Shown here one piece after another: positions 1-64,000 of a DNA stretch of 64,000 nucleotides. The position numbers and the translations under genes were made by a program. Positions within the stretch are counted from its first letter, which is position 1, and each line of letters opens with the position of its first letter. Source of the stretch: a virus. Where the stretch lies: the IMG/VR virus record IMGVR_UViG_3300022752_000054, positions 1-64,000 of that record. One strand, written 5' to 3'. The notes under the pieces are model-generated. The model was given only the letters and a program-made list of their open reading frames with translations, was not told the DNA's origin and ran no database searches.

Positions 1-34
1 GGTGGAACGAGGATCTAGAGATTTTGGAGGAACC

Positions 35-250
35 GTGAAAACATTTCGAATTGAATCCAAGGATTTTCTAACCTGTTACAAGGCTCTCCGCCATTCCGAG
101 AGGATTTTCAAGGAGGCAATTCTGAGGAAGGATTTTCCAATGGAATCCAGTGAGGGTGAGTTTATTGGTTATCTTGCCGATATTCAGGAAACCAAGGAGA
201 AGATTGAGATGATTATGAAGGGTGATGAACCAAAGGAGGAGTTGCACTGA
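35..250 (+). CDS. small hypothetical protein (71 aa)
   Basis: I start this gene at the GTG at 35 because a GGAGG sits five bases upstream; the frame is also open to the left edge. The product is charged and probably helical (it begins MKTFRIESKDF and ends in a Lys/Glu-rich tail). No family recognised. Its TGA overlaps the ATG of the next gene by one base, so it heads a run of seven coupled small genes. Confidence 0.6.
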   Translation: MKTFRIESKDFLTCYKALRHSERIFKEAILRKDFPMESSEGEFIGYLADIQETKEKIEMIMKGDEPKEELH

Positions 251-678
251 TGAATACCGAACAAAAATACCTGATCAAGTACATGAGTGATATCGTGAAT
301 AACCCGGATGATCCACGAAAAAACCTGTATTGGGGAGAGAGTGGTGAGAGGTGGTATACCGATCCAAACATGGCAACCAGGTTCAATAATCCTGAAGGAA
401 TCTCAGAGGTTGGTAGGTTGCTTGTGGAACACGAATGGGTTACTCGATTGATTCGTGTGGAGGAGGTTCCAATGGTAAAACCAATCTCTCCACCGAATTC
501 TGGATTCATTCTCGTGGTGGATTGTGATGGAGATCCTCAGGAGGTATTCCCAGGAAATACCAGCATCGATCAGGTGTTTCAAGCGATCCAAAAGCTGGAT
601 AAGGATTCAGGTTATCATCCTCATTCCGCTTGGAAGTGGGGTACAGGTGGATTTTCCAGGGTTTTAGATAGGATCTGA
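250..678 (+). CDS. hypothetical protein (142 aa) with a C-terminal domain duplicated downstream
   Basis: Not recognised. The C-terminal half (hydrophobic strand, then VVDCDGDPQEVF, a helix, then HSAWKWGTGGF) aligns by eye with most of the 63-aa product at 1664-1855 (ILDKDGDVVDFC ... HTAWVWNRGW). The two are therefore probably paralogues sharing a small alpha/beta domain, here fused to an extra 80-residue N-terminal part. Starts by TGATG overlap with the preceding gene. Confidence 0.6.
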   Translation: MNTEQKYLIKYMSDIVNNPDDPRKNLYWGESGERWYTDPNMATRFNNPEGISEVGRLLVEHEWVTRLIRVEEVPMVKPISPPNSGFILVVDCDGDPQEVFPGNTSIDQVFQAIQKLDKDSGYHPHSAWKWGTGGFSRVLDRI

Positions 679-679
679 T

Positions 680-892
680 ATGTGTGAGGAATACTGTGGT
701 AAGGTATCATGGTGGTTAACCGATGAGTTCAAGGGGGTGAAAACATCGGAGATTCCAAACGCAAAGGATTTTCCTTGTTTCAATCCGAATTGTGAGGTGA
801 GGTTCAACCTTGCATTGGGGTATAGTGTTGGTGGTAGGAGTTATTGTTCCATTGAGTGTTTGAATCGCGCGGAGGAAATGAAACATGAGTGA
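680..892 (+). CDS. small treble-clef zinc-finger-like protein (70 aa)
   Basis: The C-terminal half shows CFNPNC and then YCSIEC, two Cys pairs about 25 residues apart. This is the pattern of short treble-clef or MYM/TRASH-like zinc knuckles. The N-terminal half (MCEEYCGKVSWW) carries two more Cys. Zinc binding is inferred from the spacing; a nucleic-acid or protein-binding role cannot be assigned. Overlaps the next gene by 8 bp. Confidence 0.6.
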   Translation: MCEEYCGKVSWWLTDEFKGVKTSEIPNAKDFPCFNPNCEVRFNLALGYSVGGRSYCSIECLNRAEEMKHE

Positions 893-1142
893 TAAAATCG
901 ATCTGGAAGGAAACAAGGTGATTCCTGTACCAGGCCCAACCGCCACGAGCACAAAAGTTACTGCTGAGATGATCGTTGGATCGGTTGAGATCGATGATGA
1001 TGGAAACTCCAAGGTGAATTATTTTGTGAAGTTCTCCACCGAGAACAGCAACCATCACATTCTTTACCCCTGGGAGGGATTGAAAAGTTTAGTGCTTCAA
1101 TGGGTAAATATTGAAAAGGAGATGGGAAAGAATGTTGAATGA
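885..1142 (+). CDS. hypothetical protein (85 aa)
   Basis: ATG overlaps the upstream stop, with GGAGG just before it. The sequence has a low-complexity N-terminus (PVPGPTATSTK) and then a predicted strand-rich region ending in a helix. I recognise no family. It sits in the coupled small-gene run. Confidence 0.55.
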   Translation: MSDKIDLEGNKVIPVPGPTATSTKVTAEMIVGSVEIDDDGNSKVNYFVKFSTENSNHHILYPWEGLKSLVLQWVNIEKEMGKNVE

Positions 1143-1410
1143 TTGGAAACCTTTCACCGTGATTCCGGCCGGAGAGTTTAAGAATTCCAAAGGTGAAATG
1201 GAGGATTTCTACTATGTTGTTCTTCAGGTTCCGGGGTTTCAAACATTGGAACAATTCGAAGGAACTCTTCAGGAATGCCGGGAGGAGTGCCATGAGTTGA
1301 ATGTGAGAATCGGAGCATCACTATCACAACACATCATGGATGAGAATAAGAAACCAGGTAGGGTTACAATGGATCCTTGGGGTTCCTTGATGGGTAGGAA
1401 GGAAACATGA
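1132..1410 (+). CDS. hypothetical protein (92 aa)
   Basis: I prefer the ATG at 1132, preceded by AAGGAG, over the in-frame TTG at 1111. The protein has a beta-rich N-terminal half (FTVIPAGEF, FYYVVLQVPGF) and a central helix with two Cys (ECREECHEL). No recognisable motif. Overlaps the genes on both sides. Confidence 0.55.
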   Translation: MLNDWKPFTVIPAGEFKNSKGEMEDFYYVVLQVPGFQTLEQFEGTLQECREECHELNVRIGASLSQHIMDENKKPGRVTMDPWGSLMGRKET

Positions 1411-1667
1411 GTGATTCCTACAAGTATGGGTACCAATCAGGGCCTTTCTACCGAAAGTTTCTGGCCGGTGATAATGTTTGGTGTGAGGTGAATAGGGATG
1501 GAGATGGTGGGCTTTGGTTACACCTTGGAAATTCCTTTGAGGGCCATCCATCACCGGAATCCAAACCAATTCACTTCAGTTCCGAGGAACAATTCATGGA
1601 GTTCTGCACCAAACTTCTAGGTGTGGATCACAATGGATTTGAGGAGTTCTGGTTGAGGTGGGGATGA
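1407..1667 (+). CDS. hypothetical protein (86 aa)
   Basis: Starts by ATGA-type overlap with the preceding gene. Aromatic- and Gly-rich (YKYGYQSGPFYRKF ... GGLWLHLG), ending in a helix rich in Phe and Glu. Not recognised. Confidence 0.55.
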   Translation: MSDSYKYGYQSGPFYRKFLAGDNVWCEVNRDGDGGLWLHLGNSFEGHPSPESKPIHFSSEEQFMEFCTKLLGVDHNGFEEFWLRWG

Positions 1668-1855
1668 AGAAGGATGAGATCCAGTTCCCCAATGAGTTTG
1701 TGGCCATCCTGGATAAGGATGGTGATGTGGTGGATTTTTGTTCACCGAATGATGATGTGATTCAATCCTTACGAAGGTTGTTGGATGGAGAGAATCCTGA
1801 GGATGTTCCTCATACCGCCTGGGTTTGGAACCGTGGGTGGAGAAGGTGGGATTGA
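1664..1855 (+). CDS. hypothetical protein (63 aa), paralogue of the 250-678 C-terminal domain
   Basis: ATG at 1664 overlaps the upstream TGA; an in-frame GTG at 1658 is the alternative. The product is essentially one small domain: strand with LDKDGDVVDF, helix, then HTAWVWNRGWRRWD. It matches the end of the product at 250-678 in order and spacing, so a local duplication is likely. Function unknown. Confidence 0.55.
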   Translation: MKKDEIQFPNEFVAILDKDGDVVDFCSPNDDVIQSLRRLLDGENPEDVPHTAWVWNRGWRRWD

Positions 1856-1892
1856 GGTGGAATTTTTGTTGGGTGAGGAATAATTAGATACC

Positions 1893-2192
1893 ATGAAACT
1901 AACCGCAACACAACTACGTAGGATAATCGCAGAAGAAGTTAAGAGAGCAACCCTCAAGGAGGAACTGGGGTATGGTACCGGTTCAGCCGAGTTACAAACC
2001 ATGTTAGATGTGGTTTGTGATGGTTGGAAATCCCAGTTTGATCCCAAGGATCCAAGCATGGATGCCAGTGGGGGTAAACAGGTTTGGGAAGCCCAGTGCG
2101 AAGCGGCTTGCGAAGTTCTCGGTGAAAAAATTGAGGAACTCATCATGCAGGTTGAGGAAGATCTTCACCTCGGGCAGTTCTATAAGGGTTGA
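1893..2192 (+). CDS. helical-tag protein (99 aa)
   Basis: The first 17 residues (MKLTATQLRRIIAEEVK) form the amphipathic helix seen at the start of about 19 products in this window. They are nearly identical to those of the genes at 52565 and 52853, some 50 kb away. The remaining 80 residues are acidic and helical with two Cys, and match nothing I know. A TGAGGAAT lies upstream of the ATG. I infer that the N-terminus is a targeting or packaging tag and the rest is cargo. Confidence 0.65.
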   Translation: MKLTATQLRRIIAEEVKRATLKEELGYGTGSAELQTMLDVVCDGWKSQFDPKDPSMDASGGKQVWEAQCEAACEVLGEKIEELIMQVEEDLHLGQFYKG

Positions 2193-2194
2193 TC

Positions 2195-2488
2195 ATGAAG
2201 ATCACAGTATCACAGTTGCGTAGGATTATCCGTGAAGAGGTGGAGAGAGTAACCGGAGCTCCATTGAAGGATGGTGGTGTTGTTAACCGTGATTCCGGTG
2301 AGATTCTGGATATGGATAGTGTTCCTCCTCAATACCTCGATCACATTGAGGTTGATGAGATGGGTTATACCACCCTTCCAAATGATAAGTTTGAGGAACT
2401 TCGTGGTGAACTGAAGGGTTTATCCGCGGGGAAACCAAAGAAACAAAGGTTGGCCCCGTTTCAAATCAACAGGATGCACAAAAGGTAA
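2195..2488 (+). CDS. helical-tag protein (97 aa)
   Basis: Starts MKITVSQLRRIIREEVER, the second tagged gene in tandem, two bases after the preceding stop. The ATG at 2195 is preferred to the TTG at 2189 because the tag begins there. The body is acidic in the middle and ends in a basic segment (GKPKKQRLAPFQ). Function unknown beyond the shared tag. Confidence 0.65.
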   Translation: MKITVSQLRRIIREEVERVTGAPLKDGGVVNRDSGEILDMDSVPPQYLDHIEVDEMGYTTLPNDKFEELRGELKGLSAGKPKKQRLAPFQINRMHKR

Positions 2489-2516
2489 CCCTGGATTACC
2501 TTCCGTGTAAAACCCG

Positions 2517-2765
2517 GTGAGGGTTGGATATTATCGAACCATGTTACCGAGTGTTGGGGATATGGTTCGAATACATTTTGATGGGTTGGGTTCCTCCGGT
2601 GAAACCCTGGATGGAATTGTGTTGGATGTGATGTTTGTGGATCACATGGCCAAGTTGAACCGGGATAACAACTCACGGTGGATTTCATCACGAATGTTGG
2701 TGGATGGTAGGCCGAGGGTGGTGGATCTGTATTGGGATGATGAAGTGGAAGTGTTAAATACATGA
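2517..2765 (+). CDS. SH3-like small barrel protein, array member 1
   Basis: First member of the tandem array. Pattern: VGDMVRIHFDG, LDGIVLDV, MAKLNRDN, then DEVEVLNT. The start may be the GTG at 2517 or the ATG at 2541; the latter gives the usual spacing of start to GDxV. Small barrels of this type resemble KOW/SH3-like folds that bind RNA or protein; this is inference from pattern only. Confidence 0.5.
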   Translation: MRVGYYRTMLPSVGDMVRIHFDGLGSSGETLDGIVLDVMFVDHMAKLNRDNNSRWISSRMLVDGRPRVVDLYWDDEVEVLNT

Positions 2766-2941
2766 GTTTCCAGGTAAAAGATCTGGTGTTTGTGAAGGGT
2801 TCACGAACCTTGTATCAAATTCCACTCATCATTGTTGATATTCAAAGTTTTCAAGATGGTGTTGATTACATCCTACTTGATCCACAAACAGGAAATCGTT
2901 ATGCATATCAAAAACATGATCTAATGGATTCTCCACAGTGA
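2762..2941 (+). CDS. SH3-like small barrel protein, array member 2 (59 aa)
   Basis: A short ORF beginning ATG overlapping the previous stop and ending CCACAGTGA, where the next gene's GTG starts. Product MSFQVKDLVFVKGSRTLY, then IPLIIVDIQ, then YILLDPQTGN. It keeps the N-terminal KDLV strand and the central IIV strand of the family. Coupling on both sides supports it as real despite its length. Confidence 0.55.
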   Translation: MSFQVKDLVFVKGSRTLYQIPLIIVDIQSFQDGVDYILLDPQTGNRYAYQKHDLMDSPQ

Positions 2942-3156
2942 AAATTGGAACATTGGTAAAACCAAGGAGAAACAAAGGAATTCCTATCGATCTAATATCA
3001 CCTGATATTAAGTGTTATGTACCAATGGGATTGAATCAGGTTGGTATTGTAATCGATCCACTACCAAGTTCCTATGGAACCTTTGTTAGGTTATTGGTTG
3101 ATGGAAGGATTGGAGATGGATATCGAGTTGATTTTGAGGTAATAAGTGATCAATGA
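2938..3156 (+). CDS. SH3-like small barrel protein, array member 3
   Basis: GTG start in a GTGA overlap. Family pattern MKIGTLVKP, VGIVIDPLPS, VRLLVDGRIGD, FEVIS. Basic N-terminal loop (KPRRNKGIP). Coupled to the next gene by ATGA. Confidence 0.6.
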   Translation: MKIGTLVKPRRNKGIPIDLISPDIKCYVPMGLNQVGIVIDPLPSSYGTFVRLLVDGRIGDGYRVDFEVISDQ

Positions 3157-3413
3157 AATTCTCGGTTGGAAACCTGGTGTTGGTAAATGGATACCAAAGA
3201 AAACTTTGGGGAAGTGAAGAGGAATTGGTTAGAGGTTATAAAACCTATCCAGGTGAATATGGTTATCATGGTTCCATATGGGTTGAACCAGGTTGTGGTG
3301 TGGTTTTAGGTGTAAAAAAAGAATTCATTCAGGTTTTAATTCATTCCTATTTTATTTGGTTTGAAAAAACTCAACTTGAACCGGTGAGGCACCATGAAGT
3401 ACCGTTACCCTAA
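3153..3413 (+). CDS. SH3-like small barrel protein, array member 4 (86 aa)
   Basis: ATGA start. Begins MKFSVGNLVLVNG and continues GCGVVLGVKKEFIQVLIHS; a long, Tyr- and Gly-rich loop (LVRGYKTYPGEYGYHG) makes this one of the longer members. Overlaps the next gene by 20 bp. Confidence 0.55.
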   Translation: MKFSVGNLVLVNGYQRKLWGSEEELVRGYKTYPGEYGYHGSIWVEPGCGVVLGVKKEFIQVLIHSYFIWFEKTQLEPVRHHEVPLP

Positions 3414-3630
3414 AAAGAAGTATAAGATAGGTGATATGTTCACCGCAAATTTTCCATGGGAATCCCAGGAGGTTTGGAGTGAACTTCATGGTTTCATTCC
3501 TGAAGGAATTCATAGAGGAGATTCTCTACTGGTACTTCAGGTGGTGGATAAAAGATTGAAGGTTTTAACACCTCAGGGTACCGTTGGTTGGGTTTCGGTG
3601 AACATATTCGAGGATGATCACCATTTGTAA
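3394..3630 (+). CDS. SH3-like small barrel protein, array member 5
   Basis: Starts with a basic MKYRYPKKKYKIGDMF. Ends in RLKVLTPQGTVGWVSVNIFE, a strand-turn-strand segment shared with members at 5304 and 5546 (LTPNGAVGWV, LFHGGSVGWI), which form a subgroup with a Gly-Trp after the turn. Last gene before the lipoprotein. Confidence 0.6.
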   Translation: MKYRYPKKKYKIGDMFTANFPWESQEVWSELHGFIPEGIHRGDSLLVLQVVDKRLKVLTPQGTVGWVSVNIFEDDHHL

Positions 3631-3685
3631 CAATCAAATTTCAATGATGAAACCGAGGAGAGTTTGATGAATTTTAGTTATCACC

Positions 3686-4726
3686 ATGAAGAAAATTTCC
3701 TCAGTGGTGATGGGTTTTTTATCTTTGTTGTTCATCGCAAATTGTAGGATTCGTGTTGAGGATCCGTTGGGGGAAAATCAATCCACCCTCAAATCTCAGG
3801 GAAAAACGAAGGTTGTTCTTCTAACCATCGATGGTGTAAGATGGGAAGAGGTGTTCTTTGGAACTGATTCAAGGTTATACAAGAAACACAGTTTAACACC
3901 TGAGGAACTTCTACCGAACATATACCATTACTTTGTGGAGAAAGGTTCATCCTACGGAAGAGAATCACCTGTTGTTGTTTCAGGAGAGAACCATATATCT
4001 CTTCCTGGTTACCTGGAGATGATGAGGGGTTATCCCACAATGGATTGCGTTACCAATCTTTGTGAACCTGAAGTGAAACCAACATTGGTGGATAACTTTG
4101 AGAAAGTTGCGGTTTTTTCATCTTGGGATACCGTGAGGAAATCCATAAATGGTTATCCCAATCATTTCGTGGTGAACTCAGGCAGGAATCATAGATCCCA
4201 AGGTTTCCACAACATGAAAATGAAGGATGATCAGGATTTCGATTGTTATGTTGGGCATTTTGATTACCGCCCTGATGAGTTCACGATGAAATCCACCTTT
4301 GATTATCTATCCAAAGAAGTACCCAATTTCTTGTGGGTATCCCTCGGAGACACAGATGAACACGCTCACTCCAATAACTACGAAGGTTACCTCTTCGCGT
4401 TGAAGAGGTTCGATTTCTTTGTGGGTGAGATCATCAGGGAGTATGATGATGATACAATCTTCATCATCACCACAGATCATGGTAGATCTTTGGACTGGAC
4501 TCAACACGGATACGATCCACAATCCTCAAGGGTATGGTTGATGATCCATGGAAATGGGATCCCTCACTCGGGCCACGTGAAACTAGCGGGGGCAAGAACC
4601 CTATCGGATATCACCCCCACAGTTCTTCAGTTAACTCATGGGATACAGAGCAACAGATCTTTCTTGAGAACCACCGGTGAATCACTTCAATACCAACGAG
4701 CATCCTTGAAGAATGAAAACCGGTGA
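3686..4726 (+). CDS. alkaline-phosphatase-superfamily lipoprotein (346 aa)
   Basis: Probable secreted phosphatase, phosphodiesterase or sulfatase-like hydrolase. The N-terminus is a signal peptide with Cys20 in an FIANC box (Asn at -1 is atypical), so export and lipidation are likely. Seen: TIDGVRWEEVF near residue 47 (metal-binding Asp49), ENHISLPGY with Ser105 as the likely nucleophile, GDTDEHAH near 227, TDHGR near 266, and a following His. These are the spaced metal ligands of the superfamily. Substrate unknown. Its 3' end overlaps the next SH3-like gene and it interrupts the array in the same orientation. A plausible role is remodelling the host surface or scavenging phosphate; both are inference. 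Confidence 0.75.
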   Translation: MKKISSVVMGFLSLLFIANCRIRVEDPLGENQSTLKSQGKTKVVLLTIDGVRWEEVFFGTDSRLYKKHSLTPEELLPNIYHYFVEKGSSYGRESPVVVSGENHISLPGYLEMMRGYPTMDCVTNLCEPEVKPTLVDNFEKVAVFSSWDTVRKSINGYPNHFVVNSGRNHRSQGFHNMKMKDDQDFDCYVGHFDYRPDEFTMKSTFDYLSKEVPNFLWVSLGDTDEHAHSNNYEGYLFALKRFDFFVGEIIREYDDDTIFIITTDHGRSLDWTQHGYDPQSSRVWLMIHGNGIPHSGHVKLAGARTLSDITPTVLQLTHGIQSNRSFLRTTGESLQYQRASLKNENR

Positions 4727-4889
4727 TTGTGTGGTGGTTAATAGAACCTTGTATCGTAGAAAAACGATTGGAATTATTCTACGTGAGGAACCTCATGCAT
4801 GGGAAACCAGGTTTTTTACGGTAATTTTACCGGATGGAAATACCGAATTGTTTTCAGAGAATAATCTAGAGGTGGTTCCAACCAAATGA
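4713..4889 (+). CDS. SH3-like small barrel protein, array member 6 (58 aa)
   Basis: ATG inside the end of the lipoprotein gene; stop shared with the next ATG. Product MKTGDCVVVNRTLYRRK, IGIILREEP, FFTVILPDGN, NLEVVPTK: a compact example of all four strands of the family. Short, but its pattern and coupling are convincing. Confidence 0.6.
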   Translation: MKTGDCVVVNRTLYRRKTIGIILREEPHAWETRFFTVILPDGNTELFSENNLEVVPTK

Positions 4890-5098
4890 AGATGGATTTT
4901 GGTACCGGTAAGAGTATTGATTTGGAACCGGGAGATCTTGTGAAATATGTTCCGGTGTATGGTGGTGTTAATTTTGGTGTTTTTGTTGGAACAACCAAGA
5001 AGGGTTATCCAATGAGAAGATTGAAGATGAGGTTTTTGGTGGATGGTGTTGTTCAAGAGATACCAACCGGTTTGATATTTAAGATGGAAGTTGTGTGA
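4886..5098 (+). CDS. SH3-like small barrel protein, array member 7
   Basis: ATGA overlap start. LEPGDLVKYVPV, FGVFVGTTK, LKMRFLVDG, FKMEVV. The N-terminal extension MKMDFGTGKSID precedes the usual start of the fold. Ends in TGATG coupling with the next gene. Confidence 0.6.
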   Translation: MKMDFGTGKSIDLEPGDLVKYVPVYGGVNFGVFVGTTKKGYPMRRLKMRFLVDGVVQEIPTGLIFKMEVV

Positions 5099-5307
5099 TG
5101 AAAACCGGGGATCTCATTTGGTACTATGATGAACATAATTCCTTGAGGAATGATTTCCTTGGGATATACCTGAGTTCCAGGGGAACCAAATGGAGTGATA
5201 AACATATGTTCCATAAGGTGATCCTGTGTGGGGGAGGAATAGATGAGTTTGTTTTGAGGATTGGTGGAGAAGGTAGGATAGAGGTGGTTCAGGGGTGGGA
5301 GGAATGA
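5098..5307 (+). CDS. SH3-like small barrel protein, array member 8
   Basis: ATG in a TGATG overlap; a GTG three bases earlier is the alternative. MKTGDLIWYYDEHN, FLGIYLSSRG, HKVILCGGG, RIEVVQG. The central strand has GIYL instead of GIVL. Confidence 0.6.
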   Translation: MKTGDLIWYYDEHNSLRNDFLGIYLSSRGTKWSDKHMFHKVILCGGGIDEFVLRIGGEGRIEVVQGWEE

Positions 5308-5549
5308 AAATTCGCTCAGGAGATTTGATGTTTTCCAATGTTGGAACCAATGTTTGGGATACCCCTGGAGATCATTCTCCTTCCAGTGTTGTTGATCTTC
5401 TGGAGGAAAAACAACCGGTGATTGTGTTGGAAATTTACAAGAGAAAATACTATGAACACAACCTCACCGAGATAAAGGTTCTCACCCCCAATGGTGCGGT
5501 TGGGTGGGTTGCGATAGAGAAGGTTGATAAGGTTTGGGTGATAATGTGA
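5304..5549 (+). CDS. SH3-like small barrel protein, array member 9
   Basis: ATG at 5304 follows GGGAGGA and overlaps the upstream stop. MKIRSGDLMFSNVG, PVIVLEIYKRK, IKVLTPNGAVGWVAIEKVD. Same Gly-Trp subgroup as the genes at 3394 and 5546. Confidence 0.6.
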   Translation: MKIRSGDLMFSNVGTNVWDTPGDHSPSSVVDLLEEKQPVIVLEIYKRKYYEHNLTEIKVLTPNGAVGWVAIEKVDKVWVIM

Positions 5550-5806
5550 TCCCTGGTGATTCGGTACGAGTTTTATCTGTAAAGAACCACCACAATGATC
5601 TCCACCGGGTATACGATATCCCTGTTAAATTCCGTTGGGTAGGTGAATCCGTGGTTCCACGTTCCTTCATCTTCAAGGTTCCAGGTGGATCACTTGGAAT
5701 CATTCTGGAAATCCAAGGTGAACAACTCAAGGTTCTGTTCCACGGTGGTTCCGTGGGGTGGATCAAGAGTGAACTTGTGGAAGTTGTGGATATCCACACC
5801 CTGTGA
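5546..5806 (+). CDS. SH3-like small barrel protein, array member 10
   Basis: I use the GTG at 5546, which overlaps the upstream TGA; this gives MIPGDSVRVLSVK. Then LGIILEIQGEQLKVLFHGG and VGWIKSELVEVVD, very close to family consensus. A His/Arg-rich loop (NHHNDLHR) separates strand one from strand two. Confidence 0.6.
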   Translation: MIPGDSVRVLSVKNHHNDLHRVYDIPVKFRWVGESVVPRSFIFKVPGGSLGIILEIQGEQLKVLFHGGSVGWIKSELVEVVDIHTL

Positions 5807-5838
5807 AATCCTCCACCCACAGGTGATACAATATACCT

Positions 5839-6057
5839 ATGGAATACCACTCCGGTGATCTCATCCTGGTAAAACCCGGAACCCATGTTCCACCAGGATC
5901 CAGGTATTCTTCAGGGATCATCATCAAATCCTACGAGGATCCCATGTTTCCACGTGTAACTCCTGAAATCTTCCTCGATATCCTGTGGGTGGATGGGCAT
6001 CAATCAACCCAAAGCATCAGGCTCGTAAAACCCTACTATGAATTCATCAAACCTTAA
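5839..6057 (+). CDS. SH3-like small barrel protein, array member 11
   Basis: One of few members with a real gap before it (32 bp) and its own ATG. MEYHSGDLILVKPG, SGIIIKSYED, FLDILWVDGHQS, RLVKPYYEFIKP. LWVDGHQS is shared with the member at 9491 (LWSDGHQT), suggesting a recent common ancestor of those two. Confidence 0.6.
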   Translation: MEYHSGDLILVKPGTHVPPGSRYSSGIIIKSYEDPMFPRVTPEIFLDILWVDGHQSTQSIRLVKPYYEFIKP

Positions 6058-6286
6058 ACCCGGTTCACTTCTCAAGGTAAACCACCACGTGGTTCCGAAA
6101 CTTCGTTTCAACCACGAACTTCCCGATGATATCCATTGGGATGGAAAATCCATGGTTTACCCCAACGATATCCTCATTTACCTCGGGGTGGAAATCATCC
6201 GTTTCGTTCACTTCGCTCGTGTTTTCTCATCCTCCCACGGCCGAACCGGTTACGCGGCCCTCCAATACCTCTCGGATCTCAAATGA
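6038..6286 (+). CDS. SH3-like small barrel protein, array member 12
   Basis: Starts inside the previous gene. LKPGSLLKVNHHVV, PNDILIYLGVE, HFARVFSSSHGRTGYAALQYL. It pairs closely with the next gene (same length, same HxxVFSxxHxRxGY segment), so the two look like a direct duplication. More diverged from the array consensus than most. Confidence 0.55.
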   Translation: MNSSNLKPGSLLKVNHHVVPKLRFNHELPDDIHWDGKSMVYPNDILIYLGVEIIRFVHFARVFSSSHGRTGYAALQYLSDLK

Positions 6287-6528
6287 AACACCCCGAATTT
6301 CCAGGAGGAACCCTTCTCAAACTCCACGGTTCCCTTCTCTCCACCTCATTCCACAATGATGGTGTGGATAACCTATGGAATGGAGAACATCGCATCCATC
6401 CCCAGGAAATCCTCATTTCCCTAGGAAAAACCCTCAGGACTTTCACCCACTACACCCTCGTTTTCTCTCCCACCCACAATCGGGCAGGTTACATTAGAAC
6501 GGATCACATCTCGGAAATTCAACCATGA
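6283..6528 (+). CDS. SH3-like small barrel protein, array member 13
   Basis: ATG at 6283 overlaps the previous TGA. MKHPEFPGGTLLKLHGS, HPQEILISLGKTL, YTLVFSPTHNRAGYI. Sister of the preceding gene: PNDILIYLG against PQEILISLG, and SSSHGRTGY against SPTHNRAGY. Confidence 0.55.
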   Translation: MKHPEFPGGTLLKLHGSLLSTSFHNDGVDNLWNGEHRIHPQEILISLGKTLRTFTHYTLVFSPTHNRAGYIRTDHISEIQP

Positions 6529-6713
6529 AAATTGGAGATCTACTTCAAAAACGCAGGATAACCTCCACCTCCTCTAAAATCCTTGGAATCCTACTGGATG
6601 AACCACAATTCCCCAGGTATGGAAACCATCCAAAGTACTATAGAATCCTAACCCCACAAGGAACCGTGGAAATCATAACGGATCAACACAAATACCTCAT
6701 AGAGGTTGTTTGA
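6525..6713 (+). CDS. SH3-like small barrel protein, array member 14 (62 aa)
   Basis: ATGA start. MKIGDLLQKRR, ILGILLDEPQFPRYG, YRILTPQGTVEII, YLIEVV. Near-minimal version of the fold; ends in TTGA coupling. Confidence 0.6.
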   Translation: MKIGDLLQKRRITSTSSKILGILLDEPQFPRYGNHPKYYRILTPQGTVEIITDQHKYLIEVV

Positions 6714-6925
6714 ATCCCCCTCCACTCGGATCCCTGGTTCTATACCACTTTGGAAATTCCAAGGTTTTTGGGATCATCACATCAATAATTCGAGGAGGAG
6801 AAGAACAATTTTACCCTATCCCATCATTATTCACACTTGAAATAATGGAAACCGGTGGAAGAAAAACATGGTGGGATATACACGAATCGGATCTTCTCAA
6901 CGGTAAATTTCAGGTTCTCCAGTGA
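6710..6925 (+). CDS. SH3-like small barrel protein, array member 15
   Basis: TTG start overlapping the previous stop (TTGA). PLGSLVLYHFGN, VFGIITSIIRG, FTLEIMETGG, GKFQVLQ. The use of TTG here, GTG in the next and ATG elsewhere fits start codons being set by the overlap geometry. Confidence 0.55.
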   Translation: MNPPPLGSLVLYHFGNSKVFGIITSIIRGGEEQFYPIPSLFTLEIMETGGRKTWWDIHESDLLNGKFQVLQ

Positions 6926-7134
6926 AAATTGGTGATCTGGTGAGCATCACCCACATCGTTGGGATTCGCATGGAAACCAAAACCACGGTAGGAATACTTC
7001 TCTCCTACGAACCGGTTGAACCCAACATGTACGATAACATCTACGATCTTGAGATACTCACCACCGAAGGTAACGTAATCGGGCTCGGAATTTTTCACGG
7101 TGATAAACTGGAGGTGATCAGTGAAGATTGGTGA
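6922..7134 (+). CDS. SH3-like small barrel protein, array member 16
   Basis: GTGA start. MKIGDLVSITHIVG, TVGILLSYEPVE, YDLEILTTEGNVIG, DKLEVISEDW. Close to consensus. Its last 14 bases contain the start of the next gene. Confidence 0.65.
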   Translation: MKIGDLVSITHIVGIRMETKTTVGILLSYEPVEPNMYDNIYDLEILTTEGNVIGLGIFHGDKLEVISEDW

Positions 7135-7333
7135 TCTACTGGTTCCACTCAACTCCTCCACATCCCATAAACATCATCCAGGATTGGTAACAGGTTTAAC
7201 CGATAAAAGCTCCAACTTCAACGTGGTATACATCACCTGGAGGAATGGGGTAACCGATGGTTGGGATCACAACTTCGTTATCAAAAACTTCGAGGTGATC
7301 AGTGAACAAAACCCGGATCCCAAGTGTAAATGA
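7121..7333 (+). CDS. SH3-like small barrel protein, array member 17
   Basis: GTG within the preceding gene's end. MKIGDLLVPLNSST, PGLVTGLTDKS, NVVYITWRNGVTDG, NFEVISEQ. Both this and the previous gene end with a GTGATCAGTGA stretch that supplies the next start, which points to duplication including the junction. Confidence 0.6.
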   Translation: MKIGDLLVPLNSSTSHKHHPGLVTGLTDKSSNFNVVYITWRNGVTDGWDHNFVIKNFEVISEQNPDPKCK

Positions 7334-7490
7334 TGTGATTCCAGGGGTACTGGTTCTCCACCATCTCACCCCAGAAATCGGAATTGTTCTCCGTGTAAAT
7401 TGGGAGATGGTTGAGTTACTATCGTGCAATGGATCGGTGGTTAGTTGGGAATTCGATTCATTTCGAAGCACCTATGAGATTCCACTATGA
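7302..7490 (+). CDS. SH3-like small barrel protein, array member 18 (62 aa)
   Basis: GTG start overlapping 32 bp of the previous gene. VNDVIPGVLVLHHL, EIGIVLRVNWEMVELLSCNGSV, then a diverged C-terminus. The first strand reads DVIPGVLV rather than KIGDLV. Confidence 0.55.
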   Translation: MNKTRIPSVNDVIPGVLVLHHLTPEIGIVLRVNWEMVELLSCNGSVVSWEFDSFRSTYEIPL

Positions 7491-7675
7491 AAAAAGGTGA
7501 TCTGGTTCTAATCGATCATTATCATCCCAGGGATTCACCACAATCCTATGGGATCTACATCAAGGATATTCAACTACGAGATCCTCGATACACACCATCA
7601 TTTCCAACCTGTGAAATCATCACCTCCAATGGTTTACAGGTAATTGGAGTGGAAAGAATCCATGTACTACTATGA
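7487..7675 (+). CDS. SH3-like small barrel protein, array member 19 (62 aa)
   Basis: ATGA start. MKKGDLVLIDHYHP, SYGIYIKDIQLRDPRY, TCEIITSNGLQVIGVERIHVLL. Consensus layout with a basic loop between strands two and three. Confidence 0.6.
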   Translation: MKKGDLVLIDHYHPRDSPQSYGIYIKDIQLRDPRYTPSFPTCEIITSNGLQVIGVERIHVLL

Positions 7676-7854
7676 AACCCTCTGAGGTTCAGGTTGGAGA
7701 TCTTATGATCACAACAGATTTTCTAGATGCGGATCTACAACTGGTACTTCGGGTGGATCACAACCGGGATCTCGTTGATGTTTTCACCCCCAGGCTCGGG
7801 AAGGTGGAACAATATCGTTCCTCCTGGATTAAAGGTTGTGAAAAGGTTTGTTAA
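7672..7854 (+). CDS. SH3-like small barrel protein, array member 20 (60 aa)
   Basis: ATGA start. VQVGDLMITTDF, LQLVLRVDHNRDLVDVFTPRLG. Last member of the first sub-array; its stop overlaps the stop of the convergent gene at 7851, so transcription meets head-on here. Confidence 0.55.
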   Translation: MKPSEVQVGDLMITTDFLDADLQLVLRVDHNRDLVDVFTPRLGKVEQYRSSWIKGCEKVC

Positions 7855-8306
7855 ACCTCAATGATTTCCTTTATCCAACCCCTAGGAATCGAAGGTAATG
7901 ATGTTCCTATTTCTCCATCCACACCATCAGGAAATTCATTCATAAACTCATAGTAACCATCATCACCACTTCCAAACCTATCATCAGGAACCACAAACTG
8001 GGGATTCAAATATTTCTTTGGAATTTCAACCCTAACCATCACCCCTTCTTTGGTTACCCACCTCGGAGAATCATACCAACCCACGGTAAAATAAATTCCA
8101 TGTGATTCCGATTGAAGTTTTAATCCACCCTTCTCAATCGAATCCTTGTTACTCAATGGTGATTCATGGGTTACACGAAGAAAACCTCCACTTCCATCCG
8201 CAAGATGATTTAAGGTGGAATAAAACCAAACCTTCTCAGGAATCCAATCCTCTTCCTCCAGGTTTTCCCTTATCAATCTTCTCAAATCACCAAGTGAAAT
8301 CTTCAT
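7851..8306 (-). CDS. helical-tag protein with ADP-ribosyltransferase-like body (151 aa)
   Basis: Residues 1-17 (MKISLGDLRRLIRENLE) are the shared helical tag. The rest resembles small proteins of the ART/KptA/DarT-like fold: FLRVTHESPL then DSIEKGGLKL (the common H/Y-x-T ... SIxxxGL start), GIYFT near the middle, VMVRVEIPKKYL, and a late SIPRGWIKEI. I see no unambiguous R-S-E or H-Y-E set, so catalytic type is open; the fold call is inference. It lies on the minus strand between the two SH3-like sub-arrays, with TATAAT on the minus strand just upstream. If the tag directs packaging, this could be a delivered effector like the one at 51409. Confidence 0.5.
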   Translation of the reverse strand: MKISLGDLRRLIRENLEEEDWIPEKVWFYSTLNHLADGSGGFLRVTHESPLSNKDSIEKGGLKLQSESHGIYFTVGWYDSPRWVTKEGVMVRVEIPKKYLNPQFVVPDDRFGSGDDGYYEFMNEFPDGVDGEIGTSLPSIPRGWIKEIIEV

Positions 8307-8313
8307 GGGGTTA

Positions 8314-8319
8314 ATTATA
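8314..8319 (-). promoter_or_regulatory. candidate -10 element (TATAAT, minus strand)
   Basis: Reading the minus strand, TTGTATAATTAACCCC immediately precedes the ATG of the tagged gene at 8306. The TG ahead of the hexamer fits an extended -10. No clear -35 box seen. Confidence 0.35.
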
Positions 8320-8364
8320 CAATTGAGTTGATATTATGAATTCCAATCGAATTGGAGATCTGTT

Positions 8365-9207
8365 TCAACTTTCTTGTTGAAGTTTTTTTAACTTTCGTTT
8401 TTCCCATGCTTTCTTCATGGATTCACTAACACGTTTTCTATGCTCAGGATCTTCCCACATTTTTTTATTTCTTTCTTTCATTTTTTCTTTATATTCAGGA
8501 TCTTCCCATAATTTTTTACTCATTTCACAATGATTTTTTCTATATTCAGGATCTTCCCATAATTTTTTACTCATTTCACTCATCTTTTCTTTATGTTCAG
8601 GATCCTCCCATAATTTCTCACTCATTTCACTCATCTTTTCTTTGAATCCTGGTTTCTCCCACATTTTCTTGCTCAATTCACCAACTTTCTTCTTAACCTC
8701 GGGATCTTCCCAAACCTTTCTACTTGCTTCTTTCCAATGTTCTCTGTATTTAGGATCCTCCCATTTTTTCTTCAATGATTCACTTACGGTTTTTTTGTGT
8801 TCAGGATCCTCCCACATTTTCTTGCTCAATTCACTCATTTTTTCTCTATGCTCAGGATTCACCAAAGTTTTTTTCAGTGATTTACTCAATTTTTCTTTGC
8901 TCTCAACCGTATGTTTACATCCTGAAAAACCTTCTCCACCATGGGTAAAATTAGCTCCACCTTCACCAAGATCAAAATAGGTTTTTAATTCCTGGATGAG
9001 TTCAATTTCTTTCTGAAAAGCTTCCTGTTCACTGTGAGTTTCAAGAACGATTTTCCTAACCATCCCATGTTTGTTTTTGATGTTGGTATGAAGAGGATTT
9101 CTTTTCTCTAATTTCACTCGTTTATCCAAACCTTTTCCAACGTAAAAAGGTTTCCCATCATCTTCTCTGAAATCAACATACACGAAGAATTTTTGTTCAG
9201 TTTTCAC
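8365..9207 (-). CDS. GIY-YIG homing endonuclease with tandem NUMOD-like repeats (280 aa)
   Basis: Selfish DNA endonuclease. Residues 1-100 show a GIY-YIG variant: FFVYVDFREDDGKPFYVGKG followed by a basic loop and helix, as in Seg/Mob-type enzymes. From about residue 97 the protein is built of nine to ten 17-residue repeats of the form KKMWEDPEHKEKMSEMS, the NUMOD3-type minor-groove binding motif, here unusually many. It is inserted against the direction of the SH3-like array and follows two 17-nt inverted repeats at its 5' side. The repeat number probably changes easily, since the 51-bp DNA units are similar to each other. Confidence 0.85.
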   Translation of the reverse strand: MKTEQKFFVYVDFREDDGKPFYVGKGLDKRVKLEKRNPLHTNIKNKHGMVRKIVLETHSEQEAFQKEIELIQELKTYFDLGEGGANFTHGGEGFSGCKHTVESKEKLSKSLKKTLVNPEHREKMSELSKKMWEDPEHKKTVSESLKKKWEDPKYREHWKEASRKVWEDPEVKKKVGELSKKMWEKPGFKEKMSEMSEKLWEDPEHKEKMSEMSKKLWEDPEYRKNHCEMSKKLWEDPEYKEKMKERNKKMWEDPEHRKRVSESMKKAWEKRKLKKLQQES

Positions 9208-9215
9208 ATCAATAA

Positions 9216-9232
9216 ATATACTTCAAGTATAT
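9216..9232. promoter_or_regulatory. perfect 17-nt inverted repeat (ATATACTT-C-AAGTATAT)
   Basis: Two 8-base arms around one base, nine bases before the endonuclease start on the minus strand. Geometry suits a dimeric repressor operator controlling the divergent endonuclease and SH3-like sub-array; function is inferred. Confidence 0.45.
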
Positions 9233-9283
9233 GAAAAGATAACAAAAACCATGGATTTCGTATGGTTTTGTGTAAATTTAAGG

Positions 9284-9300
9284 TACCATAAGTTATGGTA
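9284..9300. promoter_or_regulatory. perfect 17-nt inverted repeat (TACCATAA-G-TTATGGTA)
   Basis: Eight-base arms around one base, ending five bases before the ATG at 9306. Same geometry as the repeat at 9216 but a different sequence. Between them lies a third, looser hairpin (ACCAT ... ATGGT). Could be an operator or could fold in the mRNA and affect start access. Confidence 0.45.
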
Positions 9301-9305
9301 AAATA

Positions 9306-9494
9306 ATGTTTCGTGTTGGTGATTTGATCAAGTACATCAACCTAACACCGTATGGTGAACCTGAGTACCTAGGTGTTGTTCTGGAATACCATGAAACCTG
9401 GGTGAAAATGTTGTGGTGTTTCAATTTTCCTGGAAAAATTCACATTCAGGATTTCAACATCAAAGATCCAGAACAATGGAAGGTTATCCAGTGA
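9306..9494 (+). CDS. SH3-like small barrel protein, array member 21 (62 aa)
   Basis: First gene of the second sub-array, with its own ATG and an upstream inverted repeat. MFRVGDLIKYINL, YLGVVLEYHETWVKMLWCF, QWKVIQ: close to consensus. Ends in GTGA coupling. Confidence 0.65.
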   Translation: MFRVGDLIKYINLTPYGEPEYLGVVLEYHETWVKMLWCFNFPGKIHIQDFNIKDPEQWKVIQ

Positions 9495-9685
9495 AAACCG
9501 GTGATTTGCTTAGAAACAAACAACCAGGTACCACCCACATCACCGGGTTGATCCTAGAAATTTTTCCAAATGGAACTGTGAGGAACAAAGCACAACAAAC
9601 ACTCACAAAAATGTTATGGAGTGATGGGCACCAAACCGTGGAATTCTTGGAAGATCTAAAGGAATACTATGAGGTTATCCAGTGA
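9491..9685 (+). CDS. SH3-like small barrel protein, array member 22
   Basis: GTG at 9491 overlaps the upstream stop. (M)KTGDLLRNKQ, ITGLILEIFPNG, TKMLWSDGHQTVEFLEDLKEYYEVIQ. The junction sequence AAGGTTATCCAGTGA at its start recurs as GAGGTTATCCAGTGA at its end, again pointing to duplication of gene plus junction. Confidence 0.6.
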   Translation: MKTGDLLRNKQPGTTHITGLILEIFPNGTVRNKAQQTLTKMLWSDGHQTVEFLEDLKEYYEVIQ

Positions 9686-9897
9686 GTTTCATTGGTAAAT
9701 TGGTTAGAATGGATCTTCCTCCACCTCATCCTCACTATGGTGAAACCGGTGTGATTATCCGGGTAAGGAAACCAACCGGTGGAACCGGAGATGGTTATCG
9801 TGGATCCAGGATTCTATATGATATCCTGTGTGAGGGGGAGATATTAGAGGATCAACTATATGAATACTTTGTTGAAGTGGATATGAGGGAGTGGTGA
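9682..9897 (+). CDS. SH3-like small barrel protein, array member 23
   Basis: GTGA start. MSFIGKLVRMDLPPPHP, ETGVIIRVRKPTGGTGDGY, ILYDILCEG, YFVEVD. Has a long Gly/Thr-rich loop after strand two. Confidence 0.55.
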   Translation: MSFIGKLVRMDLPPPHPHYGETGVIIRVRKPTGGTGDGYRGSRILYDILCEGEILEDQLYEYFVEVDMREW

Positions 9898-10091
9898 GAA
9901 ATATTCGCATTGGTGAATTATACCACTGTAGGTGGATGGAATGGGATGAAGATATCCTTGAGGTTTGTTTGGTGATTGGAAAAGAAAAAATCTACCATGG
10001 GTTTGAGAATCCTTACCAATACACGGTGTTGAGATCCAATGGAAAACTTCATCATCTTCATTCCAATGGAATTGGAGAGGAAATCAGGTGA
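9894..10091 (+). CDS. SH3-like small barrel protein, array member 24
   Basis: GTG at 9894 gives GTGA coupling; the in-frame GTG at 9891 is possible. MRNIRIGELYHCRWMEW, VCLVIGKEKI, YTVLRSNGKLHHLH. Weaker match to consensus, with His and Trp enriched. Confidence 0.5.
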   Translation: MRNIRIGELYHCRWMEWDEDILEVCLVIGKEKIYHGFENPYQYTVLRSNGKLHHLHSNGIGEEIR

Positions 10092-10324
10092 AGGTAGGTG
10101 ATCTTGTTCGCACTCATATGTTTGGTGATCATGTATTCCTTGGTATTGTATTGGATATCCAACCAATGAAGGATGTTTACAAGGATTCACGCCGTGGTGA
10201 GAGAATGAATTCGGTAAAGATACTATGGGAAAAACCTGTACCTGGTTGGTTGGGTGAAGGAAGAATTTGTGAAGTAACTGATTCAATTCTTCAGGTGGTG
10301 GAACCGGAGGAATTAGGTGAGTGA
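10088..10324 (+). CDS. SH3-like small barrel protein, array member 25 (78 aa)
   Basis: GTGA start. MKVGDLVRTHMFGD, FLGIVLDIQPMKD, NSVKILWEKPVPG, ILQVVEPEE. A textbook member of the family. Confidence 0.65.
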   Translation: MKVGDLVRTHMFGDHVFLGIVLDIQPMKDVYKDSRRGERMNSVKILWEKPVPGWLGEGRICEVTDSILQVVEPEELGE

Positions 10325-10514
10325 TAAACACCGCGGATTTTTACCTGGAGATCAGGTGAAGGTGGTTAATCCCTGGTACACCAGGAAACCCCCACAACTC
10401 GGTGTTGTTATCGAGGTGGTTCCTAGTGGTGGTGTGGTTAATTCTAACAGGATAAAATTGGTGGTTCCTGAAGGAATTACCTGGAGATGGGATCATGAGT
10501 GCGAGAGAATTTGA
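10317..10514 (+). CDS. SH3-like small barrel protein, array member 26
   Basis: GTG start eight bases inside the previous gene. FLPGDQVKVVNPWYTRKPPQ, LGVVIEVVPSGGVV, IKLVVPEG. The C-terminal strand is short, ending HECERI. Confidence 0.55.
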   Translation: MSDKHRGFLPGDQVKVVNPWYTRKPPQLGVVIEVVPSGGVVNSNRIKLVVPEGITWRWDHECERI

Positions 10515-10725
10515 GTTAGGTTCTCTGGTGAAATTGACCAGAACCTATATTCAACACCCATCCAAACCTGTTCTTGGTATCCTGCTTGAATATGAAAAGT
10601 TTGATGATAACAATGGGGCCTTTGGAAAGGTTTCAAAAATAAAACTATTGTTATCCAATGGAATTTCCAAAGATTATTTCCTGTTCAAGGAGGATGAATT
10701 GGAGGTGGTTGGTGAAGGTAGGTGA
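10495..10725 (+). CDS. SH3-like small barrel protein, array member 27
   Basis: ATG start overlapping 20 bp. MSAREFELGSLVKLTRT, VLGILLEYEKFDD, SKIKLLLSNG, DELEVVGEGR. Good match to the four-strand pattern. Confidence 0.6.
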   Translation: MSAREFELGSLVKLTRTYIQHPSKPVLGILLEYEKFDDNNGAFGKVSKIKLLLSNGISKDYFLFKEDELEVVGEGR

Positions 10726-10907
10726 GTTATACCGTGTTTGGAAATTTGAGGAGGAATACCTGGTTGGGATGTACCTTGGGGCCCGGGAGGGAGAAGGTAA
10801 CCGGGGAACTTTTGTTTCCGAAGTTCTATAGGTTCCTAACCTTGAATGGTGAGGTTATGGATGTTGATTTGAATAACAAATTGGTTTATGGTAGTGAGAA
10901 ATTGTGA
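10722..10907 (+). CDS. diverged SH3-like array member 28 (61 aa)
   Basis: GTGA start. VFGNLRRNTWLGC, VTGELLFPKFYRFLTLNGEVMDV. It lacks the GDLV start and the GIVLEI core, so it is assigned to the family mainly by position, length and the LTLNGEV turn. Confidence 0.45.
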   Translation: MSYTVFGNLRRNTWLGCTLGPGREKVTGELLFPKFYRFLTLNGEVMDVDLNNKLVYGSEKL

Positions 10908-11089
10908 GTATTGGTTCAATATCCCCAGGTGATTTGGTGATTCATTCCTATGGAATTCCAATGATCGGTATGGTGTTGGAGGTTAGGGGTGAATTTCCTT
11001 GGAGTTACCGAGTGGTGTGGAATTCAGGGGAGATAAAGGATTGTGAGATGGGTACCGTGAGGAGAGTATGGTGTTATGAAGGTAGGTGA
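10904..11089 (+). CDS. SH3-like small barrel protein, array member 29 (61 aa)
   Basis: GTGA start. ISPGDLVIHSYG, MIGMVLEVRGE, YRVVWNSGEIKDC. The two-strand VVWNSGE segment is typical of phage small barrels of this type. Confidence 0.6.
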   Translation: MSIGSISPGDLVIHSYGIPMIGMVLEVRGEFPWSYRVVWNSGEIKDCEMGTVRRVWCYEGR

Positions 11090-11324
11090 TTTGGTTACCC
11101 CAGATCCCCGGGGATGTACCGATAGGGGTTTACATGTTTACCCATTTTGGGGTTCCAAGGATACCGGAATACCGGTACCGGTGGGAAGTTGGAAGTTGGG
11201 TGAGGTTGGTGTGATACTGGAATCACTTGAGGTTCAAGGTGGAAATGGTTGTAAGGTGTTGTGTGGTGGTGTTTCAGGTTGGGTTTACCTATGTTACCTG
11301 AAAATTGTGGATGATGAAAAGTAA
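11076..11324 (+). CDS. SH3-like small barrel protein, array member 30 (82 aa)
   Basis: ATG inside the end of the previous gene. MKVGDLVTPDPRGC, then a long Pro/Gly loop, GEVGVILESLEV, CKVLCGGVSGWVYLCYLKIVDD. Belongs to the Gly-Trp subgroup. Followed by an 87-bp stretch with no convincing gene. Confidence 0.6.
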   Translation: MKVGDLVTPDPRGCTDRGLHVYPFWGSKDTGIPVPVGSWKLGEVGVILESLEVQGGNGCKVLCGGVSGWVYLCYLKIVDDEK

Positions 11325-11411
11325 AATGAGGTTTTACTTTGGTGTAGGAAAGGTAACCCCAGGGATATTTTTGTGAGGAAGAGGAGTACCTCAGGAATAT
11401 GGCCTTTGGAT

Positions 11412-11594
11412 ATGATCACCGGTGATTTGGTGTTGCGTGAGGATTTTGATGGGAGAAATATATTGATTTTTATGGGATGGGTGGATAGAAACAAATACCA
11501 TGCCATGATTTATGATTATCAGGGTTATAGGTCTTTTTGGTTTAACCCGAATTATTCGATGGAGAAATGGTGGATTATAAACCCGATAGAATAA
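11412..11594 (+). CDS. SH3-like small barrel protein, array member 31 (60 aa)
   Basis: I choose the ATG at 11412 (MITGDLVLREDF) because it aligns the GDLV motif; the GTG at 11373 would add 13 residues. Continues ILIFMGWVDRN, HAMIYDYQGYR. Diverged after strand one. Confidence 0.5.
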   Translation: MITGDLVLREDFDGRNILIFMGWVDRNKYHAMIYDYQGYRSFWFNPNYSMEKWWIINPIE

Positions 11595-11779
11595 CCGTTG
11601 GTGATCTGGTGAATTGGTATGAGAAGGAACTTGGGGCCAGTGTTACCGGTTTGGTTTTGGGGGTGAAACCCCATACATTTTATCCGGAAGTTGATACATA
11701 TTCGATTCTGGATCTTGAAGGTTTGAAGAGGGAGATACATTCCTCGGTGTGGCCGGAGTATAGGATTTTGAATCGATGA
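11567..11779 (+). CDS. SH3-like small barrel protein, array member 32
   Basis: ATG within the previous gene. ITVGDLVNWYEKELG, VTGLVLGVKPHTF, YSILDLEGLKREI. Coupled by ATGA to the last member. Confidence 0.6.
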   Translation: MVDYKPDRITVGDLVNWYEKELGASVTGLVLGVKPHTFYPEVDTYSILDLEGLKREIHSSVWPEYRILNR

Positions 11780-12021
11780 AGAATGTGTGGAATAGTAGTG
11801 ATAATGGGGGAAATCCACCTGAGGGGTTGGATGAAAAGGTGAGGAAGGGTGATCTGGTTAGGTTTACCCATTTTCCTTCATTTAATGGTTTTGTGGGGAT
11901 TTACCTGGGTGTTGAGGATAATGGTGATGGTAGATCCAAGTGGAAGTTTGCTACCGATAAGGGAATGGAATGGGTGGATCCAAAGGGGTTGTCACATTAC
12001 CGGGTGGATTTGGTGGATTGA
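11776..12021 (+). CDS. SH3-like small barrel protein, array member 33 (81 aa)
   Basis: Last gene of the array. An N-terminal extension rich in Asn and Gly precedes VRKGDLVRFTHFP, FVGIYLGVEDNGD, YRVDLVD. Ends one base before the convergent LamG gene. Confidence 0.6.
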   Translation: MKNVWNSSDNGGNPPEGLDEKVRKGDLVRFTHFPSFNGFVGIYLGVEDNGDGRSKWKFATDKGMEWVDPKGLSHYRVDLVD

Positions 12022-12022
12022 A

Positions 12023-13567
12023 TCAAGCGATGTTGTAACGATTCATCAAATAAGCTTCTATCGCAGCCCGACCAGCTTCAGGTAAGGTTCCGCTGAATAT
12101 GAGAAGCTCCGCCTGTGATGATTCAAAGTGCCAAACATCTTGCCACAATGAACCAATTCGAAAGTGCGATGGATTAGAAGTACCAGCACCCACTAGTGTT
12201 GTGGGCCCTGACACTGAAGAACCGTTAATCCATGCTTCACAATTAGTGCCGGAAGATCCTGTACGCCAATTGACTGTGAATACTAGGGGCACATTGTCTG
12301 TAGGTCGTGTAAATGATAGGGTTGGTGTGACCCCAGATCTCACAATACCTATAGGCGGATTACCGTCCGGACCCCATGCCGCTAGACCGTAAGTATTCGT
12401 GAGCTGGTTGGGGCTCATATCCCACACGCCCTTGCTGGCGCCTGTCGTTCGGGACGCAAAGACATGGAACACAGTGTAACCGACATCCGACGCATCATCA
12501 AGATTCCAGATAGTTCCTGTCATGTACTGCGGGGAGCCTGAGAATCTCCATGTGTCATAGTTTCCAAATGTACCACCTGTATTTGTTTCTATGGTTGGAT
12601 AATAGGTATTTCCATTACTTTGCCCAAGATGCCTACCATTGCCGCTCTTGTCGTTTATGACGGTTACATAAGAGCCATCGAGCGTAACATTGTCAGATCG
12701 ATACCAAGATAAAAGATAATTCGACCAAGTGATTGGTGCTTCTGGCGTAGGTTGGCTGACAGATTTCACCTTAAATCCACTACCACTTCCCTTGCTTATA
12801 AAGCTTCCTACAATTTTCACGGGTGTTATCGGTATTCCATACTTGTTAGCAAGGTATCTCTCGATCCTTCCGCGGGTGACTTCATTGTGGGTGGTATTGA
12901 AAACAAGCACTTCAGCCACAGCTCCTGTCCAGCGTTCTGTCGCCGCTGTAGCAGGACGACCAATCGTGATCTCTGCAACAGGATTGCTAATGTTAGGAAC
13001 ACCAGACTGTCCCATATTCGACCCGGCGGCACTGACTCCATCAAGATATGACACAGCCTCAGTTACGTTAGCACCTGTAACATATGGATATGAGAATATA
13101 AAAGACTGATTCGCAGAAACTGAACGTGCTAGTGTACCAATTCCACCGTTCTCAAATATCATGCCGCCGTAGTATCCTGCACCCATTCTGGCGCCTGTAT
13201 ATGCATTAGATCCCCATGTGAACATGTCAGCCGTTGATGATGCACCACTCCAATAACCTACAACATATGTAGTGCACGCAGAAGATCCTACAGGAAGTCC
13301 CGTGGGGTTGGATCGATAGTTGGAATCGTTACCGTCATATGTGACAGAAGGCATGCCATTTAGCAATGCGTCGGATGAATTATAGATAGGAGCACTTTCA
13401 TAATTGTCCAAGTCATTATTATTCGGAGAATCGTCGGGCCAATTAGTCACCGTTGCCCCGTTGCTCAAAGCCAATGAGTCAGCCTTGTACCAAGCGACAA
13501 GATCGGGCATGCCGGTAGGATCTAAAGGAGAAACTGACAATCCTTGATTTTTCAATTTAAGCGCCAT
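12023..13567 (-). CDS. two-domain LamG/concanavalin-like adhesin (514 aa)
   Basis: Probable tail-associated carbohydrate- or receptor-binding protein. Two copies of one domain are visible: residues ~22-255 open with VAWYKADSLALSNGATVTNW and close with VLVFNTTHNEVTRGRIERYL; residues ~280-514 open with LSWYRSDNVTLDGSYVTVIN and close with LLIFSGTLPEAGRAAIEAYL. Both have the WxDxSxNxxxL turn near the start and an ANKYGI or MNRYNI end. The same fold recurs at 23266. No signal peptide. It converges on the SH3-like array. Confidence 0.65.
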   Translation of the reverse strand: MALKLKNQGLSVSPLDPTGMPDLVAWYKADSLALSNGATVTNWPDDSPNNNDLDNYESAPIYNSSDALLNGMPSVTYDGNDSNYRSNPTGLPVGSSACTTYVVGYWSGASSTADMFTWGSNAYTGARMGAGYYGGMIFENGGIGTLARSVSANQSFIFSYPYVTGANVTEAVSYLDGVSAAGSNMGQSGVPNISNPVAEITIGRPATAATERWTGAVAEVLVFNTTHNEVTRGRIERYLANKYGIPITPVKIVGSFISKGSGSGFKVKSVSQPTPEAPITWSNYLLSWYRSDNVTLDGSYVTVINDKSGNGRHLGQSNGNTYYPTIETNTGGTFGNYDTWRFSGSPQYMTGTIWNLDDASDVGYTVFHVFASRTTGASKGVWDMSPNQLTNTYGLAAWGPDGNPPIGIVRSGVTPTLSFTRPTDNVPLVFTVNWRTGSSGTNCEAWINGSSVSGPTTLVGAGTSNPSHFRIGSLWQDVWHFESSQAELLIFSGTLPEAGRAAIEAYLMNRYNIA

Positions 13568-13627
13568 ACCCGTCTAAATATCCTTCCTCGTGTAAATCGT
13601 ATAGTTTCTGTTGTAGTGTATAGAGCG

Positions 13628-14626
13628 ATGAGCGGAATTTTACCTCTAATCGGCCTGATAGGCTCCACACTTCTTTCAGTTTGGGCTGCATTCAAATACC
13701 TGTTGACATCATCTTATCGGCTTGAGGATGGTGTGTCGAAGCTTCTCCTGTCGCGTATACGAAAAGAAAAGCCCCTATCCTGGATGTTCGGCGGAGAACA
13801 TGTAACACCACCACGATTCCCTGAACTGTGGGAAGGCTTCCTGTTATTGGATAAAATTCCCCTGTATTTCCACCGCAACGAGAGGTTGATGACCGCCGGC
13901 TGGAAATCAAAGGAATCGGTGTCAACCCTGTCGTTCTTCAGGTGGAATAGATCACAGGTGGATAGGTTGCTTGTCCATGTGAACACAGGTGAATCGATAC
14001 AGGTTTCTGCTTTGACTCCCCACGGAACCGATAGGCTTGGTGAACTTGAGCCCGGGGGTGAAGGTGAGTTGTACCTGAATCCTGGAAGTTATGAAGACGT
14101 TGAGGAGGATGTGAAGAGAGTTTTGGCAGGCGAATTGAACAAGACCAGCGCTCTTCTCTATGGATCTCCGGGAAATGGAAAGACGCGATTCGTTCGTTAC
14201 CTATCAAAGAAGTATTCGTTGCCAATCAATGTTGTCTACCTTCTTCCGGACTACAACAACCTTGACATCAGTCTCATGTTCTCCAATATTCCTCAACGAT
14301 CAATCGTTCTTCTCGAGGACTTCGACAACCTGTTCGACGGTCGGAAGTGCACCATTCCAAACGACCAGATAAAGTTCACTTTTGATTCGATCATCAACGC
14401 CCTCGATGGGGTACACAACGATTATCGCCAGGTGGCGTTCATCATGACCGTGAATGATATTGGAAAGGTGGATGACAGCATCAAGGAGAGGCCATCAAGA
14501 TTTAAATTTGTCAAGGAATTTGGTCCGCCTAATATCGATGTGAGGGAGAGAATCTTGGGTGATAGGAACCTTGCTATCATTGCTGAAGGATTATCATTAG
14601 ATAAGGTGGTTCATTTTAAAAATTAA
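13628..14626 (+). CDS. membrane-anchored BCS1-like AAA ATPase (332 aa)
   Basis: I start at the ATG at 13628 (MSGILPLIGLIG); the frame is open upstream but overlaps the neighbouring gene's 5' end. Residues 3-24 are a single transmembrane helix. An ~150-residue middle region precedes the AAA core: Walker A YGSPGNGKT near 177, SNIPQRSIVLLEDFD near 220-233 (Walker B with LEDFD), NALDGVH, and a sensor-1 Asn in MTVND, all in the order of the mitochondrial BCS1/bacterial BCS1-like family. The family translocates folded proteins across membranes or remodels complexes; the phage role is unknown. Followed closely by a cupin gene. Confidence 0.8.
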   Translation: MSGILPLIGLIGSTLLSVWAAFKYLLTSSYRLEDGVSKLLLSRIRKEKPLSWMFGGEHVTPPRFPELWEGFLLLDKIPLYFHRNERLMTAGWKSKESVSTLSFFRWNRSQVDRLLVHVNTGESIQVSALTPHGTDRLGELEPGGEGELYLNPGSYEDVEEDVKRVLAGELNKTSALLYGSPGNGKTRFVRYLSKKYSLPINVVYLLPDYNNLDISLMFSNIPQRSIVLLEDFDNLFDGRKCTIPNDQIKFTFDSIINALDGVHNDYRQVAFIMTVNDIGKVDDSIKERPSRFKFVKEFGPPNIDVRERILGDRNLAIIAEGLSLDKVVHFKN

Positions 14627-14670
14627 AAAGAAGACATTTGTAAATGTGATTGATATTTAGGCTGCAATAT

Positions 14671-15018
14671 ATGAGAAAAGTTAATAAGCCTTGGGGTTAC
14701 GAATTGATCTGGGCAGAAAATCCAAAATATCTTGGTAAGATTCTTTACGTCATGGCTGGTAAACGTTTATCCTTGCAATACCACAAAGTGAAGGATGAAA
14801 CAATCATGGTGAAGAAAGGCACCATGAAGCTAGAGTTTGGAAATTCGAAGACCGGTCTCCAAGAGATTGAAATGAATGAAGGAGACTCCTTCCACATCTC
14901 GCCCGGGCTTCTTCACAGAATGGCTGCCGTCACTGACTGCGAAGTCATCGAGGTCTCGACTTCCGAGCTAGCAGACGTAGTCAGAGTAGAAGATGATCAT
15001 GGTCGCGTGAAACCCTGA
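14671..15018 (+). CDS. cupin, mannose-6-phosphate isomerase type II C-terminal-like (115 aa)
   Basis: ATG at 14671 gives MRKVNKPWGYELIWAE, the hallmark opening of the ManC/GMP-PMI cupin. Then SLQYHKVKDETIMVKKG, EGDSFHISPGLLHRMAA, EVIEVST: metal-binding His and Glu positions of the cupin fold. It is a stand-alone cupin without the nucleotidyltransferase half, so a sugar-phosphate isomerase or sugar-binding role is likely but unproven. It could modify host surface glycans or sugar nucleotides. Confidence 0.75.
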   Translation: MRKVNKPWGYELIWAENPKYLGKILYVMAGKRLSLQYHKVKDETIMVKKGTMKLEFGNSKTGLQEIEMNEGDSFHISPGLLHRMAAVTDCEVIEVSTSELADVVRVEDDHGRVKP

Positions 15019-16566
15019 TCACTGGTCTTCGAACCACGAGATTGAAAAAGTTGCTTCAGAACTTAGTTTATTCGTCTTTGCTGCGATCGTCAATGTCTCA
15101 CCACTCGTGAGGAAGAAGTTTTCTGCTTGTATAGTCAAGATGGTAGCCTCGTTCGAACCAACTATGAAGCTTTTGACGAGTTGAGTATTAGGTCCGATGC
15201 TTATCGAAGTCGCAGACAGATCAGCTGCTGCTATCGATTTGTTTGTATCAACGTGTTGAAAGTTGACAGGGCCTCCGAGCACGGCATTCTTGTATACATA
15301 GACTTCCGTCAAAATTGTACTCGCGGCGTTGCCCGTATCAGTACCGACCGATATGTTGAAAAGATCTATCTCGCCGTAGTTACATTGACCCAGGAAGTTT
15401 CTGTTGGCACGTATGGTCAACACAGGTGTGAGCGTGGTGTCAAGATCAAGTGCTGCGCCGACGCGAGCAGAACCCGTAGCAAATGCTGGTCCTATGTTAC
15501 GAATCACCAATCCTTCAGCGAAAACTCCTGCTGAAGCACCTTTGATGGTGACAGGTGTAGCCAACGATCCGCTGTTGTAGACACCCCACTTGGCGGTCAT
15601 CTGGGGATTTCTGAGGACTGTGGTGGTCCTACTGTTGGCGTTCTTTATCATGTGGCACCCAGCCAACAGGCCCGTTTCGGAGTTCTCCACCGCAAAGAAT
15701 GCATTGCCGAACCCGAGATACTGGAAGCCGACGGAGTAAACATTTCCATACCTCGGGTTCAAGGCAAATCTCGATTCACCGGTTCCATCCATTTTATCAA
15801 TGTTCCACTGGGACTGTGAGATGAATGTCTCGATTGGTAGTTCTCCCGTTTGAACCACCGCTGTTGTGGCTATCTGAGTTGCTCCGTTGAACAGAGAAAA
15901 AGTTCCTCCTACGGGCCCTGGGCGTCTCGATACGAAGAAGACGGTTCCATCGATGGATTCTGCATCCCAGCCTGAACCGACCTGTGAGTAATCTGCCTGT
16001 GATAATTGGTAAGAAGTCTGGTTGTTTGAACTTCCACCATTTATCGCGACAGTTCTTGAGGCCCCTCCGAGGGTGACCGTGATGGTGGCAGCTCCGGCTG
16101 GTGGGGTGGTGATGGAGAAGCTTCTGATCTCCCGCTTGGATCTCTCGCGGTGCAGTATGCCGAACTCGCTGTTCCGTTGAGCGAAGAAGTAACCGGTCTC
16201 TTCGTTACCGATTCCTGCCAGCTGAAGCGTGTCGGGTGCGCCTGGATCGAAGATCGCCGTCATCCTACACATGGAGCCCTGTCCAGGGCGATACTTGAGA
16301 CTTCGAGACAGCCTCACCTCGGCGGATCCTGATGTAGATGTTCCTGAAGAGCTCGTCATGATTCCCAGCGAAGCGGTCACGAATGCACCAGCCCCAGCTG
16401 ACGATGTGGTCCATTGTACTGGATTTACGGTATAGATGAACGCAGCCTGAGCCGTGGGGTGCGCTTCGGACACAAGGGGAGAACCGAAAGGTCCGACGGC
16501 ATTCGCATTGATGCTTCCCTCGCTGGCAAATAAAGATTTCTTACCAATCGTCGTAAATCCTGACAT
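15019..16566 (-). CDS. phage virion structural protein (515 aa)
   Basis: Resembles a widespread family of large-phage structural proteins: YRPGQGSMCRMTAIFDPG, IGNEETGYFFA, EFGILHRERSKREIRSF, an internal Ig-like stretch (TITVTLGGASRTVAING), QWNIDKMDGTGES, and GNVYSVGFQYLGFGNAFF. The N-terminal and C-terminal parts are Ala/Thr/Ser-rich beta structure. RBS GGGGAGA before the ATG. Exact position in the virion (head decoration or tail) unknown. Divergently transcribed from the structural gene at 16620. Confidence 0.6.
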   Translation of the reverse strand: MSGFTTIGKKSLFASEGSINANAVGPFGSPLVSEAHPTAQAAFIYTVNPVQWTTSSAGAGAFVTASLGIMTSSSGTSTSGSAEVRLSRSLKYRPGQGSMCRMTAIFDPGAPDTLQLAGIGNEETGYFFAQRNSEFGILHRERSKREIRSFSITTPPAGAATITVTLGGASRTVAINGGSSNNQTSYQLSQADYSQVGSGWDAESIDGTVFFVSRRPGPVGGTFSLFNGATQIATTAVVQTGELPIETFISQSQWNIDKMDGTGESRFALNPRYGNVYSVGFQYLGFGNAFFAVENSETGLLAGCHMIKNANSRTTTVLRNPQMTAKWGVYNSGSLATPVTIKGASAGVFAEGLVIRNIGPAFATGSARVGAALDLDTTLTPVLTIRANRNFLGQCNYGEIDLFNISVGTDTGNAASTILTEVYVYKNAVLGGPVNFQHVDTNKSIAAADLSATSISIGPNTQLVKSFIVGSNEATILTIQAENFFLTSGETLTIAAKTNKLSSEATFSISWFEDQ

Positions 16567-16593
16567 ATTTCTCCCCTAACAAAAATCTTGTAG

Positions 16594-16599
16594 TATAAT
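16594..16599 (+). promoter_or_regulatory. candidate -10 element (TAGTATAATT)
   Basis: TATAAT 21 bases before the ATG at 16620, in the 53-bp divergent gap between two structural genes. No clear -35. The same GTATAAT-type hexamer precedes several other genes in the window. Confidence 0.35.
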
Positions 16600-16619
16600 T
16601 AGGTAAGGGATCATAAAAT

Positions 16620-17012
16620 ATGTCGCTAAGTTGGCCACAGAATGGAGAGTATTACGCACCAGCCTACCAGGTATCGGCGTTACCCTATCTGTCCTCATCA
16701 ATTATATCTGTCGGGAACGTGCACAAGTATGAGTTCCCCTACGTCACCAAGTTCATCAACATTGTTAATAGAGGTGCCAATATCGGTGACAAAATTGCCC
16801 TGGCGTTTACCGAAAACGGCCTCCGGACAGGAAACTACATAACTCTCGACCAAGGCGTCGCCATCGATCAAGAGATCAGGACTTCCGTGCTCTTCATCTC
16901 AGGATCCGATGGAACAAACATCGACTATCAGATCTTCTGCGGGCTCACGACGATCCCAACCAAAAACTTCTTGACGCTCACCGGTTCCAACGGGCACTCA
17001 GGCGTCGGCTGA
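16620..17012 (+). CDS. small structural-type protein (130 aa), paralogue of 26000-26404
   Basis: Short beta-rich protein: YEFPYVTKFINIVNRGANIGDKI, LAFTENGLRTGNYITLDQG, YQIFCGLTTIP, ending GSNGHSGVG. The product at 26000-26404 has the same motifs (VTKSITFVNTD, VGFTENGINGTNYVLVNGG, YSIYCALTTID, YWDGVG) and length. The two surround the PilY1/TilS region. Likely a virion decoration or fibre-associated protein; that role is inferred from its structural neighbours. Confidence 0.6.
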   Translation: MSLSWPQNGEYYAPAYQVSALPYLSSSIISVGNVHKYEFPYVTKFINIVNRGANIGDKIALAFTENGLRTGNYITLDQGVAIDQEIRTSVLFISGSDGTNIDYQIFCGLTTIPTKNFLTLTGSNGHSGVG

Positions 17013-17131
17013 TCTCAACAGAAAAATAATTGAGCGACGGCGTGTAAAACACTCTGACCCTAGGTTACTATAGGATCATCAAACAACGGAGGAAACGAAA
17101 ACAAAAGGTTGAGTTTGCAGATTGAATGTTT
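17013..17131 (+). promoter_or_regulatory. leader region of the split tRNA gene
   Basis: A 119-bp gap with a CTCAA ... TTGAG hairpin just after the upstream stop, then TACTATAGG about 60 bases before the tRNA, which could serve as its -10 element. No coding sequence seen. Confidence 0.25.
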
Positions 17132-17443
17132 CCGCCTCTAGCTCAATAGGTCAGAGCAGTGCGCTTAAAGGTTCATAATACTAAACAGTAAAATGCATGT
17201 ATTATGAATCAGGGCTGCCGGATGAAACACTCCGGTATAACTTGACAAATTCGGGGAACGCTAAGTGGGGAAACTCATATGCCAATCCCGAGCCAAGCCT
17301 GGTAAAACAGGAAGGTGTAGAGACTAGACGTCAAGCCCGAGAGGGAAGGGATAGTCCAGACCACAAACAACGTAAGTTGGCGATGAAAATCGCAGTGGAA
17401 CTGCATAACGCAAAGTGTTACGGTTCAAGTCCGTAGGGGCGGA
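17132..17443 (+). tRNA. tRNA with CAU anticodon (Ile2 or Met), interrupted by a group I intron
   Basis: Exons 17132-17165 and 17404-17443 join into a 74-nt cloverleaf: acceptor CCGCCTC/GGGGCGG with discriminator A, U8-A9, D-stem GCTC/GAGC, anticodon loop CTCATAA, T-arm TACGG-TTCAAGT-CCGTA. CCA is not encoded. The only blemish is a G-A mismatch at 27-43. Loop CTCATAA fits both tRNA-Ile2, whose C34 is converted to lysidine, and elongator tRNA-Met. The TilS gene 7 kb downstream favours Ile2. The intron sits between U33 and C34. Confidence 0.85.
17166..17403 (+). ncRNA. group I self-splicing intron, 238 nt (IC3-like)
   Basis: Catalytic-core landmarks are all present: a 12-bp hairpin after the 5' splice site (GGTTCATAATAC with GTATTATGAATC), P2 CCGGA/TCCGG, P3 strands TTGAC and GTCAA, the P4/P6 region TTCGGGG ... 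CCCGAGCC, the conserved GTGTAGAGACTAGACG followed by GATAGTCC for P7, P8 CCCGAGAGGG, and a terminal G at 17403. The core closely follows the Azoarcus tRNA-Ile(CAU) intron. U17165 ends the 5' exon; a GGC at the base of the hairpin could pair with GCU as the guide. It encodes no endonuclease of its own. Confidence 0.85.
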
Positions 17444-17450
17444 CAAATAT

Positions 17451-17490
17451 AAGGAATCTTTAGACTAATCCTCTAAAGGTTCCTTTTTTT
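17451..17490 (+). terminator. rho-independent terminator after the split tRNA
   Basis: Stem AAGGAATCTTTAGA with TCTAAAGGTTCCTT around a short loop, followed by seven T. Ends the tRNA transcript and faces the convergent endonuclease gene. Confidence 0.8.
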
Positions 17491-17543
17491 ATTGCTTCGA
17501 TTTCATCCTTCATGATAATCTTTAATTTCTTGGGAAAACTTTT

Positions 17544-18242
17544 TCATTTGGCTTTGTCTCTGTCTGTTGCACAACCCTTTACTTCTACGTAGAGTTTTAA
17601 TGAATCTATGTAGAAGTCAGGAAAATATTTCCTCTGGCCTTCCCAATCATACTCAAAGTATTCTAGGCATCTTTGTGGGTTCAATCCTTCATTTTTAGCC
17701 CAATCATAAAATATTATTTCCCACGTGCTGTCAAATCTCACGCCATCTATTGTTACTTTTTTAGCACGAAAACGATTTAAGTTTGAATAAGATTCCGGGT
17801 GTTCTTCAACTGCTTTCTTCATGTAAGCGCGTATCTGATCTTTTCTTTCTTGCGAATATTGCCGACCAGACAATTTCTTTCTTAATTTCTCTTTTGTTTC
17901 TTCGGTGATTGGATTCCTGATTCTACGCGGATTGTCTGGACATTGTGATTCATGACACATGAGACTTAAGAAAGAAGATTTGAACTTCCCAAGATCACAA
18001 TCTTTTTGGCAGAATTTACATAAGAATTTTTGAGTCTCTGTGCACTCTTTTCTTCTCTCTTTGACCGCTTTTCTCTTTAAGGTTATCGGGGAAGCTTCTC
18101 CACCCACATATTTTCCTTTTCTAGAAGGAATTTTCAAGTTCTTGCTTCTGTTAGGATTTGATTCACACCAAGCTTCATGAATCCTCAGCGACATTAGGTT
18201 CGGCTTCTTCGATTCTTTCCCGCAATATTGACAATGATGCAT
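17544..18242 (-). CDS. putative homing endonuclease, zinc fingers plus PD-(D/E)XK/Vsr-like nuclease (232 aa)
   Basis: Start set at the ATG at 18242 (MHHCQYCGKESKKPN). The N-terminal region has two zinc-finger-like units (CQYCGK ... HEAWC and CKFCQK ... HESQC), then a NUMOD-like basic stretch, then the nuclease: RFDSTWEIIFYDWAKNEG, YFEYDWEGQRKYFPDFYI, LYVEVKG. The F-x-S-x-WE and PDF ... EVKG elements suit the Vsr-like/EDxHD class. The protein at 56466-57074 has the same layout. The frame runs on upstream through a tRNA-like sequence and a terminator, so no clean RBS is seen; the gene may be an insertion that uses a tRNA target. Confidence 0.65.
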   Translation of the reverse strand: MHHCQYCGKESKKPNLMSLRIHEAWCESNPNRSKNLKIPSRKGKYVGGEASPITLKRKAVKERRKECTETQKFLCKFCQKDCDLGKFKSSFLSLMCHESQCPDNPRRIRNPITEETKEKLRKKLSGRQYSQERKDQIRAYMKKAVEEHPESYSNLNRFRAKKVTIDGVRFDSTWEIIFYDWAKNEGLNPQRCLEYFEYDWEGQRKYFPDFYIDSLKLYVEVKGCATDRDKAK

Positions 18243-18289
18243 AATGATATAAGTATCAGCTACTCTTACCAATTGAGCTTTTCCACAAA
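18241..18289 (-). other. tRNA-like 5' half at the endonuclease start (possible remnant)
   Basis: On the minus strand GTGGAAAAGCTCAATTGG and then TAAGAGTAGCTGATACTTAT looks like acceptor, D-arm and 5' anticodon arm of a tRNA. No matching T-arm follows; instead the endonuclease frame begins. Could be a tRNA broken by endonuclease insertion or a chance similarity. Confidence 0.3.
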
Positions 18290-18324
18290 TAAAAAACCGG
18301 CCCGAGATTTCTCCCAGGCCGGTC
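18290..18324 (-). terminator. rho-independent terminator (minus strand)
   Basis: On the minus strand ACCGGCC ... GGCCGGT with an 18-base loop region and a run of T. It closes the transcript of the gene at 18354-18866 and would also separate it from the endonuclease. Confidence 0.75.
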
Positions 18325-18353
18325 ATGTTAGGTACGATTATGTGGTCAAATCA

Positions 18354-18866
18354 TCATGATGGTCCGCCGCCGAAGCCACCACCACCGAAGCCTCCACCAC
18401 CGCCGCTAAGCACTCCGACAGCGATCTTGAAGGTCACGCCGGAGACAGTTGCGATAAAGTAATAATAAGTTGCCGGTCCCATTACGGCTGAATAAGTGCT
18501 GCCGTATGAAGCAGCGAAGTTTATGTCGCCGAGGGTGAGTGGCACGTTTCCGCTGGCTATTTGAGAGACAGCGTTGTAAGAAGCATCTGAAGTTGATATC
18601 GTGTATGCTTGAGATGCATATGTTGATGTCAACGAATTGAATGCTGCAGATGAGTTCTGGAATACAACGTCGCCACCTTCGTTGACCGTTGTTGTTTCGG
18701 TTCCGCCTCCAAACATTGCCGGTCTGGTCCAAGATACCGCCTCGCCACCACCACCACCACCGCCGCCAAGCGGAGCAGTTCCAGCGGCCATTGAGCCACC
18801 AGATCCGGTGAACTTGATTTGTTGCCCAGCTGTGTGATTTTCTGTTTTCTTGTATTTAATGGCCAT
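18354..18866 (-). CDS. Gly-rich virion-type protein with shared N-terminal anchor (170 aa)
   Basis: ATG at 18866 has AGGAGAT upstream. The N-terminus has IKFTGSGGSM followed by a poly-Gly stretch, matching IKFSGTGGSL plus poly-Gly in the LamG protein at 23266-24201, so the two share an anchor and linker. The middle is Ser/Thr/Ala-rich beta structure; the tail is GGGGGFGGGGFGGG. Probably a tail fibre or decoration protein; the Gly-rich end could be an adhesive or tip segment. Inference from composition and neighbours. Confidence 0.55.
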   Translation of the reverse strand: MAIKYKKTENHTAGQQIKFTGSGGSMAAGTAPLGGGGGGGGEAVSWTRPAMFGGGTETTTVNEGGDVVFQNSSAAFNSLTSTYASQAYTISTSDASYNAVSQIASGNVPLTLGDINFAASYGSTYSAVMGPATYYYFIATVSGVTFKIAVGVLSGGGGGFGGGGFGGGPS

Positions 18867-18952
18867 AAAGATCTCCTGATCGAACGCGATGTCGAGCGTC
18901 CGACGCAAATATAATTATGTAATCTTTAGTAGAATCGTTGTAATATAGAATC

Positions 18953-21900
18953 ATGTTCCGAAAATTCGAAATTGTTTTTTCGATGGTTCTGTTCGTTGTT
19001 GCAGGAGTCTACTCTACCGCTCGAGCCCAATTCACGCCGCCGCTTGATTCCAAAGTGAAGATTCCAAATGTGCTGTTGTTAATCGACACGAGCGGATCAA
19101 TGACATGGTCCCTTGACGGTGGCAACGCGGACTGCAAGGACACTTTAAATCCCAAGAAAGCCAGGTACACGATTCTAGGCGAGGTCCTTACGGGAACCGT
19201 GGACGATTTGGATTGTTGGTCTGGGATCGATCCCTTGAGCCTTGGAACATCTGCTGTTCCACTCATGTCTAATTCAGAGAGACATCAACCAGGTGGACAG
19301 AATTGTGTTCCTACATTAAACCTTGATGTTGATATCATTAATTCTCTCAAGGCACAACCCTTTGGTTGGCCTTACGAGGCGGCCGATAAAGACAACTCAT
19401 CCGCCATCACTTACTGCGGTGCTAAGACATCGTCGAGGTTCACACGTTGTTTCAACGCTTCGACGTGGGGTACCCGTGACGTGTGCAACAAGGCTAACAT
19501 CGGTTGGAACCAGGCTGCCGATGGTTTGCTTGACACCTATGGATCCAAGATTCGTTTTGGAATGATGTCATTTGATTCACTCGTGTGGTCAGGATACTCC
19601 ACGGCTGATTTCTATTCCAATAAAACGATGGCATGGTGGACTCCTGAGACCGGTGGAACTGTAACATACACGTATGATCCCCTGTGCCGAAACAACACGA
19701 TGGGTCACTATTGCTTCCTATATTATTTCCCATACATGTACTATGACGTGGCTGAATGGTCGTATTGGCATGGAACCGGTACCACGTTGAGTTCTACATG
19801 GCTCACAGGAACTAGATCGGCCACGTTGTTTCCTTCCACAGCTATCGTAGGTGGGATGTACTCGTTGGCTTCATCAGATATTGGTGCCAGGAATTCCCGA
19901 GCTTTGCCCCACAAGGGAAGACTGATTGGATTCGGACATCCGGATGCAGTTGCTACTGATACGGTTGCACACAACGAAATGGTGCAGGATTCTATCCTTG
20001 GTTTGTCGATGAACCTAGAACATAATACTCCTCTTGCAGCTCTAATGAGGGATGCCTATGAGTTCATTTCAAACGATGTTTCTACCAACGGTGTGACCAT
20101 TCCCCATCCAACGACTTCAGCACCTACGCTCACCACAATTGGACCTCAAACTGATGTTTATTTTTCCAATGCTGCCCGTTGTAGAGACACACTAGTGATT
20201 CTTGTGACAGATGGTGAGCCTACAGGAGATTTGAACGACAGGATGTCGTACTGGGCAGGAAAGCTCGCTGTCGAACAGGATGTCAAGACGATCGTGTTCG
20301 GCATTGGATTGGAGACAGCAAGGTGGAAACCTAATTCTACAATCCTCTCCAAGAAGTGTAGCGATCTAGTTCCTGCTGATTACAGTTCTGTTTCGACAGG
20401 AACTTCGATCTGTACTCGTGATGGATTGAACTGGAAGTACGCGGACAATCCACTGTTCACTTCCGGACTTACATCCACCGATAGATCTGCCATTCGTGCC
20501 TGTTGCAACCTTCTTGAGACCGCGATCCTTGGAGATCCAACAAATTCCTACGGACAGGTTCCGTACTTCCCCAACGATCAGGCTCAACTCAAGCAAACCC
20601 TTGATACGATCCTCAAATCAATCGCAGGAACAACAGTAAGCAGAACTGTTCCGGTCTTCGCCAATATCTCTTCAACCTTTCAATCAGGTAACGCCCCAGC
20701 TTCATACTATGAACTACGATCAGCTCTCATTCCTGCCTCAAAACCCACCAGTGGAACCCTCGAGCGGGTGAGGTATGCCTGCGATAATTCATCCGAACCT
20801 GTTCGACAAAACATCGAAGAGATCAAGGGGGATCAATTCCACAAGAACCTCGATGCTACATCTGTCAGGCCTCGAAAGTTCATTACTGTTGTTCCGTTGA
20901 AGGTTGGAAATGTTGTAAAACCAATGTGGACCATCAGGCCTTCCACCGTTGTTGAGGATCAACTAATGGGATCTCCTGCAACTTCAGGAAACTTTGTCAG
21001 GTTGGATGGAACATCACCCGATCTTACAGCACCATATCAATCTGATTTTGGTGTTACGATCGATAATTTATCTTCCACTATCACAGCCTTGGGCGGAACA
21101 TATCCGAAAGGATCAGAACTGTTGAACCTTTCGTCGACCGATGCCTCCACATGTCTGAGCCAGGTTGGTACCAACACATTAGAAGAATGTGCTAAAAGAG
21201 TGCTGCAGTGGTACGGAGGAAGTTCTCAGGTATACCCTCTGTCAAATGGCAACATGTCACCTTCACGAGATCCAAACGTTTGTGGTGGTTGGGACAAGTG
21301 CGGTCCGCTAGGAGCAATCTTCAGGTCCAATCCCGTGATTGTTGAACCGCCCACACCCAATGCAGCTGAGCAATCATTCTCATCCAATAAACCATCGGGC
21401 GCTCAATCATTCTACCAACAACAACGAACTCGTCCAACGATGCTGTATTCCCAAACGATCGATGGAATCCTACACGCATTTGTCATGTCCAAGAATGCTG
21501 CCCTTCCTGATCCATACGGAAACGTATCCACGGTGGATTCTCTGGAGAACAACGAGCTATGGAGCTTCATTCCTCCCGCGATCCTTCCACAGATCTGGCC
21601 TAACTTCAAGACAGAGGCTCGATTGTTGGATGGACCTCTCACAGTTGGAAACGTTGTGTTCAGCAGGAACATGACTCAGACTTCCGAGGGTGCAACAGAT
21701 CTCTCAGGGTTCAGAACTGTGTTGGTTGGTTCATCCGGTTACGGAGACTCAGGATTCTACTATGCGATGGATGTCACCAATCCGATGGAACCACGGTTCC
21801 TGTGGCAGCTCGTCAACTCATCGGGTGGAAACGCGTTGTTCGGAAAGGTCTTACCGGGAGCCGCAATCACAACGCTAAAGATCAAGGATCCAAAGGATGG

Positions 21901-23197
21901 AATCATCAAACAGGTCGGTGTTGCAATCCTTCCAGGAGGAAGAGATCCAGGTACACCCACGGTCACAATGTCTCGTAGGATCTTTTCTACATCACGTTCA
22001 CCAATCTTCTCATGGAACGGGCAGTATTATCCGCGTGCCCTGATCAGAAGCTGGGGCGCAAAGGTACCTTCTCGATCGTTGACCATCGTTGAGCTAGAGA
22101 CGGGTAGAATCATCGCCCGCATGGCAGGCGAATGGGGTGATAACCCAGGAAAGACATCGACAGTAACATGCTCAGGCGGTCCCAGCGGAGCTGATGCAAC
22201 AACTTGTGGTTTATCACCGAGTGTCATCGTGAATCCGACTCGTGTTAGCTTTGATTCGCCCCTAACAGGAACACCAGTGGCATTTCCATCCGGTGTTGCA
22301 CAAACATCCACACGGGTATACGTTGGTGATGCAGACGGTGTTGTTTGGCGTGTCAACATGATCGACCCAGAACCTCTAAAGTGGACTGCAGAGATTGCAT
22401 GGGATGCCTACAATCACTCTTCTGTCCCTAATAATTCTCTAAAACTATCCTATGTTGTCAATGGAATCAATTCAGGAAACCCTTTAAACCTATCCACAAC
22501 ATCACTGTCAGCTGCTACAATGGGCCAGCCTATCGAACAACAACCAATTATTTCCGTAGATTCTCGAGGAGTTCTAACTGTGACGCTGACAACAGGCGAT
22601 GGAGAATCTTTCAACACCGTTTCTCCAGGAACTCTCAACTTCCTTACAACATTTGTTGATGGTTTGAACACAAGTGGTACGGCATTCGAGCCAATCATCA
22701 ATGCCACACAAGGTATTTCAATGGTGTTTACCGACGGTGGAAGGGTGACAGGACCCCCTACGCTCTTCGATGGTAAACTATTCTTCAGTTACTTCTCGCC
22801 TCAAACGGCGACAGTTTGCACCTCAGGTAAAAGTGGTTGGTGCGCCGTTGATTTCCTGAATGGTAACAACTCAACTCCAATGGCTGTCATGGATGTGGAT
22901 CCGTTTCTTCCAGGTAACGATCGTTGCACCACATTCCAGAACGGTGAGGTCGTCTTCGGTCTTGCAATCAATGCTGTTCCATCCTGCGTTCAAACGGAGG
23001 ACAACTTCAACGATCAGTGGTTGGCAGGTCAATACAACAGTTATTCATCTTCGAAAGGTATGAACTACCAACTCGTGATGCAGACAAGCCAAGGTGGAAC
23101 ATCTGAGAATGGTTCAACAATCAACTCCACACGAATCGCTCTTCCTCCGCCCCGAGCGAAGTCTCGACTACAATCATGGGTCTCCGTGATGCAGTGA
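18953..23197 (+). CDS. PilY1/PilC-like protein with vWA domain (1414 aa)
   Basis: Large exported protein. Residues 1-25 are a signal peptide ending ARA-Q. A von Willebrand A domain starts at VLLLIDTSGSM, with MIDAS residues D45, S47 and S49, and contains the conserved VILVTDGEP near 415. From about residue 800 the PilY1-type beta-propeller appears: SQTIDGILHAF near 831, ENNELWSFIPPAIL, and VYVGDADGVVWRVN near 1122, the modified-propeller DxDG signature. Many Cys in the N-terminal half suggest disulfides. PilY1 caps type IV pili and binds surfaces. In a phage context it could mimic the pilus tip, bind pili as a receptor, or be exported to alter host adhesion. It sits between adhesin genes on the other strand. 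Confidence 0.8.
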   Translation: MFRKFEIVFSMVLFVVAGVYSTARAQFTPPLDSKVKIPNVLLLIDTSGSMTWSLDGGNADCKDTLNPKKARYTILGEVLTGTVDDLDCWSGIDPLSLGTSAVPLMSNSERHQPGGQNCVPTLNLDVDIINSLKAQPFGWPYEAADKDNSSAITYCGAKTSSRFTRCFNASTWGTRDVCNKANIGWNQAADGLLDTYGSKIRFGMMSFDSLVWSGYSTADFYSNKTMAWWTPETGGTVTYTYDPLCRNNTMGHYCFLYYFPYMYYDVAEWSYWHGTGTTLSSTWLTGTRSATLFPSTAIVGGMYSLASSDIGARNSRALPHKGRLIGFGHPDAVATDTVAHNEMVQDSILGLSMNLEHNTPLAALMRDAYEFISNDVSTNGVTIPHPTTSAPTLTTIGPQTDVYFSNAARCRDTLVILVTDGEPTGDLNDRMSYWAGKLAVEQDVKTIVFGIGLETARWKPNSTILSKKCSDLVPADYSSVSTGTSICTRDGLNWKYADNPLFTSGLTSTDRSAIRACCNLLETAILGDPTNSYGQVPYFPNDQAQLKQTLDTILKSIAGTTVSRTVPVFANISSTFQSGNAPASYYELRSALIPASKPTSGTLERVRYACDNSSEPVRQNIEEIKGDQFHKNLDATSVRPRKFITVVPLKVGNVVKPMWTIRPSTVVEDQLMGSPATSGNFVRLDGTSPDLTAPYQSDFGVTIDNLSSTITALGGTYPKGSELLNLSSTDASTCLSQVGTNTLEECAKRVLQWYGGSSQVYPLSNGNMSPSRDPNVCGGWDKCGPLGAIFRSNPVIVEPPTPNAAEQSFSSNKPSGAQSFYQQQRTRPTMLYSQTIDGILHAFVMSKNAALPDPYGNVSTVDSLENNELWSFIPPAILPQIWPNFKTEARLLDGPLTVGNVVFSRNMTQTSEGATDLSGFRTVLVGSSGYGDSGFYYAMDVTNPMEPRFLWQLVNSSGGNALFGKVLPGAAITTLKIKDPKDGIIKQVGVAILPGGRDPGTPTVTMSRRIFSTSRSPIFSWNGQYYPRALIRSWGAKVPSRSLTIVELETGRIIARMAGEWGDNPGKTSTVTCSGGPSGADATTCGLSPSVIVNPTRVSFDSPLTGTPVAFPSGVAQTSTRVYVGDADGVVWRVNMIDPEPLKWTAEIAWDAYNHSSVPNNSLKLSYVVNGINSGNPLNLSTTSLSAATMGQPIEQQPIISVDSRGVLTVTLTTGDGESFNTVSPGTLNFLTTFVDGLNTSGTAFEPIINATQGISMVFTDGGRVTGPPTLFDGKLFFSYFSPQTATVCTSGKSGWCAVDFLNGNNSTPMAVMDVDPFLPGNDRCTTFQNGEVVFGLAINAVPSCVQTEDNFNDQWLAGQYNSYSSSKGMNYQLVMQTSQGGTSENGSTINSTRIALPPPRAKSRLQSWVSVMQ

Positions 23198-23202
23198 GCC
23201 AA

Positions 23203-23236
23203 ATAAAAACGACCGGGAGTTTTAGTTCCCGGTCGA
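23203..23236 (-). terminator. rho-independent terminator (minus strand)
   Basis: Stem GACCGGGA/TCCCGGTC; reading minus, it is followed by CGTTTTTATTT. Serves the convergent LamG gene at 23266. In the plus direction the stem is followed by A residues, so it is weaker for the PilY1-like gene. Confidence 0.7.
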
Positions 23237-23265
23237 AAAACTAGGTTAAGTTTTTAGTGTGTAAA

Positions 23266-24201
23266 TCAAACAGCGATTCCATGCTTGGCAGAGAGGTATG
23301 CCAATACTTGATTTCTCTCTGATGCTGTATGTTGTGTCTTGTAGAGAATTATTTCAGCTATTCTACCGCTGAAACCGTGAGCAATTCTTCCGTCGTAACC
23401 CATAAAGCCTCTTTCACCAGCTAGACCGCCGAGCACGATTTCAGTATTACCTGCGCTTGGCAAATTCATGGTAGTTGTGGATGTCGAATTTGAAATCACT
23501 CCGGAAGAAGAACCATTTATCAAGTACTCTGAATTCTGTAATTGTTCTCCTGATCCGATTATGAATGAAGTAATTTTTGCGTCTGTATTTGCTTGGTACA
23601 GATCGCTACCACCCCCTGTGAAGTTTGTATCTGAGACCCAGTTTGCAGTTCCGCTACTATTCTGAGGTGACCCTGCCGCCCAACCGTTGACGCCATTTGT
23701 ATCAGCACCACCCCATGTAATTAATCTATTGTATGTTTGACCGATAGATATAACTGGTTGCATAGCAAAGGGTATTGCCAAATCTGGTTTGAAAACTGCA
23801 TACAATGATATTGGATCAGAGCCTGCTGGAATGTTTCCTGCTGTAGGATCTCCTGCGAAATACATTGAGAATCCCACAGGGTAATATGGGTCTCCTCCGC
23901 GAACGTGATCAAATTTTACTGATTTTTTACCGTTAAAATAAGTTCCTGTTGTATCTAATCTTGGTTTCCAGTCGCCGCCATAATTGTATGGACTTAGATT
24001 GTTTCCATTTCCGCTCTTATCAGTCCAGCTAGTGATGTCTGAATCATCTGCTTGCATGATATCTTCTGCATCATACCAGGCTGACATTAGTGTCATCGGA
24101 GGCGCTCCGCCTCCGCCTCCGCCTGATGAAGCAATGCTTAAGCTTCCTCCCGTTCCGCTAAATTTGATGGATCCTCCGGATCCTTTTGTCACTATGGCCA
24201 T
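23266..24201 (-). CDS. LamG-type adhesin with Gly-rich anchor (311 aa)
   Basis: ATG at 24201, AGGAGAT upstream. Residues ~8-35 are the IKFSGTGGSL plus poly-Gly anchor shared with 18354-18866. The rest is a LamG/concanavalin-like domain: MSAWYDAEDIMQADDSDITSW, DKSGNGNNL, VKFDHVRGG, and the closing AEIILYKTQHTASERNQVLAYL. This matches each of the two domains at 12023-13567. Likely host-surface binding. Confidence 0.65.
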   Translation of the reverse strand: MAIVTKGSGGSIKFSGTGGSLSIASSGGGGGGAPPMTLMSAWYDAEDIMQADDSDITSWTDKSGNGNNLSPYNYGGDWKPRLDTTGTYFNGKKSVKFDHVRGGDPYYPVGFSMYFAGDPTAGNIPAGSDPISLYAVFKPDLAIPFAMQPVISIGQTYNRLITWGGADTNGVNGWAAGSPQNSSGTANWVSDTNFTGGGSDLYQANTDAKITSFIIGSGEQLQNSEYLINGSSSGVISNSTSTTTMNLPSAGNTEIVLGGLAGERGFMGYDGRIAHGFSGRIAEIILYKTQHTASERNQVLAYLSAKHGIAV

Positions 24202-24364
24202 AAAATCTCCTTCTGAACAGTATAAACTCTGTTCAGTCAATCATAAATATCGTAATTGATTTATATTATAGTTGATTTTTGCATATTACCTGGTTGATCG
24301 AGATAATTCTTCGCAAAATAAGCCTGTGAAAACCTCATCTCAATTATGTTAGTATTATCAAACC

Positions 24365-24973
24365 ATGATCAGGTTCCTTGGAAAGCTGCCTCGCAAGTGT
24401 GTGGTTGCCTTCAGCGGTGGTGTTGATTCCGTGGCAGTGACTGATTTTCTTCTCAACGGAAAGCGTGATGTTCACCTGGCATTTTTTCACCATGGAACTG
24501 TGACATCCGATGAGGCAGAGAAGTTTGCAAAGGAATTCGCCAGGGAGAGGAACCTCAACTTATCCATCGGGCGGATCAGCAATGAAAAGTCACCGGGTGA
24601 ATCCATGGAGGAATACTGGCGGAACGAGAGGTATCGATTCCTTTCCATGTACAATTTCCCGGTGATTACTGCACATCACCTTGGAGATGCCGTGGAGACA
24701 TGGATCTTCAATTCTCTGCACGGAAATCCCCGAATCTTGCCTTATCAGAGGAACAACATCATCAGGCCTTTCCTTATCACCCCTAAGTCTGAGTTGATTG
24801 ATTGGGCTAAAAGGAAAGGATTGAAGTGGATGGAGGATGAATCCAACAACGATCTGAAGTACATGAGGAACCTGATCAGGCACAAGATCGTCCCTGAGGC
24901 AATGGTGATTAATCCTGGTCTTGACAAGGTTGTAAAGAAGATGTATATTAAGGAAGAGATGAAAGAGGGGTAA
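24365..24973 (+). CDS. tilS: tRNA(Ile)-lysidine synthetase (202 aa)
   Basis: Ligates lysine to C34 of tRNA-Ile(CAU), switching it from reading AUG to AUA and from Met to Ile charging. Seen: PP-loop AFSGGVDS at residues 15-22, HHGTVTSDEAE, the TilS-typical TAHHLGDAVETWIFNSLHG, RPFLITPKSELIDWA, and WMEDESNNDLKYMRNLIR. The protein is only the N-terminal catalytic domain and lacks the C-terminal tRNA-binding domains of long TilS enzymes. The split tRNA(CAU) gene at 17132 is an obvious substrate. Two small genes and a SpoU methyltransferase follow. Confidence 0.9.
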   Translation: MIRFLGKLPRKCVVAFSGGVDSVAVTDFLLNGKRDVHLAFFHHGTVTSDEAEKFAKEFARERNLNLSIGRISNEKSPGESMEEYWRNERYRFLSMYNFPVITAHHLGDAVETWIFNSLHGNPRILPYQRNNIIRPFLITPKSELIDWAKRKGLKWMEDESNNDLKYMRNLIRHKIVPEAMVINPGLDKVVKKMYIKEEMKEG

Positions 24974-24976
24974 ACT

Positions 24977-25228
24977 ATGGAAATGTTTAGAAAATCCACG
25001 TGGATTGAGTTGCGAGTTCCGCCTCCTGCAGCTGGGATAGTTTTCATCCACGTTGCAAGGCCTGATCGACCATTAATGATAACGGATATCCTAGAGGATG
25101 AGATACAACGCGTAGACGTGGCAGGCGTCACGGCACCTTGGGGGTCCATCGAAGATTGGCGAGATGAGGTTCGCCATAGAAATATAGAGATTGTTTATGA
25201 CCCAAAGCATTACATTCAAAAAAGGTGA
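24977..25228 (+). CDS. hypothetical protein (83 aa)
   Basis: Starts four bases after tilS. Beta-rich first half (WIELRVPPPAAGIVFIHVARP) and a charged second half. No family recognised. Overlaps the next gene by 32 bp, so it is in the same transcript. Confidence 0.5.
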   Translation: MEMFRKSTWIELRVPPPAAGIVFIHVARPDRPLMITDILEDEIQRVDVAGVTAPWGSIEDWRDEVRHRNIEIVYDPKHYIQKR

Positions 25229-25433
25229 TTTGGTTCTCTACGATAAGTTTGGATCTTATCATGAGTCAGTATCCCCCTCTGTCTTCATTGACGATTTTGC
25301 TGTAGGAATTATTCTTGAAATCGTAGAGGAAAAAAGTGGGGGTGTTGACAACGCTTTCGCAGAGATCATGAAGGAAGATGGGTCAAAAGGTTTCTTTTCT
25401 TTATCTTACCTAAATTCGTTCGAACAGCCATAA
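25197..25433 (+). CDS. SH3-like small barrel protein outside the array (78 aa)
   Basis: FKKGDLVLYDKFG, VGIILEIVEEKSGG, AEIMKEDGSKGFF, YLNSFEQ: clear relative of the 2.5-12 kb array, alone here between tilS and the methyltransferase gene. ATG at 25197 preferred to the TTG at 25191. Confidence 0.6.
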   Translation: MTQSITFKKGDLVLYDKFGSYHESVSPSVFIDDFAVGIILEIVEEKSGGVDNAFAEIMKEDGSKGFFSLSYLNSFEQP

Positions 25434-25445
25434 AAAGGAAATTTG

Positions 25446-26021
25446 ATGAGTGACTTGAAAAATCCGTCGTGGCCGCAGGGACAGTTCGATCATAGGAATG
25501 TCATCGATTATTACAAATATTGGGAGCATGATGCGATCCTAGCCGACCAAGACAAGAACAGGTGCCGTTTGAAAATCGTGGCTGAGAATTTTGGAAATGA
25601 CTTCAACATCTCAACCGTCGTGAGATCTTCCAACGCTTTCTTGTGTAATGAAGTGATCATCGTTGGTCGAAGACGCTGGGATCGCCGCGGAGCTTGCGGA
25701 ACGCATAATTACGAGCACGTAAACTATGAAGAGAATATTGGGAGCGTCATTTCCAAGCATCCGAATCATAGAGTGGTCGTGCTAGATAATGTTCCAGGAG
25801 CCTCTTCGATTTATGACTATAAATGGCATGAAGATACATTGCTTGTTTTAGGACAAGAATCAATTGGGGTATCTCCTGAATCGATGGTGGCGGCCCACGA
25901 TGTGATCTACATCCCGCAGTGGGGTTCTGTTAGATCGTTGAACGTTGGATCAGCCGCCACAGTAGCCATGGCGTTTTATCGAGGGCAGTGGGGTAAAGAT
26001 CAGCCGACACCGTCCCAATAA
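25446..26021 (+). CDS. SpoU/TrmH-family RNA 2'-O-methyltransferase (191 aa)
   Basis: SPOUT-class methyltransferase acting on tRNA or rRNA ribose. Motif 1 AENFGNDFNISTVVRSSNAF, motif 2 LVLGQESIGVSPE, motif 3 IPQWGSVRSLNVGSAATVAMAFY are all intact, including the NVGSA knot loop. The N-terminal ~40 residues precede the catalytic fold. RBS AAAGGAAA; ATG at 25446. With tilS and the tRNA genes it suggests active tRNA modification during infection. Substrate position not determinable here. Converges with the structural gene at 26000. Confidence 0.85.
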   Translation: MSDLKNPSWPQGQFDHRNVIDYYKYWEHDAILADQDKNRCRLKIVAENFGNDFNISTVVRSSNAFLCNEVIIVGRRRWDRRGACGTHNYEHVNYEENIGSVISKHPNHRVVVLDNVPGASSIYDYKWHEDTLLVLGQESIGVSPESMVAAHDVIYIPQWGSVRSLNVGSAATVAMAFYRGQWGKDQPTPSQ

Positions 26022-26404
26022 TTGGACCCGTCGACGGAACCGGTTAGAATTGGCATGAACCTTCCATCAATCGTGGTTAACGCGCAATAAATGCTGTATG
26101 TATATGCGCCTGAAGCATTTGCTCTAACGAATATTTCTTTCACTCTTGCATCAAGGGTTATAGTCTGACCACCATTTACTAATACGTAATTTGTTCCATT
26201 AATTCCATTCTCAGTAAATCCAACCCTGATTCTATTGGTGGCCGTCGTGTCGGTATTCACGAAAGTTATACTTTTAGTGACTTTTGGTAAAGAGTACTTG
26301 GCGACGATTACTCCGCTCGTGGCAGCTGTAACTGTCCATGGCAAACCTGAAGTTTGAAATTCTGGTGTGCTAAAAAAGCCTGAACTTGGATTATTAAGTG
26401 ACAT
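26000..26404 (-). CDS. small structural-type protein (134 aa), paralogue of 16620-17012
   Basis: Shares VTKSITFVNTD, RVGFTENGINGTNYVLVNGG, YSIYCALTTID and the DGVG end with the protein at 16620. N-terminal ~35 residues differ, as expected if that part selects the attachment point. TATAAT-like element upstream at 26416-26426 is shared divergently with the next gene. Confidence 0.6.
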   Translation of the reverse strand: MSLNNPSSGFFSTPEFQTSGLPWTVTAATSGVIVAKYSLPKVTKSITFVNTDTTATNRIRVGFTENGINGTNYVLVNGGQTITLDARVKEIFVRANASGAYTYSIYCALTTIDGRFMPILTGSVDGSNYWDGVG

Positions 26405-26420
26405 AATTTCTCATTATATG

Positions 26421-26426
26421 TATAAT
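26421..26426 (+). promoter_or_regulatory. candidate extended -10 element (TGTATAAT)
   Basis: TATAAT preceded by TG, 25 bases before the ATG at 26451. No convincing -35. Confidence 0.4.
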
Positions 26427-26450
26427 GGGAGCGAGTAAACGGAAGCTAAA

Positions 26451-26816
26451 ATGAAAGTATTGGTTCTAAACGATTCTGAGAGTGAGTTTCTTACAATTGC
26501 AGCGCACCACGAAAATTCTGATGTGTTTCACGCACACCGTTACCTACAATTTTTACAGCAGATGGATGGACAAGATTGGGACATCGTGTACCTCGATGAT
26601 GACCTTTCTTCTACAGCTGAACCTGATTCCTGGTTCGACGGTAACGGGTTCAAGAGACTTTACGATGGCATTCACGCCGCAAGGGCGATAGCTACGTTGG
26701 CTGAAATTGGGAAGAACCCCACGAAGCGAGTCATCATTTCTTCGGCCTCCACCGCCGCGAGCAAAATGCTACAGATTTTATCTGACGTCGGAGTAAACGT
26801 CACAAAAAGTACTTGA
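26451..26816 (+). CDS. receiver-like (cyclic-phosphate-processing receiver) domain protein (121 aa)
   Basis: MKVLVLNDSESEFLTIAAHH, HAHRYLQFLQQ, WDIVYLDDDLSS, GIHAARAIA, KRVIISSAS: order and spacing of a CheY-like fold, with His-rich features and YLDDDL typical of the cREC type in phages and toxin systems rather than a classical phosphoacceptor. No output domain. Function unknown; the fold assignment is by pattern. Confidence 0.5.
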   Translation: MKVLVLNDSESEFLTIAAHHENSDVFHAHRYLQFLQQMDGQDWDIVYLDDDLSSTAEPDSWFDGNGFKRLYDGIHAARAIATLAEIGKNPTKRVIISSASTAASKMLQILSDVGVNVTKST

Positions 26817-26852
26817 GTTTGAACAAAGAATCTTACATTGATTAATTTAGCA

Positions 26853-27359
26853 ATGATGAAAATTACATCTTCACAAAAGTTGTTTCTACATAACGTTCTT
26901 TTTCACTATCTCACCCTTCCAGATGTCAGCGTCAGAACTCAAGATAAAGTTGAAGAGATCATGCAAATTCTTGAAAATGAACTCATTCATCATGATCATG
27001 AAGATGATGATTTAGATGACGAACAAAATGAAAACGTAAAAGTAGAACTTCACCCTTACGATGAAGAAGTTTCTGCATGGAATTTGATGGATTTGCCTCC
27101 TTGCAGGGTAAAAACGCCCCGTGGCGAATCTGGTAATCTATCTTTCTTCGGTGATGACGAGGATCTTCGATTTGATGTCATCGATGACGACGGCACAGTC
27201 ATCGATGACGGAGAAAAAGTATTGCAGATTGTCCGCCGTGGTAAAGAGATTGCACTTCTTAATGAAGATGGTGATGAAAAGACCTTTCAAGTCGCAAAAT
27301 TCCCGAAGGAGTGGACTAGCTTACTTAAGGCTAACGTAATTCATGGTGTGGTGGATTGA
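26853..27359 (+). CDS. hypothetical acidic protein (168 aa)
   Basis: N-terminal helix (SSQKLFLHNVLFHYL), a very acidic His/Asp linker (HHDHEDDDLDDEQ), then a beta-rich C-terminal half (RFDVIDDDGTVIDDGEKVLQI). No family recognised. Either ATG at 26853 or 26856; no strong RBS. Coupled to the next gene by TTGA/ATG overlap. Confidence 0.5.
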   Translation: MMKITSSQKLFLHNVLFHYLTLPDVSVRTQDKVEEIMQILENELIHHDHEDDDLDDEQNENVKVELHPYDEEVSAWNLMDLPPCRVKTPRGESGNLSFFGDDEDLRFDVIDDDGTVIDDGEKVLQIVRRGKEIALLNEDGDEKTFQVAKFPKEWTSLLKANVIHGVVD

Positions 27360-27361
27360 GT

Positions 27362-27679
27362 ATGATGTTACAGCTATCACCTCAAGAATTGCTTGACTTA
27401 TATAAAGCCGTATTACTTTCGAACGACTCTGTTTCACGTCATGATATTCTCATGAAAATAGAGCATATAATGCTTTCTTCGTTAGAAAATTCTTGGCAAA
27501 AAACCGTAACGACAGGGTTTGATAAATGGTTAAAGTCTGAGACAAACAAGATTAAAGATCTAGAAGACGAGATTAAGAAAATAAATGAATCAATACCTAG
27601 GGAAGAATTAATTAAAAAATTTGTGCCTGCTTCTTCCTCAAGAAATAAGCAAAAAGGAAGACCGAGAAAAAACAAATGA
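27362..27679 (+). CDS. hypothetical helical protein with basic tail (105 aa)
   Basis: Two long helices (LSPQELLDLYKAVLL; FDKWLKSETNKIKDLEDEI) and a strongly basic end (RNKQKGRPRKNK) that could bind nucleic acid. Overlaps the preceding gene. Not recognised. Confidence 0.5.
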   Translation: MMLQLSPQELLDLYKAVLLSNDSVSRHDILMKIEHIMLSSLENSWQKTVTTGFDKWLKSETNKIKDLEDEIKKINESIPREELIKKFVPASSSRNKQKGRPRKNK

Positions 27680-27683
27680 TTCA

Positions 27684-27768
27684 GGGGCCAAAATAGTTTC
27701 GACGAAGTTCTAATGCCAAATGACACAGGCCCAAGTGAACGAGTATCAGCATACTTATATAAAAATAT
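27684..27768 (+). ncRNA. tmRNA 5'-end-like sequence (incomplete)
   Basis: GGGGCCAAAATAG followed by TTTCGACG and, 13 bases on, ATGCCAAATG resembles the 5' end of bacterial tmRNA (GGGG, then UUCGAC, then GCAUGCCGAGG). No 3' T-arm/acceptor half is found before the next gene at 27769 or just after it. So this is either a relic, part of a split gene, or chance. Its place directly upstream of clpP is notable. Confidence 0.3.
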
Positions 27769-28371
27769 ATGAACATCATTAAAGACATCTCAAAGCGTTT
27801 AGAAAAAGTCGAGCTGCGTTACAGCCCGGTGATCATCAGGGTGAATAAATTTGACGAGGAGGCCGCTGAAAAGTTCTCCAACCAAATGTCGGCCGCTCAG
27901 TCCACGGGTCAAACGATGATCCCCGTGGTCATAGACTCTTATGGGGGTCAAGTCTACTCTCTCATGTCCATGATCGCAAACATTAAGGCTTCAAACATTC
28001 CGGTGGCAACAATCGTCGAAGGTAAGGCTATGTCATGCGGAGCTTTGTTATTCAGTTATGGTGCTTCTGGATATCGCTTCATGGATAAACATGCAACCAT
28101 CATGATCCATGACGTCTCCAGTGGTGCGCGCGGCAAGATCGAAGAGATCAAGGCCGACGCAAAAGAAGGTGACAGGTTGAATCAGCTTGTGTATAGAGAA
28201 ATGGCCGCAAATTGTGGTAAAGAACCTGAATTCTTTTTGAAGCAAATTCATGATAGGTCACACGCCGACTGGTATTTGGACGCAGAAGAAGCCCAATCGA
28301 TCGGTCTGGCAAACCATTTACGAGTTCCTAGCCTCAAGGTGAAGGTCGACGTGTCTTATAGCTTTGAGTGA
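27769..28371 (+). CDS. clpP: ClpP-like serine protease (200 aa)
   Basis: Self-compartmentalising protease subunit. Catalytic Ser89 in EGKAMSCGALL, His114 in ATIMIHDVSSG, and the third residue Asp in WYLDAEEAQSIGLA; the oxyanion-region IDSYGGQV precedes. Length is normal for ClpP (about 200). The N-terminal axial-loop region differs from cellular ClpP. Phage ClpP-like proteases can act in head maturation or with a host ClpX; without capsid genes nearby, either is possible. It follows the tmRNA-like sequence. Confidence 0.85.
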   Translation: MNIIKDISKRLEKVELRYSPVIIRVNKFDEEAAEKFSNQMSAAQSTGQTMIPVVIDSYGGQVYSLMSMIANIKASNIPVATIVEGKAMSCGALLFSYGASGYRFMDKHATIMIHDVSSGARGKIEEIKADAKEGDRLNQLVYREMAANCGKEPEFFLKQIHDRSHADWYLDAEEAQSIGLANHLRVPSLKVKVDVSYSFE

Positions 28372-28402
28372 TCAAACAATTATAATTCGTTGGCGATTTT
28401 AA

Positions 28403-28456
28403 GCCATAATTATTCTTGTGGGACATCTACAGATGTCTCTGAGGAGTAATTATGGC
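28403..28456 (+). promoter_or_regulatory. leader hairpin covering RBS and start of the fibre gene
   Basis: GCCATAATTATTC at 28403-28415 can pair with GAGTAATTATGGC at 28444-28456 (12 pairs and one G-U). That would bury the ATG at 28452, while a nested hairpin GACATC-TACA-GATGTC (28422-28437) forms the inner arm. This could repress translation until opened. The second fibre gene keeps only the inner hairpin. Confidence 0.45.
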
Positions 28457-28504
28457 TATAAATTTTAATGGTGTGAGAATAAAACCCGCATCTGGTGGTG
28501 CAGG
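28426..28504 (+). repeat. 79-bp direct repeat, copy 1 (leader plus fibre N-terminus)
   Basis: Identical to 29687-29765. Spans the hairpin end, RBS and the first codons of both fibre genes, so the two genes share translation signals and virion anchor. Confidence 0.85.
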
Positions 28505-29579
28505 TGGCGGAGTTTCTTGGCCTGGTGATGGAACTAAGTTGCTATCCGGTGACGGTTCACAGGTTATTGTTGGTGATGGTTTGACTTTGTCTGCCGGAAC
28601 ATTATCATCTAGTGGATCAGTTGGACCTCAAGGTCCTCAAGGTCCTCAAGGTCCTCAAGGTCCTCAAGGTCCTCAAGGTGCTACAGGTGCTACAGGTGCT
28701 ACAGGTGCTACAGGTGCTACAGGTGCTACAGGTGCTACAGGTGCTACAGGTGCTACAGGTGCTACAGGGTCTTCGGGATCTACATATATAGCAACGGTAG
28801 GAGACTCAACAGTTTCTTTGCTTCTTCACATGAATGGAGCAAACAACAGCACAACATTTACCGACAATTCTTATACACCAAAAGCTGCCACGGTTAGTGG
28901 CAATGCAAAGATTAGTACAACCGATAGCAAATTTGGCGGGTCTAGCGGATATTTTGATGGAAATGGCGACTATTTCTATTATTCGTATAATAACGATTTC
29001 AACTTAAGTACAGGAGATTTTACGATAGAAGGTTGGGTAAACCCCAGCTCTCTTGCATCTCAAATGTGTCCAATTGCAAAACATCAAACTACCATTTCTC
29101 AAGATTGGCAATTTTATATTATAAACTCTACGACAATTGGCTTTGCTGCATCTGGTCTTGTGACGAGAACGGTTCCAACGATAACAACGGGAACCTGGTA
29201 TCACTTTGCCGTAGTAAAACTCTCAGGTAACACATCCATCTATTGGAATGGTATTAGACAAGGAGCAACTTTTGCCAATGTACCAACTAATTCCGTAGCT
29301 GCAGTTGTAATTGGCGCTGACAGATTGAATGCTATTCAATATCCATTTCACGGATATATCGATGAAATTAGAGTCAGCAAAGGTATCGCAAGATATTCTA
29401 CTGATTTCACACCTTCTGCAACAGCTTTCGCAAATCCAGATGGCTCGGCTGAACTGCCTGCCGCCCCTGCAGTAGGAAATGTCGTTTACTCCGACACGGG
29501 AATCTACGTTTGCTCTAGTGCTTCTCCTGTTGTTTGGAAAAAATTTGACGGAGCACCAACACAAACTATAACAATCTAG
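28452..29579 (+). CDS. collagen-like tail fibre with LamG tip (375 aa)
   Basis: Modules in order: conserved N-terminal anchor ([20 protein letters not shown], continuing to about residue 50), a collagen-like stalk of six GPQ and ten GAT triplets (about 57-107), then a LamG/concanavalin domain ([57 protein letters not shown]). Glycine triplets form trimeric stalks in phage fibres. Likely receptor binding. The perfect 9-bp DNA repeats of the stalk invite length change by slippage. GAGGAG RBS. Confidence 0.8.
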
Positions 29580-29600
29580 TCGTTAAACACAACAAAAACT

Positions 29601-29640
29601 ATTCAGGACCTCGGCCTTTCAACCTTGGTCCTGAATTTTA
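29601..29640 (+). terminator. rho-independent terminator after fibre gene 1
   Basis: ATTCAGGACC ... GGTCCTGAAT with TTTTA. An almost identical terminator follows fibre gene 2 at 30734, so the duplicated unit includes its terminator. Confidence 0.8.
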
Positions 29641-29686
29641 TTAATGACTAATTCATTAATTATGTCATATTTATTCTTAAGAGATG

Positions 29687-29765
29687 TCTACAGATGTCTC
29701 TGAGGAGTAATTATGGCTATAAATTTTAATGGTGTGAGAATAAAACCCGCATCTGGTGGTGCAGG
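29687..29765 (+). repeat. 79-bp direct repeat, copy 2
   Basis: Second copy of the leader and anchor sequence found at 28426-28504; divergence begins just after codon 20 of the fibre gene. Confidence 0.85.
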
Positions 29766-30714
29766 GGGCGGTGTTTCCTGGCCCGGGGATGGAACAAAGC
29801 TTCTAGCTGGTGACGGTTCGCAGGTCGTTGTTGGCGATGGTCTGGATTTGTCTGCGGGTACGCTAACTGCAGGTGGTTGGCAGACAGTTTTAGATATAGA
29901 CTTTACAACTCAAGCTGCGCAGACTTTCAGCACTGACGGCACGTACACGATCGCCGGAAAAACTTTTACTAAAGGAAATTCTTCAGCTGATTCAACCGCG
30001 GCCGCGTTGGTTCCTTCTGAAGGATTGAAGTTCATGCCTAATGCTGGTTCTGACTACAACGGATCTACACGTGGCATGCCATACCTGTGGACTCCGTTGA
30101 ACGGAATACTGCCAGCAGATCTTGCGTACAGCTGGAGTAGCAGGATTAGATTGTATGTTTCGTTGGGATCTAATAATATCAGCGCAAATTTCGACAATTT
30201 CGTTCTTGGACTTGACACAAATTCAACGACTTGGGGGATCATCATAAAATTGGGTTATGGCACTGGTGGTACAAATCCAACTACTGCTATGTTTTGGGAC
30301 ATAAATGGTACGGGTGGTAGCGTTGCTGGTAACGGAACTACATTCTTGAATGGTTCAAACTCTTACTCACTGGGTGCAGGTGGGATAAGAACTTTTTGTT
30401 TTGAATTTGGGTCGGTGAACAATTCGGGACCTGCCTTTACAAATGTAATGGAGTATAGAAACGGAAGCATGAATCCTGGTGATGCATTTCCTTCCATAAA
30501 AACATTCTCTCCTGGTCTATCTTGCAGTCTTAGAAATTATGCACAATTGCAAGATTGGTCTAGCACAGCACAAGGGTTTAATTCACATGGAAGCCCTTAC
30601 ATGAGTGGTGGACCTTGGGAATCTTTAGGAATTTTACTTGGCATGCAGAGAGCAGGAGGAACAGCCGGCTTGCATGGTAGATATCAAAGAGTCAGACTAG
30701 ACGTGCTAGTATAA
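29713..30714 (+). CDS. fibre-like protein with the same anchor (333 aa)
   Basis: Residues 1-50 match the preceding fibre ([20 protein letters not shown] against [20 protein letters not shown]), after which the two are unrelated. The body (WQTVLDIDFTTQAAQTFSTD; YSWSSRIRLYVSLG; VRLDVLV at the end) is a beta-sandwich-like single domain without a stalk. So one anchor carries two different tips: either alternative receptor-binding proteins or two fibres in one virion. Confidence 0.7.
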   Translation: MAINFNGVRIKPASGGAGGGVSWPGDGTKLLAGDGSQVVVGDGLDLSAGTLTAGGWQTVLDIDFTTQAAQTFSTDGTYTIAGKTFTKGNSSADSTAAALVPSEGLKFMPNAGSDYNGSTRGMPYLWTPLNGILPADLAYSWSSRIRLYVSLGSNNISANFDNFVLGLDTNSTTWGIIIKLGYGTGGTNPTTAMFWDINGTGGSVAGNGTTFLNGSNSYSLGAGGIRTFCFEFGSVNNSGPAFTNVMEYRNGSMNPGDAFPSIKTFSPGLSCSLRNYAQLQDWSSTAQGFNSHGSPYMSGGPWESLGILLGMQRAGGTAGLHGRYQRVRLDVLV

Positions 30715-30733
30715 TTAAAAATCATTTAAAACT

Positions 30734-30774
30734 ATTCAGGACCTCGGCCTTTCGACCTTGGTCCTGAATTTTTA
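30734..30774 (+). terminator. rho-independent terminator after fibre gene 2
   Basis: ATTCAGGACC ... GGTCCTGAAT then TTTTTATTT; sister of the terminator at 29601. Confidence 0.8.
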
Positions 30775-30830
30775 TTTATTTGCGTTTGTGCAACATCAAA
30801 TAATTATTGAAAGAATATTCTTGATGTCTC

Positions 30831-32765
30831 TCAAGCGTCACGCCACAAATTATTTGAAGCATACACAAGAATCTCTTCTGCGCTTTCGGCGGTGTATCCA
30901 TGATCCTTGATGAGTGTTGCCACCATCTCATTGTACTTTTCCTTCTGCTCCTCGTCACGAGTTTTGCTCTTGGTCACGACTCTAGCAAGTGATTTGACCG
31001 ATGAGATGAGGAATGATTCAATGGCCTCACGGAGTGGTTCATAAGAACGGAATCCGACCTTTTCGCCTCGACGCATTTTGGCGAACATGTAGGCGGCAAC
31101 GTCAGATCGGAATCCGTCGCGTGCGGAGCCGCTGATACCAATTTGCTCCTCAATTGAAGCCATGAATTGCTCGTCTGGCTTTCTCTCTTCTTTTGTGACG
31201 CGATCCTTGAGCTTAACGCGTGTGGTATAAGCCTCTGCATTGTCAAGGTAAGTGTCGAAGAGGGATTGAGCCTGTTCCTCGTAGGCGGAAATGAATGCCT
31301 TTGCGATCTCGTTCTCGAGGATCTTAAGGTATTCTTCACGAACTGTCTTCTGGAGAATTTCAAGGCACTTTGTCTTGAATGTCTCATCGTTGATCTGCTC
31401 TTTCACCATCTTGGTTAATGACTCAATGACAGAAACCGGCGTGATCATTCCTTTGTCGGATGCTGTGAGGGCATTATCCAACGCTTTGGTGATGAAGCGC
31501 GTGGAGATTCCATCCATACCCTCGTGTTTTGCTTCCTCACGAAGGTCTTTAATGTCGACCTTACGAACGCGACCTTTCTCTAAGACGTCCTCGCCGTTAT
31601 AGATCTTCATTTTCGTCAACAAATCGCATTTAGCCGAGGGTTTCAGGCGGCTCATGACTGAGAACATTGAAGCAACCTTGAGGGTGTGCGGTGCGATATG
31701 CGCTTTGAAGTCCGACTTACCGAGCATCTTTTCGTAGATCTTCTGTTCCTGATCAACTTCAAGGCAGTAAGGAACTGCGATCTTGACGATGCGGTCCATG
31801 ATAGCCTCATTGGTGTGCTCCGACTGGAATCGGTTCCACTCAGCCTCGTTGCAGTGGGCGAGAATGACGCCGTCGAAGTGAAGCATGTCCGATTTACCAG
31901 GTGATGGAACCCTCTTCTCCTGTGTGGCGGTGATGATGGTGTGGAGGAACTCGATCTCATTCTTGAAGACCTCGACCAGCTCCACGATGCCACGGTTGCC
32001 CACGTTGAATGCACCTGTGAGTGAGAGTGCTCGTGGATCATCCTCTGCGTATTTGTCAAGCTTAGAGATATCCACCGAGCCGATGAGGACAGAAACGTCC
32101 TGACTGTTGGCATCCATTGGAGGAACAGCAGCTACGCCTCTCCGTCCCCTCTGAGAGAACGTGGTCTCCTCGACCTCAAAATCCTCATACTTACCGCCAT
32201 AATCGTTGAGGAGCTTGTGACGTGCAACGGGAGAGATATCTCCATCAATCTTCACGTTGAGTGCCTTCTCAAATTCCGAACGAAGAGAACGTGGGACGAG
32301 TTGTAGGGGCTCACCACGATGAGGATCTCCCTTGAGGTGATAGTACTTCTTGCCTTCGAGCGCACGTTTAATGTGCTCTGTTAATGCTGATTTACCAGCT
32401 CCGACTGGTCCCATTAAGAGTAGAACCTGGCGAGATTCCTCACCCTTGTGTGCTGCTGAAGACAGGAACGACATGATCTTGTCAATGACCGTCTCCATTC
32501 CGAAGAACTCACCCTCAAAGTACTTGTGGACTTTAACGGCGTCGCCGTCAAACACCTTGAACTTGCGTGAGTCTGAGTCAGGCATCACGTAGGAACCGTG
32601 CTCCTCGATGGCCTCATAGAGCCTGCGATGCGCCGATTTTACTATTGATGGTTCCTTTTCGACGAGGTCGACGTAATCCATAAGATTACCAGAGAACTTT
32701 TTTGTTTTGGATGACTCTTCTCGAGCCGTTTGAATTTGTTTGAGTAGTTGCTTCTTGACGCTCAT
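30831..32765 (-). CDS. prkA: PrkA-family serine kinase/AAA protein (644 aa)
   Basis: Full-length relative of YeaG/PrkA. AAA domain with Walker A GPVGAGKS at 119-126, then HLKGDPHRGEPLQLVP, TGAFNVGNRGIVELVEVFKN, and ITATQEKRVPSPGKSDMLHFDGVILAHCNEAEW, all hallmarks of the PrkA N-terminal domain. The C-terminal kinase-like region follows from about 400. In bacteria PrkA acts with YeaH and SpoVR under starvation and nitrogen stress. It is the last gene of the three-gene minus-strand operon, 33 bp after spoVR. Finding the whole set in a phage-like region suggests takeover of this stress circuit. Confidence 0.9.
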   Translation of the reverse strand: MSVKKQLLKQIQTAREESSKTKKFSGNLMDYVDLVEKEPSIVKSAHRRLYEAIEEHGSYVMPDSDSRKFKVFDGDAVKVHKYFEGEFFGMETVIDKIMSFLSSAAHKGEESRQVLLLMGPVGAGKSALTEHIKRALEGKKYYHLKGDPHRGEPLQLVPRSLRSEFEKALNVKIDGDISPVARHKLLNDYGGKYEDFEVEETTFSQRGRRGVAAVPPMDANSQDVSVLIGSVDISKLDKYAEDDPRALSLTGAFNVGNRGIVELVEVFKNEIEFLHTIITATQEKRVPSPGKSDMLHFDGVILAHCNEAEWNRFQSEHTNEAIMDRIVKIAVPYCLEVDQEQKIYEKMLGKSDFKAHIAPHTLKVASMFSVMSRLKPSAKCDLLTKMKIYNGEDVLEKGRVRKVDIKDLREEAKHEGMDGISTRFITKALDNALTASDKGMITPVSVIESLTKMVKEQINDETFKTKCLEILQKTVREEYLKILENEIAKAFISAYEEQAQSLFDTYLDNAEAYTTRVKLKDRVTKEERKPDEQFMASIEEQIGISGSARDGFRSDVAAYMFAKMRRGEKVGFRSYEPLREAIESFLISSVKSLARVVTKSKTRDEEQKEKYNEMVATLIKDHGYTAESAEEILVYASNNLWRDA

Positions 32766-32798
32766 GTTGTTATGTATACCTCTCCCTGCTCCAGTGTA

Positions 32799-34109
32799 TC
32801 AAATCTCCCAAGTTTCATCTTCAATAATTGTGAAGAATTTCACGTCGCTACCCCACAGAGTCTTGACGTGTTCCACGACTTTATTGGCATGGCTTAATTC
32901 TAGATCTCGACCATCATGTTCATGTTTGATGATCAATGTACCATCTCTCTTTACGTCATCCACAAAGACAGCTGGAATGGATCCACCTGCCACTTGGTTG
33001 ACGAGATCTTTCTTCACCTCTTCCCACCCTAAGTCATCTGAAACTTCATCGACTGTAATTCCCTCGTGGCGCTTCGATGAATATGTGAAGAGATTGAGAT
33101 CCACGCAGTCCTCTTCCGTGAGATATTGGCGGAGGAAAGAAGCGTCATGGCATGTCTCTCTTGCGATGAAGCACTCTTCGATGCCATGCCTCTCCTTAAT
33201 CTTCTGGAATAGATGGAAGCCTAAGTGATAAGGATTGATCGCTCCCACGTGTGGTCTGACCACTTGGTTGTGCATTTTGATAAAAGGTAGATGCATACCA
33301 TCAGGTAGGTCCAACTCATGACACATGGTGTAGTGCCAGTAGGAAGCCCATCCTTCGTTCATGACCTTCGTTTGTATCTGTGGCCAGAAGTACTGGCCTT
33401 CGTCACGGCAAACGTCAATGATGTCGCGTTTCCAATCAGGCATCTTACCGTGTTCCGAGATGAAACCTAATAGATCATAATCAGGTTCTAGCGGAATTCT
33501 ATTGACATCGAAATTCTTATATTCATTTTTCTTGTCGTTGTTCATCAGTTCGACGTATTCGGCTCTGAGCTCTGCATGAGTCCTGCGGGTTTGTCCGTAC
33601 TTCGTCGTCTGGAACTGTATTGCGTGACAGGAGTCTATCACCTCTTCCACGTTTTCCACACCGATGTTGGGATTCTCAATGTAAGATTGGATTCTCTTCT
33701 TCGCCGCTCTGAACCGAGGCACAACTGTCTCAGGTCGTGTGGCCTTGAACATCCTGTTGTTCTTAAAGAAATCGCTATGTCCGACGCAATGCGCCATGAT
33801 GAGGATCTGCAGGTATAGTGGATTCTCACGCATGAGGTAAGCGATCGATGGATCACTGTTGATGATTAATTCATACGGCAAACCTTCCATACCTAGGTTA
33901 TAACGGTGGAATGTTTGTTCGAACGTTTTACCATAGGACCAATGATCGAAGTGTGTAGGAAGACCATGATAGGCCATGGCACCGATCATTGAATAATAAT
34001 CGAGAGTTTCATAGGCAATCTCAAACCAATCGAGATTGTGACCCTTGGCCAACTTGCAGATCTTATCATCCCATTCTGCCAATGTATCTAATGTGTAATC
34101 CATTTTCAT
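32799..34109 (-). CDS. spoVR: SpoVR/YcgB family protein (436 aa)
   Basis: Recognised from NLDWFEIAYETLDYYSMIGAMA, GLPTHFDHWSYGKTFEQT, GMEGLPYELIINSDPSIAYLM, MAHCVGHSDFFKNN, NEGWASYWHYTM and YHLGFHLFQKI, the conserved blocks of the family. It is somewhat shorter than the E. coli YcgB type (about 510 residues). Biochemical activity is unknown; His- and Glu-rich motifs suggest a metal-binding enzyme-like fold. ATGA overlap with yeaH shows translational coupling in the order yeaH-spoVR-prkA. Confidence 0.92.
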   Translation of the reverse strand: MKMDYTLDTLAEWDDKICKLAKGHNLDWFEIAYETLDYYSMIGAMAYHGLPTHFDHWSYGKTFEQTFHRYNLGMEGLPYELIINSDPSIAYLMRENPLYLQILIMAHCVGHSDFFKNNRMFKATRPETVVPRFRAAKKRIQSYIENPNIGVENVEEVIDSCHAIQFQTTKYGQTRRTHAELRAEYVELMNNDKKNEYKNFDVNRIPLEPDYDLLGFISEHGKMPDWKRDIIDVCRDEGQYFWPQIQTKVMNEGWASYWHYTMCHELDLPDGMHLPFIKMHNQVVRPHVGAINPYHLGFHLFQKIKERHGIEECFIARETCHDASFLRQYLTEEDCVDLNLFTYSSKRHEGITVDEVSDDLGWEEVKKDLVNQVAGGSIPAVFVDDVKRDGTLIIKHEHDGRDLELSHANKVVEHVKTLWGSDVKFFTIIEDETWEI

Positions 34110-35278
34110 CCTTTGGTCAAAGACACGCCTGTACCACCCATCAATGTTCTAAAAGCAGGCCATACGTCTGCCTTCTCTACCACCCTAACGGTCTTTAATT
34201 TTGGTCCGACGAGAGGTTGCATCGTTGTATGGAGCTTGTCTTGATTGTAATACCTTTCAGGTTCAATCTCGCAGTAACCGTACAGCTGACAGATGTCTTT
34301 TAGTTCACGGGCGAGACCTATGAACTTCTCATTGTCCGACGAGAAGTTATCACCGTCGGACGCCTGAAACGTGTAGATGTTCCATGATGACGGATGAAAT
34401 CGTTTACTTATCTCTTGTAACGTCAACTCCAAAGCGCTGGATGCGATCGTTCCTCCGCTGGTGGCTTCGGTAAAGAATTCTTTCTCTTCGACCACCCTCG
34501 CCTCGGTGTCGTGTGTGATGAAAACGACCTCAACCGTTTCGTACTTGGATCTAATGAACTGGTAGAGCAAGAAGAAGAAGGATCTTGCTAGGAACTTCTT
34601 GTCTTGCGTCATTGACCCGCTGACGTCCATCAAGAAAAATATGACTGCGTTGGTGCAAGGTTTCGGCGTGACCTTGAAGTGTCTGTACCTCAAATCGTCT
34701 TCGTGGAAAGAGAAGGTCTCTCCTTCTTCGGCCTTCTCAGGATCAAATCCTGCCGCCTTCATTCTCTTGATTCGAGCGATTGCAGACTTCTTCTTGTCTA
34801 GGCGTGGAAGAATACCATCGGTGCGATATCCATTCCTTTTCAGCTTGTCAGCTGATATGTTTGATAGTTGACGTCTCTGCAACTCGGGAAGTTGTAGTTC
34901 AGCGAAGAGATACTCTGCGAGTTCTTCTAACGTGATCTCAACATCGTAATACTCTTCTCCTTTTTTGTCGCTGGCTTTTTGAGGTTTTCCTTGACCTTGT
35001 TGCTGTCCCTCACCTATCTTTTGGCCACGTTTAACGTCTTTACCTGGAGCTGATCCAACTTGCTTGTTGCCGTTATTGTCGCCATAGACGAACTTGTATT
35101 CCTTAATTCCCCTGACAGGAACCCTGAATTTTTTCTTACCGTCTTGGCCTATGATGCTTTCATCTGCAACGATGTGATGGATTCCATCTCGAATTGCCTT
35201 CTCAATTTTCTGTTTGTGACGACGTCGATCGGAGGCAGATCGATCAGCGATTGTCTTATGTTCCTTAAAGATCGACAT
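34106..35278 (-). CDS. yeaH: YeaH/YhbH (DUF444) vWA-like protein (390 aa)
   Basis: N-terminal RSASDRRRHKQKIEKAIRDG and SIIGQDGKKKFRVPVRGIKEY are typical of YeaH. A Gly/Gln/Lys linker follows, then a vWA-type fold with the MIDAS-like FFLMDVSGSMTQDKK near residue 217 and the late ASDGDNF. Partner of PrkA and SpoVR in many proteobacteria. First gene of the operon; GTATAAT lies 10-16 bases before the ATG on the minus strand. Confidence 0.92.
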   Translation of the reverse strand: MSIFKEHKTIADRSASDRRRHKQKIEKAIRDGIHHIVADESIIGQDGKKKFRVPVRGIKEYKFVYGDNNGNKQVGSAPGKDVKRGQKIGEGQQQGQGKPQKASDKKGEEYYDVEITLEELAEYLFAELQLPELQRRQLSNISADKLKRNGYRTDGILPRLDKKKSAIARIKRMKAAGFDPEKAEEGETFSFHEDDLRYRHFKVTPKPCTNAVIFFLMDVSGSMTQDKKFLARSFFFLLYQFIRSKYETVEVVFITHDTEARVVEEKEFFTEATSGGTIASSALELTLQEISKRFHPSSWNIYTFQASDGDNFSSDNEKFIGLARELKDICQLYGYCEIEPERYYNQDKLHTTMQPLVGPKLKTVRVVEKADVWPAFRTLMGGTGVSLTKG

Positions 35279-35285
35279 AGTTTTT

Positions 35286-35291
35286 ATTATA
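35286..35291 (-). promoter_or_regulatory. candidate -10 of the yeaH-spoVR-prkA operon
   Basis: On the minus strand GTATAATAAAAACT runs straight into the ATG at 35278. The leader would be very short. Confidence 0.4.
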
Positions 35292-35310
35292 CTTCATTAA
35301 GAGGTTATTT

Positions 35311-35982
35311 TTAACCCAAACGTTCTCTTTCAAATCTTTCGACACCAGCCTTCGAGATTCGTGCCAATAGCGAATTAACGTCTACGGTTTTATCCTTAAG
35401 ACTTTCAACGAAGTTATCGTGATTCAATAATAACTTTTGAAAGATGGAATTTTCATTTCCTTTCGGGAAATACGCATTATCAAGTACGGGGTCTCCTAAC
35501 CACTGTCCTGTTTCTTTATCGCGACTCCAATTTCTGACTTTACAGTCATCAGAGTCATCTTCAGGAGTGGCCTTTTTCTCATCATCTACGTAGAAATTGT
35601 CAAGAGCTGTTTTTTTACGAGAACCTTGTTTGCTCCACCCTTTTACAGCGTCATCGGTAAGCGAGTTTCTATCAGGTATGAGTGGTCCTCCGACTGCAGC
35701 GAACATTGCAGGATATAAAACGCCTCCGTATCCACGACCACCTGCCATCTTAATTTCCCACGCCCCTGCGCAACGTTGCTTAGGCTTTTGAGCTGCGATG
35801 TATCCAACTACCGCTTGAGAAACGTCGTCTGCGTCTGGTTCGATTTTAGAAGGATAATACAACGTAATTGCCTTCATCCCCCAATCGCTTGCGTCTTCAT
35901 AGAACCCTGCTAATTCTTCCGTAGGAGAACTAACTTCCATTAACACTTGTCTGATGAATCTTCTAAGCTGTGTTTCTGACAT
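35311..35982 (-). CDS. helical-tag protein, DR-motif family copy 1 (223 aa)
   Basis: ATG at 35982 gives MSETQLRRFIRQVLMEV, the shared tag. The body belongs to a four-member family in this window (with 46767, 49381 and 50622): Cys-Ala-GAW-E-I, a Gly-rich turn, YPAMFAAVGGPLIPDRNSLTDDAV, KGWSKQG, then EDDSDDCKVRN and a C-terminal helix. The invariant core is (I/V)-x-DR-x-S-(V/L/M)-x-x-x-A. Unknown function. It follows yeaH in orientation but is upstream of it, probably a separate transcript. Confidence 0.65.
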   Translation of the reverse strand: MSETQLRRFIRQVLMEVSSPTEELAGFYEDASDWGMKAITLYYPSKIEPDADDVSQAVVGYIAAQKPKQRCAGAWEIKMAGGRGYGGVLYPAMFAAVGGPLIPDRNSLTDDAVKGWSKQGSRKKTALDNFYVDDEKKATPEDDSDDCKVRNWSRDKETGQWLGDPVLDNAYFPKGNENSIFQKLLLNHDNFVESLKDKTVDVNSLLARISKAGVERFERERLG

Positions 35983-36057
35983 CCATGTGTAAATATACAA
36001 ACTGTTGTGGTAATCTTTCAAAAGAAAGCATAAAAGCTCGTAAGGAGGGTTGTTCTA

Positions 36058-36885
36058 GTGCCTGAAGGTCCTGAGCTTCGTCATTCAAGAGATCTTTTAC
36101 GTGAGATTTTGCTCAACAAACGCGTCAGAAAGTTCGAAGTAGTTGGTGGTAGATATATTAAGAAACCAGTCGAAGGATTGTCCGGATTTTTGCGAGACAA
36201 TGAAGCCAATTCCTATGTTATCGAATCCATCGACACCAAAGGCAAATTCATGTGGTGGAAGATGGGTCCCTGGAGGTTATGGTGTACCTACGGCATGTCG
36301 GGCCAATGGACCACTACACCTCCAGATAGAAACACTGCCGTTATACTCTCATACGGTGACGATCCGAAGAGCATCGGATTTCACGACGTTCGTAGGTTCG
36401 GCACGTTAAAATTCGTCAAAGATGAAAGAGAACATAGGAAGAAGTTGGAGAGTCTTGGACCTGATGTTCTCGGAGACGATGTATTACCACCAGAAATATT
36501 CGCAAAAAGAATGCTGAGTAAACCTAACAGGACGATTTGTGAGGCCCTCATGGACCAATCTGTGGTGGCTGGGATAGGAAATTACCTTCGCGCGGAACTC
36601 CTGTTTTCTTGTGGTATCGACCCATGGCGTAACGTGACGGACATTTCATCTCAGGAGTATGTGAGGTTGTGTGAGGAATCAGTGAGGATCTCTCGTCAGT
36701 CCTACTCATCTCAGGGAGCCTCCATCAAGACCTATAGAGACGTGAACGGATCGACAGGAACATCTCAATTTTCTTTCAAGGTGTACGCTAGGTCCAAATG
36801 TCCCAAGGGTCATGAAATTAACAATGAACGTGATGGCGGGGGAAGGATGGTTCACTGGTGTCCACAATGTCAACCGGCACGGTGA
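36058..36885 (+). CDS. Fpg/Nei-family DNA glycosylase (275 aa)
   Basis: Excises oxidised bases and nicks the abasic site. GTG start, RBS AAGGAGGG. MPEGPELRHSRD supplies catalytic Pro2-Glu3; then DTKGKFMWWKM, the helix-two-turn-helix region (ICEALMDQSVVAGIGNYLRAELLF), and a zinc finger CPKGHEINN ... HWCPQCQ, in which one Cys is replaced by His. VDRRFG-like loop (DVRRFGTLKF) also present. The PEGPEL start fits Nei or Fpg, so the substrate preference is left open. Single-gene repair function inside the accessory region. Confidence 0.88.
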   Translation: MPEGPELRHSRDLLREILLNKRVRKFEVVGGRYIKKPVEGLSGFLRDNEANSYVIESIDTKGKFMWWKMGPWRLWCTYGMSGQWTTTPPDRNTAVILSYGDDPKSIGFHDVRRFGTLKFVKDEREHRKKLESLGPDVLGDDVLPPEIFAKRMLSKPNRTICEALMDQSVVAGIGNYLRAELLFSCGIDPWRNVTDISSQEYVRLCEESVRISRQSYSSQGASIKTYRDVNGSTGTSQFSFKVYARSKCPKGHEINNERDGGGRMVHWCPQCQPAR

Positions 36886-36917
36886 AAAGTCCCTATCTTT
36901 CATGTTATGTTAGATCC

Positions 36918-37256
36918 ATGCTAAGAGAATGTGTGGAGTGTAGCTGCATGTTCGATACAAATTCGCCTGCGAAGATTCGTGCCGGTGGCCGAGTCAACAC
37001 GTGCCCGGAGTGTTCGGTAGAATCTACGGTGAAATACCTGGGATTGGCCAACGGCGACGGCAAACAGGCTTCTGTCACCGTTCTTGCTTTTGACTCTACT
37101 GCTGATCGCGAAAAGTACTCATCATTTTACAGGAACAACGCAGGATACCATAAGGGCAAGAGCTGTCAATTAGGATCTCATCTGTCCACTGATCCAGGTG
37201 TAAGATTCAAGACGATCACTCAATCTTCGGCAACTAATCACAAAGGAAGAATGTAA
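36918..37256 (+). CDS. small zinc-ribbon-like protein (112 aa)
   Basis: ATG at 36918 gives MLRECVECSCMF; a second pair CPEC follows after a basic segment (KIRAGGRVNTCPEC), forming a CxxC-x20-CxxC ribbon. The remainder is polar (YSSFYRNNAGYHKGKSC). Probably a nucleic-acid or protein-binding ribbon; not recognised further. Overlaps the next gene by one base. Confidence 0.55.
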   Translation: MLRECVECSCMFDTNSPAKIRAGGRVNTCPECSVESTVKYLGLANGDGKQASVTVLAFDSTADREKYSSFYRNNAGYHKGKSCQLGSHLSTDPGVRFKTITQSSATNHKGRM

Positions 37257-37486
37257 TGACTTTAAAGGCAGCTGTGTCACTCGCTTTTTTGACAGCTTTG
37301 GCATTCGTTGGTTTCAAATCGTTCTCAAATCCCGATTCAGCGATGATAGGTATGACCATCCTTTGTTATGGCTGGGTGGCTACGCAAATAATCGCTGAAG
37401 GATTTGTTGCGATTATTTGGCTTACTTTTAAACGAATTATCGAAAAAACGTTAGATCAAAATCCTGATGACCATGACGAAAGCTGA
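37256..37486 (+). CDS. small membrane protein, two TM helices (76 aa)
   Basis: Helix one about residues 4-20 (AAVSLAFLTALAFVGF), helix two about 29-58 (MIGMTILCYGWVATQIIAEG continuing to IIWLTF), with a charged cytoplasmic-type tail (LDQNPDDHDES). Start by TAATG overlap. Could be a lysis-accessory or superinfection-type membrane protein; no evidence decides. Confidence 0.55.
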   Translation: MTLKAAVSLAFLTALAFVGFKSFSNPDSAMIGMTILCYGWVATQIIAEGFVAIIWLTFKRIIEKTLDQNPDDHDES

Positions 37487-37503
37487 TAATTATTGATAAG
37501 AAA

Positions 37504-37788
37504 ATGATGAGCGCAGCTGAGACCAGCGAGCCTGACGAAATTCTTCAAGATTTGCGGAAAATCAGCATGCCGTGTCATCTTCCTCAAAATAAACCCATTG
37601 TTGGTGATATAGTTCGCTGGATTTACGAATGGGTTGAAGATCCTCTATACGGATCTCTCTACATTGTCGCTGGATTTCATGCTGAAGTTCAAGACATCGC
37701 CGTCGTTAGAGTCTTGAATAACCCCTTTGAAGTTCGAGAATTTCACGTGTCTCAATTAGAAATAGTCTCTAACAAATCTACGTCTTAA
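37504..37788 (+). CDS. SH3-like barrel protein with N-terminal extension (94 aa)
   Basis: Residues 33-90 follow the small-barrel pattern: IVGDIVRWIYEWV, SLYIVAGFHAEV, IAVVRVLNN, QLEIVSNK. A 30-residue acidic extension precedes. A dispersed relative of the large array. ATG at 37504 or 37507. Confidence 0.5.
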   Translation: MMSAAETSEPDEILQDLRKISMPCHLPQNKPIVGDIVRWIYEWVEDPLYGSLYIVAGFHAEVQDIAVVRVLNNPFEVREFHVSQLEIVSNKSTS

Positions 37789-37849
37789 GCCCCAGAGTCG
37801 CCAGGAATATTCCGATTCCTACGAGAAGGAACAAGATGCCTGCCAACAT
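37778..37849 (-). CDS. candidate 23-aa membrane microprotein
   Basis: TGATG coupling to the stop of the gene at 37849-38265. Product MLAGILFLLVGIGIFLATLG plus three residues: one perfect transmembrane helix. Too short to be sure, but hydrophobicity and coupling are suggestive. Confidence 0.35.
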   Translation of the reverse strand: MLAGILFLLVGIGIFLATLGLKT

Positions 37850-38265
37850 CACTTTTCTTTCAGAATTTCTTTTATAAATTCTCTGACGATCGTTTCACCA
37901 ATGTCCAACGTCTTTGGATAACCCTTTTCGCCTGGGCGTTTTGGACGTTTCCCAGCCTTTCGTCGTGCGTGGATGTTGGCCCATAACCCTCTTTTCTTCT
38001 TTTTACGACCTTCAAAAACGCCACTTGGCTGTTGAGTCTCATCATGAGATTCGTACTCTATATATGCGAAAGCATCGTTCAAATCGTTGTATGCTCGAGT
38101 GATCTTGTATTGTATCCAGCCTGGGATTTCATCATTTTCTCCCATCACTTCTAACATCATATCAGCCATTTCTGATATTCTGTGGAGTTGTGCGACGGCC
38201 ATGTAACCTTCATGGTCTTCTTCTCCACCATTCCAGTCTTTACCAAAAGATTCATCGTTCATCAT
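37849..38265 (-). CDS. phage protein with C-terminal tag-like helix (138 aa)
   Basis: The N-terminal domain (YMAVAQLHRISEMADMML, then EIPGWIQYKITRAYNDLNDA) looks like a helical domain common in marine-type phages. The middle is basic (RKKKKRGLWANIHARRKAGK), followed by RPGEKGYPKTLD. The last residues, TIVREFIKEILKEK, look like the shared helical tag placed at the C-terminus instead. Virion association is plausible but unproven. Confidence 0.6.
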   Translation of the reverse strand: MMNDESFGKDWNGGEEDHEGYMAVAQLHRISEMADMMLEVMGENDEIPGWIQYKITRAYNDLNDAFAYIEYESHDETQQPSGVFEGRKKKKRGLWANIHARRKAGKRPKRPGEKGYPKTLDIGETIVREFIKEILKEK

Positions 38266-38325
38266 GACAATATGTATTCAAAATTCTTAAAGATGACGAG
38301 ATAAATCCATATATAGAATTTGCGT

Positions 38326-38505
38326 ATGAAATTACGATTACTCGAACTTCGCAAAATAATCAGAAAAATAATTGAGGAAGAAGCGTGGATGCCTGGTCGT
38401 TGGATGGGTTCCGCGAACGATCCTTTGGACGCAGAGGAACTAGAGATGTTGGGATCGCAAGGTTTCATCGAGGAAGATCTCGAAGATGAAAACGATCAAG
38501 ATTAG
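38326..38505 (+). CDS. helical-tag miniprotein (59 aa)
   Basis: MKLRLLELRKIIRKIIEEEAW is followed by only 38 residues, Pro/Gly- and acid-rich. The tag makes up a third of the protein, so little cargo exists. ATATATAG lies 13-20 bases before the ATG. Overlaps the next tagged gene. Confidence 0.6.
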   Translation: MKLRLLELRKIIRKIIEEEAWMPGRWMGSANDPLDAEELEMLGSQGFIEEDLEDENDQD

Positions 38506-38791
38506 CCTAAGAGAGTTGCGGAGGATCATCAGAAAATTACTTCAGGAGGGTCCATCAGGCCCTGGAGTGACAGCTGACCCTACCGAAAAATCTGGATTTT
38601 ATCCCTATGAAATCGACAGAGGCGTTGACGTGCAGGGCTATTGGTATAGATCCCCAGGTCGTTCTCCAGGCTCTGACGGAGATCCCGGTCGTCCCGCTGA
38701 CGCTGCTGAGTACATCGGATTTAAGACCAAGGGAGCAACTCCTGAAGATGCTGCGGAGGCCGCCGCGCCAAAAGAAGTTACCGCAACGTAG
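38486..38791 (+). CDS. helical-tag protein (101 aa)
   Basis: MKTIKISLRELRRIIRKLLQ begins the protein; the rest is Pro/Gly/Asp-rich and low in hydrophobic residues (YRSPGRSPGSDGDPGRPADA), ending in an Ala-rich segment. Looks unstructured. Unknown function. Confidence 0.6.
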   Translation: MKTIKISLRELRRIIRKLLQEGPSGPGVTADPTEKSGFYPYEIDRGVDVQGYWYRSPGRSPGSDGDPGRPADAAEYIGFKTKGATPEDAAEAAAPKEVTAT

Positions 38792-38838
38792 TTTATCGTG
38801 ATACGATATAGTTATCGTAAGAATACCAAGGATTTCAA

Positions 38839-39237
38839 ATGCAAGTTACCATAGGCGTTTTAAGAGAAATAATAAGTGAAGCCTTCATATTGATGGAAGC
38901 TGGTGTTTTCGAGGATTACGAACTCAACTTGGAAGAAATCAGCCTCTTGTCAGAAGCAGAGTACAAAGGCCGCGAAGTTCAGCTTGGAAAACCGATGAAA
39001 GGTGACGTGAAGAAATACAAGGTGTACGTCAAGGACAAGAAAACAGGAAATGTGAAGAAAGTAAATTTCGGAGACCCCAATATGGAAATACGCAGGGACA
39101 ATCCGAAAGCTCGTAAATCTTTCAGGGCACGCCATGGTTGCGGCACTTCCAGGGCTTCTGATAGGACAAAAGCTGCTTTTTGGAGCTGCAGAATGTGGTC
39201 TAGAAAGCCAGTTTCAAAGATCTTAAAAGGAAAATGA
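38839..39237 (+). CDS. helical-tag protein with conserved phage basic domain (132 aa)
   Basis: MQVTIGVLREIISEAFI is a diverged tag. From residue ~48 comes a domain I know from many large phages: LGKPMKGDVKKYKVYVKD, KTGNVKKVNFGDPNMEI, NPKARKSFRARHGCG, AAFWSCRMWSRK. It is basic with paired Cys and often found linked to head proteins. The joining of tag and this domain supports a virion or prohead connection. A TATCGT-GAT-ACGATA inverted repeat lies upstream. Confidence 0.65.
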   Translation: MQVTIGVLREIISEAFILMEAGVFEDYELNLEEISLLSEAEYKGREVQLGKPMKGDVKKYKVYVKDKKTGNVKKVNFGDPNMEIRRDNPKARKSFRARHGCGTSRASDRTKAAFWSCRMWSRKPVSKILKGK

Positions 39238-39323
39238 TTTAATTGAATACAGTGTAAACAATACATGAACGTGATATATTCTTCACATCAGCCGTACTTT
39301 CGGTTGACAAGGTTAAAGAAAAA

Positions 39324-39584
39324 ATGATCAAGAATACTATCGCATTGTTCACCGCCGCCGCCGTCGCTCTTGCTGCTTGTGGTGATGATTCAGGTTCGAC
39401 TGGTACTGGCACCGGTGGAGCCGGTGGTGCTGGTCAAGGTGGTGCAGTTACTTCGACGGGCGGTGCGCCCGGAACTGGTGGTGCAGGAGTCGGTGGCGTT
39501 GCAACGGGAGGAGCACCTGGCGTCGGTGGCGCAGGTGGTACAACAGTCACGACTGGTACAGGTGGCGCAGGCGGCGGCGTCTGA
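39324..39584 (+). CDS. Gly-rich lipoprotein (86 aa)
   Basis: Signal peptide with lipobox ALAAC (Cys19), then about 65 residues of Gly/Thr/Ala repeats (GTGGAGGAGQGG, GGAPGTGGAG). Such lipid-anchored Gly/Thr spacers are common at the start of Myxococcota surface proteins, here with no domain after the spacer. Could be a truncated acquisition from the host or a small surface-masking protein. Strong terminator follows. Confidence 0.7.
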   Translation: MIKNTIALFTAAAVALAACGDDSGSTGTGTGGAGGAGQGGAVTSTGGAPGTGGAGVGGVATGGAPGVGGAGGTTVTTGTGGAGGGV

Positions 39585-39604
39585 TTTAAACTTAAAAAAT
39601 AATT

Positions 39605-39640
39605 AAAAGCTGTGGAGGAATATTCCTCCACAGCTTTTTT
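39605..39640 (+). terminator. rho-independent terminator
   Basis: Perfect palindrome AAAAGCTGTGGAGGAAT/ATTCCTCCACAGCTTTT followed by TT. Very stable, works in either direction. Confidence 0.85.
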
Positions 39641-39663
39641 ATTTACTCGAGATAAGTATTGAC

Positions 39664-39891
39664 GTGAATTCTGACGAAAAAGCATTAAGAATTTTAATAA
39701 ATGAATTTGTGAAAGAATATTCTTCTCGTGCAGGATCTCATCCAGAAGAGAGCTATCACGAGGATCTGCTAGATGATCCTGCTTATAAAGCAGATAGCGT
39801 CTACGTTCCTAATGATGTAAAGGGTAAGATAAACAAGTGGGCAGAAGACATGGGTCTGAAATCTAAGAAAAGTAAAAAGGAAACTAAGTAA
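39664..39891 (+). CDS. tag-like helix protein (75 aa)
   Basis: GTG start. EKALRILINEFVKEY is a diverged form of the tag. An acidic/Tyr middle and a Lys-rich end (GLKSKKSKKETK) follow. Overlaps the next gene by one base. Confidence 0.55.
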   Translation: MNSDEKALRILINEFVKEYSSRAGSHPEESYHEDLLDDPAYKADSVYVPNDVKGKINKWAEDMGLKSKKSKKETK

Positions 39892-40232
39892 TGCAACAGA
39901 GCGAGAAGCGTTTGAGAAAACTCATTAGAGAGTTTCTAGAAGCAGCCAATTTAAATGAGATGTCCGCGAAAGGTCTCAAGAAGACCAGCTTTGAAGAAAT
40001 ACAAAAGAAGTTTCCAAGGTTCGCCGAGATGCTTCAGGCAAAATACAAACAATCTGAACTAGCATCAGCATCATTCGCAATACAAGGTTCAGGAAGTATG
40101 TTTGGATTTGGAACAAAAGTTCCAATGATGGTCACTAAAGGTTATGATGATCCTGTTGTCCTGTGGCAAGACGATTTCCTAAAATACAATGGTAGCGAGA
40201 CGTTGGCTGATGCAGTAAGAAATGCTCAGTAA
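39891..40232 (+). CDS. helical-tag protein (113 aa)
   Basis: MQQSEKRLRKLIREFLEAAN opens the protein. The body contains FAEMLQAKYKQSELAS, a Gly/Ser/Phe turn (GSGSMFGFGTKV) and YDDPVVLWQDDFLKYNGS. Not recognised; probably a small folded cargo domain. Confidence 0.6.
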   Translation: MQQSEKRLRKLIREFLEAANLNEMSAKGLKKTSFEEIQKKFPRFAEMLQAKYKQSELASASFAIQGSGSMFGFGTKVPMMVTKGYDDPVVLWQDDFLKYNGSETLADAVRNAQ

Positions 40233-40296
40233 ACCCAGAAATTTAAATGGGTATCATCGAATGACAGGCTAATGATGGAATGGAAGAAAAGGTAAT

Positions 40297-40446
40297 ATGT
40301 GTTATAGAAGACGTTGCGATATTTGCAACAAGCTGACATATGGAGGTTGCGGAAAACACGTTGAATATGTGCTGGCTGATGTGCCGCAAGAAGACAGGTG
40401 CCAAGGGCATGGTATCGTTCAAAGTGATGAAGAAGATTCAGATTAA
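40297..40446 (+). CDS. small zinc-binding protein (49 aa)
   Basis: MCYRRRCDICNKLTYGGCGKH then VPQEDRCQGH. This is the short CxxC ... CGKHV ... VPxxxRCxC type found in many bacteria (often CATCGKTTWAGCGQHV); here the last CxC is CQGH. Zinc binding likely; function unknown. A GGTAA lies before the ATG. Confidence 0.65.
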   Translation: MCYRRRCDICNKLTYGGCGKHVEYVLADVPQEDRCQGHGIVQSDEEDSD

Positions 40447-40763
40447 TAAGGTTCAGGGCAACCTAGATTTATGATGTTCTGTATTGGATCACAAAAAACC
40501 TGAATTTCTATCATATACTTCACACCATCTTTTTCAAGAATTAAATACGTGTCAACTGGACATGGTCCACCAAAGCTTTTGTCGTCGTGATCATCTTTTG
40601 TTACAGGTTCTGGTTTTTGATCATGATTTTTCGGAAGCTGAGAGATCTCAGTGGATTCTTCGTCGGCCATTTCTTCGCTTTCTTCAAAAGAAGAATCGTT
40701 GCCGACACAACCAGATAAGGTCACGCAAAAAAAACATACCGCATTCAGGAAACGTAAGTTCAT
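40443..40763 (-). CDS. small lipoprotein (106 aa)
   Basis: Signal peptide ending TLSGC (Cys19). An acidic linker (EESEEMADEESTE) leads to a short domain with three Cys (GPCPVDTYLILEKDGVKY; FCDP; LGCPEP). No family recognised. Second of three lipoproteins in the window. Confidence 0.6.
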   Translation of the reverse strand: MNLRFLNAVCFFCVTLSGCVGNDSSFEESEEMADEESTEISQLPKNHDQKPEPVTKDDHDDKSFGGPCPVDTYLILEKDGVKYMIEIQVFCDPIQNIINLGCPEPY

Positions 40764-40840
40764 AATGAACCCCCTGCCGTATAATAATAGTTATAGAAAA
40801 AACAAAGGTTTTTTAGATAATTTTACAAGATAGAGAACAA

Positions 40841-41212
40841 ATGCCATACAAGATACGCAAACAAAAATGTAAGCAGAGTGACGGAGATTCTGGCGGTTAC
40901 GTGCTTTCCTATACTGATAAAAAAGGTAAAAAGCACAGGGCTTGTCATACATCTAAAAAGAAAGCCAGGGGTCAAATAGCTGCCATAGAGGCTGAAGGTA
41001 CAAAGATGAATAACGAAGATAGTCTTTTGGAGTTAAGAGCTTTTATTAGAGATGTTGTGAAAGAAGAACTACATGCAGAGGGATCGCAAGAAGATTTAGA
41101 CAAAGACGATGACGGAGATAAAGATTTTGCTGACGTTTTGATATCCAGAATGATGGCAGGCGGGCTGTCCAAGAAAAAAGCAATAAAAAAGTCTAGGAAA
41201 TACGATTCTTAA
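40841..41212 (+). CDS. phage basic domain plus tag-like helix and acidic loop (123 aa)
   Basis: N-terminal MPYKIRKQKCKQSDGDSGGY with KKHRACHTSKKKARGQIAAI is a compact basic domain found in many large phages. In the middle, LLELRAFIRDVVKEELHAEG matches the tag. Then DLDKDDDGDKDFADVL resembles a calcium-binding EF-hand loop. So the tag helix can be internal. Virion role inferred. Confidence 0.6.
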   Translation: MPYKIRKQKCKQSDGDSGGYVLSYTDKKGKKHRACHTSKKKARGQIAAIEAEGTKMNNEDSLLELRAFIRDVVKEELHAEGSQEDLDKDDDGDKDFADVLISRMMAGGLSKKKAIKKSRKYDS

Positions 41213-41329
41213 TCGTATTTCCATTAAATCTTTTCATTTTTTGTACGTCTCAATTTGAGCTTAGTTGTGAATAAAACTTCACAACCACCGTAAAAAAGGT
41301 GTTCATAAAAGTGATAAAACGTTCATAAG

Positions 41330-41662
41330 ATGAACTTAATAATCGATAATTATAGATCAATGAATTTAGGCTCGAAAGAGCCAGCACGAAAATATAGTAT
41401 GAAGACAAGGGGAAACTCAAATATTCCGATTAGCGAATGCACTGAGTTTACCATGCATATTTCTCAAAAAACAGAATTCGCGAATTCAAAGCAAAAACTT
41501 GTTGATTACACTGAACACAAGTTAAGAAAATACATTGAAAAGATCAGAGACAAACAACAAGAATTAATCTTAAACGTTATGTTGGTCGATTATGTCAAAG
41601 GTAATATAGCCGTTGCTTGGAGAAAAGGACAACCCGTGTACGTGAATGTTACAAAAGGATAA
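41330..41662 (+). CDS. hypothetical protein upstream of groEL (110 aa)
   Basis: Not a GroES: it lacks the mobile-loop and barrel pattern. Central helix ANSKQKLVDYTEHKLRKYIEKI followed by strands LILNVMLVDYV and IAVAWRKGQPVYVNV. This helix-strand order resembles a ribosome-hibernation-like or dsRBD-like small fold, but I cannot assign it. 39 bp before groEL. Confidence 0.5.
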   Translation: MNLIIDNYRSMNLGSKEPARKYSMKTRGNSNIPISECTEFTMHISQKTEFANSKQKLVDYTEHKLRKYIEKIRDKQQELILNVMLVDYVKGNIAVAWRKGQPVYVNVTKG

Positions 41663-41701
41663 AATCCTGTACAAATACGTCAGTGAGCTTACTATATTAC
41701 C

Positions 41702-43324
41702 ATGTCTTTTGAACCCCAATCTCTGAAGTCTAATAGTCGCGTCTTGTTTTCTAGCGATGCAAGAAAGAAATTATACGCTGGTCTTAGTATAGCAGCTGAA
41801 GCTGTCAGTTGTACTTTGGGTCCAAATGGAAAAACAGTTTTAATTCAAAATGGGAATGATTCTCCGATTATCACTAAAGATGGTGTGACGGTCAGCAAGT
41901 CTATAAGATTAGATGACCCAGTAGAGATGATGGGAGTAAGACTTTTGAGAGAAGCTGCGTCTCAAACCAACGATACGGCTGGTGATGGAACAACCACCTC
42001 TACTGTTCTTACTCACGCTTTAGTAAAAAATGGGTTAAATTTGCTAGAGGCAGGTTACAACGCAAAAAAGCTTGTAGAAGGAATGGATATTGCGATAAGG
42101 TTAGTAACAGATGCTGTTGTTTCTCAAGCCCATCCGGTTGAAACAGCTGAAGAAATTGCGCAAATTGGTACCATTTCAGCTAATGGTGACAAGAAAATAG
42201 GAGAGCTAATTTCAGCTGCAATGGAAAAAGTTGGAAGAGATGGAATCATTACTGTAGAGGATGCTAAAGGAATGGCAACCACTCTTGACGTGGTTGACGG
42301 AATGCAGTTTGACAGGGGTTATTTAAGCCCTTACTTCGTTACGAATAACGAAAAGATGCATGCTTCTTATAATGATGCATATGTTCTAGTTACAGATAAA
42401 AAAATATCTGCATTAAAGGATCTTATTCCTATTCTTGAAGCAGTGGTAAACTCTAGAAAACCTCTTCTCATCATTGCTGATGATGTTGATGGGGAAGCAT
42501 TACAAGGATTAGTTCTTAACAGGGTAAAATCTCAATTACCAGTTGTCGCCATTAAATCTCCTGGATTTGGAACTTCAAAAGATGAATACATCATTGATAT
42601 TTCAAAGCTGACAGGAGCTAAACTGATTTCTAGCTCTACTGGTTTGTCTCTGGACAAGGTAAAACTAACGGATTTAGGAATTGCAAAGAAGTTTGTGGTC
42701 GATGCAAAGACCACAACCATCGTTGGTCCCTCATCTGCAAGAGAGCAGGTTCAAGAACACGTTTCTGATCTAAAAGAGAGGCTTAGCGACGTAACAATAA
42801 GCTCTCTTGAAATGAACAACCTTCGAACCAGGATCGCTCGTCTTGCTTCTGGAGTTGCTGTCGTCCGAGTCGGCGGCGCGACCGAGATGGAAATGATTGA
42901 ACGTAAATATAGAATAGAAGATGCTCTTCATGCAACACGTGCGGCAACAGAAGAAGGAATAATTCCAGGCGGAGGAACGGCTTTATACACGGCCTCAATA
43001 GCTGCTAGAAAAGCTACAAAAAATGTTTCTTATGAAAGAGATGTTTTGGCTGGAATTGAAATGGTTTTTAAATCTTGTGTAGAACCACTAAGAAGAATTG
43101 CTCATAATAGTGGCAAGTCACCAGATGTCATTGAAGAATGTATGAGTAAGAATGTCAATAGTAACTTCGGATATGATGCTTCTTCAGGAGAGTTTGTCGA
43201 TCTTGTGGCAGCTGGTATTATCGATCCTGTCAAAGTTACTAAAATGGCTCTTAAGAATTCTTCTTCAGTTGCTAGACTATTTTTAACTTTGGACGCTGTC
43301 TTGGTCAATGGAGAAACTGCTTGA
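41702..43324 (+). CDS. groEL: phage GroEL-like chaperonin (540 aa)
   Basis: Full-length group I chaperonin: VSCTLGPNGKTVLIQ (equatorial), DGVTVSKSI, NDTAGDGTTTSTVLTHAL (ATP site), apical GYLSPYFVTNNEKM, and EEGIIPGGGTALY. Compared with cellular GroEL it has an N-terminal extension (MSFEPQSLKSNSRVLF) and lacks the GGM tail, ending at LDAVLVNGETA. No GroES is adjacent, so it may use host GroES or work alone, as reported for some jumbo-phage chaperonins. TTGA overlap links it to an SH3-like gene. ACTATATTACC precedes the ATG. Confidence 0.95.
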   Translation: MSFEPQSLKSNSRVLFSSDARKKLYAGLSIAAEAVSCTLGPNGKTVLIQNGNDSPIITKDGVTVSKSIRLDDPVEMMGVRLLREAASQTNDTAGDGTTTSTVLTHALVKNGLNLLEAGYNAKKLVEGMDIAIRLVTDAVVSQAHPVETAEEIAQIGTISANGDKKIGELISAAMEKVGRDGIITVEDAKGMATTLDVVDGMQFDRGYLSPYFVTNNEKMHASYNDAYVLVTDKKISALKDLIPILEAVVNSRKPLLIIADDVDGEALQGLVLNRVKSQLPVVAIKSPGFGTSKDEYIIDISKLTGAKLISSSTGLSLDKVKLTDLGIAKKFVVDAKTTTIVGPSSAREQVQEHVSDLKERLSDVTISSLEMNNLRTRIARLASGVAVVRVGGATEMEMIERKYRIEDALHATRAATEEGIIPGGGTALYTASIAARKATKNVSYERDVLAGIEMVFKSCVEPLRRIAHNSGKSPDVIEECMSKNVNSNFGYDASSGEFVDLVAAGIIDPVKVTKMALKNSSSVARLFLTLDAVLVNGETA

Positions 43325-43539
43325 TTTTACCTAGATTTTCCAAGGGAGACCTTGTCAAATTTAAAATGAAAAGTCCTGAAAAAAATGGTATTGTTATAGA
43401 CGTACATCGTTCTAATTCATGTAAAAGCAAGCACGTCGAGCACATGTCCAACAGCTATTCTCAAGTCTACTATGTTCTTGTAGATGGAATTTCAGTTGAA
43501 GGACCATATTTTTTTGACGAGTTATTGAGGGTGGTTTGA
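43321..43539 (+). CDS. SH3-like small barrel protein outside the array (72 aa)
   Basis: TTG start inside the groEL stop. FSKGDLVKFKMKSPEKNGIV, IDVHRSN, YYVLVDGISVEG, ELLRVV. A dispersed relative of the array, coupled both ways by TTGA. Confidence 0.6.
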   Translation: MILPRFSKGDLVKFKMKSPEKNGIVIDVHRSNSCKSKHVEHMSNSYSQVYYVLVDGISVEGPYFFDELLRVV

Positions 43540-43925
43540 AAAATCATGCAAGGATTTCTTCATCTGGAAAAGTAGAAGAGATTATCTTACCCAGATACAT
43601 GTCATCTCTATGTGAGGAAGAAATTCTAGTAATAAAAGAAAAAATGAGAAAGAATGTGATAATTGCTTGTGGTTATCACCATTCGTCTAGGCGAATCGTT
43701 GTCCTGAAAGAAGATTCTAACGTTTTGGAATTGATCCCTGAAGATTTTTTTGGTATGAATTTAACGATTCTACGAGCGGCTCCTATAAAATCTGGGTCTA
43801 AAATTGAAATCACCACATCCAAGACTTTTATAGAAGTTGATTCAAGAGATGTCATTAATGCATCTAACTGCATCGACATGTCGAAATTGGAAATAGATAT
43901 GATACATGAAAATAACGTTATCTGA
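43536..43925 (+). CDS. hypothetical protein (129 aa)
   Basis: TTGA start. Alternating strands and helices: VEEIILPRYM, LVIKEKMRKNVIIACGYHHS, RIVVLKEDSNVLELIP, KIEITTSKTFIEVD. No family recognised. Overlaps the next tagged gene. Confidence 0.5.
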   Translation: MKNHARISSSGKVEEIILPRYMSSLCEEEILVIKEKMRKNVIIACGYHHSSRRIVVLKEDSNVLELIPEDFFGMNLTILRAAPIKSGSKIEITTSKTFIEVDSRDVINASNCIDMSKLEIDMIHENNVI

Positions 43926-44121
43926 ATTAAGAAAGATTATAAGAGAAGAAGTTGAAAGAAATTTACGCTGGTCTGCAGGATACTTTGGAGGAGATTTAAG
44001 TAGTCCTCAAAAGGGAATAAACTACGTGCCACTCCAAGGGTTGGGAAGTTCGACAGAAGAAAAAAATAAAATAGAAAATTATGAAGAAGAAGAAGAACTC
44101 GAAAGAGACACCACAGATTGA
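43906..44121 (+). CDS. helical-tag protein (71 aa)
   Basis: MKITLSELRKIIREEVERNL, then an aromatic/Gly-rich stretch (WSAGYFGGDLSSPQKG) and an extremely acidic end. The reading frame overlaps the start of the IF-1 gene by 41 bp, so the acidic tail shares sequence with the Lys-rich start of that protein. Confidence 0.6.
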   Translation: MKITLSELRKIIREEVERNLRWSAGYFGGDLSSPQKGINYVPLQGLGSSTEEKNKIENYEEEEELERDTTD

Positions 44122-44332
44122 AAGAGAAGATAGTCTAGAGCTCACAGGAACTGTTGAAGAGGCGTTGCCTGGCACTCTATTTAAGGTGAAAACCACGACG
44201 GGTCAGACTGTGCTAGCAACGTTGTCAGGAAAACTACGACAAAATCACATTGTAGTGTTACCAGGCGACGATGTAACGGTCGAAGTTTCAATCTATGACA
44301 CCACAAGAGGTCGAATCTCGTGGCGCAGATGA
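44081..44332 (+). CDS. infA: translation initiation factor IF-1 (83 aa)
   Basis: OB-fold factor that occupies the ribosomal A site during initiation. After a basic N-terminal extension (MKKKKNSKETPQ), the sequence runs DSLELTGTVEEALPGTLFKV, VLATLSGKLRQNHIVVLPGD, VTVEVSIYDTTRGRISWR, matching cellular IF-1 almost end to end, with GKLRxNxI and LPGDxVxVE intact. Only the extension is unusual. Lies in a tightly overlapping cluster of tagged and membrane genes. An IF-1 in a phage could bias initiation toward phage mRNAs; inference. Confidence 0.9.
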   Translation: MKKKKNSKETPQIEREDSLELTGTVEEALPGTLFKVKTTTGQTVLATLSGKLRQNHIVVLPGDDVTVEVSIYDTTRGRISWRR

Positions 44333-44504
44333 ATGGGAGAATGAAATGATCCAATGGGCGCTTGAACATCCTTATCTCTTTTTTACCATGTTTTTGTTCT
44401 CGCTCGTAACGATGGTAAGCATCACAGCGGAAATTAGCAACTCTATAACATTATGTTTTGCTAAGAACAGAATAGAAAAAGAAAAGTCTGCCAAGGAATC
44501 CTAG
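44295..44504 (+). CDS. single-TM small protein (69 aa)
   Basis: An acidic N-terminus, one transmembrane segment (PYLFFTMFLFSLVTMVSITA), then a basic tail (KNRIEKEKSAKES). Overlaps the IF-1 gene by 38 bp. Function unknown. Confidence 0.5.
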   Translation: MTPQEVESRGADEWENEMIQWALEHPYLFFTMFLFSLVTMVSITAEISNSITLCFAKNRIEKEKSAKES

Positions 44505-44514
44505 TTATAAGCAT

Positions 44515-44802
44515 ATGAAAAACAAAATCTTGAGAGAGTATATTAAAGAAACGATTAGAGAGGTGTTAGAAGGACCTCACATTAGCAATGTACTTTCTCA
44601 AGATTTAACTTCAAGAGAACAGCTGGGTTCTATTGCAGATCCTGAAGATGAAAAGATTATATCTCATCTTTCAGAACCAGAAGTAGATCTTGAAGATTGT
44701 TATGGGCCTGTTCCACCAACTTCAGATGATGTAGGCGTCTTTCCAGACATGTATACGAAAGATTATCATGTGATTCCACATAGCCCGATATACAGGTCAT
44801 GA
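44515..44802 (+). CDS. tag-like helix protein (95 aa)
   Basis: MKNKILREYIKETIREVLEG is a tag variant. The remainder is acidic and Pro-rich (VPPTSDDVGVFPDMYTKDY), probably extended. Coupled by ATGA to the HNH gene. Confidence 0.55.
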   Translation: MKNKILREYIKETIREVLEGPHISNVLSQDLTSREQLGSIADPEDEKIISHLSEPEVDLEDCYGPVPPTSDDVGVFPDMYTKDYHVIPHSPIYRS

Positions 44803-45137
44803 ATACTTTTAAGCATGCCTTTAATGTCTTTTTTGCTATCGTCAGAGAAAAATCTAAGGCGCTTAGAAGAGACAAACTATGGCCGATGGTTAGAGCAGCG
44901 CATTTAGAATCCAATGATTCTTGTGCAGCATGTGGAAAGAAAAAGAAAATACAAGTTCATCATATAATTCCAGTGCACATTGATCCTTCTTTCGAACTAG
45001 ATAGCGAAAATTTGATCACTTTATGCATGGATCAATACGAATGCCATTTGAACGTAGGTCATAAAGGTTCATGGCGTAATCACAATCCTAATGTAAGAAA
45101 AGATGCTCAAGATTTCTACTTAAAGTTAAAAACATGA
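44799..45137 (+). CDS. HNH endonuclease (112 aa)
   Basis: Zinc-dependent nuclease domain: CAACGKKKKIQVHHIIPVH, then NLITLCMDQYECHLNVGHKG, with two CxxC/CxxxH-type pairs and the HH-N-H residues. The GHKGSWRNHNPNV end resembles phage HNH proteins acting in DNA packaging as well as homing enzymes. Coupled to tagged gene upstream and a small gene downstream. Confidence 0.75.
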   Translation: MNTFKHAFNVFFAIVREKSKALRRDKLWPMVRAAHLESNDSCAACGKKKKIQVHHIIPVHIDPSFELDSENLITLCMDQYECHLNVGHKGSWRNHNPNVRKDAQDFYLKLKT

Positions 45138-45295
45138 AAAAATCAGAAAAAGATCTGTATTCGTCGATCGTAGAAAAAACCGCTTCTGGCATTTCTCTTA
45201 AAATTAAAGAAGAGCAAAGAAAAGATGCTCTTTCACTCGTTGATCAAGAACTGTGTTATTGGAGTCTAGATTACGATCACATTTGCTCTTACTAG
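45134..45295 (+). CDS. small hypothetical protein (53 aa)
   Basis: ATGA start from the HNH gene. MKKSEKDLYSSIVEKTASGI, helical and charged, ending DYDHICSY. Last gene of this plus-strand run; no family recognised. Confidence 0.45.
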   Translation: MKKSEKDLYSSIVEKTASGISLKIKEEQRKDALSLVDQELCYWSLDYDHICSY

Positions 45296-45296
45296 A

Positions 45297-45722
45297 TCAA
45301 CCGATCATATTCCACATAATGTTATATACATCATGTTGCTTAATCAACATGTTGAAAACTCCTGTATTTTCTCCACCCAGCAAAAACCCAAGAGCTACAT
45401 TAGAAGATCCATCGATATCAATAATTTTCTTATCAAGAACTATCCCTAATCCCAATGACATATTTGGAATTGAATGATAAGGTTCCCAAGCACCATCATT
45501 CAAAGGTTTCCATATTATGCTTCTATCTGGAAGTATGGGATCTCCGTTCTTTGCGCAACCGATAATCAATAACTTGTCATAATCTGTCGGGCTTTTATCA
45601 AAAAAGCCCCAACAACCAAGCGAGGGTGACCACACCCTCGCTGAGTTTTTTTCTTTTGCAAAAAATTCTTTTGCAATTCTTTCTATAAGTTCAAGTCCGC
45701 AAACTTCATGTAATCCTGGCAC
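45297..45722 (-). CDS. hypothetical protein (141 aa)
   Basis: GTG start at 45722 with AAAGG five bases upstream. ELIERIAKEFFAKEKNS, LLIIGCAKNGDPILPDRSI, NMSLGLGIVLDKKIIDIDG. The frame continues open upstream without an ATG, so translation might begin earlier at a rare codon. Not recognised. Contains a plus-strand terminator in its antisense strand. Confidence 0.5.
   Translation of the reverse strand: MPGLHEVCGLELIERIAKEFFAKEKNSARVWSPSLGCWGFFDKSPTDYDKLLIIGCAKNGDPILPDRSIIWKPLNDGAWEPYHSIPNMSLGLGIVLDKKIIDIDGSSNVALGFLLGGENTGVFNMLIKQHDVYNIMWNMIG
45619..45652 (+). terminator. plus-strand terminator embedded in an antisense gene
   Basis: AGCGAGGGTG-ACCA-CACCCTCGCT, then GAG and seven T. It would stop transcripts coming from the 41-45 kb genes, but lies inside the coding sequence of the gene at 45297-45722 on the other strand. 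Confidence 0.65.
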
Positions 45723-45847
45723 GGTTGCCTTTGGAAAAGTAAGTACAATGTCCTGAATCGTTGGAATAAATAATCTTGTATATAACTTAATAGTTTTCGA
45801 TTGGAAGATTTTTCCGAATTATTCAGGCCATCATACATAACTATGTA

Positions 45848-46309
45848 TCAACATCCGCCAGACTTCGTGCAACGTTTTTCAACTAAAGTCTTCATACCAC
45901 CACACTTACCTGATGCATATGCACCGAGAGCTGGTCGAAGACCTCCGCAGGTTTTATTTAATGAACGAATCACGCCCAGTCCTGCTTTGAAGCCTGCCAC
46001 TGCCGAAGAACGTAGCTTATCGCAAGACACGCCTCCTGTTCTTGGCATTACTTGCATAATTCCGCAAGATCGACCACCATCGCCCAACGCGTCATGCTTC
46101 CATGATGATTCCCAGTATGACCAAGCAATGAGAAGTTTACCTAACTTTTCTTTCGCGGCTTTCGGGTCATTGGACAATTCAGGGTATAGTTCGGTCGCAT
46201 CCACGTCTGCAATAACTACAGAGATGGCATCAACTGCTGTTCGAGCCCTTGTCTCTGCTCCACCACCCGAAAGCGTAAGAGCGAGGGCAATAAGTGCTTC
46301 TTTCAACAT
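45848..46309 (-). CDS. exported lytic transglycosylase-like protein (153 aa)
   Basis: Peptidoglycan-cleaving enzyme of the SLT/goose-lysozyme fold. Hydrophobic N-terminus (LKEALIALALTLSGGG) acts as a signal or anchor. Catalytic Glu67 in AWSYWESSWKHDA, followed by CGIMQVMPRTGG, the GxMQxxP motif. Several Cys near the C-terminus suggest disulfides. Could be the endolysin or a virion cell-wall hydrolase; no holin is adjacent. Confidence 0.75.
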   Translation of the reverse strand: MLKEALIALALTLSGGGAETRARTAVDAISVVIADVDATELYPELSNDPKAAKEKLGKLLIAWSYWESSWKHDALGDGGRSCGIMQVMPRTGGVSCDKLRSSAVAGFKAGLGVIRSLNKTCGGLRPALGAYASGKCGGMKTLVEKRCTKSGGC

Positions 46310-46449
46310 ATCATGTCTACCTTTCTAATTCGTCAGCGAATATTCAAGACGCTGCCTCCTTAAATATGGAGGTTGCTCAAATGTAATCAACTTAAGTACG
46401 TTGTATTCCGTTCACATGTTTAATCTGAATAAAACTTTTAGAAGTAGAA

Positions 46450-46455
46450 TATAAT
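46450..46455 (+). promoter_or_regulatory. candidate -10 element (GAATATAATT)
   Basis: TATAAT seven bases before the ATG at 46463, implying an almost leaderless mRNA if used. Confidence 0.35.
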
Positions 46456-46462
46456 TAATGTC

Positions 46463-46759
46463 ATGAGTTCACCTGGAAAAGTAACGGAAAATCTTCTCAG
46501 GAAATTGATAAGAGAAATCATATTAGAGAAGAAAAAGCCGGGCGGAGGAATTACAAAAATAGGGGCAAAAAAGATTGTAGATCCTAGTTCAGCTGACATA
46601 GAAATTAGGAATGCTCTTGCAGACGAGCAAGGATCCGTTTCTGACGCTGCTGAAACATTAGATGTCTCTACAAGAACTCTTTACAATTATATCGACGATG
46701 ACTCTAGACTGAAGAGAGTAAAAGACAAATTTGAAAAAAATGACGAAAAGAACAAGTGA
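46463..46759 (+). CDS. helical-tag protein with Fis-type HTH (98 aa)
   Basis: ENLLRKLIREIILEKKK is the tag near the N-terminus. Residues ~50-85 (IRNALADEQGSVSDAAETL, VSTRTLYNYIDDD) form a helix-turn-helix of the Fis/NtrC C-terminal type. So a DNA-binding domain is joined to the tag; it may be packaged with DNA or act as a regulator. Overlaps the next gene slightly. Confidence 0.65.
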   Translation: MSSPGKVTENLLRKLIREIILEKKKPGGGITKIGAKKIVDPSSADIEIRNALADEQGSVSDAAETLDVSTRTLYNYIDDDSRLKRVKDKFEKNDEKNK

Positions 46760-46766
46760 GTCATAC

Positions 46767-47597
46767 ATGAAAAGAAACAACTACGTTCTAGAGAAAATCT
46801 ACAAAAGACTCTTAAAAGAGGCTGAAGAAGATAAGCAGCTTTCAGCTCAGCAAATAGATTACGCAAAAAAAATCGCTGAAAAACTTGCGAGTGCTGCCAA
46901 AAAAGACGTAGGTCTTCTAACTGAAAAATATGGAGATACGGGAATTGCAATAGTCCTATATAAAACAAACGTATTTGTTGGTAATGTGTTAGCCAGTTTA
47001 AACACAGAAGAAGGTAGGGGAGGAGACACACAGGCCATAGCTGATGCCACTGAAAATAGCATCGTTGGCATGATTGTTATAGACAAAGCATCTGATAGGT
47101 GTAATGACGCGATGGTCGTCAAATATGTCTTTGCAAAAGAGAAGTATGGACCATTATTGTACATAATAGCTATGCAATTCTCGCCTTCAGGTAGGATTAT
47201 ATCTGACAGAACAGCGGTAAGCGATGACGCGAGACCAATGTACGTTACCCTAGGCCAACGTGGCGATATTGAGAAAAAAGCATTGGATGACAATCTTCTT
47301 CCAATGCACAAACGCCTGACGCCTGACGATCCATCTGACGATTGCGAAGTCTGGAACCACAAAGGACAACGTCCTGAAGCAGAGTTCCTTGATTACTCAT
47401 ACGGCGGTGCTTCCATCGACATTAACAAACTGAAGAATCACCACAAAGAATCTATGGAGATGCTGAACAGATACGTGCAGAAGTATCTCGGGTGGTCTCC
47501 AGACTTTGCGGCTGACTATCTGTCAAAAGTGGCATCTATGCTGTTTATGAGAATTTACCACGCAATGCCGATATCAAAAAGAGGATTAAAAAATTAA
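46767..47597 (+). CDS. DR-motif family copy 2 (276 aa)
   Basis: I choose ATG 46767 (MKRNNYVLEKIYKRLLKEAE, a weak tag); TTG 46731 and ATG 46740 are alternatives. Family core: CNDAMVVKYV, LYIIAMQFSPSGRIISDRTAVSDDA, KKALDDNLLP, DDPSDDCEVWN, LDYSYGGASIDI. Aligns with 35311, 49381 and 50622. It carries extra N-terminal helices (YAKKIAEKLASAAKKDVG). Function unknown. Confidence 0.65.
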   Translation: MKRNNYVLEKIYKRLLKEAEEDKQLSAQQIDYAKKIAEKLASAAKKDVGLLTEKYGDTGIAIVLYKTNVFVGNVLASLNTEEGRGGDTQAIADATENSIVGMIVIDKASDRCNDAMVVKYVFAKEKYGPLLYIIAMQFSPSGRIISDRTAVSDDARPMYVTLGQRGDIEKKALDDNLLPMHKRLTPDDPSDDCEVWNHKGQRPEAEFLDYSYGGASIDINKLKNHHKESMEMLNRYVQKYLGWSPDFAADYLSKVASMLFMRIYHAMPISKRGLKN

Positions 47598-47608
47598 AAG
47601 TTAAAGAG

Positions 47609-47911
47609 TCATAGCTTCCAATCTTTTCTCCTTAATTTTAACCATTCAATGGGAAATTGACCACAAGAATCTACCCATTCCCTCACGTTGGATAAAAATT
47701 CATCCTCCCAACCTTCTGTTTTCGACTTTTCTCTTAGTTGATCCATCAGTTGCCACAGGGCTGAAATTTCTTCACTACTCCAGGCAGTGGGATCTGCAAT
47801 TTCATTTTTTAATCGCATAGAATATGTAGGATCCCACGATTTGCTATAGCGAGCAAACGGCAAAATGCAGCTTTTTAATCGATGACATTGCGCGTTCTTA
47901 CTGCGATTCAT
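47609..47911 (-). CDS. hypothetical protein (100 aa)
   Basis: Begins with a Cys/Arg/Lys-rich segment (NRSKNAQCHRLKSCILPFAR), then two helices with many Trp (SSEEISALWQLMDQL; WEDEFLSNVREWVDS). Not recognised. Confidence 0.5.
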   Translation of the reverse strand: MNRSKNAQCHRLKSCILPFARYSKSWDPTYSMRLKNEIADPTAWSSEEISALWQLMDQLREKSKTEGWEDEFLSNVREWVDSCGQFPIEWLKLRRKDWKL

Positions 47912-47922
47912 ACATATTCTTT

Positions 47923-48147
47923 ATGAAGATTCGTAAGACATCCAAGCAAAATGCTAGAGAACCCTCATATAAAGATCTTCACGACGCGTGGTGGTGCATC
48001 TACAACGCTCTTAAACACATAAAACCAAACATCGTAAGAGATTATTTCGTGCGAATCACATTCGAATCTCTGCTGGAACAGTGTAACTGGAAAATAGAAG
48101 AATGGAACGAACTAACTTTGTTAGCAAAGAAAAAAGGCCTTGAATAA
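47923..48147 (+). CDS. hypothetical protein (74 aa)
   Basis: Basic N-terminus and a helical body with paired Trp (LHDAWWCIYNALKHIKP; LLEQCNWKIEEWNEL). Divergent from the preceding gene across a 12-bp gap. Not recognised. Confidence 0.5.
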   Translation: MKIRKTSKQNAREPSYKDLHDAWWCIYNALKHIKPNIVRDYFVRITFESLLEQCNWKIEEWNELTLLAKKKGLE

Positions 48148-48162
48148 AAATTCAAGGCCTTT
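48133..48162 (-). terminator. bidirectional hairpin, stronger on the minus strand
   Basis: AAAGGCCTTGAA-TAAAAA-TTCAAGGCCTTT. On the minus strand it is followed by six T, suiting the gene at 48182-48748; it overlaps the end of the plus gene. Confidence 0.7.
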
Positions 48163-48181
48163 GGACGTTAGGATTTATCTT

Positions 48182-48748
48182 TTAATCGACGCCAGCAGCT
48201 TTTCTCGCTTCGAACAAGTCACGAACCGCAGACAATAGTTTACTCTCGTATAATTCTACTGGAGGATTTTTCGTCCAGTATGGAACTTGCTGACTGTCTT
48301 CATCCTTATCTCCATAATTGTTCAGACAGAAGATAGATTCAGGAAACATGTCTGTCGTTGGCAATTCGACTTTTTCCCAAACGATCTGAGGTCTACAGAC
48401 TTTCCCGCTTTCAGATTCCAAAAACGACACTTTTAGATCCCACCTCCAGGGACGAATTGAAGAATTTGAGCATTGATCGACGAATTGCTTGACCCACTCT
48501 TCCGTGGTATCAAGATACTGAGCAACTTTTGCGATCCAAATGTCTGGTGGTGGGATCCAAAAGGTGTCATATTCGTTACCTTCTTTTCTCGTTTCAAAGT
48601 ACCAAAGGACGCACATTGCAGGAGAAAATTCTTTCTTATCCCAGTTCGCCCATCTCACCCGAGTCGTCACTTTGCATGCGTCTCGAGTTCCGACGCCCTT
48701 TGAATTAACCCATTGACACGCTTCCATGATACGATCTAGTCGTTCCAT
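48182..48748 (-). CDS. hypothetical protein (188 aa)
   Basis: Trp-rich (RVRWANWDKKEF, YFETRKEGNEYDTFWIPPP, IRPWRWDLKVSF) with a C-terminal helix (LLSAVRDLFEARKAAG). No motif recognised. Starts after TCCATGGAACG; stands alone between opposite-strand genes. Confidence 0.5.
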   Translation of the reverse strand: MERLDRIMEACQWVNSKGVGTRDACKVTTRVRWANWDKKEFSPAMCVLWYFETRKEGNEYDTFWIPPPDIWIAKVAQYLDTTEEWVKQFVDQCSNSSIRPWRWDLKVSFLESESGKVCRPQIVWEKVELPTTDMFPESIFCLNNYGDKDEDSQQVPYWTKNPPVELYESKLLSAVRDLFEARKAAGVD

Positions 48749-48805
48749 GGAATTTATCTTACACCATTTGATCTCTTTATTTCACGACAACAAAAAACGT
48801 GATAC

Positions 48806-49318
48806 TCATGCTGGGTTGATTATCAGATAAGAAACTGTGTCAGAATCTCCTGCGGCGTTCGAAACCACCGTAAAACTACCATTGGATTTCGAAGACACCA
48901 AAGGCGCGCCAGCTGGGTATGTCGCGGACTGTTTCGTCAAAAAAACCATGGAAGAAGTTTTTGCAAGGGCGTTGGTTATCGTGACGGGATTGCTTCCACT
49001 TAATATCAATGTACCCATTGGAACATTAGAACCACTGCTCAACGATATTTCCCCAGTTACCAATAGAGAACCCGTCACGATTAGAGATCCAACATCATCG
49101 ATGATGAAGTCTCCACCAGTCATCGAAAAAGAACCAGTCATCTCAAAAGCCATCGAAGAATCGCCAGTTATTTCGAGCGGACCATCTATTGTTGTTGATC
49201 CTGAAACCGCAAGAGAACCAGAAACAACAACGCTAGTAAATGTAACGTTGTCCGCTAAATCATCAGACGTTATTGTCCCGTCCTGTATCTGACCGCCCCT
49301 TATCTGTGTTCTCGTCAT
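48806..49318 (-). CDS. tail-fibre-like structural protein (170 aa)
   Basis: Begins TRTQIRGGQIQDGTITSDDL, a common opening of phage fibre or baseplate decoration proteins, followed by repeated beta strands rich in Thr/Ser/Val/Gly (VVVSGSLAVSGSTTIDG, SLIVTGSLLVTGEI). Typical of a short trimeric beta-helical fibre. The C-terminus (SKSNGSFTVVSNAAGDSDTV) is a small beta domain. Confidence 0.65.
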   Translation of the reverse strand: MTRTQIRGGQIQDGTITSDDLADNVTFTSVVVSGSLAVSGSTTIDGPLEITGDSSMAFEMTGSFSMTGGDFIIDDVGSLIVTGSLLVTGEISLSSGSNVPMGTLILSGSNPVTITNALAKTSSMVFLTKQSATYPAGAPLVSSKSNGSFTVVSNAAGDSDTVSYLIINPA

Positions 49319-49380
49319 TTTCTCACAATAATTATATGCTTCAAAGTATTTGATAATTATATAGACGAGACAAGGTAAAA

Positions 49381-50079
49381 ATGAAGATCAGGTTATCACA
49401 GTTAAGAAAAATTATAAGAGAAGAAATCGCAAAACCTGCTCTGCTAGAAAACCTTGACGATCTCATAACTTCTGATATGGCCGCTGTTGTCTCCGACACG
49501 GGAACTTCTCGCACGGCCGTCGTTTATAACGTCGATGCATTAATAACGGCCCTTGGCCGCCGGCGGCTTGACACTTTCAAGGTTGTAGGAATCGTTCAGA
49601 TATCTGAACCTCGTGGGGCTCCTTGTAGAGGAGCTTGGATGATTCGCGGCATCACAGGACCTGGAAAGATTATGTACGGTCTTGCGTACGCCATGTCGCC
49701 TACAGGACTCGTAGTCCCAGATCGATCGAGCGTGTCACCATCGGCCACCGCTGCGTGGAAGAAATATTCATCAAAAGTAGGTCCAGACAAGATGTTACCT
49801 CTTGACGATGCCAGTCATCCGAAACCTGGGACTGACCCTCATCACGATAAACATCACACAGAAGACCCCAACGATGATTGCTTCACGTCACACGATGAAG
49901 AGTTTCTCAACGCTGCGTACAAGGGTCCTGGGGGAGAAGCAGCGCTTCTCGATCGTTTGACCAATAATCACGAAAGAGCGTTGAAGATGATCGATCCCTC
50001 GGGCCACCGGCGAGAAGAGATAGAGTCAGAAATTCGCGACGCGGGATTCATGGCTTTCGACATTGCAATGGATTTTTAA
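49381..50079 (+). CDS. helical-tag protein, DR-motif family copy 3 (232 aa)
   Basis: MKIRLSQLRKIIREEIAK is a near-consensus tag. Body: CRGAWMIRGITGPGKIMYGL, AYAMSPTGLVVPDRSSVSPSAT, AWKKYSSKVG, then a His-rich insertion (HHDKHHTEDPNDDCF) and a C-terminal helical segment with NNHERALKMI. Matches copies at 35311, 46767 and 50622 over the Cys, Gly-rich turn and DRxSV motifs. Conserved Asp/Cys suggest an enzyme or a metal site, unproven. Confidence 0.7.
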   Translation: MKIRLSQLRKIIREEIAKPALLENLDDLITSDMAAVVSDTGTSRTAVVYNVDALITALGRRRLDTFKVVGIVQISEPRGAPCRGAWMIRGITGPGKIMYGLAYAMSPTGLVVPDRSSVSPSATAAWKKYSSKVGPDKMLPLDDASHPKPGTDPHHDKHHTEDPNDDCFTSHDEEFLNAAYKGPGGEAALLDRLTNNHERALKMIDPSGHRREEIESEIRDAGFMAFDIAMDF

Positions 50080-50104
50080 GATTCGCTATACGCAATATAC
50101 ACTC

Positions 50105-50611
50105 TCAACGACGCCTAGAACCCATGGAAAGATTTCCTGGGGCTGAGGCGTCCCACTTCTTCCCGCTACCCATAGCACCAGGACCACCACCCATCCCGAA
50201 TCCAACGGGACCTGCTGAGTTGATTCCCATGCCAGATCCAGAATGCATTCCAACATATGGACTAGATCCGTGAACGCCTGATGTGACGCCTCGAACGCTC
50301 TTCAGCGGTTTGCGGCCGACGAATTTGAACCCCAGCCCTTCTAGTTCATCACGGATTTTATCCACTGTTGCTTGAGAAGCAGACGACACTTGAACCCTTG
50401 AACGAGACACATCTTTCTGGTCCACGTTACGTGCCAGCGCCTGAAGCTCAACGAAGTTGTACTCAAACTCTTCATTGTCCAACTTCATGTCTGCGAACAA
50501 CTCGACGTTCTTGAACTCAGGTTGACCTTGCAGATCCTCGATCTGCTCCTCCACATCATCTTCTAAAACTTCACGAATAATCTGTCTTAAATCGTCTAAT
50601 CGTATTTGCAT
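50105..50611 (-). CDS. helical-tag protein (168 aa)
   Basis: ATG at 50611 gives MQIRLDDLRQIIREVLEDD. A charged helical region and a small alpha/beta part (VDKIRDELEGLGFKFVG) follow, then a Gly/Ser/Met-rich end (GSGMGINSAGPVGFGMGGG). The Gly-rich tail resembles flexible ends of virion proteins. Overlap-free but only 10 bp from the next tagged gene on the same strand. Confidence 0.6.
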   Translation of the reverse strand: MQIRLDDLRQIIREVLEDDVEEQIEDLQGQPEFKNVELFADMKLDNEEFEYNFVELQALARNVDQKDVSRSRVQVSSASQATVDKIRDELEGLGFKFVGRKPLKSVRGVTSGVHGSSPYVGMHSGSGMGINSAGPVGFGMGGGPGAMGSGKKWDASAPGNLSMGSRRR

Positions 50612-50621
50612 GTTGTCTCCA

Positions 50622-51302
50622 TCACCACGCGGCCCTGTAACGAGTCCTCCAATAAGATAGACCGGCCGTGTCCAAGGCTTTCTCCACTTCATCACGTGAC
50701 AGAATACCGCTCTTTGTCACCCTAGCGATCACAGCTTCATGGTTGTCATTCATCGTCTCTAAGACGCTCATCTCCCAACCTTGTGCCTCATAGGCGTAGT
50801 TGAGGAAATCGTCCTTCAGGACGGCACAGTCATCCGCGGGGTCAGGAGTCTCAGGTTCAGTGACATTGTCTAACTTCTTCTTGCCACGGGTTCCTTTTGC
50901 AGACATGTTGCGCCAGGCAGAGACCGCGACGTTCGTCATGGAATCACGATCGGAGATCAAGAGACCGGAGGGAGATAAAGCATATCCGATGCCATACATC
51001 AGCTTGCCAGGACCAGCGATGGAAGCAATCATCATCGCATCCCAACAAGGATCCTTCGGTTTCACCACCTGGACCCAACCGACCATATACTTTTTCAACT
51101 TCGCCATCAGTTCAGGCGACCGGTCAACAACATCACCAGGCAACTTACGCATCATGTTCTCAATGGGCATTGGATGATATACCACCACCTTGGCGCCACC
51201 ATCATCTTCAGTCAACATCGCAGCAAGCTCGTCGGTGTTGAGACTCGCCCCTTCGGCTGCCTCGCGAATAATCCGCCGTAATTCATCCAACCGTATCTTC
51301 AT
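50622..51302 (-). CDS. helical-tag protein, DR-motif family copy 4 (226 aa)
   Basis: MKIRLDELRRIIREAAEG starts the protein, matching the ART gene at 51409 in 15 of 18 positions. Body: CWDAMMIASIAGPGKLMYGIG, YALSPSGLLISDRDSMTNVAV, AWRNMSAKG, PADDCAVLKDDFLNYAYE, then NDNHEAVIARV. Divergent from the ART gene, so the two tagged genes flank a shared control region. Confidence 0.7.
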   Translation of the reverse strand: MKIRLDELRRIIREAAEGASLNTDELAAMLTEDDGGAKVVVYHPMPIENMMRKLPGDVVDRSPELMAKLKKYMVGWVQVVKPKDPCWDAMMIASIAGPGKLMYGIGYALSPSGLLISDRDSMTNVAVSAWRNMSAKGTRGKKKLDNVTEPETPDPADDCAVLKDDFLNYAYEAQGWEMSVLETMNDNHEAVIARVTKSGILSRDEVEKALDTAGLSYWRTRYRAAW

Positions 51303-51408
51303 ACCATTTATCTCGAATATTCGTGTATAACTATACGCCTCACGCGGGAAGATAAATTAAGATCTACTTTGCAGGTATCATCGACGGATCTCACAATAAA
51401 TATGTCCC

Positions 51409-52473
51409 ATGAAGATACGCCTCGGAGAACTCAGAAGAATCATTAGAGAAGCAGCGGAAGGCAGCGGACCACTGGAGAGCAGGACCTACGTGGAGATAGG
51501 ATGGCAGAGCCCAGCGATAAACTTCGATGGGACTCCCATCTGGAATTCCGGGTTCCGCAACAAGGCAAACCCAGGAGAATCGTTGTCCGACTTCATGACG
51601 AGACACACCCTGGAAAATCCTGAACACTACCCTTATGACGGTGAGGAAGAGCTCGGGGTCCACTTCTGGCTCGTCACCATGAAGGACAAACCGGACGTCC
51701 ACCCAGGTTACGTTGAGGCGTATGAGAGGGAGATAAAATGGACGGACCGCCAGAAGCAAAACGTGCTCAGCATGATCCGCAAGAGGGTCCAAAAGACGCA
51801 GAGCATGAGAGCCTCAGGAGCTGACAAGCTTCCACCTGAAGGTGGAGAGGACGACGCCTACGGGAAATACGCATTCGCAGGGGACGGAAGACGACAGGAC
51901 GCACCGGATGAGGACGACACAGAGAAGGAAAAGAAGTTCTTCAGCGACATCTATAATGTCATATGGGGAATCCCCGGAAGTTCCTTCGATGGGGAAACAA
52001 TGCAGACCTACAGGGACCTGCTGGGATCAGGGAAGTACAAGAAGGCACTCGACGACGTCACACCATCGAAGTCTGCGGGATCGATAACCAAGGCCTACAG
52101 GGGGATGTACGTCGACGAGGTGTGGCTCAGGGAAGCATTGGGCCTTGACGAATCAGAACCACTACCGGCCAAGGGATCGTCACAGGTCAACTACACCTAC
52201 AAGTCCAAGTACGCCGGCGTGTCGTCGTGGTCCTGGGACAAGAGCATCGCAGAAGACTCTGCCGAACCGGACCCAGAGGCGGAGAAACAAGGCAAGGTCT
52301 ACAGCGTCGTGATGCACGCACCCGCCTCTCTCGACGGACCCAACACCTTCGTCCACGTCACCAAGCTGATGTACACCCTCATCAAACCTCAGTTCTCAAA
52401 CGAGAGGGAATCCATCGGAGTGGGAGACATCACCGTGGATCGGATCGAATGGAAGAAGGCGGGAAGGAACTAA
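51409..52473 (+). CDS. helical-tag ADP-ribosyltransferase (354 aa)
   Basis: Residues 1-18 (MKIRLGELRRIIREAAEG) are the tag. Residues ~190-354 look like a mono-ADP-ribosyltransferase: ITKAYRGMYVDE (motif R), YAGVSSWSWDKSIAEDSAE (motif S, STS-like), VYSVVMHAP, and FSNERESIGVGDITVDRIEW (ExE). That is the R-S-ExE class, which includes T4 Alt and ModA. The N-terminal ~170 residues are a separate domain. T4 Alt travels in the head and is injected to modify host RNA polymerase. Here a transferase with the tag suggests packaging plus injection; this remains inference. Higher GC than the left half of the window. Confidence 0.72.
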   Translation: MKIRLGELRRIIREAAEGSGPLESRTYVEIGWQSPAINFDGTPIWNSGFRNKANPGESLSDFMTRHTLENPEHYPYDGEEELGVHFWLVTMKDKPDVHPGYVEAYEREIKWTDRQKQNVLSMIRKRVQKTQSMRASGADKLPPEGGEDDAYGKYAFAGDGRRQDAPDEDDTEKEKKFFSDIYNVIWGIPGSSFDGETMQTYRDLLGSGKYKKALDDVTPSKSAGSITKAYRGMYVDEVWLREALGLDESEPLPAKGSSQVNYTYKSKYAGVSSWSWDKSIAEDSAEPDPEAEKQGKVYSVVMHAPASLDGPNTFVHVTKLMYTLIKPQFSNERESIGVGDITVDRIEWKKAGRN

Positions 52474-52564
52474 TCCCACGAGCGCAAGACAAATTCCAGA
52501 AAGTCTGCAACCCTCCATAATACATATAGACGACCCCCACGACGGGAGAAAGACAAACACCCAC

Positions 52565-52819
52565 ATGAAACTGACAGCAACACAACTAAAGAAGATCATA
52601 GCAGAAGAAGTACAGAAGGCCCACAAACTTCAGGAAGCCAACCCAATGATGATGAGCCCACGATATCCAGCCCGTGACAAAGTCAGGCTGAGCGTCACCT
52701 TCTTCGCCTCAGGCGACAAAATAATGGCGAACTGGAAAGACTCCATGTACGTCGAAGAGAACGAAGGATCGCTTGACGACCTCCTGGACTACGTCCACAC
52801 AGAACTAGAAGTGGATTGA
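52565..52819 (+). CDS. helical-tag protein (84 aa)
   Basis: MKLTATQLKKIIAEEVQKAH is almost the same as the start at 1893, though synonymous codons differ, so protein sequence is what is kept. The short body (KVRLSVTFFASGDKIMANW, LLDYVHTELEVD) is a possible mini-domain. Not recognised. Confidence 0.65.
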   Translation: MKLTATQLKKIIAEEVQKAHKLQEANPMMMSPRYPARDKVRLSVTFFASGDKIMANWKDSMYVEENEGSLDDLLDYVHTELEVD

Positions 52820-52852
52820 TACCCCAACAACGTACTCACCGGGAGAAGACAA

Positions 52853-53149
52853 ATGAAACTCACAGCAACCCAACTAAGATCAATCATCAGAGAAGAAGTG
52901 AAGAGAACAAAGAGACTCCACGAGGCCCCGGAACTGGATGCAGGCCTCATCAAACAAGACATGGTCTCAATCCTCAACGCGTACGAAGGCCTCAACGATC
53001 ACCTCTCTGGGGATCTAGAAGACGGGTCGTTCGAAGAACTAATGCGCGACATCTTCAGCGCCAAGAGCCTCCTCGAAGACCTCCTCGACAACGCAGAAGA
53101 ACTGCGCGGCCTCCACGGCTCCAACAAGTCCCCCACAGGATACTACTGA
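52853..53149 (+). CDS. helical-tag protein (98 aa)
   Basis: MKLTATQLRSIIREEVKRTK, then an all-helical body (DMVSILNAYEGLNDHLSG; LLEDLLDNAEELRG). Preceded by GGGAGA. Last tagged gene in the window. Confidence 0.65.
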   Translation: MKLTATQLRSIIREEVKRTKRLHEAPELDAGLIKQDMVSILNAYEGLNDHLSGDLEDGSFEELMRDIFSAKSLLEDLLDNAEELRGLHGSNKSPTGYY

Positions 53150-53615
53150 ACCACGCAACCAATCTCCCACCTCCCACCGACCCCGCAGCGGACCCTACAT
53201 CCCTCCGGGGTCGACGTGCATCTACTACACGGACACACCACCCACGCTGCCCTCTCCTACCACCCTCCACCACTCCCTACCACCTGCCTCCACTCTATGC
53301 TGCAAATGCCACCCCACGAGCGAGGACAAGTGGACACAATCTCGAGTGCCTCTGGTGAGTCAGGAGGGCAGCTGATCTGCAAATGTGCCCTGGCGGGTGC
53401 GGGATGTGCAGGAGTTGCTAGTGACCTCTTGGCGCGTTATCCCAGACGAACCCCGCTCTGAGGCCCTGTGTGCCCCCATGCTCACCCATGACCCTTTCGG
53501 TCTGCTTGCTCCGGTGGTGGACAGTTGCCCGTCGCCCGCCGCGGCCTCTCGTCGCTCGTGAAGAGGGGTGGTCCTCTTGTCATCGCGATGACGTGTGCCC
53601 CCATGCGTCGTGGTG
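53150..53615. other. 466-bp gap at a strand switch, no convincing gene
   Basis: Lies between plus-strand genes to the left and minus-strand genes to the right. Pyrimidine-rich at first (many CCACC/CTCC runs), then mixed and GC-rich. The open frames here are low-complexity with unlikely composition. Contains the 14-bp direct repeat GTGTGCCCCCATGC at 53468-53481 and 53593-53606. No clear terminator hairpin with a T-run seen. Confidence 0.5.
53468..53606 (+). repeat. 14-bp direct repeat pair (GTGTGCCCCCATGC)
   Basis: Two exact copies, 53468-53481 and 53593-53606, 125 bp apart within the gap between convergent transcription units. Role unknown; could be binding sites. Confidence 0.45.
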
Positions 53616-53843
53616 TCAGGTTCGGTCTGCTTTTCGTGCTAGTCGACATGAGCCGTTGTGTATCCAGGCCGTGCCGCCGGAGGGTAGGATGATGTTGAGG
53701 TAGAAGTCGTGGGCTGCGATGACGAGAGCGGAGGTGTAGTCCCACCCCGAGGTGGGCGCGCCGACGGGGGCTGAGTAGGCGGATGGGTAGAGGGGGGTGT
53801 GGGGTGCTAGGGCGATGAGGTCTCCTCGTTCGATTTTGATCAT
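53616..53843 (-). CDS. SH3-like small barrel protein (75 aa)
   Basis: ATG at 53843: MIKIERGDLIALAPHTPLYP, SALVIAAHDFYLNIILPSGGTAWI, family-like but GC-rich. Third of three minus-strand barrels coupled to the vWA gene at 54247. Its start lies five bases after a TGCAACTAGTTGCA palindrome. Confidence 0.55.
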   Translation of the reverse strand: MIKIERGDLIALAPHTPLYPSAYSAPVGAPTSGWDYTSALVIAAHDFYLNIILPSGGTAWIHNGSCRLARKADRT

Positions 53844-53847
53844 GGGG

Positions 53848-53861
53848 TGCAACTAGTTGCA
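53848..53861. promoter_or_regulatory. palindromic site 1 (TGCAACTAGTTGCA)
   Basis: Perfect 14-bp palindrome five bases upstream of the start at 53843; overlaps the stop codon of the gene before it. Recurs at 58682 and, with one change, at 63269, each time just upstream of a minus-strand gene. Confidence 0.55.
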
Positions 53862-54053
53862 AGGTGGGGTCAGTTCGTCGAGGTGGATGAGGTCGTGGGC
53901 AGCTTCCCAGCGGAGGCCTGATGGAAAGAGGACCTGAGTGTCAGTCAGCGCGTGGTTGAGGTCCTGTTGGACGACGACGCCGTGATCGATCACCTTGTTG
54001 TCCCAATTGATCTTGGCGACGAGGGAACCTGCCGCGAAGTGTCGTATCTTCAT
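53853..54053 (-). CDS. SH3-like small barrel protein (66 aa)
   Basis: ATG at 54053 overlaps the upstream stop. MKIRHFAAGSLVAKINWDN, DHGVVVQQDLNHALTDTQVL, FPSGLRWEA, LIHLDEL. Keeps strands one to three of the family. Confidence 0.55.
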   Translation of the reverse strand: MKIRHFAAGSLVAKINWDNKVIDHGVVVQQDLNHALTDTQVLFPSGLRWEAAHDLIHLDELTPPCN

Positions 54054-54250
54054 GTCTCCCCGCTCGAGTGGACTGTGAAGGTGGGTGCCCATTCCCAGAA
54101 GGTGTCCCCGTGTGGGGAGAGGACGTGGACCATCGTGTCTGATCCATTGGGTGATTCCACCTTGATGACCGGGTAGACCGCCGATCGATCTCGTTCGTTC
54201 CAGGTCAGTACGCCGTGGCGGAAGGTGACCATGTCTCCCACGCGGATCAT
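54050..54250 (-). CDS. SH3-like small barrel protein (66 aa)
   Basis: ATG at 54250 overlaps the end of the vWA gene (ATGA). MIRVGDMVTFRHGVLTWNE, VYPVIKVESPNGSDTMVHVL, SPHGDTFWEWA. First of the three barrels in this operon. Confidence 0.6.
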   Translation of the reverse strand: MIRVGDMVTFRHGVLTWNERDRSAVYPVIKVESPNGSDTMVHVLSPHGDTFWEWAPTFTVHSSGET

Positions 54251-55554
54251 CGCCAGGCTCCGGACTTGGGGGTCGTGGGATCGAGGGAGATGGTGATCTC
54301 GTTGGTGGGGAACTCCAGCTTGTGGCCGGGGGAGATGACCCAACCGCGCTTGACTCGGGAGGGGCCGGGGGCGGAGCACTCACCGTCGGTCATGATGAGC
54401 ATGCCGTCCCACTTGCCCCGGTTCTTCGGGTCGTTGACGATCTTGGTGGGGGCGTTGAAGTCAGTTCCACCGCCTCGGACCCGCTTGGCGTCCACGTTGC
54501 TGCCCTTCTTCCATTCGAAGGCATCGCGGAGGTCTGCTGCGCAGTCGAAGGGGAGGATGGTGACCGAGACCTTCTTCGTGAGGGTGGCGAGTTCGTTGAA
54601 GAAGAGGGCGAGCTGGCGGTCATCCACGCTTCCGGATTGGTCGATGGCGATGAGGAGCTTGGCTACGTAGCCGCGCTTCGTGCCGGGGTGGATGTAGGGG
54701 AAGCGCTTGTTGATGCGCTTGATGGTGGTGGTGCGTTCACCGCGGGCGATGTTGCCGATGAATTGGCGGAGAACGTTGCGCCAGTCGACGAGCTTGCTGA
54801 CCGAGCGGCGGATCTCCTCACGTAGCTCCGAGGGGATGTTGCCCCAGCCGTTGGCCTGGGAGTCGGCGTGCTTCGTGGCCTTCTCCACCATGCCGTTGAC
54901 CTTGGAGGCGACCATCTCCTTCTGTTCGTCGGTCAGCTCATCCCAGGCCGAGTGGTCGTCGAAGGAGTCGAGGCCGCCGAAGGGGTCACCGTCGGGGTGA
55001 GGGGTGCCCTTGGCGTTGTCACCCTTCTTGCGTTCCTCCTCAACCTTGTCCTTGAGCTTCTCGAAGTACCACTCCGAGGATTGCCCCTTGGGGAAGTCAG
55101 CGATGAGTTGGGCGATGGGCATGGCGGCTTTCTCCTCCGCCGTCCACTCGCGACCTTCGGGACCGGCAGGGAAGACGCCTGGCATGAGGCAACCGGCCGG
55201 CAGTGTCATGTTGCTGTGGCCGCTGATGATCGAGTTGATGGCGAGGTCCGTCGCCACGTTCCACATCTTCGCCGGCTTCTTGCGGCGGGTCGTGAGGTGG
55301 CAGAAGATGAGGTGGTAGAACTCGTGGGTGAGGACGCCACGGATCTCCTGGTCGCTCATCGGCCGGAAGAACTCAGGGTTCCAGTACAGGGTGATGTCGT
55401 CGAACTCCGGGTCGAAGGCCACCGCCGCCGTGGGCATGTCGAGGGTGGGCGTCTTCCGGATGTGCCGGCTCAGTTCCGCAAAGAACGGCGTGTCCTGGAG
55501 GAACGAGATGAGGTGCCGGTCCAGGTTGAAGTCTGTGTCCGTGTGGCTGAACAT
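54247..55554 (-). CDS. DUF2201-type vWA protein with HExxH motif (435 aa)
   Basis: Putative metallopeptidase-like protein of the VWA-like family that pairs with MoxR ATPases. N-terminal zinc-site motif LTHEFYHLIF (HEFYH at 77-81) followed by DLAINSII; then an acidic linker and a C-terminal vWA fold with KLLIAIDQSGSVDDRQ (MIDAS near 305), VRGGGTDFNAPTKI and MLIMTDGECSAP. In bacteria such pairs form chaperone-like units for metal insertion or complex assembly. The partner MoxR gene lies 5.5 kb away at 61001, also minus strand, with tRNAs between. Confidence 0.8.
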   Translation of the reverse strand: MFSHTDTDFNLDRHLISFLQDTPFFAELSRHIRKTPTLDMPTAAVAFDPEFDDITLYWNPEFFRPMSDQEIRGVLTHEFYHLIFCHLTTRRKKPAKMWNVATDLAINSIISGHSNMTLPAGCLMPGVFPAGPEGREWTAEEKAAMPIAQLIADFPKGQSSEWYFEKLKDKVEEERKKGDNAKGTPHPDGDPFGGLDSFDDHSAWDELTDEQKEMVASKVNGMVEKATKHADSQANGWGNIPSELREEIRRSVSKLVDWRNVLRQFIGNIARGERTTTIKRINKRFPYIHPGTKRGYVAKLLIAIDQSGSVDDRQLALFFNELATLTKKVSVTILPFDCAADLRDAFEWKKGSNVDAKRVRGGGTDFNAPTKIVNDPKNRGKWDGMLIMTDGECSAPGPSRVKRGWVISPGHKLEFPTNEITISLDPTTPKSGAWR

Positions 55555-55631
55555 AGATACATCCTATCACGGGTGGTGTATACTTTGCACCGGTCCCGAA
55601 AAAAAATCTCAAGAGAAAGATAGTTATATTG

Positions 55632-55811
55632 GTGAAGGGCCTCAGGTCATCCGAGTCGTGGAGGACGTTTCTTGCAGGATTCCTGTTGGGGTACCTGGCA
55701 GCGTGGGGGTTCCACTGGGCCACCACCTTCTACGCGGGGGGTGTACCTACCCATCATCACATTCCGGGTCTCACCCCTGAGCCACCGGCCGTGGAGCGCC
55801 ATGGACGATAA
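55632..55811 (+). CDS. small single-TM protein (59 aa)
   Basis: GTG at 55632 (TTG at 55629 is possible). One transmembrane helix (TFLAGFLLGYLAAWGFHWAT) followed by a Pro/His-rich periplasmic-type tail. TAGTTATATT just upstream may be its promoter. Overlaps the next gene by 11 bp. Confidence 0.5.
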   Translation: MKGLRSSESWRTFLAGFLLGYLAAWGFHWATTFYAGGVPTHHHIPGLTPEPPAVERHGR

Positions 55812-56061
55812 ATCCTGCAAGAAGTGTGCGGAACGGGAGGAGGCGTGGGACATGCTCTTCCAGGTGAAGGATATGTTGGCATCCGTAGACACCATGATCT
55901 ATCAGGCCACCGAGGCAGGATTGGACCAAGGTCGCATCGTAGGACTCCTTGAGGCCGCCACGGCCCTGGAAAAAGCCGGATATGGGGAACTTGGCGCGAT
56001 TATTCGTAAGTTGGTCCAGGAGGACGTGATGATCCTCGGGAAGCACGACGGAGAAGCCTAA
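55801..56061 (+). CDS. hypothetical helical protein (86 aa)
   Basis: ATG at 55801: MDDKSCKKCAEREEAWDMLF with a CxxC, then helices (MLASVDTMIYQATEAGLD; ALEKAGYGELGAIIRKLVQE). Not recognised. Stop overlaps the convergent gene's stop. Confidence 0.5.
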   Translation: MDDKSCKKCAEREEAWDMLFQVKDMLASVDTMIYQATEAGLDQGRIVGLLEAATALEKAGYGELGAIIRKLVQEDVMILGKHDGEA

Positions 56062-56258
56062 AGTCCTGACAGGTTCTCGAACGTTTCCGAGACCCGTCCC
56101 ATCATGGACACCGCGTCGACGAGGCTCATGATCCGGCTTTCTTCTCCGACCTTCACGTGGATTCGTCCGTGATTCGAGACAGAGAAGACGAGATCGCCCA
56201 GTTCGTAGGCGGTGGTCCAACGTTCGAGGCGGGAGGCTAGATCGATGACTTTGAACAT
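56058..56258 (-). CDS. hypothetical protein (66 aa)
   Basis: Short beta-alpha protein (YELGDLVFSVSNHGRIHVKV; SRIMSLVDAVSMMGRV). The ELGDLVF segment hints at a distant relation to the SH3-like family, but the order does not fit well. Confidence 0.45.
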   Translation of the reverse strand: MFKVIDLASRLERWTTAYELGDLVFSVSNHGRIHVKVGEESRIMSLVDAVSMMGRVSETFENLSGL

Positions 56259-56371
56259 GGTGTCAGGGTATCATGTTCTGACAGGACATTACACTGAGAA
56301 TTTTAATTTTCTACCCTTCATCCACCCATCTTCTAGATAGACCTGAGTACAAAAAGTGTTACCGCTCTTCG

Positions 56372-56459
56372 CGGAGAAGGAGAGATTCGAACTCCCGGTG
56401 GGCTTTCACCCACGACGGTTTTCTAAACCGTTGCTTTACAACCACTCAGCCACTTCTCC
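56372..56459 (-). tRNA. tRNA-Ser (AGA)
   Basis: 88 nt class II cloverleaf: acceptor GGAGAAG/CTTCTCC, discriminator G (serine-typical), anticodon loop TTAGAAA, long variable arm GTGGGTGAAAGCCCAC, T-loop TTCGAAT. CCA not encoded. Anticodon AGA (A34) is rare in bacteria. Confidence 0.9.
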
Positions 56460-56465
56460 AAATAT

Positions 56466-57074
56466 TTACTCGTACAACTCAATAAAGTTTTGTCCATATT
56501 TCATGACAACATAGTCCAATATAGGCCGCATGTCATCTTCGTACAAAACTTTAATATCGGGATTTGATTTAATTTTTTCTTCCCATTGAGGAGTCTTATA
56601 TCCTTTTATCTCGACTAGAGAATCTTCTACCAAGAAATCCGGGATATAATTCTTGTCTTTACCTTCCCATGTATATGATCTTTTTTCTAGATTCCTGACA
56701 ATGCTAATTCCCTTGTCAAGACAATAGATAACATAAGCTAATTCCCAGCTGCTGTCACAAAAAAATCCTTTATACCATCCTTTTTTACCTCGACCTGAAC
56801 CTTTAATGTAACCTCCTAAATTTCTTTTCTTTGCTAGTTCAGATAATTTTTGTTTGAATTCTTCTGAATGTTTGCAACCCTTTAATCCCTTTAACCCCTT
56901 GTTCCAAGATTTAAATCCGGTTTTACCTTTATTCCAAGGTACGCTTCCTTTTTGTGCACCAGCTTTTTCAGAATGAATAAATTTTACTTTTTCTGGATTT
57001 AATTTGCAACGCATTTGGTGCGCCACAAGAGAACCTCTATTATTGATTTCTTTGCTGCAGAATTTACAATTCAT
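56466..57074 (-). CDS. putative homing endonuclease, zinc finger plus Vsr-like nuclease (202 aa)
   Basis: One zinc-finger-like unit (CKFCSK ... HQMRC), NUMOD-type basic repeats (WNKGKTGFKSWNKGLKG), then the nuclease: FFCDSSWELAYVIYCLDKG, YTWEGKDKNYIPDFLVE, LVEIKGY. Layout and nuclease motifs match the gene at 17544. It sits directly upstream of tRNA-Ser, six bases from its end, and has TATAAT on the minus strand before its ATG. GC-poor compared with its flanks, as expected of an invading element. Confidence 0.7.
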   Translation of the reverse strand: MNCKFCSKEINNRGSLVAHQMRCKLNPEKVKFIHSEKAGAQKGSVPWNKGKTGFKSWNKGLKGLKGCKHSEEFKQKLSELAKKRNLGGYIKGSGRGKKGWYKGFFCDSSWELAYVIYCLDKGISIVRNLEKRSYTWEGKDKNYIPDFLVEDSLVEIKGYKTPQWEEKIKSNPDIKVLYEDDMRPILDYVVMKYGQNFIELYE

Positions 57075-57132
57075 GCTTTAATTATAAAGCAAAAATTAAG
57101 ACTGTAACATTAAACCAATTTTCTTTGTGCGG

Positions 57133-57204
57133 AGCCCCCGACTGGAATCGAACCAGCTTTCTCCTCATTACAAGTGAGGTGCATGACCATTATGCTACAG
57201 AGGC
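57133..57204 (-). tRNA. tRNA-Thr (UGU)
   Basis: 72 nt: acceptor GCCTCTG/CGGGGGC, D-stem GCAT/ATGC, anticodon loop CTTGTAA, T-arm GCTGG-TTCGATT-CCAGT (ends in a G-U pair). Discriminator U is unusual for Thr, which normally carries A. Confidence 0.85.
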
Positions 57205-57210
57205 GTATAG

Positions 57211-57285
57211 TGGACCTGGACGGGATCGAACCGACGAAACCTCCTGAATGCAAATCAGGCGCTCTCCCAACTGAGCTACAGGCCC
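57211..57285 (-). tRNA. tRNA-Ala (UGC)
   Basis: 75 nt: acceptor GGGCCTG/CAGGTCC, D-arm GCTC/GAGC, anticodon loop TTTGCAT between CCTGA and TCAGG, T-loop TTCGATC. G3-U70, the alanine identity pair, is not obvious; charging assignment rests on the anticodon. Confidence 0.85.
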
Positions 57286-57320
57286 AACATGTCATATATA
57301 TTCTGTTGTCAAGAATTTTG

Positions 57321-57402
57321 TGGGGCATGATGGACTCGAACCACCGAAGTCTTTGACAGCTGATTTACAGTCAGCCCCCTTTGCCGCTCGGGACAATACC
57401 CC
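57321..57402 (-). tRNA. tRNA-Tyr (GUA)
   Basis: 82 nt class II: acceptor GGGGTAT/ATGCCCC, anticodon loop CTGTAAA in stem CTGA/TCAG, medium variable arm, T-loop TTCGAGT, discriminator A. Confidence 0.9.
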
Positions 57403-57408
57403 ATGTGG

Positions 57409-57480
57409 AGCGGGGTACCGGTAACGATCCGGTCTTTCAGGCTTGGAAAGCCCGTGCACATCCACCTATACCAACCCCGC
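57409..57480 (-). tRNA. tRNA-Gly (UCC)
   Basis: 72 nt: acceptor GCGGGGT/ACCCCGC, anticodon loop TTTCCAA, discriminator U as usual for bacterial Gly. CCA is encoded at 57406-57408. Confidence 0.9.
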
Positions 57481-57502
57481 ATGATTTTTACTATACTTTG
57501 TG

Positions 57503-58066
57503 TTACGTACTTTGTACAGATTTTCTTTGAAATGTTTTGATTTCTGGAAAGTACTTTTTCATGACTCTTCTTACATGAGTGTGAGAACAATTCATAGAAG
57601 AAGATAATTTTGATATCCACCCAAAATGGGTAAGATCAACTTCTTTGATTGCTTGTTTCCATATAACTAATTGTTTGTCAGACAACGCGTTCCATCCGCC
57701 ACCAACTTTCCCTGCTTTAGAAGCGATGTTTGAAAGAATTTCAGATGTTTTCTTTTCTCCATACTTCTTTAGTGTTCTTGAATGAATAGACGTCCATCTT
57801 CCAGCATCTTTTGCGTCTTGCCAATTGTCCTTTGGCGTTCCCCAATAGAGATGAACTGGGTTTGAACAATGTGGATTGTTACACGCGTGGCAAACATAAA
57901 TGTTTCTATTTCCTATAGTTGTTTTTAGGAAGTGTGCCAACAATCCTCTGAAAAGCCTAGAGTCTCCTCCTATTTCTATGCATTCTTCATGCAGTTTGAG
58001 ATGCAATCTTCTCTCTTCACGAGAGAGTTTCATGTGTTCGTGAATGTCTACAAATTCTTGTTTCAT
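57503..58066 (-). CDS. HNH homing endonuclease (187 aa)
   Basis: HNH core VCHACNNPHCSNPVHLYWGT with PKDNWQDAKDAGRW is the phage homing type (I-TevI-neighbour or mob-like HNH). The C-terminal part (MNCSHTHVRRVMKKYFP) looks like a helix-turn-helix DNA-binding domain. GC-poor and inserted between tRNA-Gly and tRNA-Gln, splitting the tRNA cluster. Confidence 0.8.
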   Translation of the reverse strand: MKQEFVDIHEHMKLSREERRLHLKLHEECIEIGGDSRLFRGLLAHFLKTTIGNRNIYVCHACNNPHCSNPVHLYWGTPKDNWQDAKDAGRWTSIHSRTLKKYGEKKTSEILSNIASKAGKVGGGWNALSDKQLVIWKQAIKEVDLTHFGWISKLSSSMNCSHTHVRRVMKKYFPEIKTFQRKSVQST

Positions 58067-58114
58067 TTGAACCTACAACATATATATATTGCAAGTTCGA
58101 ATTTGTATCGGTGG

Positions 58115-58186
58115 CTGGGGAACAGGGACTCGAACCCCAATTCGCGGATTCAAAGTCCGCTGTCCTAACCATTGAACGATTCCCCA
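58115..58186 (-). tRNA. tRNA-Gln (UUG)
   Basis: 72 nt: acceptor TGGGGAA/TTCCCCA, anticodon loop CTTTGAA in GCGGA/TCCGC, discriminator G, CCA encoded at 58112-58114. U1-A72 is a typical Gln feature. Confidence 0.92.
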
Positions 58187-58191
58187 ATCAG

Positions 58192-58265
58192 CGTCCTTGA
58201 GAGGGCTCGAACCTCTGGCCGGGTGCTTAGAAGGCACCTGCTCTATCCAACTGAGCTACAAGGAC
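58192..58265 (-). tRNA. tRNA-Arg (UCU)
   Basis: 74 nt: acceptor GTCCTTG/CAAGGAC, anticodon loop CTTCTAA in GGTGC/GCACC, T-loop TTCGAGC, discriminator G. CCA not encoded. Confidence 0.92.
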
Positions 58266-58270
58266 ATGGG

Positions 58271-58342
58271 CTCCGGGGGTTGGGATCGAACCAACGACCG
58301 GGCGGTTAACAGCCGCCAGCTCTGCCACTGAGCTACCCCGGA
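58271..58342 (-). tRNA. tRNA-Asn (GUU)
   Basis: 72 nt: acceptor TCCGGGG/CCCCGGA, anticodon loop CTGTTAA in GGCGG/CCGCC, discriminator G. The 3' side reads CCC rather than CCA. Confidence 0.92.
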
Positions 58343-58373
58343 AAAACCTCCACCCCGACCTGCAGGGTGGAGG
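58342..58373 (-). terminator. hairpin terminator between protein gene and tRNA cluster
   Basis: On the minus strand CCTCCACCC ... GGGTGGAGG then TTTTT. The T-run touches the first base of tRNA-Asn. Ends the transcript of the gene at 58386. Confidence 0.7.
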
Positions 58374-58385
58374 CAGTCACAGCAA

Positions 58386-58637
58386 TCAGCGACGACGCGT
58401 TGGGCGCTCTACTGGTCGAACCTCCGCGAAGTAGGCTGAGTAACCGTCTGGGCGTCGATAGTTGATGTTTGACGCGCATGACTGCGCCTCCTCGCGGGTG
58501 TCGAATGTCGTGGCCTCATCGAACGTACCCCAGACGCCCTGAACTCGACCACTGTACGTTGGCCGGGTAAGGAAGCGGCGGCTGTTGGCCTCACGAACGA
58601 CGTATGCTGTGATTGTGTTGTTGCTCTTGTTTGTCAT
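58386..58637 (-). CDS. hypothetical protein (83 aa)
   Basis: Arg-rich small protein: TAYVVREANSRRFLTRPTY, VWGTFDEATTFDTREEAQSC, ending RPVERPTRRR. The DEATTFDTREEAQ segment resembles short phage domains with a conserved 'A..F.t...A' helix. Not recognised. Preceded by palindromic site 2 at 58682. Confidence 0.5.
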   Translation of the reverse strand: MTNKSNNTITAYVVREANSRRFLTRPTYSGRVQGVWGTFDEATTFDTREEAQSCASNINYRRPDGYSAYFAEVRPVERPTRRR

Positions 58638-58681
58638 GGTCTTTATTCTACTCTTTCTTTTTTTGTTTTACAAGCGTGCCA

Positions 58682-58695
58682 TGCAACTAGTTGCA
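58682..58695. promoter_or_regulatory. palindromic site 2 (TGCAACTAGTTGCA)
   Basis: Exact copy of site 1, 45 bases upstream of the start at 58637, separated from it by a T-rich stretch. The flanking 58696-58842 region holds no gene. Confidence 0.55.
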
Positions 58696-58842
58696 CGACG
58701 AAATCTTTTTGGAAGGTGGTTACTACCCCGATGTGTGGCCCGGGGATTCACCTGCATATAACATGAGCTTTCCCTGCGACGCCAGGGTCCACAGCTGCAA
58801 TATATAATCTAAGTCTCCTGGATGCGTCGGTCTAGGAGATGG

Positions 58843-58915
58843 TGGGTCCGGTGGGGTACGATCCCACAACTTATCGCTTAAAAGGCGACTACTCTACCAA
58901 TTGAGTTACGGACCC
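58843..58915 (-). tRNA. tRNA-Lys (UUU)
   Basis: 73 nt: acceptor GGGTCCG/CGGACCC, anticodon loop CTTTTAA in TCGC/GCGA, discriminator A, CCA encoded at 58840-58842. Confidence 0.9.
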
Positions 58916-58925
58916 GTAACAGTAA

Positions 58926-59135
58926 TCAATCTTCCGACCAAGAGATGACTTCGGTCAGAGAATTGAGAACCTCTTTTTCAATTTCTGATTTGATCGTATC
59001 GCTGCTCGGAGATTCAGTATACTTGAACGCTCGATTCCATCCTCGATGGATTCCATCCTCCACCGCACGAGAGATAACCACGTATGTGTTGATCTTCAGT
59101 TCTGCATGCGGTCGAAGTCTTCTTGTGAGCTTCAT
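58926..59135 (-). CDS. small hypothetical protein (69 aa)
   Basis: ATG at 59135 gives MKLTRRLRPHAELKINTYVV; the longer frame would run into the tRNA. Helical C-terminus (IKSEIEKEVLNSLTEVISW). Lies between two tRNAs. Not recognised. Confidence 0.45.
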   Translation of the reverse strand: MKLTRRLRPHAELKINTYVVISRAVEDGIHRGWNRAFKYTESPSSDTIKSEIEKEVLNSLTEVISWSED

Positions 59136-59145
59136 TGTTGCGTGG

Positions 59146-59218
59146 TGCCTACCGTGGGATTCGAACCCACCCTGTATCGATTTTGAGTCGACTGCCTCTG
59201 CCACTGGGCTACGTAGGC
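59146..59218 (-). tRNA. tRNA with CAA anticodon (Leu by codon) but class I body
   Basis: 73 nt: acceptor GCCTACG/GGTAGGC with a G-G mismatch at the last pair, D-arm, anticodon loop CTCAAAA in GTCGA/TCGAT, five-base variable region, T-arm GTGGG-TTCGAAT-CCCAC, discriminator A, CCA encoded. Leu tRNAs normally have a long variable arm; this one does not. Charging is therefore uncertain. Confidence 0.8.
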
Positions 59219-59261
59219 GTGTTGTTTGGATGTTCTTAATCTACCCCATCGGGGTATCTTT

Positions 59262-59750
59262 TTACACCACTCGAATCATGTTAGGATCGTCGAGGAGATA
59301 TTTGTTCTGACCGACGAGGACCGTGCGGAAAGCACGATCGACAACGTTACCTTCGATGTGCGAAGAGCCTGCCGAGCGCTTCATCTTGACGGTGGTCATG
59401 CCGAGGTACACTGCAAATGTTCCTTGAGGAAGTTGCTCACCGCCAGGGATGTTTGCATACGTCACCGGCCCTCGCATGGTCAGAATGGGCGTTCCTTCTG
59501 ATTTCTTCAAGACAGGAAGCGGGAAGCCAGGAGATGACACTACCTTGGCCGCTGTGGCGAAGGTAATGGGCGATCCTTGGTTGATCTCGTCCCACGCCAC
59601 CCGAGCGGCATCGCTCATTGGAGGTTCAAGGTAGAACCATGGCTCATTGGTCACGCGAGCGATGCCGCTCGGGCGTGGGCGTCGAGGAGCCTTCTTGACC
59701 GCGGGTGTCGCAGACGGATTGGTCCACGTGATCTTCGGCCTGGGCTTCAT
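59262..59750 (-). CDS. hypothetical protein (162 aa)
   Basis: Basic, Pro-rich N-terminus (KKAPRRPRPSG), a central part (EPPMSDAARVAWDEINQG), and beta-rich C-terminal half (TFAVYLGMTTVKMKRSAG; FRTVLVGQNKYLLDD). No family recognised. Confidence 0.5.
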   Translation of the reverse strand: MKPRPKITWTNPSATPAVKKAPRRPRPSGIARVTNEPWFYLEPPMSDAARVAWDEINQGSPITFATAAKVVSSPGFPLPVLKKSEGTPILTMRGPVTYANIPGGEQLPQGTFAVYLGMTTVKMKRSAGSSHIEGNVVDRAFRTVLVGQNKYLLDDPNMIRVV

Positions 59751-59789
59751 GGTCCAATGGTATCCTATTGGACTTTGACTTTACACTGG

Positions 59790-60413
59790 TCAATCTTTTT
59801 TCTTGGGTTTCATGCCTTTAGACTTCATGTAGGCCGCGAGGATGACATCACGTTTTTTCTGGGGGGCAGAGGCCCATTGCCATAGGATGGAATTCTCGAT
59901 ATTTTTCAGGCGTCCTTCTAGGTCCCCTGCGACCTTCTCCAGTCTGGTCACCGCCGCCATGGATGCCTCAGGTAGGTCCATGCCTAGCTCTAGTGCGACG
60001 GCCACGATCTCGTCGATGGACCCGTCCGCCATGGCTGCTGCAGCCCGCCTGTAGAGTTCCGACTTGGCTACATCTCCACCGGTCTTGTCAGGGTGGGTGG
60101 CGACGGCGATCTTCTTCCAAAGAGCTTTTATTTCGTCTGGGATTTCTGGATCTTCACGCGTCGGAAGATCGGGTTCAGAGGTATGATCCCCTTCGGTCCG
60201 ATCTTCGACGACGGTTGTGGCAGGGCTGGGAGGCGCAGGCGAAGCTGGTTGTTCAGGAGGTTCTTCTGTGTCAGCTACTTTCGAAAGTTCTTCCATGAAC
60301 TGTTTGGTGATGTCGTCCATCGTTTCTTCGTGGTCTTCGATTTCGAGGCGAAGATGTTCCACCTTCAACGTCAGGCTTTTCCACTTGCGTTTGCCGTTGC
60401 CCTTCATGGGCAT
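59790..60413 (-). CDS. J-domain protein (207 aa)
   Basis: Helical N-terminus, Pro/Glu linker (EEPPEQPASPAPPSP), then a DnaJ-type domain: IPDEIKALWKKIAVATHPDK with the HPD motif, TGGDVAKSELYRRAAAAMADG, IDEIVAVALELGM. The rest is a helical tail. It likely stimulates an Hsp70, host or phage; lacks the Gly/Phe and Cys-rich regions of DnaJ. Confidence 0.75.
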   Translation of the reverse strand: MPMKGNGKRKWKSLTLKVEHLRLEIEDHEETMDDITKQFMEELSKVADTEEPPEQPASPAPPSPATTVVEDRTEGDHTSEPDLPTREDPEIPDEIKALWKKIAVATHPDKTGGDVAKSELYRRAAAAMADGSIDEIVAVALELGMDLPEASMAAVTRLEKVAGDLEGRLKNIENSILWQWASAPQKKRDVILAAYMKSKGMKPKKKD

Positions 60414-60435
60414 AAATATTCATGAAAGAATTATT

Positions 60436-60996
60436 CTAGGGGTGGCTCTCGAAATCTGGGTCTTTTAGAGCCCACCGCATGTAAGACTTGATGAACTTTG
60501 ATTTCAGTTCATTCCAACGCATATCGTTGATCTCTATGTTCAATTTCTTGGCGAGCTTGCGACCTCTGTGCCATGCCTCAAATTCTTCTTCGATGACAGC
60601 ACAACGGTGGATGAACTTGCCCTTGACTGCTGGGTCATAAATCGAAGGGTAGCCTAAGGTGAACCTTGGATTGGTCATCCCGTCGCCTGATCCTACGAGG
60701 AGGTGACCACACTCGTGGAGGAGGATGAAGAGTTGGTTCTCGTATGATTGAGTGGAGTTGACGTAAATCTTTTTTTCGTCAGACACGAAGGATCCTGCTT
60801 CACGTCTGTTCGTAAATTCTACTTCTATTTTTCGGGAGGCACACCATGCGACAACGAGGTTTAAACTCGCAGAGGATGTTATATCTACATCCAAACGGGC
60901 CCGAGCCTTGGGCTCGGTGGCAGGATCCTTTGACCTCTGCTTTTCATACCGGGCCCAGGCTCGTTCCTCCCAGAGTCCGCGCTGGAAGGATGGCAT
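60436..60996 (-). CDS. ImmA/IrrE-type or related HExxH metallopeptidase (186 aa)
   Basis: Zinc-peptidase motif LLHECGHLL (HECGH at 94-98) after a strand IYVNS; a downstream Glu/His-rich helix (IEEEFEAWHRGRKLAKKL) can supply the third ligand, as in IrrE/ImmA proteins. Those enzymes cut repressors. Here no adjacent repressor is visible. Arg/Lys-rich N-terminus. Confidence 0.7.
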   Translation of the reverse strand: MPSFQRGLWEERAWARYEKQRSKDPATEPKARARLDVDITSSASLNLVVAWCASRKIEVEFTNRREAGSFVSDEKKIYVNSTQSYENQLFILLHECGHLLVGSGDGMTNPRFTLGYPSIYDPAVKGKFIHRCAVIEEEFEAWHRGRKLAKKLNIEINDMRWNELKSKFIKSYMRWALKDPDFESHP

Positions 60997-61000
60997 GTGT

Positions 61001-62119
61001 TCACTTCTTCTTCTTCGGCGTCGTTACCGACTTCGTCTCTGCCGGGGTGAGGGCCTTGGCAGCCTCTCCCTTGTCGACCCCGAAGACCGAGAGGATGTGG
61101 TTGACACACCACTTGTGGACCGACTTGGCGAGCTCGAGGTTGTTGACCCCGCCGGCCGTGAGCTTCGACCAGGCCGCCACTCGGAGCTCCGCGGGGAGGT
61201 CACCCATGAAGTCTCGGAGGTTGGCACCTTGGTTGTCGTCGAGAACCTTCAGGTTCTTCGTGACGTAGTCGGCCACCTTCTCGATGGATACGTTGAGCTT
61301 CTCCTGACCGAGCTTGGCGATCTTCGACTTGACCTTAGCGTAGCCCTCGATGATCTCCTCACCGGTGACCTGAGCGTCGATGGTCTTGACGTAGCCGTGG
61401 AAGGCAATGGTCGCCTCCGTGCCGACGTAACCGAGGCACATCGGGTAGAAGAGGGCGTCATCCGGGAGGTCCGCGACCCCGTTGGAGACCAGAGCGTGGG
61501 ACAGACGCTCCCAGCTGCGGCGGCTGGGGGAGACGGCCGAGGCCTCGCCACCCTTGGGCGGGTCGAGCCACTTCTCGTTGCCGGCGATGAAGGTGATGAT
61601 GTTCTCGTGGATGGCCCCGGACTCCTTGGCCCAAGTGAGCCAGTCCTGCGTGTCCGGCGTCAGGTCGATGGCCCAGAAGCGATCGAGGAGTGCAGGGTCC
61701 ATCTCGTTGACCGAGTAGGCCGCCGAGGAGTTGATGGCCGCGTAGACTCGGGTCTGCGGGTGGAGCTTCCAGCCGTTGAGCTCACGATCCAGGACGACCT
61801 GGAAGGCGGCCTGCATGACCTCGGGAGTGGCGCGGTTGAGCTCGTCGAGGAACAGGGCCACCGGCTTCTTGCAGGCGTTCTTGTACCACTCCGGCGGGTT
61901 GAACCGCGTGACCTCGCCGTCCGTGGACGGGAGACCGATCATGTCGCCTTCGCTCATCTGTGAGAGGCGGCGGTCGATGACCTCGAGACCGAAGCCCTTG
62001 GCCACCTGGCGGACGACCTGGGACTTACCGATGCCGTGGTTACCACGGAGGAGGACCGAGGTCTCCACGGGGAGCTTGGAGGAGACCTTGAGGAACGTGC
62101 GGACGGACATGGTGGTCAT
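61001..62119 (-). CDS. MoxR-type AAA+ ATPase (372 aa)
   Basis: Chaperone-like ATPase. Walker A GNHGIGKS at 26-33, Walker B VALFLDELNRA near 90, DPALLDRFWAIDL (sensor/arginine finger region). The N-terminal MTTMSVRTFLKVSSKLPVET leads into the core. MoxR proteins work with vWA partners, here most likely the protein at 54247-55554. C-terminal Lys-rich end. Possible starts: ATG 62119 or 62110. Confidence 0.85.
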   Translation of the reverse strand: MTTMSVRTFLKVSSKLPVETSVLLRGNHGIGKSQVVRQVAKGFGLEVIDRRLSQMSEGDMIGLPSTDGEVTRFNPPEWYKNACKKPVALFLDELNRATPEVMQAAFQVVLDRELNGWKLHPQTRVYAAINSSAAYSVNEMDPALLDRFWAIDLTPDTQDWLTWAKESGAIHENIITFIAGNEKWLDPPKGGEASAVSPSRRSWERLSHALVSNGVADLPDDALFYPMCLGYVGTEATIAFHGYVKTIDAQVTGEEIIEGYAKVKSKIAKLGQEKLNVSIEKVADYVTKNLKVLDDNQGANLRDFMGDLPAELRVAAWSKLTAGGVNNLELAKSVHKWCVNHILSVFGVDKGEAAKALTPAETKSVTTPKKKK

Positions 62120-62247
62120 TGCGTTGTTTCCTTGTTAGGAGGTATGGTTAGATACTACCAGGATGTCTGCGGACTTTGCACAGCTTCTCAAAAAAAGTTT
62201 CGACGAAGGGGTCCAGTCTGGATGAGGACCCCAGGTCGAGATGGTGG

Positions 62248-62925
62248 TCACCCCACGGCTGCGACGGGAGATGACTCGTTCGAGAGGGGCTCTTGGATCT
62301 GGAGGACCTCAACATCGCTGGTGAATAGGTACACGGGACGCTTGGCACCGGGGACGTTGACGTAACACCGAATCCGCTGTGCACGATCGACCGTACCGAA
62401 CTTGCCGACGAACCGTGGATCACCACCAATGATGCGGACCTTGGCACCTGCCACGACTCGCTGGCCGAGGGCTCGTTCCGTGGCCTTCGCCCTGTTGAAG
62501 TGCTGGAGGTGGAGCGCAAGGGCCATCGTCTGCTCTGCAGAGAAGTTCGTCGTTGCCTCGTCGAACAAGCGCTGAACCTCGTTCTGCATCGCAGGCAACT
62601 TTGCCGCAGCCGTCTCGATCTTCTTCATGTGGACGGGCTTCTTACCTGAAGTTGCTTCTGCCTTCTCCTCGCGGCGCTTCTGGCGCTCTGCGTCACGGAC
62701 CGCCTTTGCTGCCTCGCGCGCCGCCTTCAGAGCCTCTGTCTTCTGCGACTTCACGACCTCGGGGTGCGTTTCCTTCTTTACCTTAGGCTGCTTCGCAGGT
62801 GCATCGGCCTCTGTGGCGGGTGCCTCACTTGCCTGGCGAGCTGCCTTGCGGGCCTTGGCTGCCGCGAGAGCCTTGTCGATGGCCGAGAGCTTCGTGTCGA
62901 GGTTCGTGTCATTCGTGGTCTGCAT
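62248..62925 (-). CDS. Ala/Lys-rich protein with C-terminal KOW-like domain (225 aa)
   Basis: Residues 1-95 are Ala/Lys/Glu repeats (ALAAAKARKAARQASEA) typical of an extended nucleic-acid binding arm. A helical part follows, then VVAGAKVRIIGGDPRFVGKFG and YVNVPGAKRPVYLFTSDVEV, which fits a KOW/SH3-like barrel (GxxVRI ... GxxGxV). A longer cousin of the small barrels; ribosome or RNA association is plausible. Confidence 0.6.
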   Translation of the reverse strand: MQTTNDTNLDTKLSAIDKALAAAKARKAARQASEAPATEADAPAKQPKVKKETHPEVVKSQKTEALKAAREAAKAVRDAERQKRREEKAEATSGKKPVHMKKIETAAAKLPAMQNEVQRLFDEATTNFSAEQTMALALHLQHFNRAKATERALGQRVVAGAKVRIIGGDPRFVGKFGTVDRAQRIRCYVNVPGAKRPVYLFTSDVEVLQIQEPLSNESSPVAAVG

Positions 62926-63032
62926 GTTGTAATCCTTTCCGTGGGTTAGGCTGTTTGCCTGTTGATGTTTCTGTTATACCTTGTTGGCCGGGAACTTTAC
63001 ACTGACGTTTTTTTTATTTTTCTTCCGAGAAT

Positions 63033-63242
63033 TCAGCTGGGTTTGTTACGGTCAGACAGGAGGCGTTTCGCCTCACCTGCTCCTGCTTTCAATCCTCCGC
63101 TGGCGCCTGCGCTGAGAGCTCCGATCTTGGTCTTGATTCCCAGCAGGAACATCTTGAACTTCAAGAACGCCAGCTGAACGTAGGTCTTGGTGACGAGCGG
63201 GATGTAGAAGAACAACCAGATGAGACGTTTGAGAAACTGCAT
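63033..63242 (-). CDS. small membrane-associated protein (69 aa)
   Basis: Hydrophobic, aromatic N-terminus (FLKRLIWLFFYIPLVTK) and a basic Gly/Ala tail (SAGASGGLKAGAGEAKRLL). One membrane helix likely. Start lies 27 bases after palindromic site 3. Confidence 0.5.
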   Translation of the reverse strand: MQFLKRLIWLFFYIPLVTKTYVQLAFLKFKMFLLGIKTKIGALSAGASGGLKAGAGEAKRLLSDRNKPS

Positions 63243-63268
63243 GAAGTTTTTTCTTGCTGGAGGAATGT

Positions 63269-63282
63269 TGTAACTAGTTGCA
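63269..63282. promoter_or_regulatory. palindromic site 3 (TGTAACTAGTTGCA, one change)
   Basis: Differs from sites 1 and 2 by one base. Sits 27 bases upstream of the start at 63242 and downstream of the RadA-like gene. Confidence 0.5.
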
Positions 63283-63316
63283 ATGAAAGGGGTAGGTTAC
63301 CCTACCCCGTGGATGA

Positions 63317-64000
63317 TCAGTCGTTGTAGCTGATGACTCCCTTCTCGTAGAGTCCCTTCTTCTCGAGGCCGAGGATGAAGGTCTTGCCGGAGCAACCGAA
63401 CCGGTTCTTCTGCACCTCGAAGAGGCGCTCACCGAAGGTCTCAGAGTTCTTCTTGTCGTCGATGTAGAGGTGGGCGTGGGCATCCACCGTGTGCTTGATC
63501 TGTTGCTTGCCGGCGAACTCGCCACCCTTGGTGACCTGGCCGATGATGATGGCCACACCGAACGTCTCCTTGCACCAGTTGGTGATCATCTCCGTGGCGC
63601 GAACCTGGCTCATCGAGTTGGTGAAGCCGTCCTTGTACTTGCCGTCGTCCAGCGTCTGGAGCGAATCAACGACGATGAAGACCTGCTTACCGGGGTTCTT
63701 CTTGCGCAGCTCATCGCCGTGTTTGAGGATGTCCGAGACGAGAGTGTCCTGGCCGGCGACGAAGCCGTTCTTCATCTCGAGGCGTTTGGCCACCTTACGA
63801 ACCTGGAAGAGCGACTCCTCGCCGGTGTTGAAGAGGCAGATGTTGCCGGCGCCAGTGATGGCATCCGCGAGCTGAAGGCTGAGCGTCGTCTTGCCGGCGC
63901 CGGGGGTACCGGTGAAGAGGAGGGCCGTGGAAGGCGTCATGCCCTCACCACCCATGGCATCGTCGAAGAACTTGACGCCGGTGCGAACCGTGCGCTCGAG
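63317..64000 (-). CDS. RadA/RecA-like ATPase, truncated by window edge
   Basis: The frame is open to the right edge. Reading up from the edge: RTGVKFFDDAMGGEG, then Walker A FTGTPGAGKTTL, NICLFNTGEESLFQVRKVAKR (Sms/RadA-type), VFIVVDSLQTLDDG (Walker B), and GVAIIIGQVTKGGEFAG, the KNRFG-like loop QKNRFGCSG close to the RadA KNRFG signature. It probably functions in recombination or replication. The 5' part, possibly with the RadA zinc finger, lies outside. Confidence 0.8.
   Translation of the reverse strand, partial: LERTVRTGVKFFDDAMGGEGMTPSTALLFTGTPGAGKTTLSLQLADAITGAGNICLFNTGEESLFQVRKVAKRLEMKNGFVAGQDTLVSDILKHGDELRKKNPGKQVFIVVDSLQTLDDGKYKDGFTNSMSQVRATEMITNWCKETFGVAIIIGQVTKGGEFAGKQQIKHTVDAHAHLYIDDKKNSETFGERLFEVQKNRFGCSGKTFILGLEKKGLYEKGVISYND

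Follow-up and report, generated by a model that had tools for sequence, protein, structure and literature searches.

The window analyzed here (a 64,000-nt stretch of DNA from a viral record of 73,430 bp) harbors, on the minus strand between positions 30831 and 35278, an operon of three intact and close-packed genes encoding a DUF444/YhbH (YeaH) protein with a VWA domain, SpoVR, and the AAA+ protein PrkA. The first gene, yeaH/yhbH (34106–35278), codes for a VWA/MIDAS protein of 390 amino acids with a full-length Pfam match to DUF444 (372 bits, 4.4e-111), spoVR (32799–34109) for 436 amino acids (SpoVR, 4.3e-117; SpoVR_C, 1.1e-8), and prkA (30831–32765) for 644 amino acids (AAA_PrkA, 2.8e-137; PrkA C-terminal domain, 1.4e-79), the Pfam matches of all three proteins being nearly full length. 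The yeaH and spoVR ORFs overlap by 4 nt (ATGA), and spoVR is separated from prkA by 33 nt, a layout that shows the trio packed as one predicted transcription unit. An earlier, sequence-only reading had placed three intact genes here, the first two coupled at the ATGA; both observations held, and the ORF coordinates agreed exactly. Its name yeaH was right as to the family, although the best NCBIfam model was that of the Gram-positive YhbH (TIGR02877, 396 bits, below the 468-bit cut-off), yeaH being the name used for this family in proteobacteria. The bacterial counterparts of the operon are yeaGH and ycgB of E. coli and prkA, yhbH, and spoVR of B. subtilis. Directly upstream of yeaH on the same strand lies orf236 (35311–36021), of unknown function and without a match in Pfam or PHROG; it was present only in L003 and L008 among 80 viral loci and is outside the conserved module.

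The sequence-only reading had also pointed to a GTATAAT ahead of the trio, and this possible −10-like element is indeed found at 35286–35292 (minus strand), 8–14 nt before the ATG of yeaH. Its TATAAT pairs with a weak −35-like hexamer (TTAAAA-17-TATAAT) to form a 10-of-12 promoter-like site; such sites occur locally at chance level (8 found vs. 7.5 expected). Among 20 close relatives, 13 had a TATAAT in the 35 nt preceding yeaH, against 1.3 expected from shuffles; among 56 other loci the count was 9, against 3.0 expected, one locus with a shortened yeaH having been dropped from this test. As GTATAAT is so near the start codon that almost no leader is left, a standard sigma-70 layout is less likely for the trio than a leaderless transcript or a phage-type promoter. 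At the other end, a strong hairpin at about 30734–30769 (minus strand; −24.1 kcal/mol, z −6.9) lies between prkA and a converging gene (29713–30714). It was not flagged by a simple terminator scan, and none of 200 shuffles gave an equally good structure; the hairpin is a probable two-way transcription terminator.

A search of IMG/VR yielded 153 viral stretches encoding a PrkA relative, of which 80 were kept. All three genes were present in one order and on one strand in 78 of these loci, the other two (L027 and L046) being cut by contig ends and hence left out of the order counts; yeaH and spoVR overlapped in 63 of the 78, and yeaH of L029 reads as 280 amino acids. The order yeaH-spoVR-prkA was thus found in every complete viral locus (78/78). 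Among 24 bacterial loci, 19 had the order prkA-yeaH-spoVR, four had the phage order, and in one spoVR was not found. The phage order had been considered unique to phages, since 19 of 20 whole bacterial loci were prkA-first, but this was dropped because loci L117–L120, all canonical Bacillota, share it, their upstream DNA showing yeaH-spoVR-prkA. Gene order is therefore a matter of variation and no bar to membership in the operon type, to which the trio belongs by its three genes in tight succession on one strand, found whole in 78 of the 80 viral loci. The viral trio is a variant of the known bacterial operon: the same three families are present at full length, tightly packed and with their motifs kept, whereas the phage trio forms a separate clade and its order is unlike the commonest, prkA-first, bacterial one.

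Phylogenetic analysis of PrkA (a quick method with SH-aLRT support only) gathered 49 phage sequences on a single branch (SH-aLRT 99), whose neighbor is a set of 14 sequences from Bacillota (98). The cellular sampling comprised genomes of Bacillota, Pseudomonadota, and Bdellovibrionota, plasmids, and a pattern-limited genome scan; among the phyla sampled, the nearest cellular kin of phage PrkA is a second PrkA lineage of Bacillota, and a closer relative may exist in another phylum. Identity to this kin was 51–57% for PrkA, 44–49% for YeaH, and 41–44% for full-length SpoVR, and all 14 loci of that clade are arranged as prkA-yeaH-spoVR. The comparison with host copies and the survey of large phages that the earlier reading had proposed thus gave one clade of phage PrkAs, distinct from host sequences, and 78 complete loci among the 80 kept.

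Members of the three families are carried by other phages as well. The deposited annotation of the Thermus phages phiYS40, TMA, phiLo, MN1, and Lalka names SpoVR and a serine kinase, and phiYS40 (yeaH-spoVR-orf-prkA) and MN1 (yeaH-spoVR-prkA) match the order seen here, but their PrkAs are only 30–35% identical and fall elsewhere in the tree, on long branches. Four uncultured huge phages of 595–642 kb (LR745206, LR756502, LR756504, and LR756511) contain all three families, but with PrkA only 28–33% identical; the two that were placed in the tree group with Pseudomonadota. LR745206 is arranged as prkA-yeaH-spoVR, and spoVR of LR756502 lies about 240 kb from prkA. The Thermus phages and the huge phages probably captured the trio separately. 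For the Ralstonia jumbo phage RsoM2USA, SpoVR (ORF28) and PrkA (ORF30) have been published (PMC8504454); this phage differs in that the two are listed as separate genes with proteobacterial proteins as their nearest relatives, and it was not among the phage-collection matches in our homology search. The breadth of the trio in jumbo phages was not found in print in the literature searched.

The opening part of an independent contig of 278 kb, which carries a phage terminase, is collinear with the 73-kb record (main blocks 79–96% identical in DNA), and this bears out the earlier description of a phage-like genome. Neither gp23 nor terminase was found in the 73-kb record itself. Across 15 records, namely the window's own and 14 further ones drawn from a set of 20 trio records, gp23 was detected in nine and terminase in 10; the contigs of the trio lineage reach 361 kb. 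By their gp23 capsid and terminase genes, the large trio contigs are classed as T4-like jumbo phages. Conversely, 17 contigs picked by terminase or gp23 showed an all-or-none pattern, with PrkA and SpoVR both present in four (three of them already known trio contigs) and neither in 13. Other long contigs, some of them possibly fragments, have terminase or capsid genes of related type but lack the trio, which is hence regarded as accessory. The dN/dS values of all three genes lay between 0.008 and 0.014 (window vs. L003 and L008), and the GC content of the trio followed that of its flanks (r = 0.90 for 74 loci, all of them longer than 10 kb). This very strong purifying selection and the shared GC content argue for long residence, and the sequence comparisons indicate that the trio is inherited vertically in a lineage of T4-like jumbo phages. 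That the phage uses the trio, as had been suggested, is supported by dN/dS of about 0.01, by the 78 of 80 complete loci in one viral clade not identical to host sequences, and by the retention of intact genes across a large jumbo phage family.

At the protein level, YeaH is predicted to adopt a VWA fold, and its best PDB matches include NorD and Rea1-MIDAS. Residues D218, S220, S222, T277, and D308 of the MIDAS motif were invariant in 55 aligned phage-type YeaH sequences. PrkA contains both of its domains complete (AAA_PrkA, 458 bits, profile positions 2–357 of 358; C-terminal domain, 268 bits, 1–255 of 255), scores 405 where the NCBIfam equivalog cut-off is 576, and shows the Walker A motif GPVG[AS]GKS in 10 of 10 aligned phage sequences. 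PrkA has a solved relative, 9xip (1.3e-90), and is itself a Lon-like AAA+ protein; its matches in Pfam, NCBIfam, and PDB sequences were to AAA_PrkA, AAA_16, and Lon, none being of MoxR type. The PADLOC anti-phage defense models gave no match to the trio except a weak one between the AAA region of PrkA and DolB (23 bits).

SpoVR matches its family at full length (392 bits, profile positions 1–403 of 407), and the residues H107-C-V-G-H111 and N251-E252-G253 are invariant or nearly so in 55 phage-type sequences. Its structure model (pLDDT 85) aligned in VIA-align mostly with gluzincin peptidases (best Z 12.0); Foldseek gave no hit under E 0.001, a PDB profile search did not confirm the gluzincin fold, and hhalign against M1 peptidases was not significant (probability 2–6%), the better run giving a sensible alignment only at the NEGWA/Glu-helix region. 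The HExxH motif is absent, the first His being followed by Glu in none of the 20 SpoVR sequences aligned, so an active zinc peptidase was rejected, and the hint from the fold stands. Phages have HCVGH where other sequences have HVYGH, HVYAH, HVLGH, or HVAGH, and two of the 20 (from a proteobacterium and a huge phage) carry one extra residue between the His (HAAFGH/HAAYGH).

A GroEL-type chaperonin of 540 amino acids (41702–43324, plus strand; Cpn60_TCP1, 3.6e-67; PHROG groEL, 6.7e-146; GDGTTT motif intact) lies about 6.4 kb from the trio, as a neighbor outside the operon. GroEL itself as the gene following prkA was rejected, since tblastn with the window GroEL gave no adjacent case. A very divergent chaperonin-like gene was found close downstream of prkA in 46 of the 52 loci of other lineages with at least 2.5 kb of downstream sequence (the six without it scored as misses), and in none of the 21 loci of the window's own sublineage. 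A single-sequence search for close relatives of the chaperonin-like protein returned one locus only. Of 80 loci of this family, 50 had no prkA in the fetched flank (up to 3.5 kb), and an exclusive system of trio and chaperonin was therefore rejected. An unknown gene of 165 amino acids follows the chaperonin-like gene in 29 of the 30 prkA-bearing loci and in 40 of the 50 others. As the pair also occurs without prkA, the trio seems, in one lineage, to have come to lie next to a gene pair that is older, and its link with the chaperonin-like gene is suggestive only.

On this evidence, the trio looks more like a protein-remodeling machine than a signaling kinase. The reading we favor, at a probability of roughly 45%, is that of an AAA+/VWA remodeling machine, with SpoVR as partner or client, that serves protein handling in long infections. 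PrkA would form the AAA+ ring and the VWA/MIDAS protein YeaH the adaptor, the two driving ATP-dependent remodeling of protein clients much as NorQ-NorD or RavA-ViaA, both AAA+/VWA pairs, do, and SpoVR, with its putative HxxxH...NEGWA metal site, would be a third subunit or a client. The phage might express the set for protein folding, complex assembly, or stress during prolonged infection of hosts that are slow or starved. AAA+/VWA pairs are described as remodeling and metal-insertion machines in a published account (PMC13036017). This reading is supported by the VWA fold, NorD/Rea1-MIDAS matches and invariant MIDAS residues of YeaH, the Lon-like AAA+ character of PrkA, the chaperonin-like gene downstream of prkA in other lineages, and a study of B. 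anthracis PrkA that reports kinase activity as not detectable and protease activity as negligible (PMC13001217). As in NorQ-NorD and RavA-ViaA, an AAA+ ATPase stands beside a VWA partner, but the ATPases of those pairs are MoxR-type, whereas PrkA is not and has SpoVR as a third partner. Also counting against remodeling are the purification of B. anthracis PrkA as a monomer (PMC13001217), the phosphorylation of AceA reported for YeaG, the HxxxH spacing that is not universal in SpoVR, the chaperonin-like gene that is not exclusive to the trio, and the accessory nature of the trio itself. Nor did the literature searched yield an experiment, in any organism, in which PrkA, YeaH, and SpoVR were seen to form a complex.

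A bolder and rather unlikely form of the remodeling reading is that the trio constitutes a third kind of AAA+/VWA machine, in which PrkA and YeaH would load metal into, or switch on, SpoVR, a degenerate gluzincin-fold metalloprotein that has kept HxxxH...NEGWA and lost the catalytic Glu. It would then be a protein-quality system of jumbo phages for the assembly of virions or replication complexes, coupled in places to a chaperonin-like protein without ATP-binding motifs. The bacterial operon is widespread and its molecular mechanism unsettled; a phage lineage keeping all three genes under extreme purifying selection suggests joint action, work outside sporulation, and a minimal phage-encoded set for biochemistry.

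Possible, though with clearly lower odds than remodeling, is that the phage makes its host's starvation brake, quieting or reprogramming metabolism so that a starved host outlasts the slow jumbo-phage cycle, whatever the biochemistry. In E. coli starved of nitrogen, YeaG/YeaH is described as acting as a brake on metabolism (PMC10954441), and the phage proteins are full-length family members; yet phage PrkA is only 30–57% identical to sampled cellular forms and may not plug into host pathways, and a brake would slow phage production too. In the earlier reading, the trio might keep starved hosts productive; the benefit of a metabolic brake to the phage is not obvious. In marine oxygen-minimum-zone viromes, spoVR was the top sporulation-class auxiliary gene, which the authors read as host persistence (PMC8940887). 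The usual view that viral "spoVR" is a sporulation gene is called into question by the present data, as in these phages, whose capsid is of T4 type, it makes up one-third of a fixed cassette.

Improbable by comparison is signaling through protein phosphorylation, as the sequence-only reading had suggested, with PrkA as a serine/threonine kinase acting on host or phage targets and YeaH and SpoVR as its regulators. The phage protein has the whole of the PrkA C-terminal domain, and in vitro phosphorylation of AceA by E. coli YeaG has been reported for assays containing malate (PMC8055822). Searches of Pfam, PHROGs, and NCBIfam, however, listed no general protein-kinase model for phage PrkA, and the B. 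anthracis protein, kinase-inactive as noted above, has a kinase domain that according to its authors is without a P-loop (PMC13001217). As the kinase activity of PrkA is thus disputed, the signaling proposal is weakly founded and, as it was stated, unsupported.

Still less probable is action at the RNA level, with SpoVR as an effector binding RNA in stressed cells and PrkA/YeaH loading or clearing it. SpoVR of sporulating B. subtilis crosslinks to RNA in vivo, but the same source gives it no known RNA-recognition domain (PMC12456014), and the invariant HxxxH and NEG of phage SpoVR resemble a metal site more than a surface for RNA binding.

Misassembly of host DNA into a phage contig, hinted at by a GC content that runs at about 0.38–0.45 along the record and climbs to 0.6 beyond 50 kb and by the same trio on three MAG contigs, has practically no probability left, since the independent contig of 278 kb remains collinear with the record throughout, GC step and trio included, the trio occurs on dozens of other viral contigs, and the MAG copies fall within the phage clade and have the phage gene order. 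Chimerism or host contamination was rejected on that collinearity, and host-identical sequence on the 51–57% identity, over the full length, of the closest cellular PrkA found; the two explanations that the earlier reading had named against itself, an assembly error and a lone contig identical to its host, are thereby excluded. PrkA of the three MAG contigs is 72–73% identical, and gp23 is present in two of the three MAG genomes, in one of them (G023) on a contig other than that of the trio.

The window was found to carry three complete genes on the minus strand, in the reading order yeaH/yhbH (34106-35278), spoVR (32799-34109) and prkA (30831-32765), and the Pfam families matched YeaH, SpoVR and PrkA over approximately their full length. 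This is in agreement with the complete three-gene operon placed at 30831-35278 by the sequence-only reading, as are the ATGA coupling of yeaH and spoVR, present as a four-base overlap, and the proposed GTATAAT element, present directly 5' of yeaH. A gap of 33 bases separates spoVR from prkA, and a strong hairpin (z −6.9) is located between prkA and the converging gene at 29713-30714. TATAAT was observed 5' of yeaH in 13 of 20 close relatives against 1.3 expected, with weaker enrichment in the other viral loci (9 of 56 against 3.0 expected). A promoter scan around the trio as a whole performed no better than chance.

The viral record holding the window (73,430 bp, of which the window covers bases 1-64000) encodes virion structural proteins, tail-fibre-like proteins, endonucleases, GroEL, ten tRNAs and a head-maturation-protease-type ClpP relative; terminase and gp23 found no match within it. 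The 278,435-bp contig G863 (IMGVR_UViG_3300044641_009805), from another metagenome, is collinear with the record across the trio and the GC step near 50 kb, with 79–96% DNA identity in the main blocks, and its terminase is 82% identical to that of another trio phage. Among 15 records tested, i.e., the window's own and 14 of the 20 trio records with handles, terminase was matched in 10 and gp23 in 9. Owing to the collinearity of G863 and the presence of these markers in trio records, the window most likely represents part of a T4-like jumbo phage genome of ∼280 kb or more, and the phage-like genome claimed earlier is thereby upheld. Adjoining the trio, window positions 28000-30714, which hold a tail-fibre gene of the collagen-like/laminin-G type and its neighbour at 29713-30714, match G863 only in patches, a pattern that suggests a swapped receptor-binding module.

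A scan of IMG/VR revealed 153 stretches encoding a PrkA relative. Among the best 80, which were kept, yeaH-spoVR-prkA was complete on one strand in 78, with overlapping yeaH/spoVR in 63 of these; the remaining two loci are cut by contig ends. Compared with L003 and L008, two of the viral loci, dN was 0.004–0.008 in all three genes and dS 0.5–0.77 (ratio ∼0.01). The GC content of the trio (0.31–0.56) tracked that of its flanks (r = 0.90, 74 loci). The low dN/dS and the GC correlation indicate, at the sequence level, that the trio has long been resident in phages and, as had been proposed, is used; its completeness in nearly all of the best 80 loci likewise answers the earlier call for a survey of other phages. 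Across the wider phage group, the trio is an accessory element. Terminase or gp23 served to select 17 contigs, including three known trio carriers; PrkA and SpoVR were both present in 4 of the 17 and both absent in 13, although some of the contigs are fragments, so that absence is not proven for each. One locus (L029:5446-6288) has a yeaH of only 280 aa, against 395 aa in locus L028, representing either a frameshift or real loss.

Phylogenetic analysis of PrkA (82 rows) placed 46 jumbo-phage rows and 3 rows from metagenome-assembled genomes (MAGs) on a single branch (SH-aLRT 99) adjoining 14 Bacillota rows (98), the comparison with cellular copies that the sequence-only reading had sought. In 17 of 299 Bacillota genomes, a PrkA (in two pieces in one case) scored ∼860–1018 bits against the phage profile, the next best scoring 575 bits; best matches were 448 bits among 398 Pseudomonadota and 408 bits among 144 Bdellovibrionota genomes, setting aside phage-type contigs in two MAGs (G022 and G023). 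These 17 genomes (loci L100–L116), the source of the 14 Bacillota rows in the tree, hold a phage-like PrkA-YhbH-SpoVR set, and at least four (G024, G059, G110 and G136) also encode a second, lower-scoring PrkA. Since these Bacillota were also nearest for YeaH (44–49%) and SpoVR (41–44%) among the loci compared, the three genes were probably transferred together. MAG contigs L091, L092 and L093, labelled Methylococcaceae, Legionellales and Halobacteriovorax, contain the phage-type trio and are apparently jumbo-phage contigs binned into bacterial MAGs.

The order in the nearest Bacillota clade was prkA-yeaH-spoVR in 14 of 14 loci. Of 24 bacterial loci read whole, 19 showed this order and four canonical Bacillota loci (L445–L448) showed yeaH-spoVR-prkA; spoVR was not found in the remaining one. 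The phage order is thus a permutation relative to the nearest cellular kin but is not unique to phages, and by these gene orders the operon is permuted within bacteria too. Thermus phages phiYS40 and MN1 share the order of the jumbo phages, whereas a 635-kb huge phage has prkA-yeaH-spoVR. As the Thermus phages and two huge phages were placed outside the jumbo-phage branch, these placements and gene orders would imply at least three acquisitions by phages, if the long Thermus branches are placed correctly.

The predicted fold of YeaH is a VWA domain, with NorD and the Rea1 MIDAS domain among the best structural matches, and its five MIDAS residues were invariant in 55 sequences. PrkA belongs by sequence to the AAA+ ATPases; its Walker A motif is intact and its sequence relatives are Lon-like. 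Foldseek gave no clear PDB match for the SpoVR model; the re-aligned candidates were mostly gluzincin metallopeptidases (best Z 12.0). Among the SpoVR residues that do not vary, H107 and H111 of the HCVGH motif share a predicted helix, and E252, within NEGWA, belongs to a second one. None of the 20 rows examined, from phages and bacteria, has the HExxH glutamate, while both His and the NEG/HEG Glu were kept in all 20; the His spacing is one residue wider in two, which counts against a uniform metal site. The SpoVR of locus L013 (3255-5816) contains an in-frame intein (∼410–420 aa; LAGLIDADG_3, 3.3e-17; Intein_splicing, 3.6e-10) that separates the A from the S of the conserved NEGWA-S motif. 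Inteins tend to insert at sites critical for function. From the VWA fold, the AAA+ features, the SpoVR motifs and this intein placement, we propose that the trio could form an AAA+/VWA remodelling machine in which SpoVR would be a metal-site partner or client. The anatomy is read from sequence and models; complex formation, clients and a role in infection are what we infer from it.

A module acting on host state is still a live rival to the remodelling machine: in nitrogen-starved E. coli, YeaG/YeaH are described as a brake on metabolism (PMC10954441). B. subtilis SpoVR is reported to bind RNA in vivo (PMC12456014). Signalling through phosphorylation by PrkA, the mechanism suggested earlier, is less likely: B. 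anthracis PrkA, monomeric and with negligible protease activity, had no detectable kinase activity (PMC13001217), although E. coli YeaG with malate phosphorylated AceA in vitro (PMC8055822). SpoVR and a serine (protein) kinase appear in the annotations of phiYS40 and MN1, SpoVR and PrkA are listed as separate entries for RsoM2USA (PMC8504454), and in a virome from an oxygen-minimum zone spoVR outnumbered all other sporulation-class genes (PMC8940887). In the open-licence PubMed Central literature, no description was found of the complete trio as an operon conserved among T4-like jumbo phages.

Of 52 sufficiently long loci outside the window's own lineage, 46 have a divergent chaperonin-like gene close downstream of prkA (loci L024–L082, e.g., L031:10215-11573); a 165-aa gene without assigned function usually comes next. 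The chaperonin-like family (mostly 375–490 aa) resembles GroEL chiefly in the central region: matches to PHROG groEL reached 1.3e-21 among six members scanned, and one member matched GroEL chains at 2.3e-15. It has lost GDGTTT and related ATP-site motifs, the GDGTT ATP-binding motif being absent in 80 of 80 loci fetched. It was ruled out as a dedicated fourth member because prkA was missing from the fetched flank in 50 of those 80. In the window's sublineage, an intact GroEL occurs in the fetched flank of 7 of 21 loci, as well as in the window itself.

Elsewhere in the window, a PP-loop ATPase (ATP_bind_3) and a SpoU-type RNA methylase at 24365-26021 form a possible tRNA-modification set, the phage itself having ten tRNA genes. 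At 60436-62119, a second AAA+ ATPase (AAA_5, dynein-related) adjoins a possible IrrE-like metallopeptidase, whose match is weak (21 bits, under the cut-off); the two are perhaps another AAA+/metalloprotein pair. In the GC-rich half, a promoter-like repeat (TGCAAAG..., then GATAGGGTA/GTATACTAA ∼5 nt before ATG) occurs at L002:4355-12000 (record ∼64–72 kb) and at window positions 55582 and 62173; its five copies in one family suggest a phage-specific promoter with near-leaderless transcripts.
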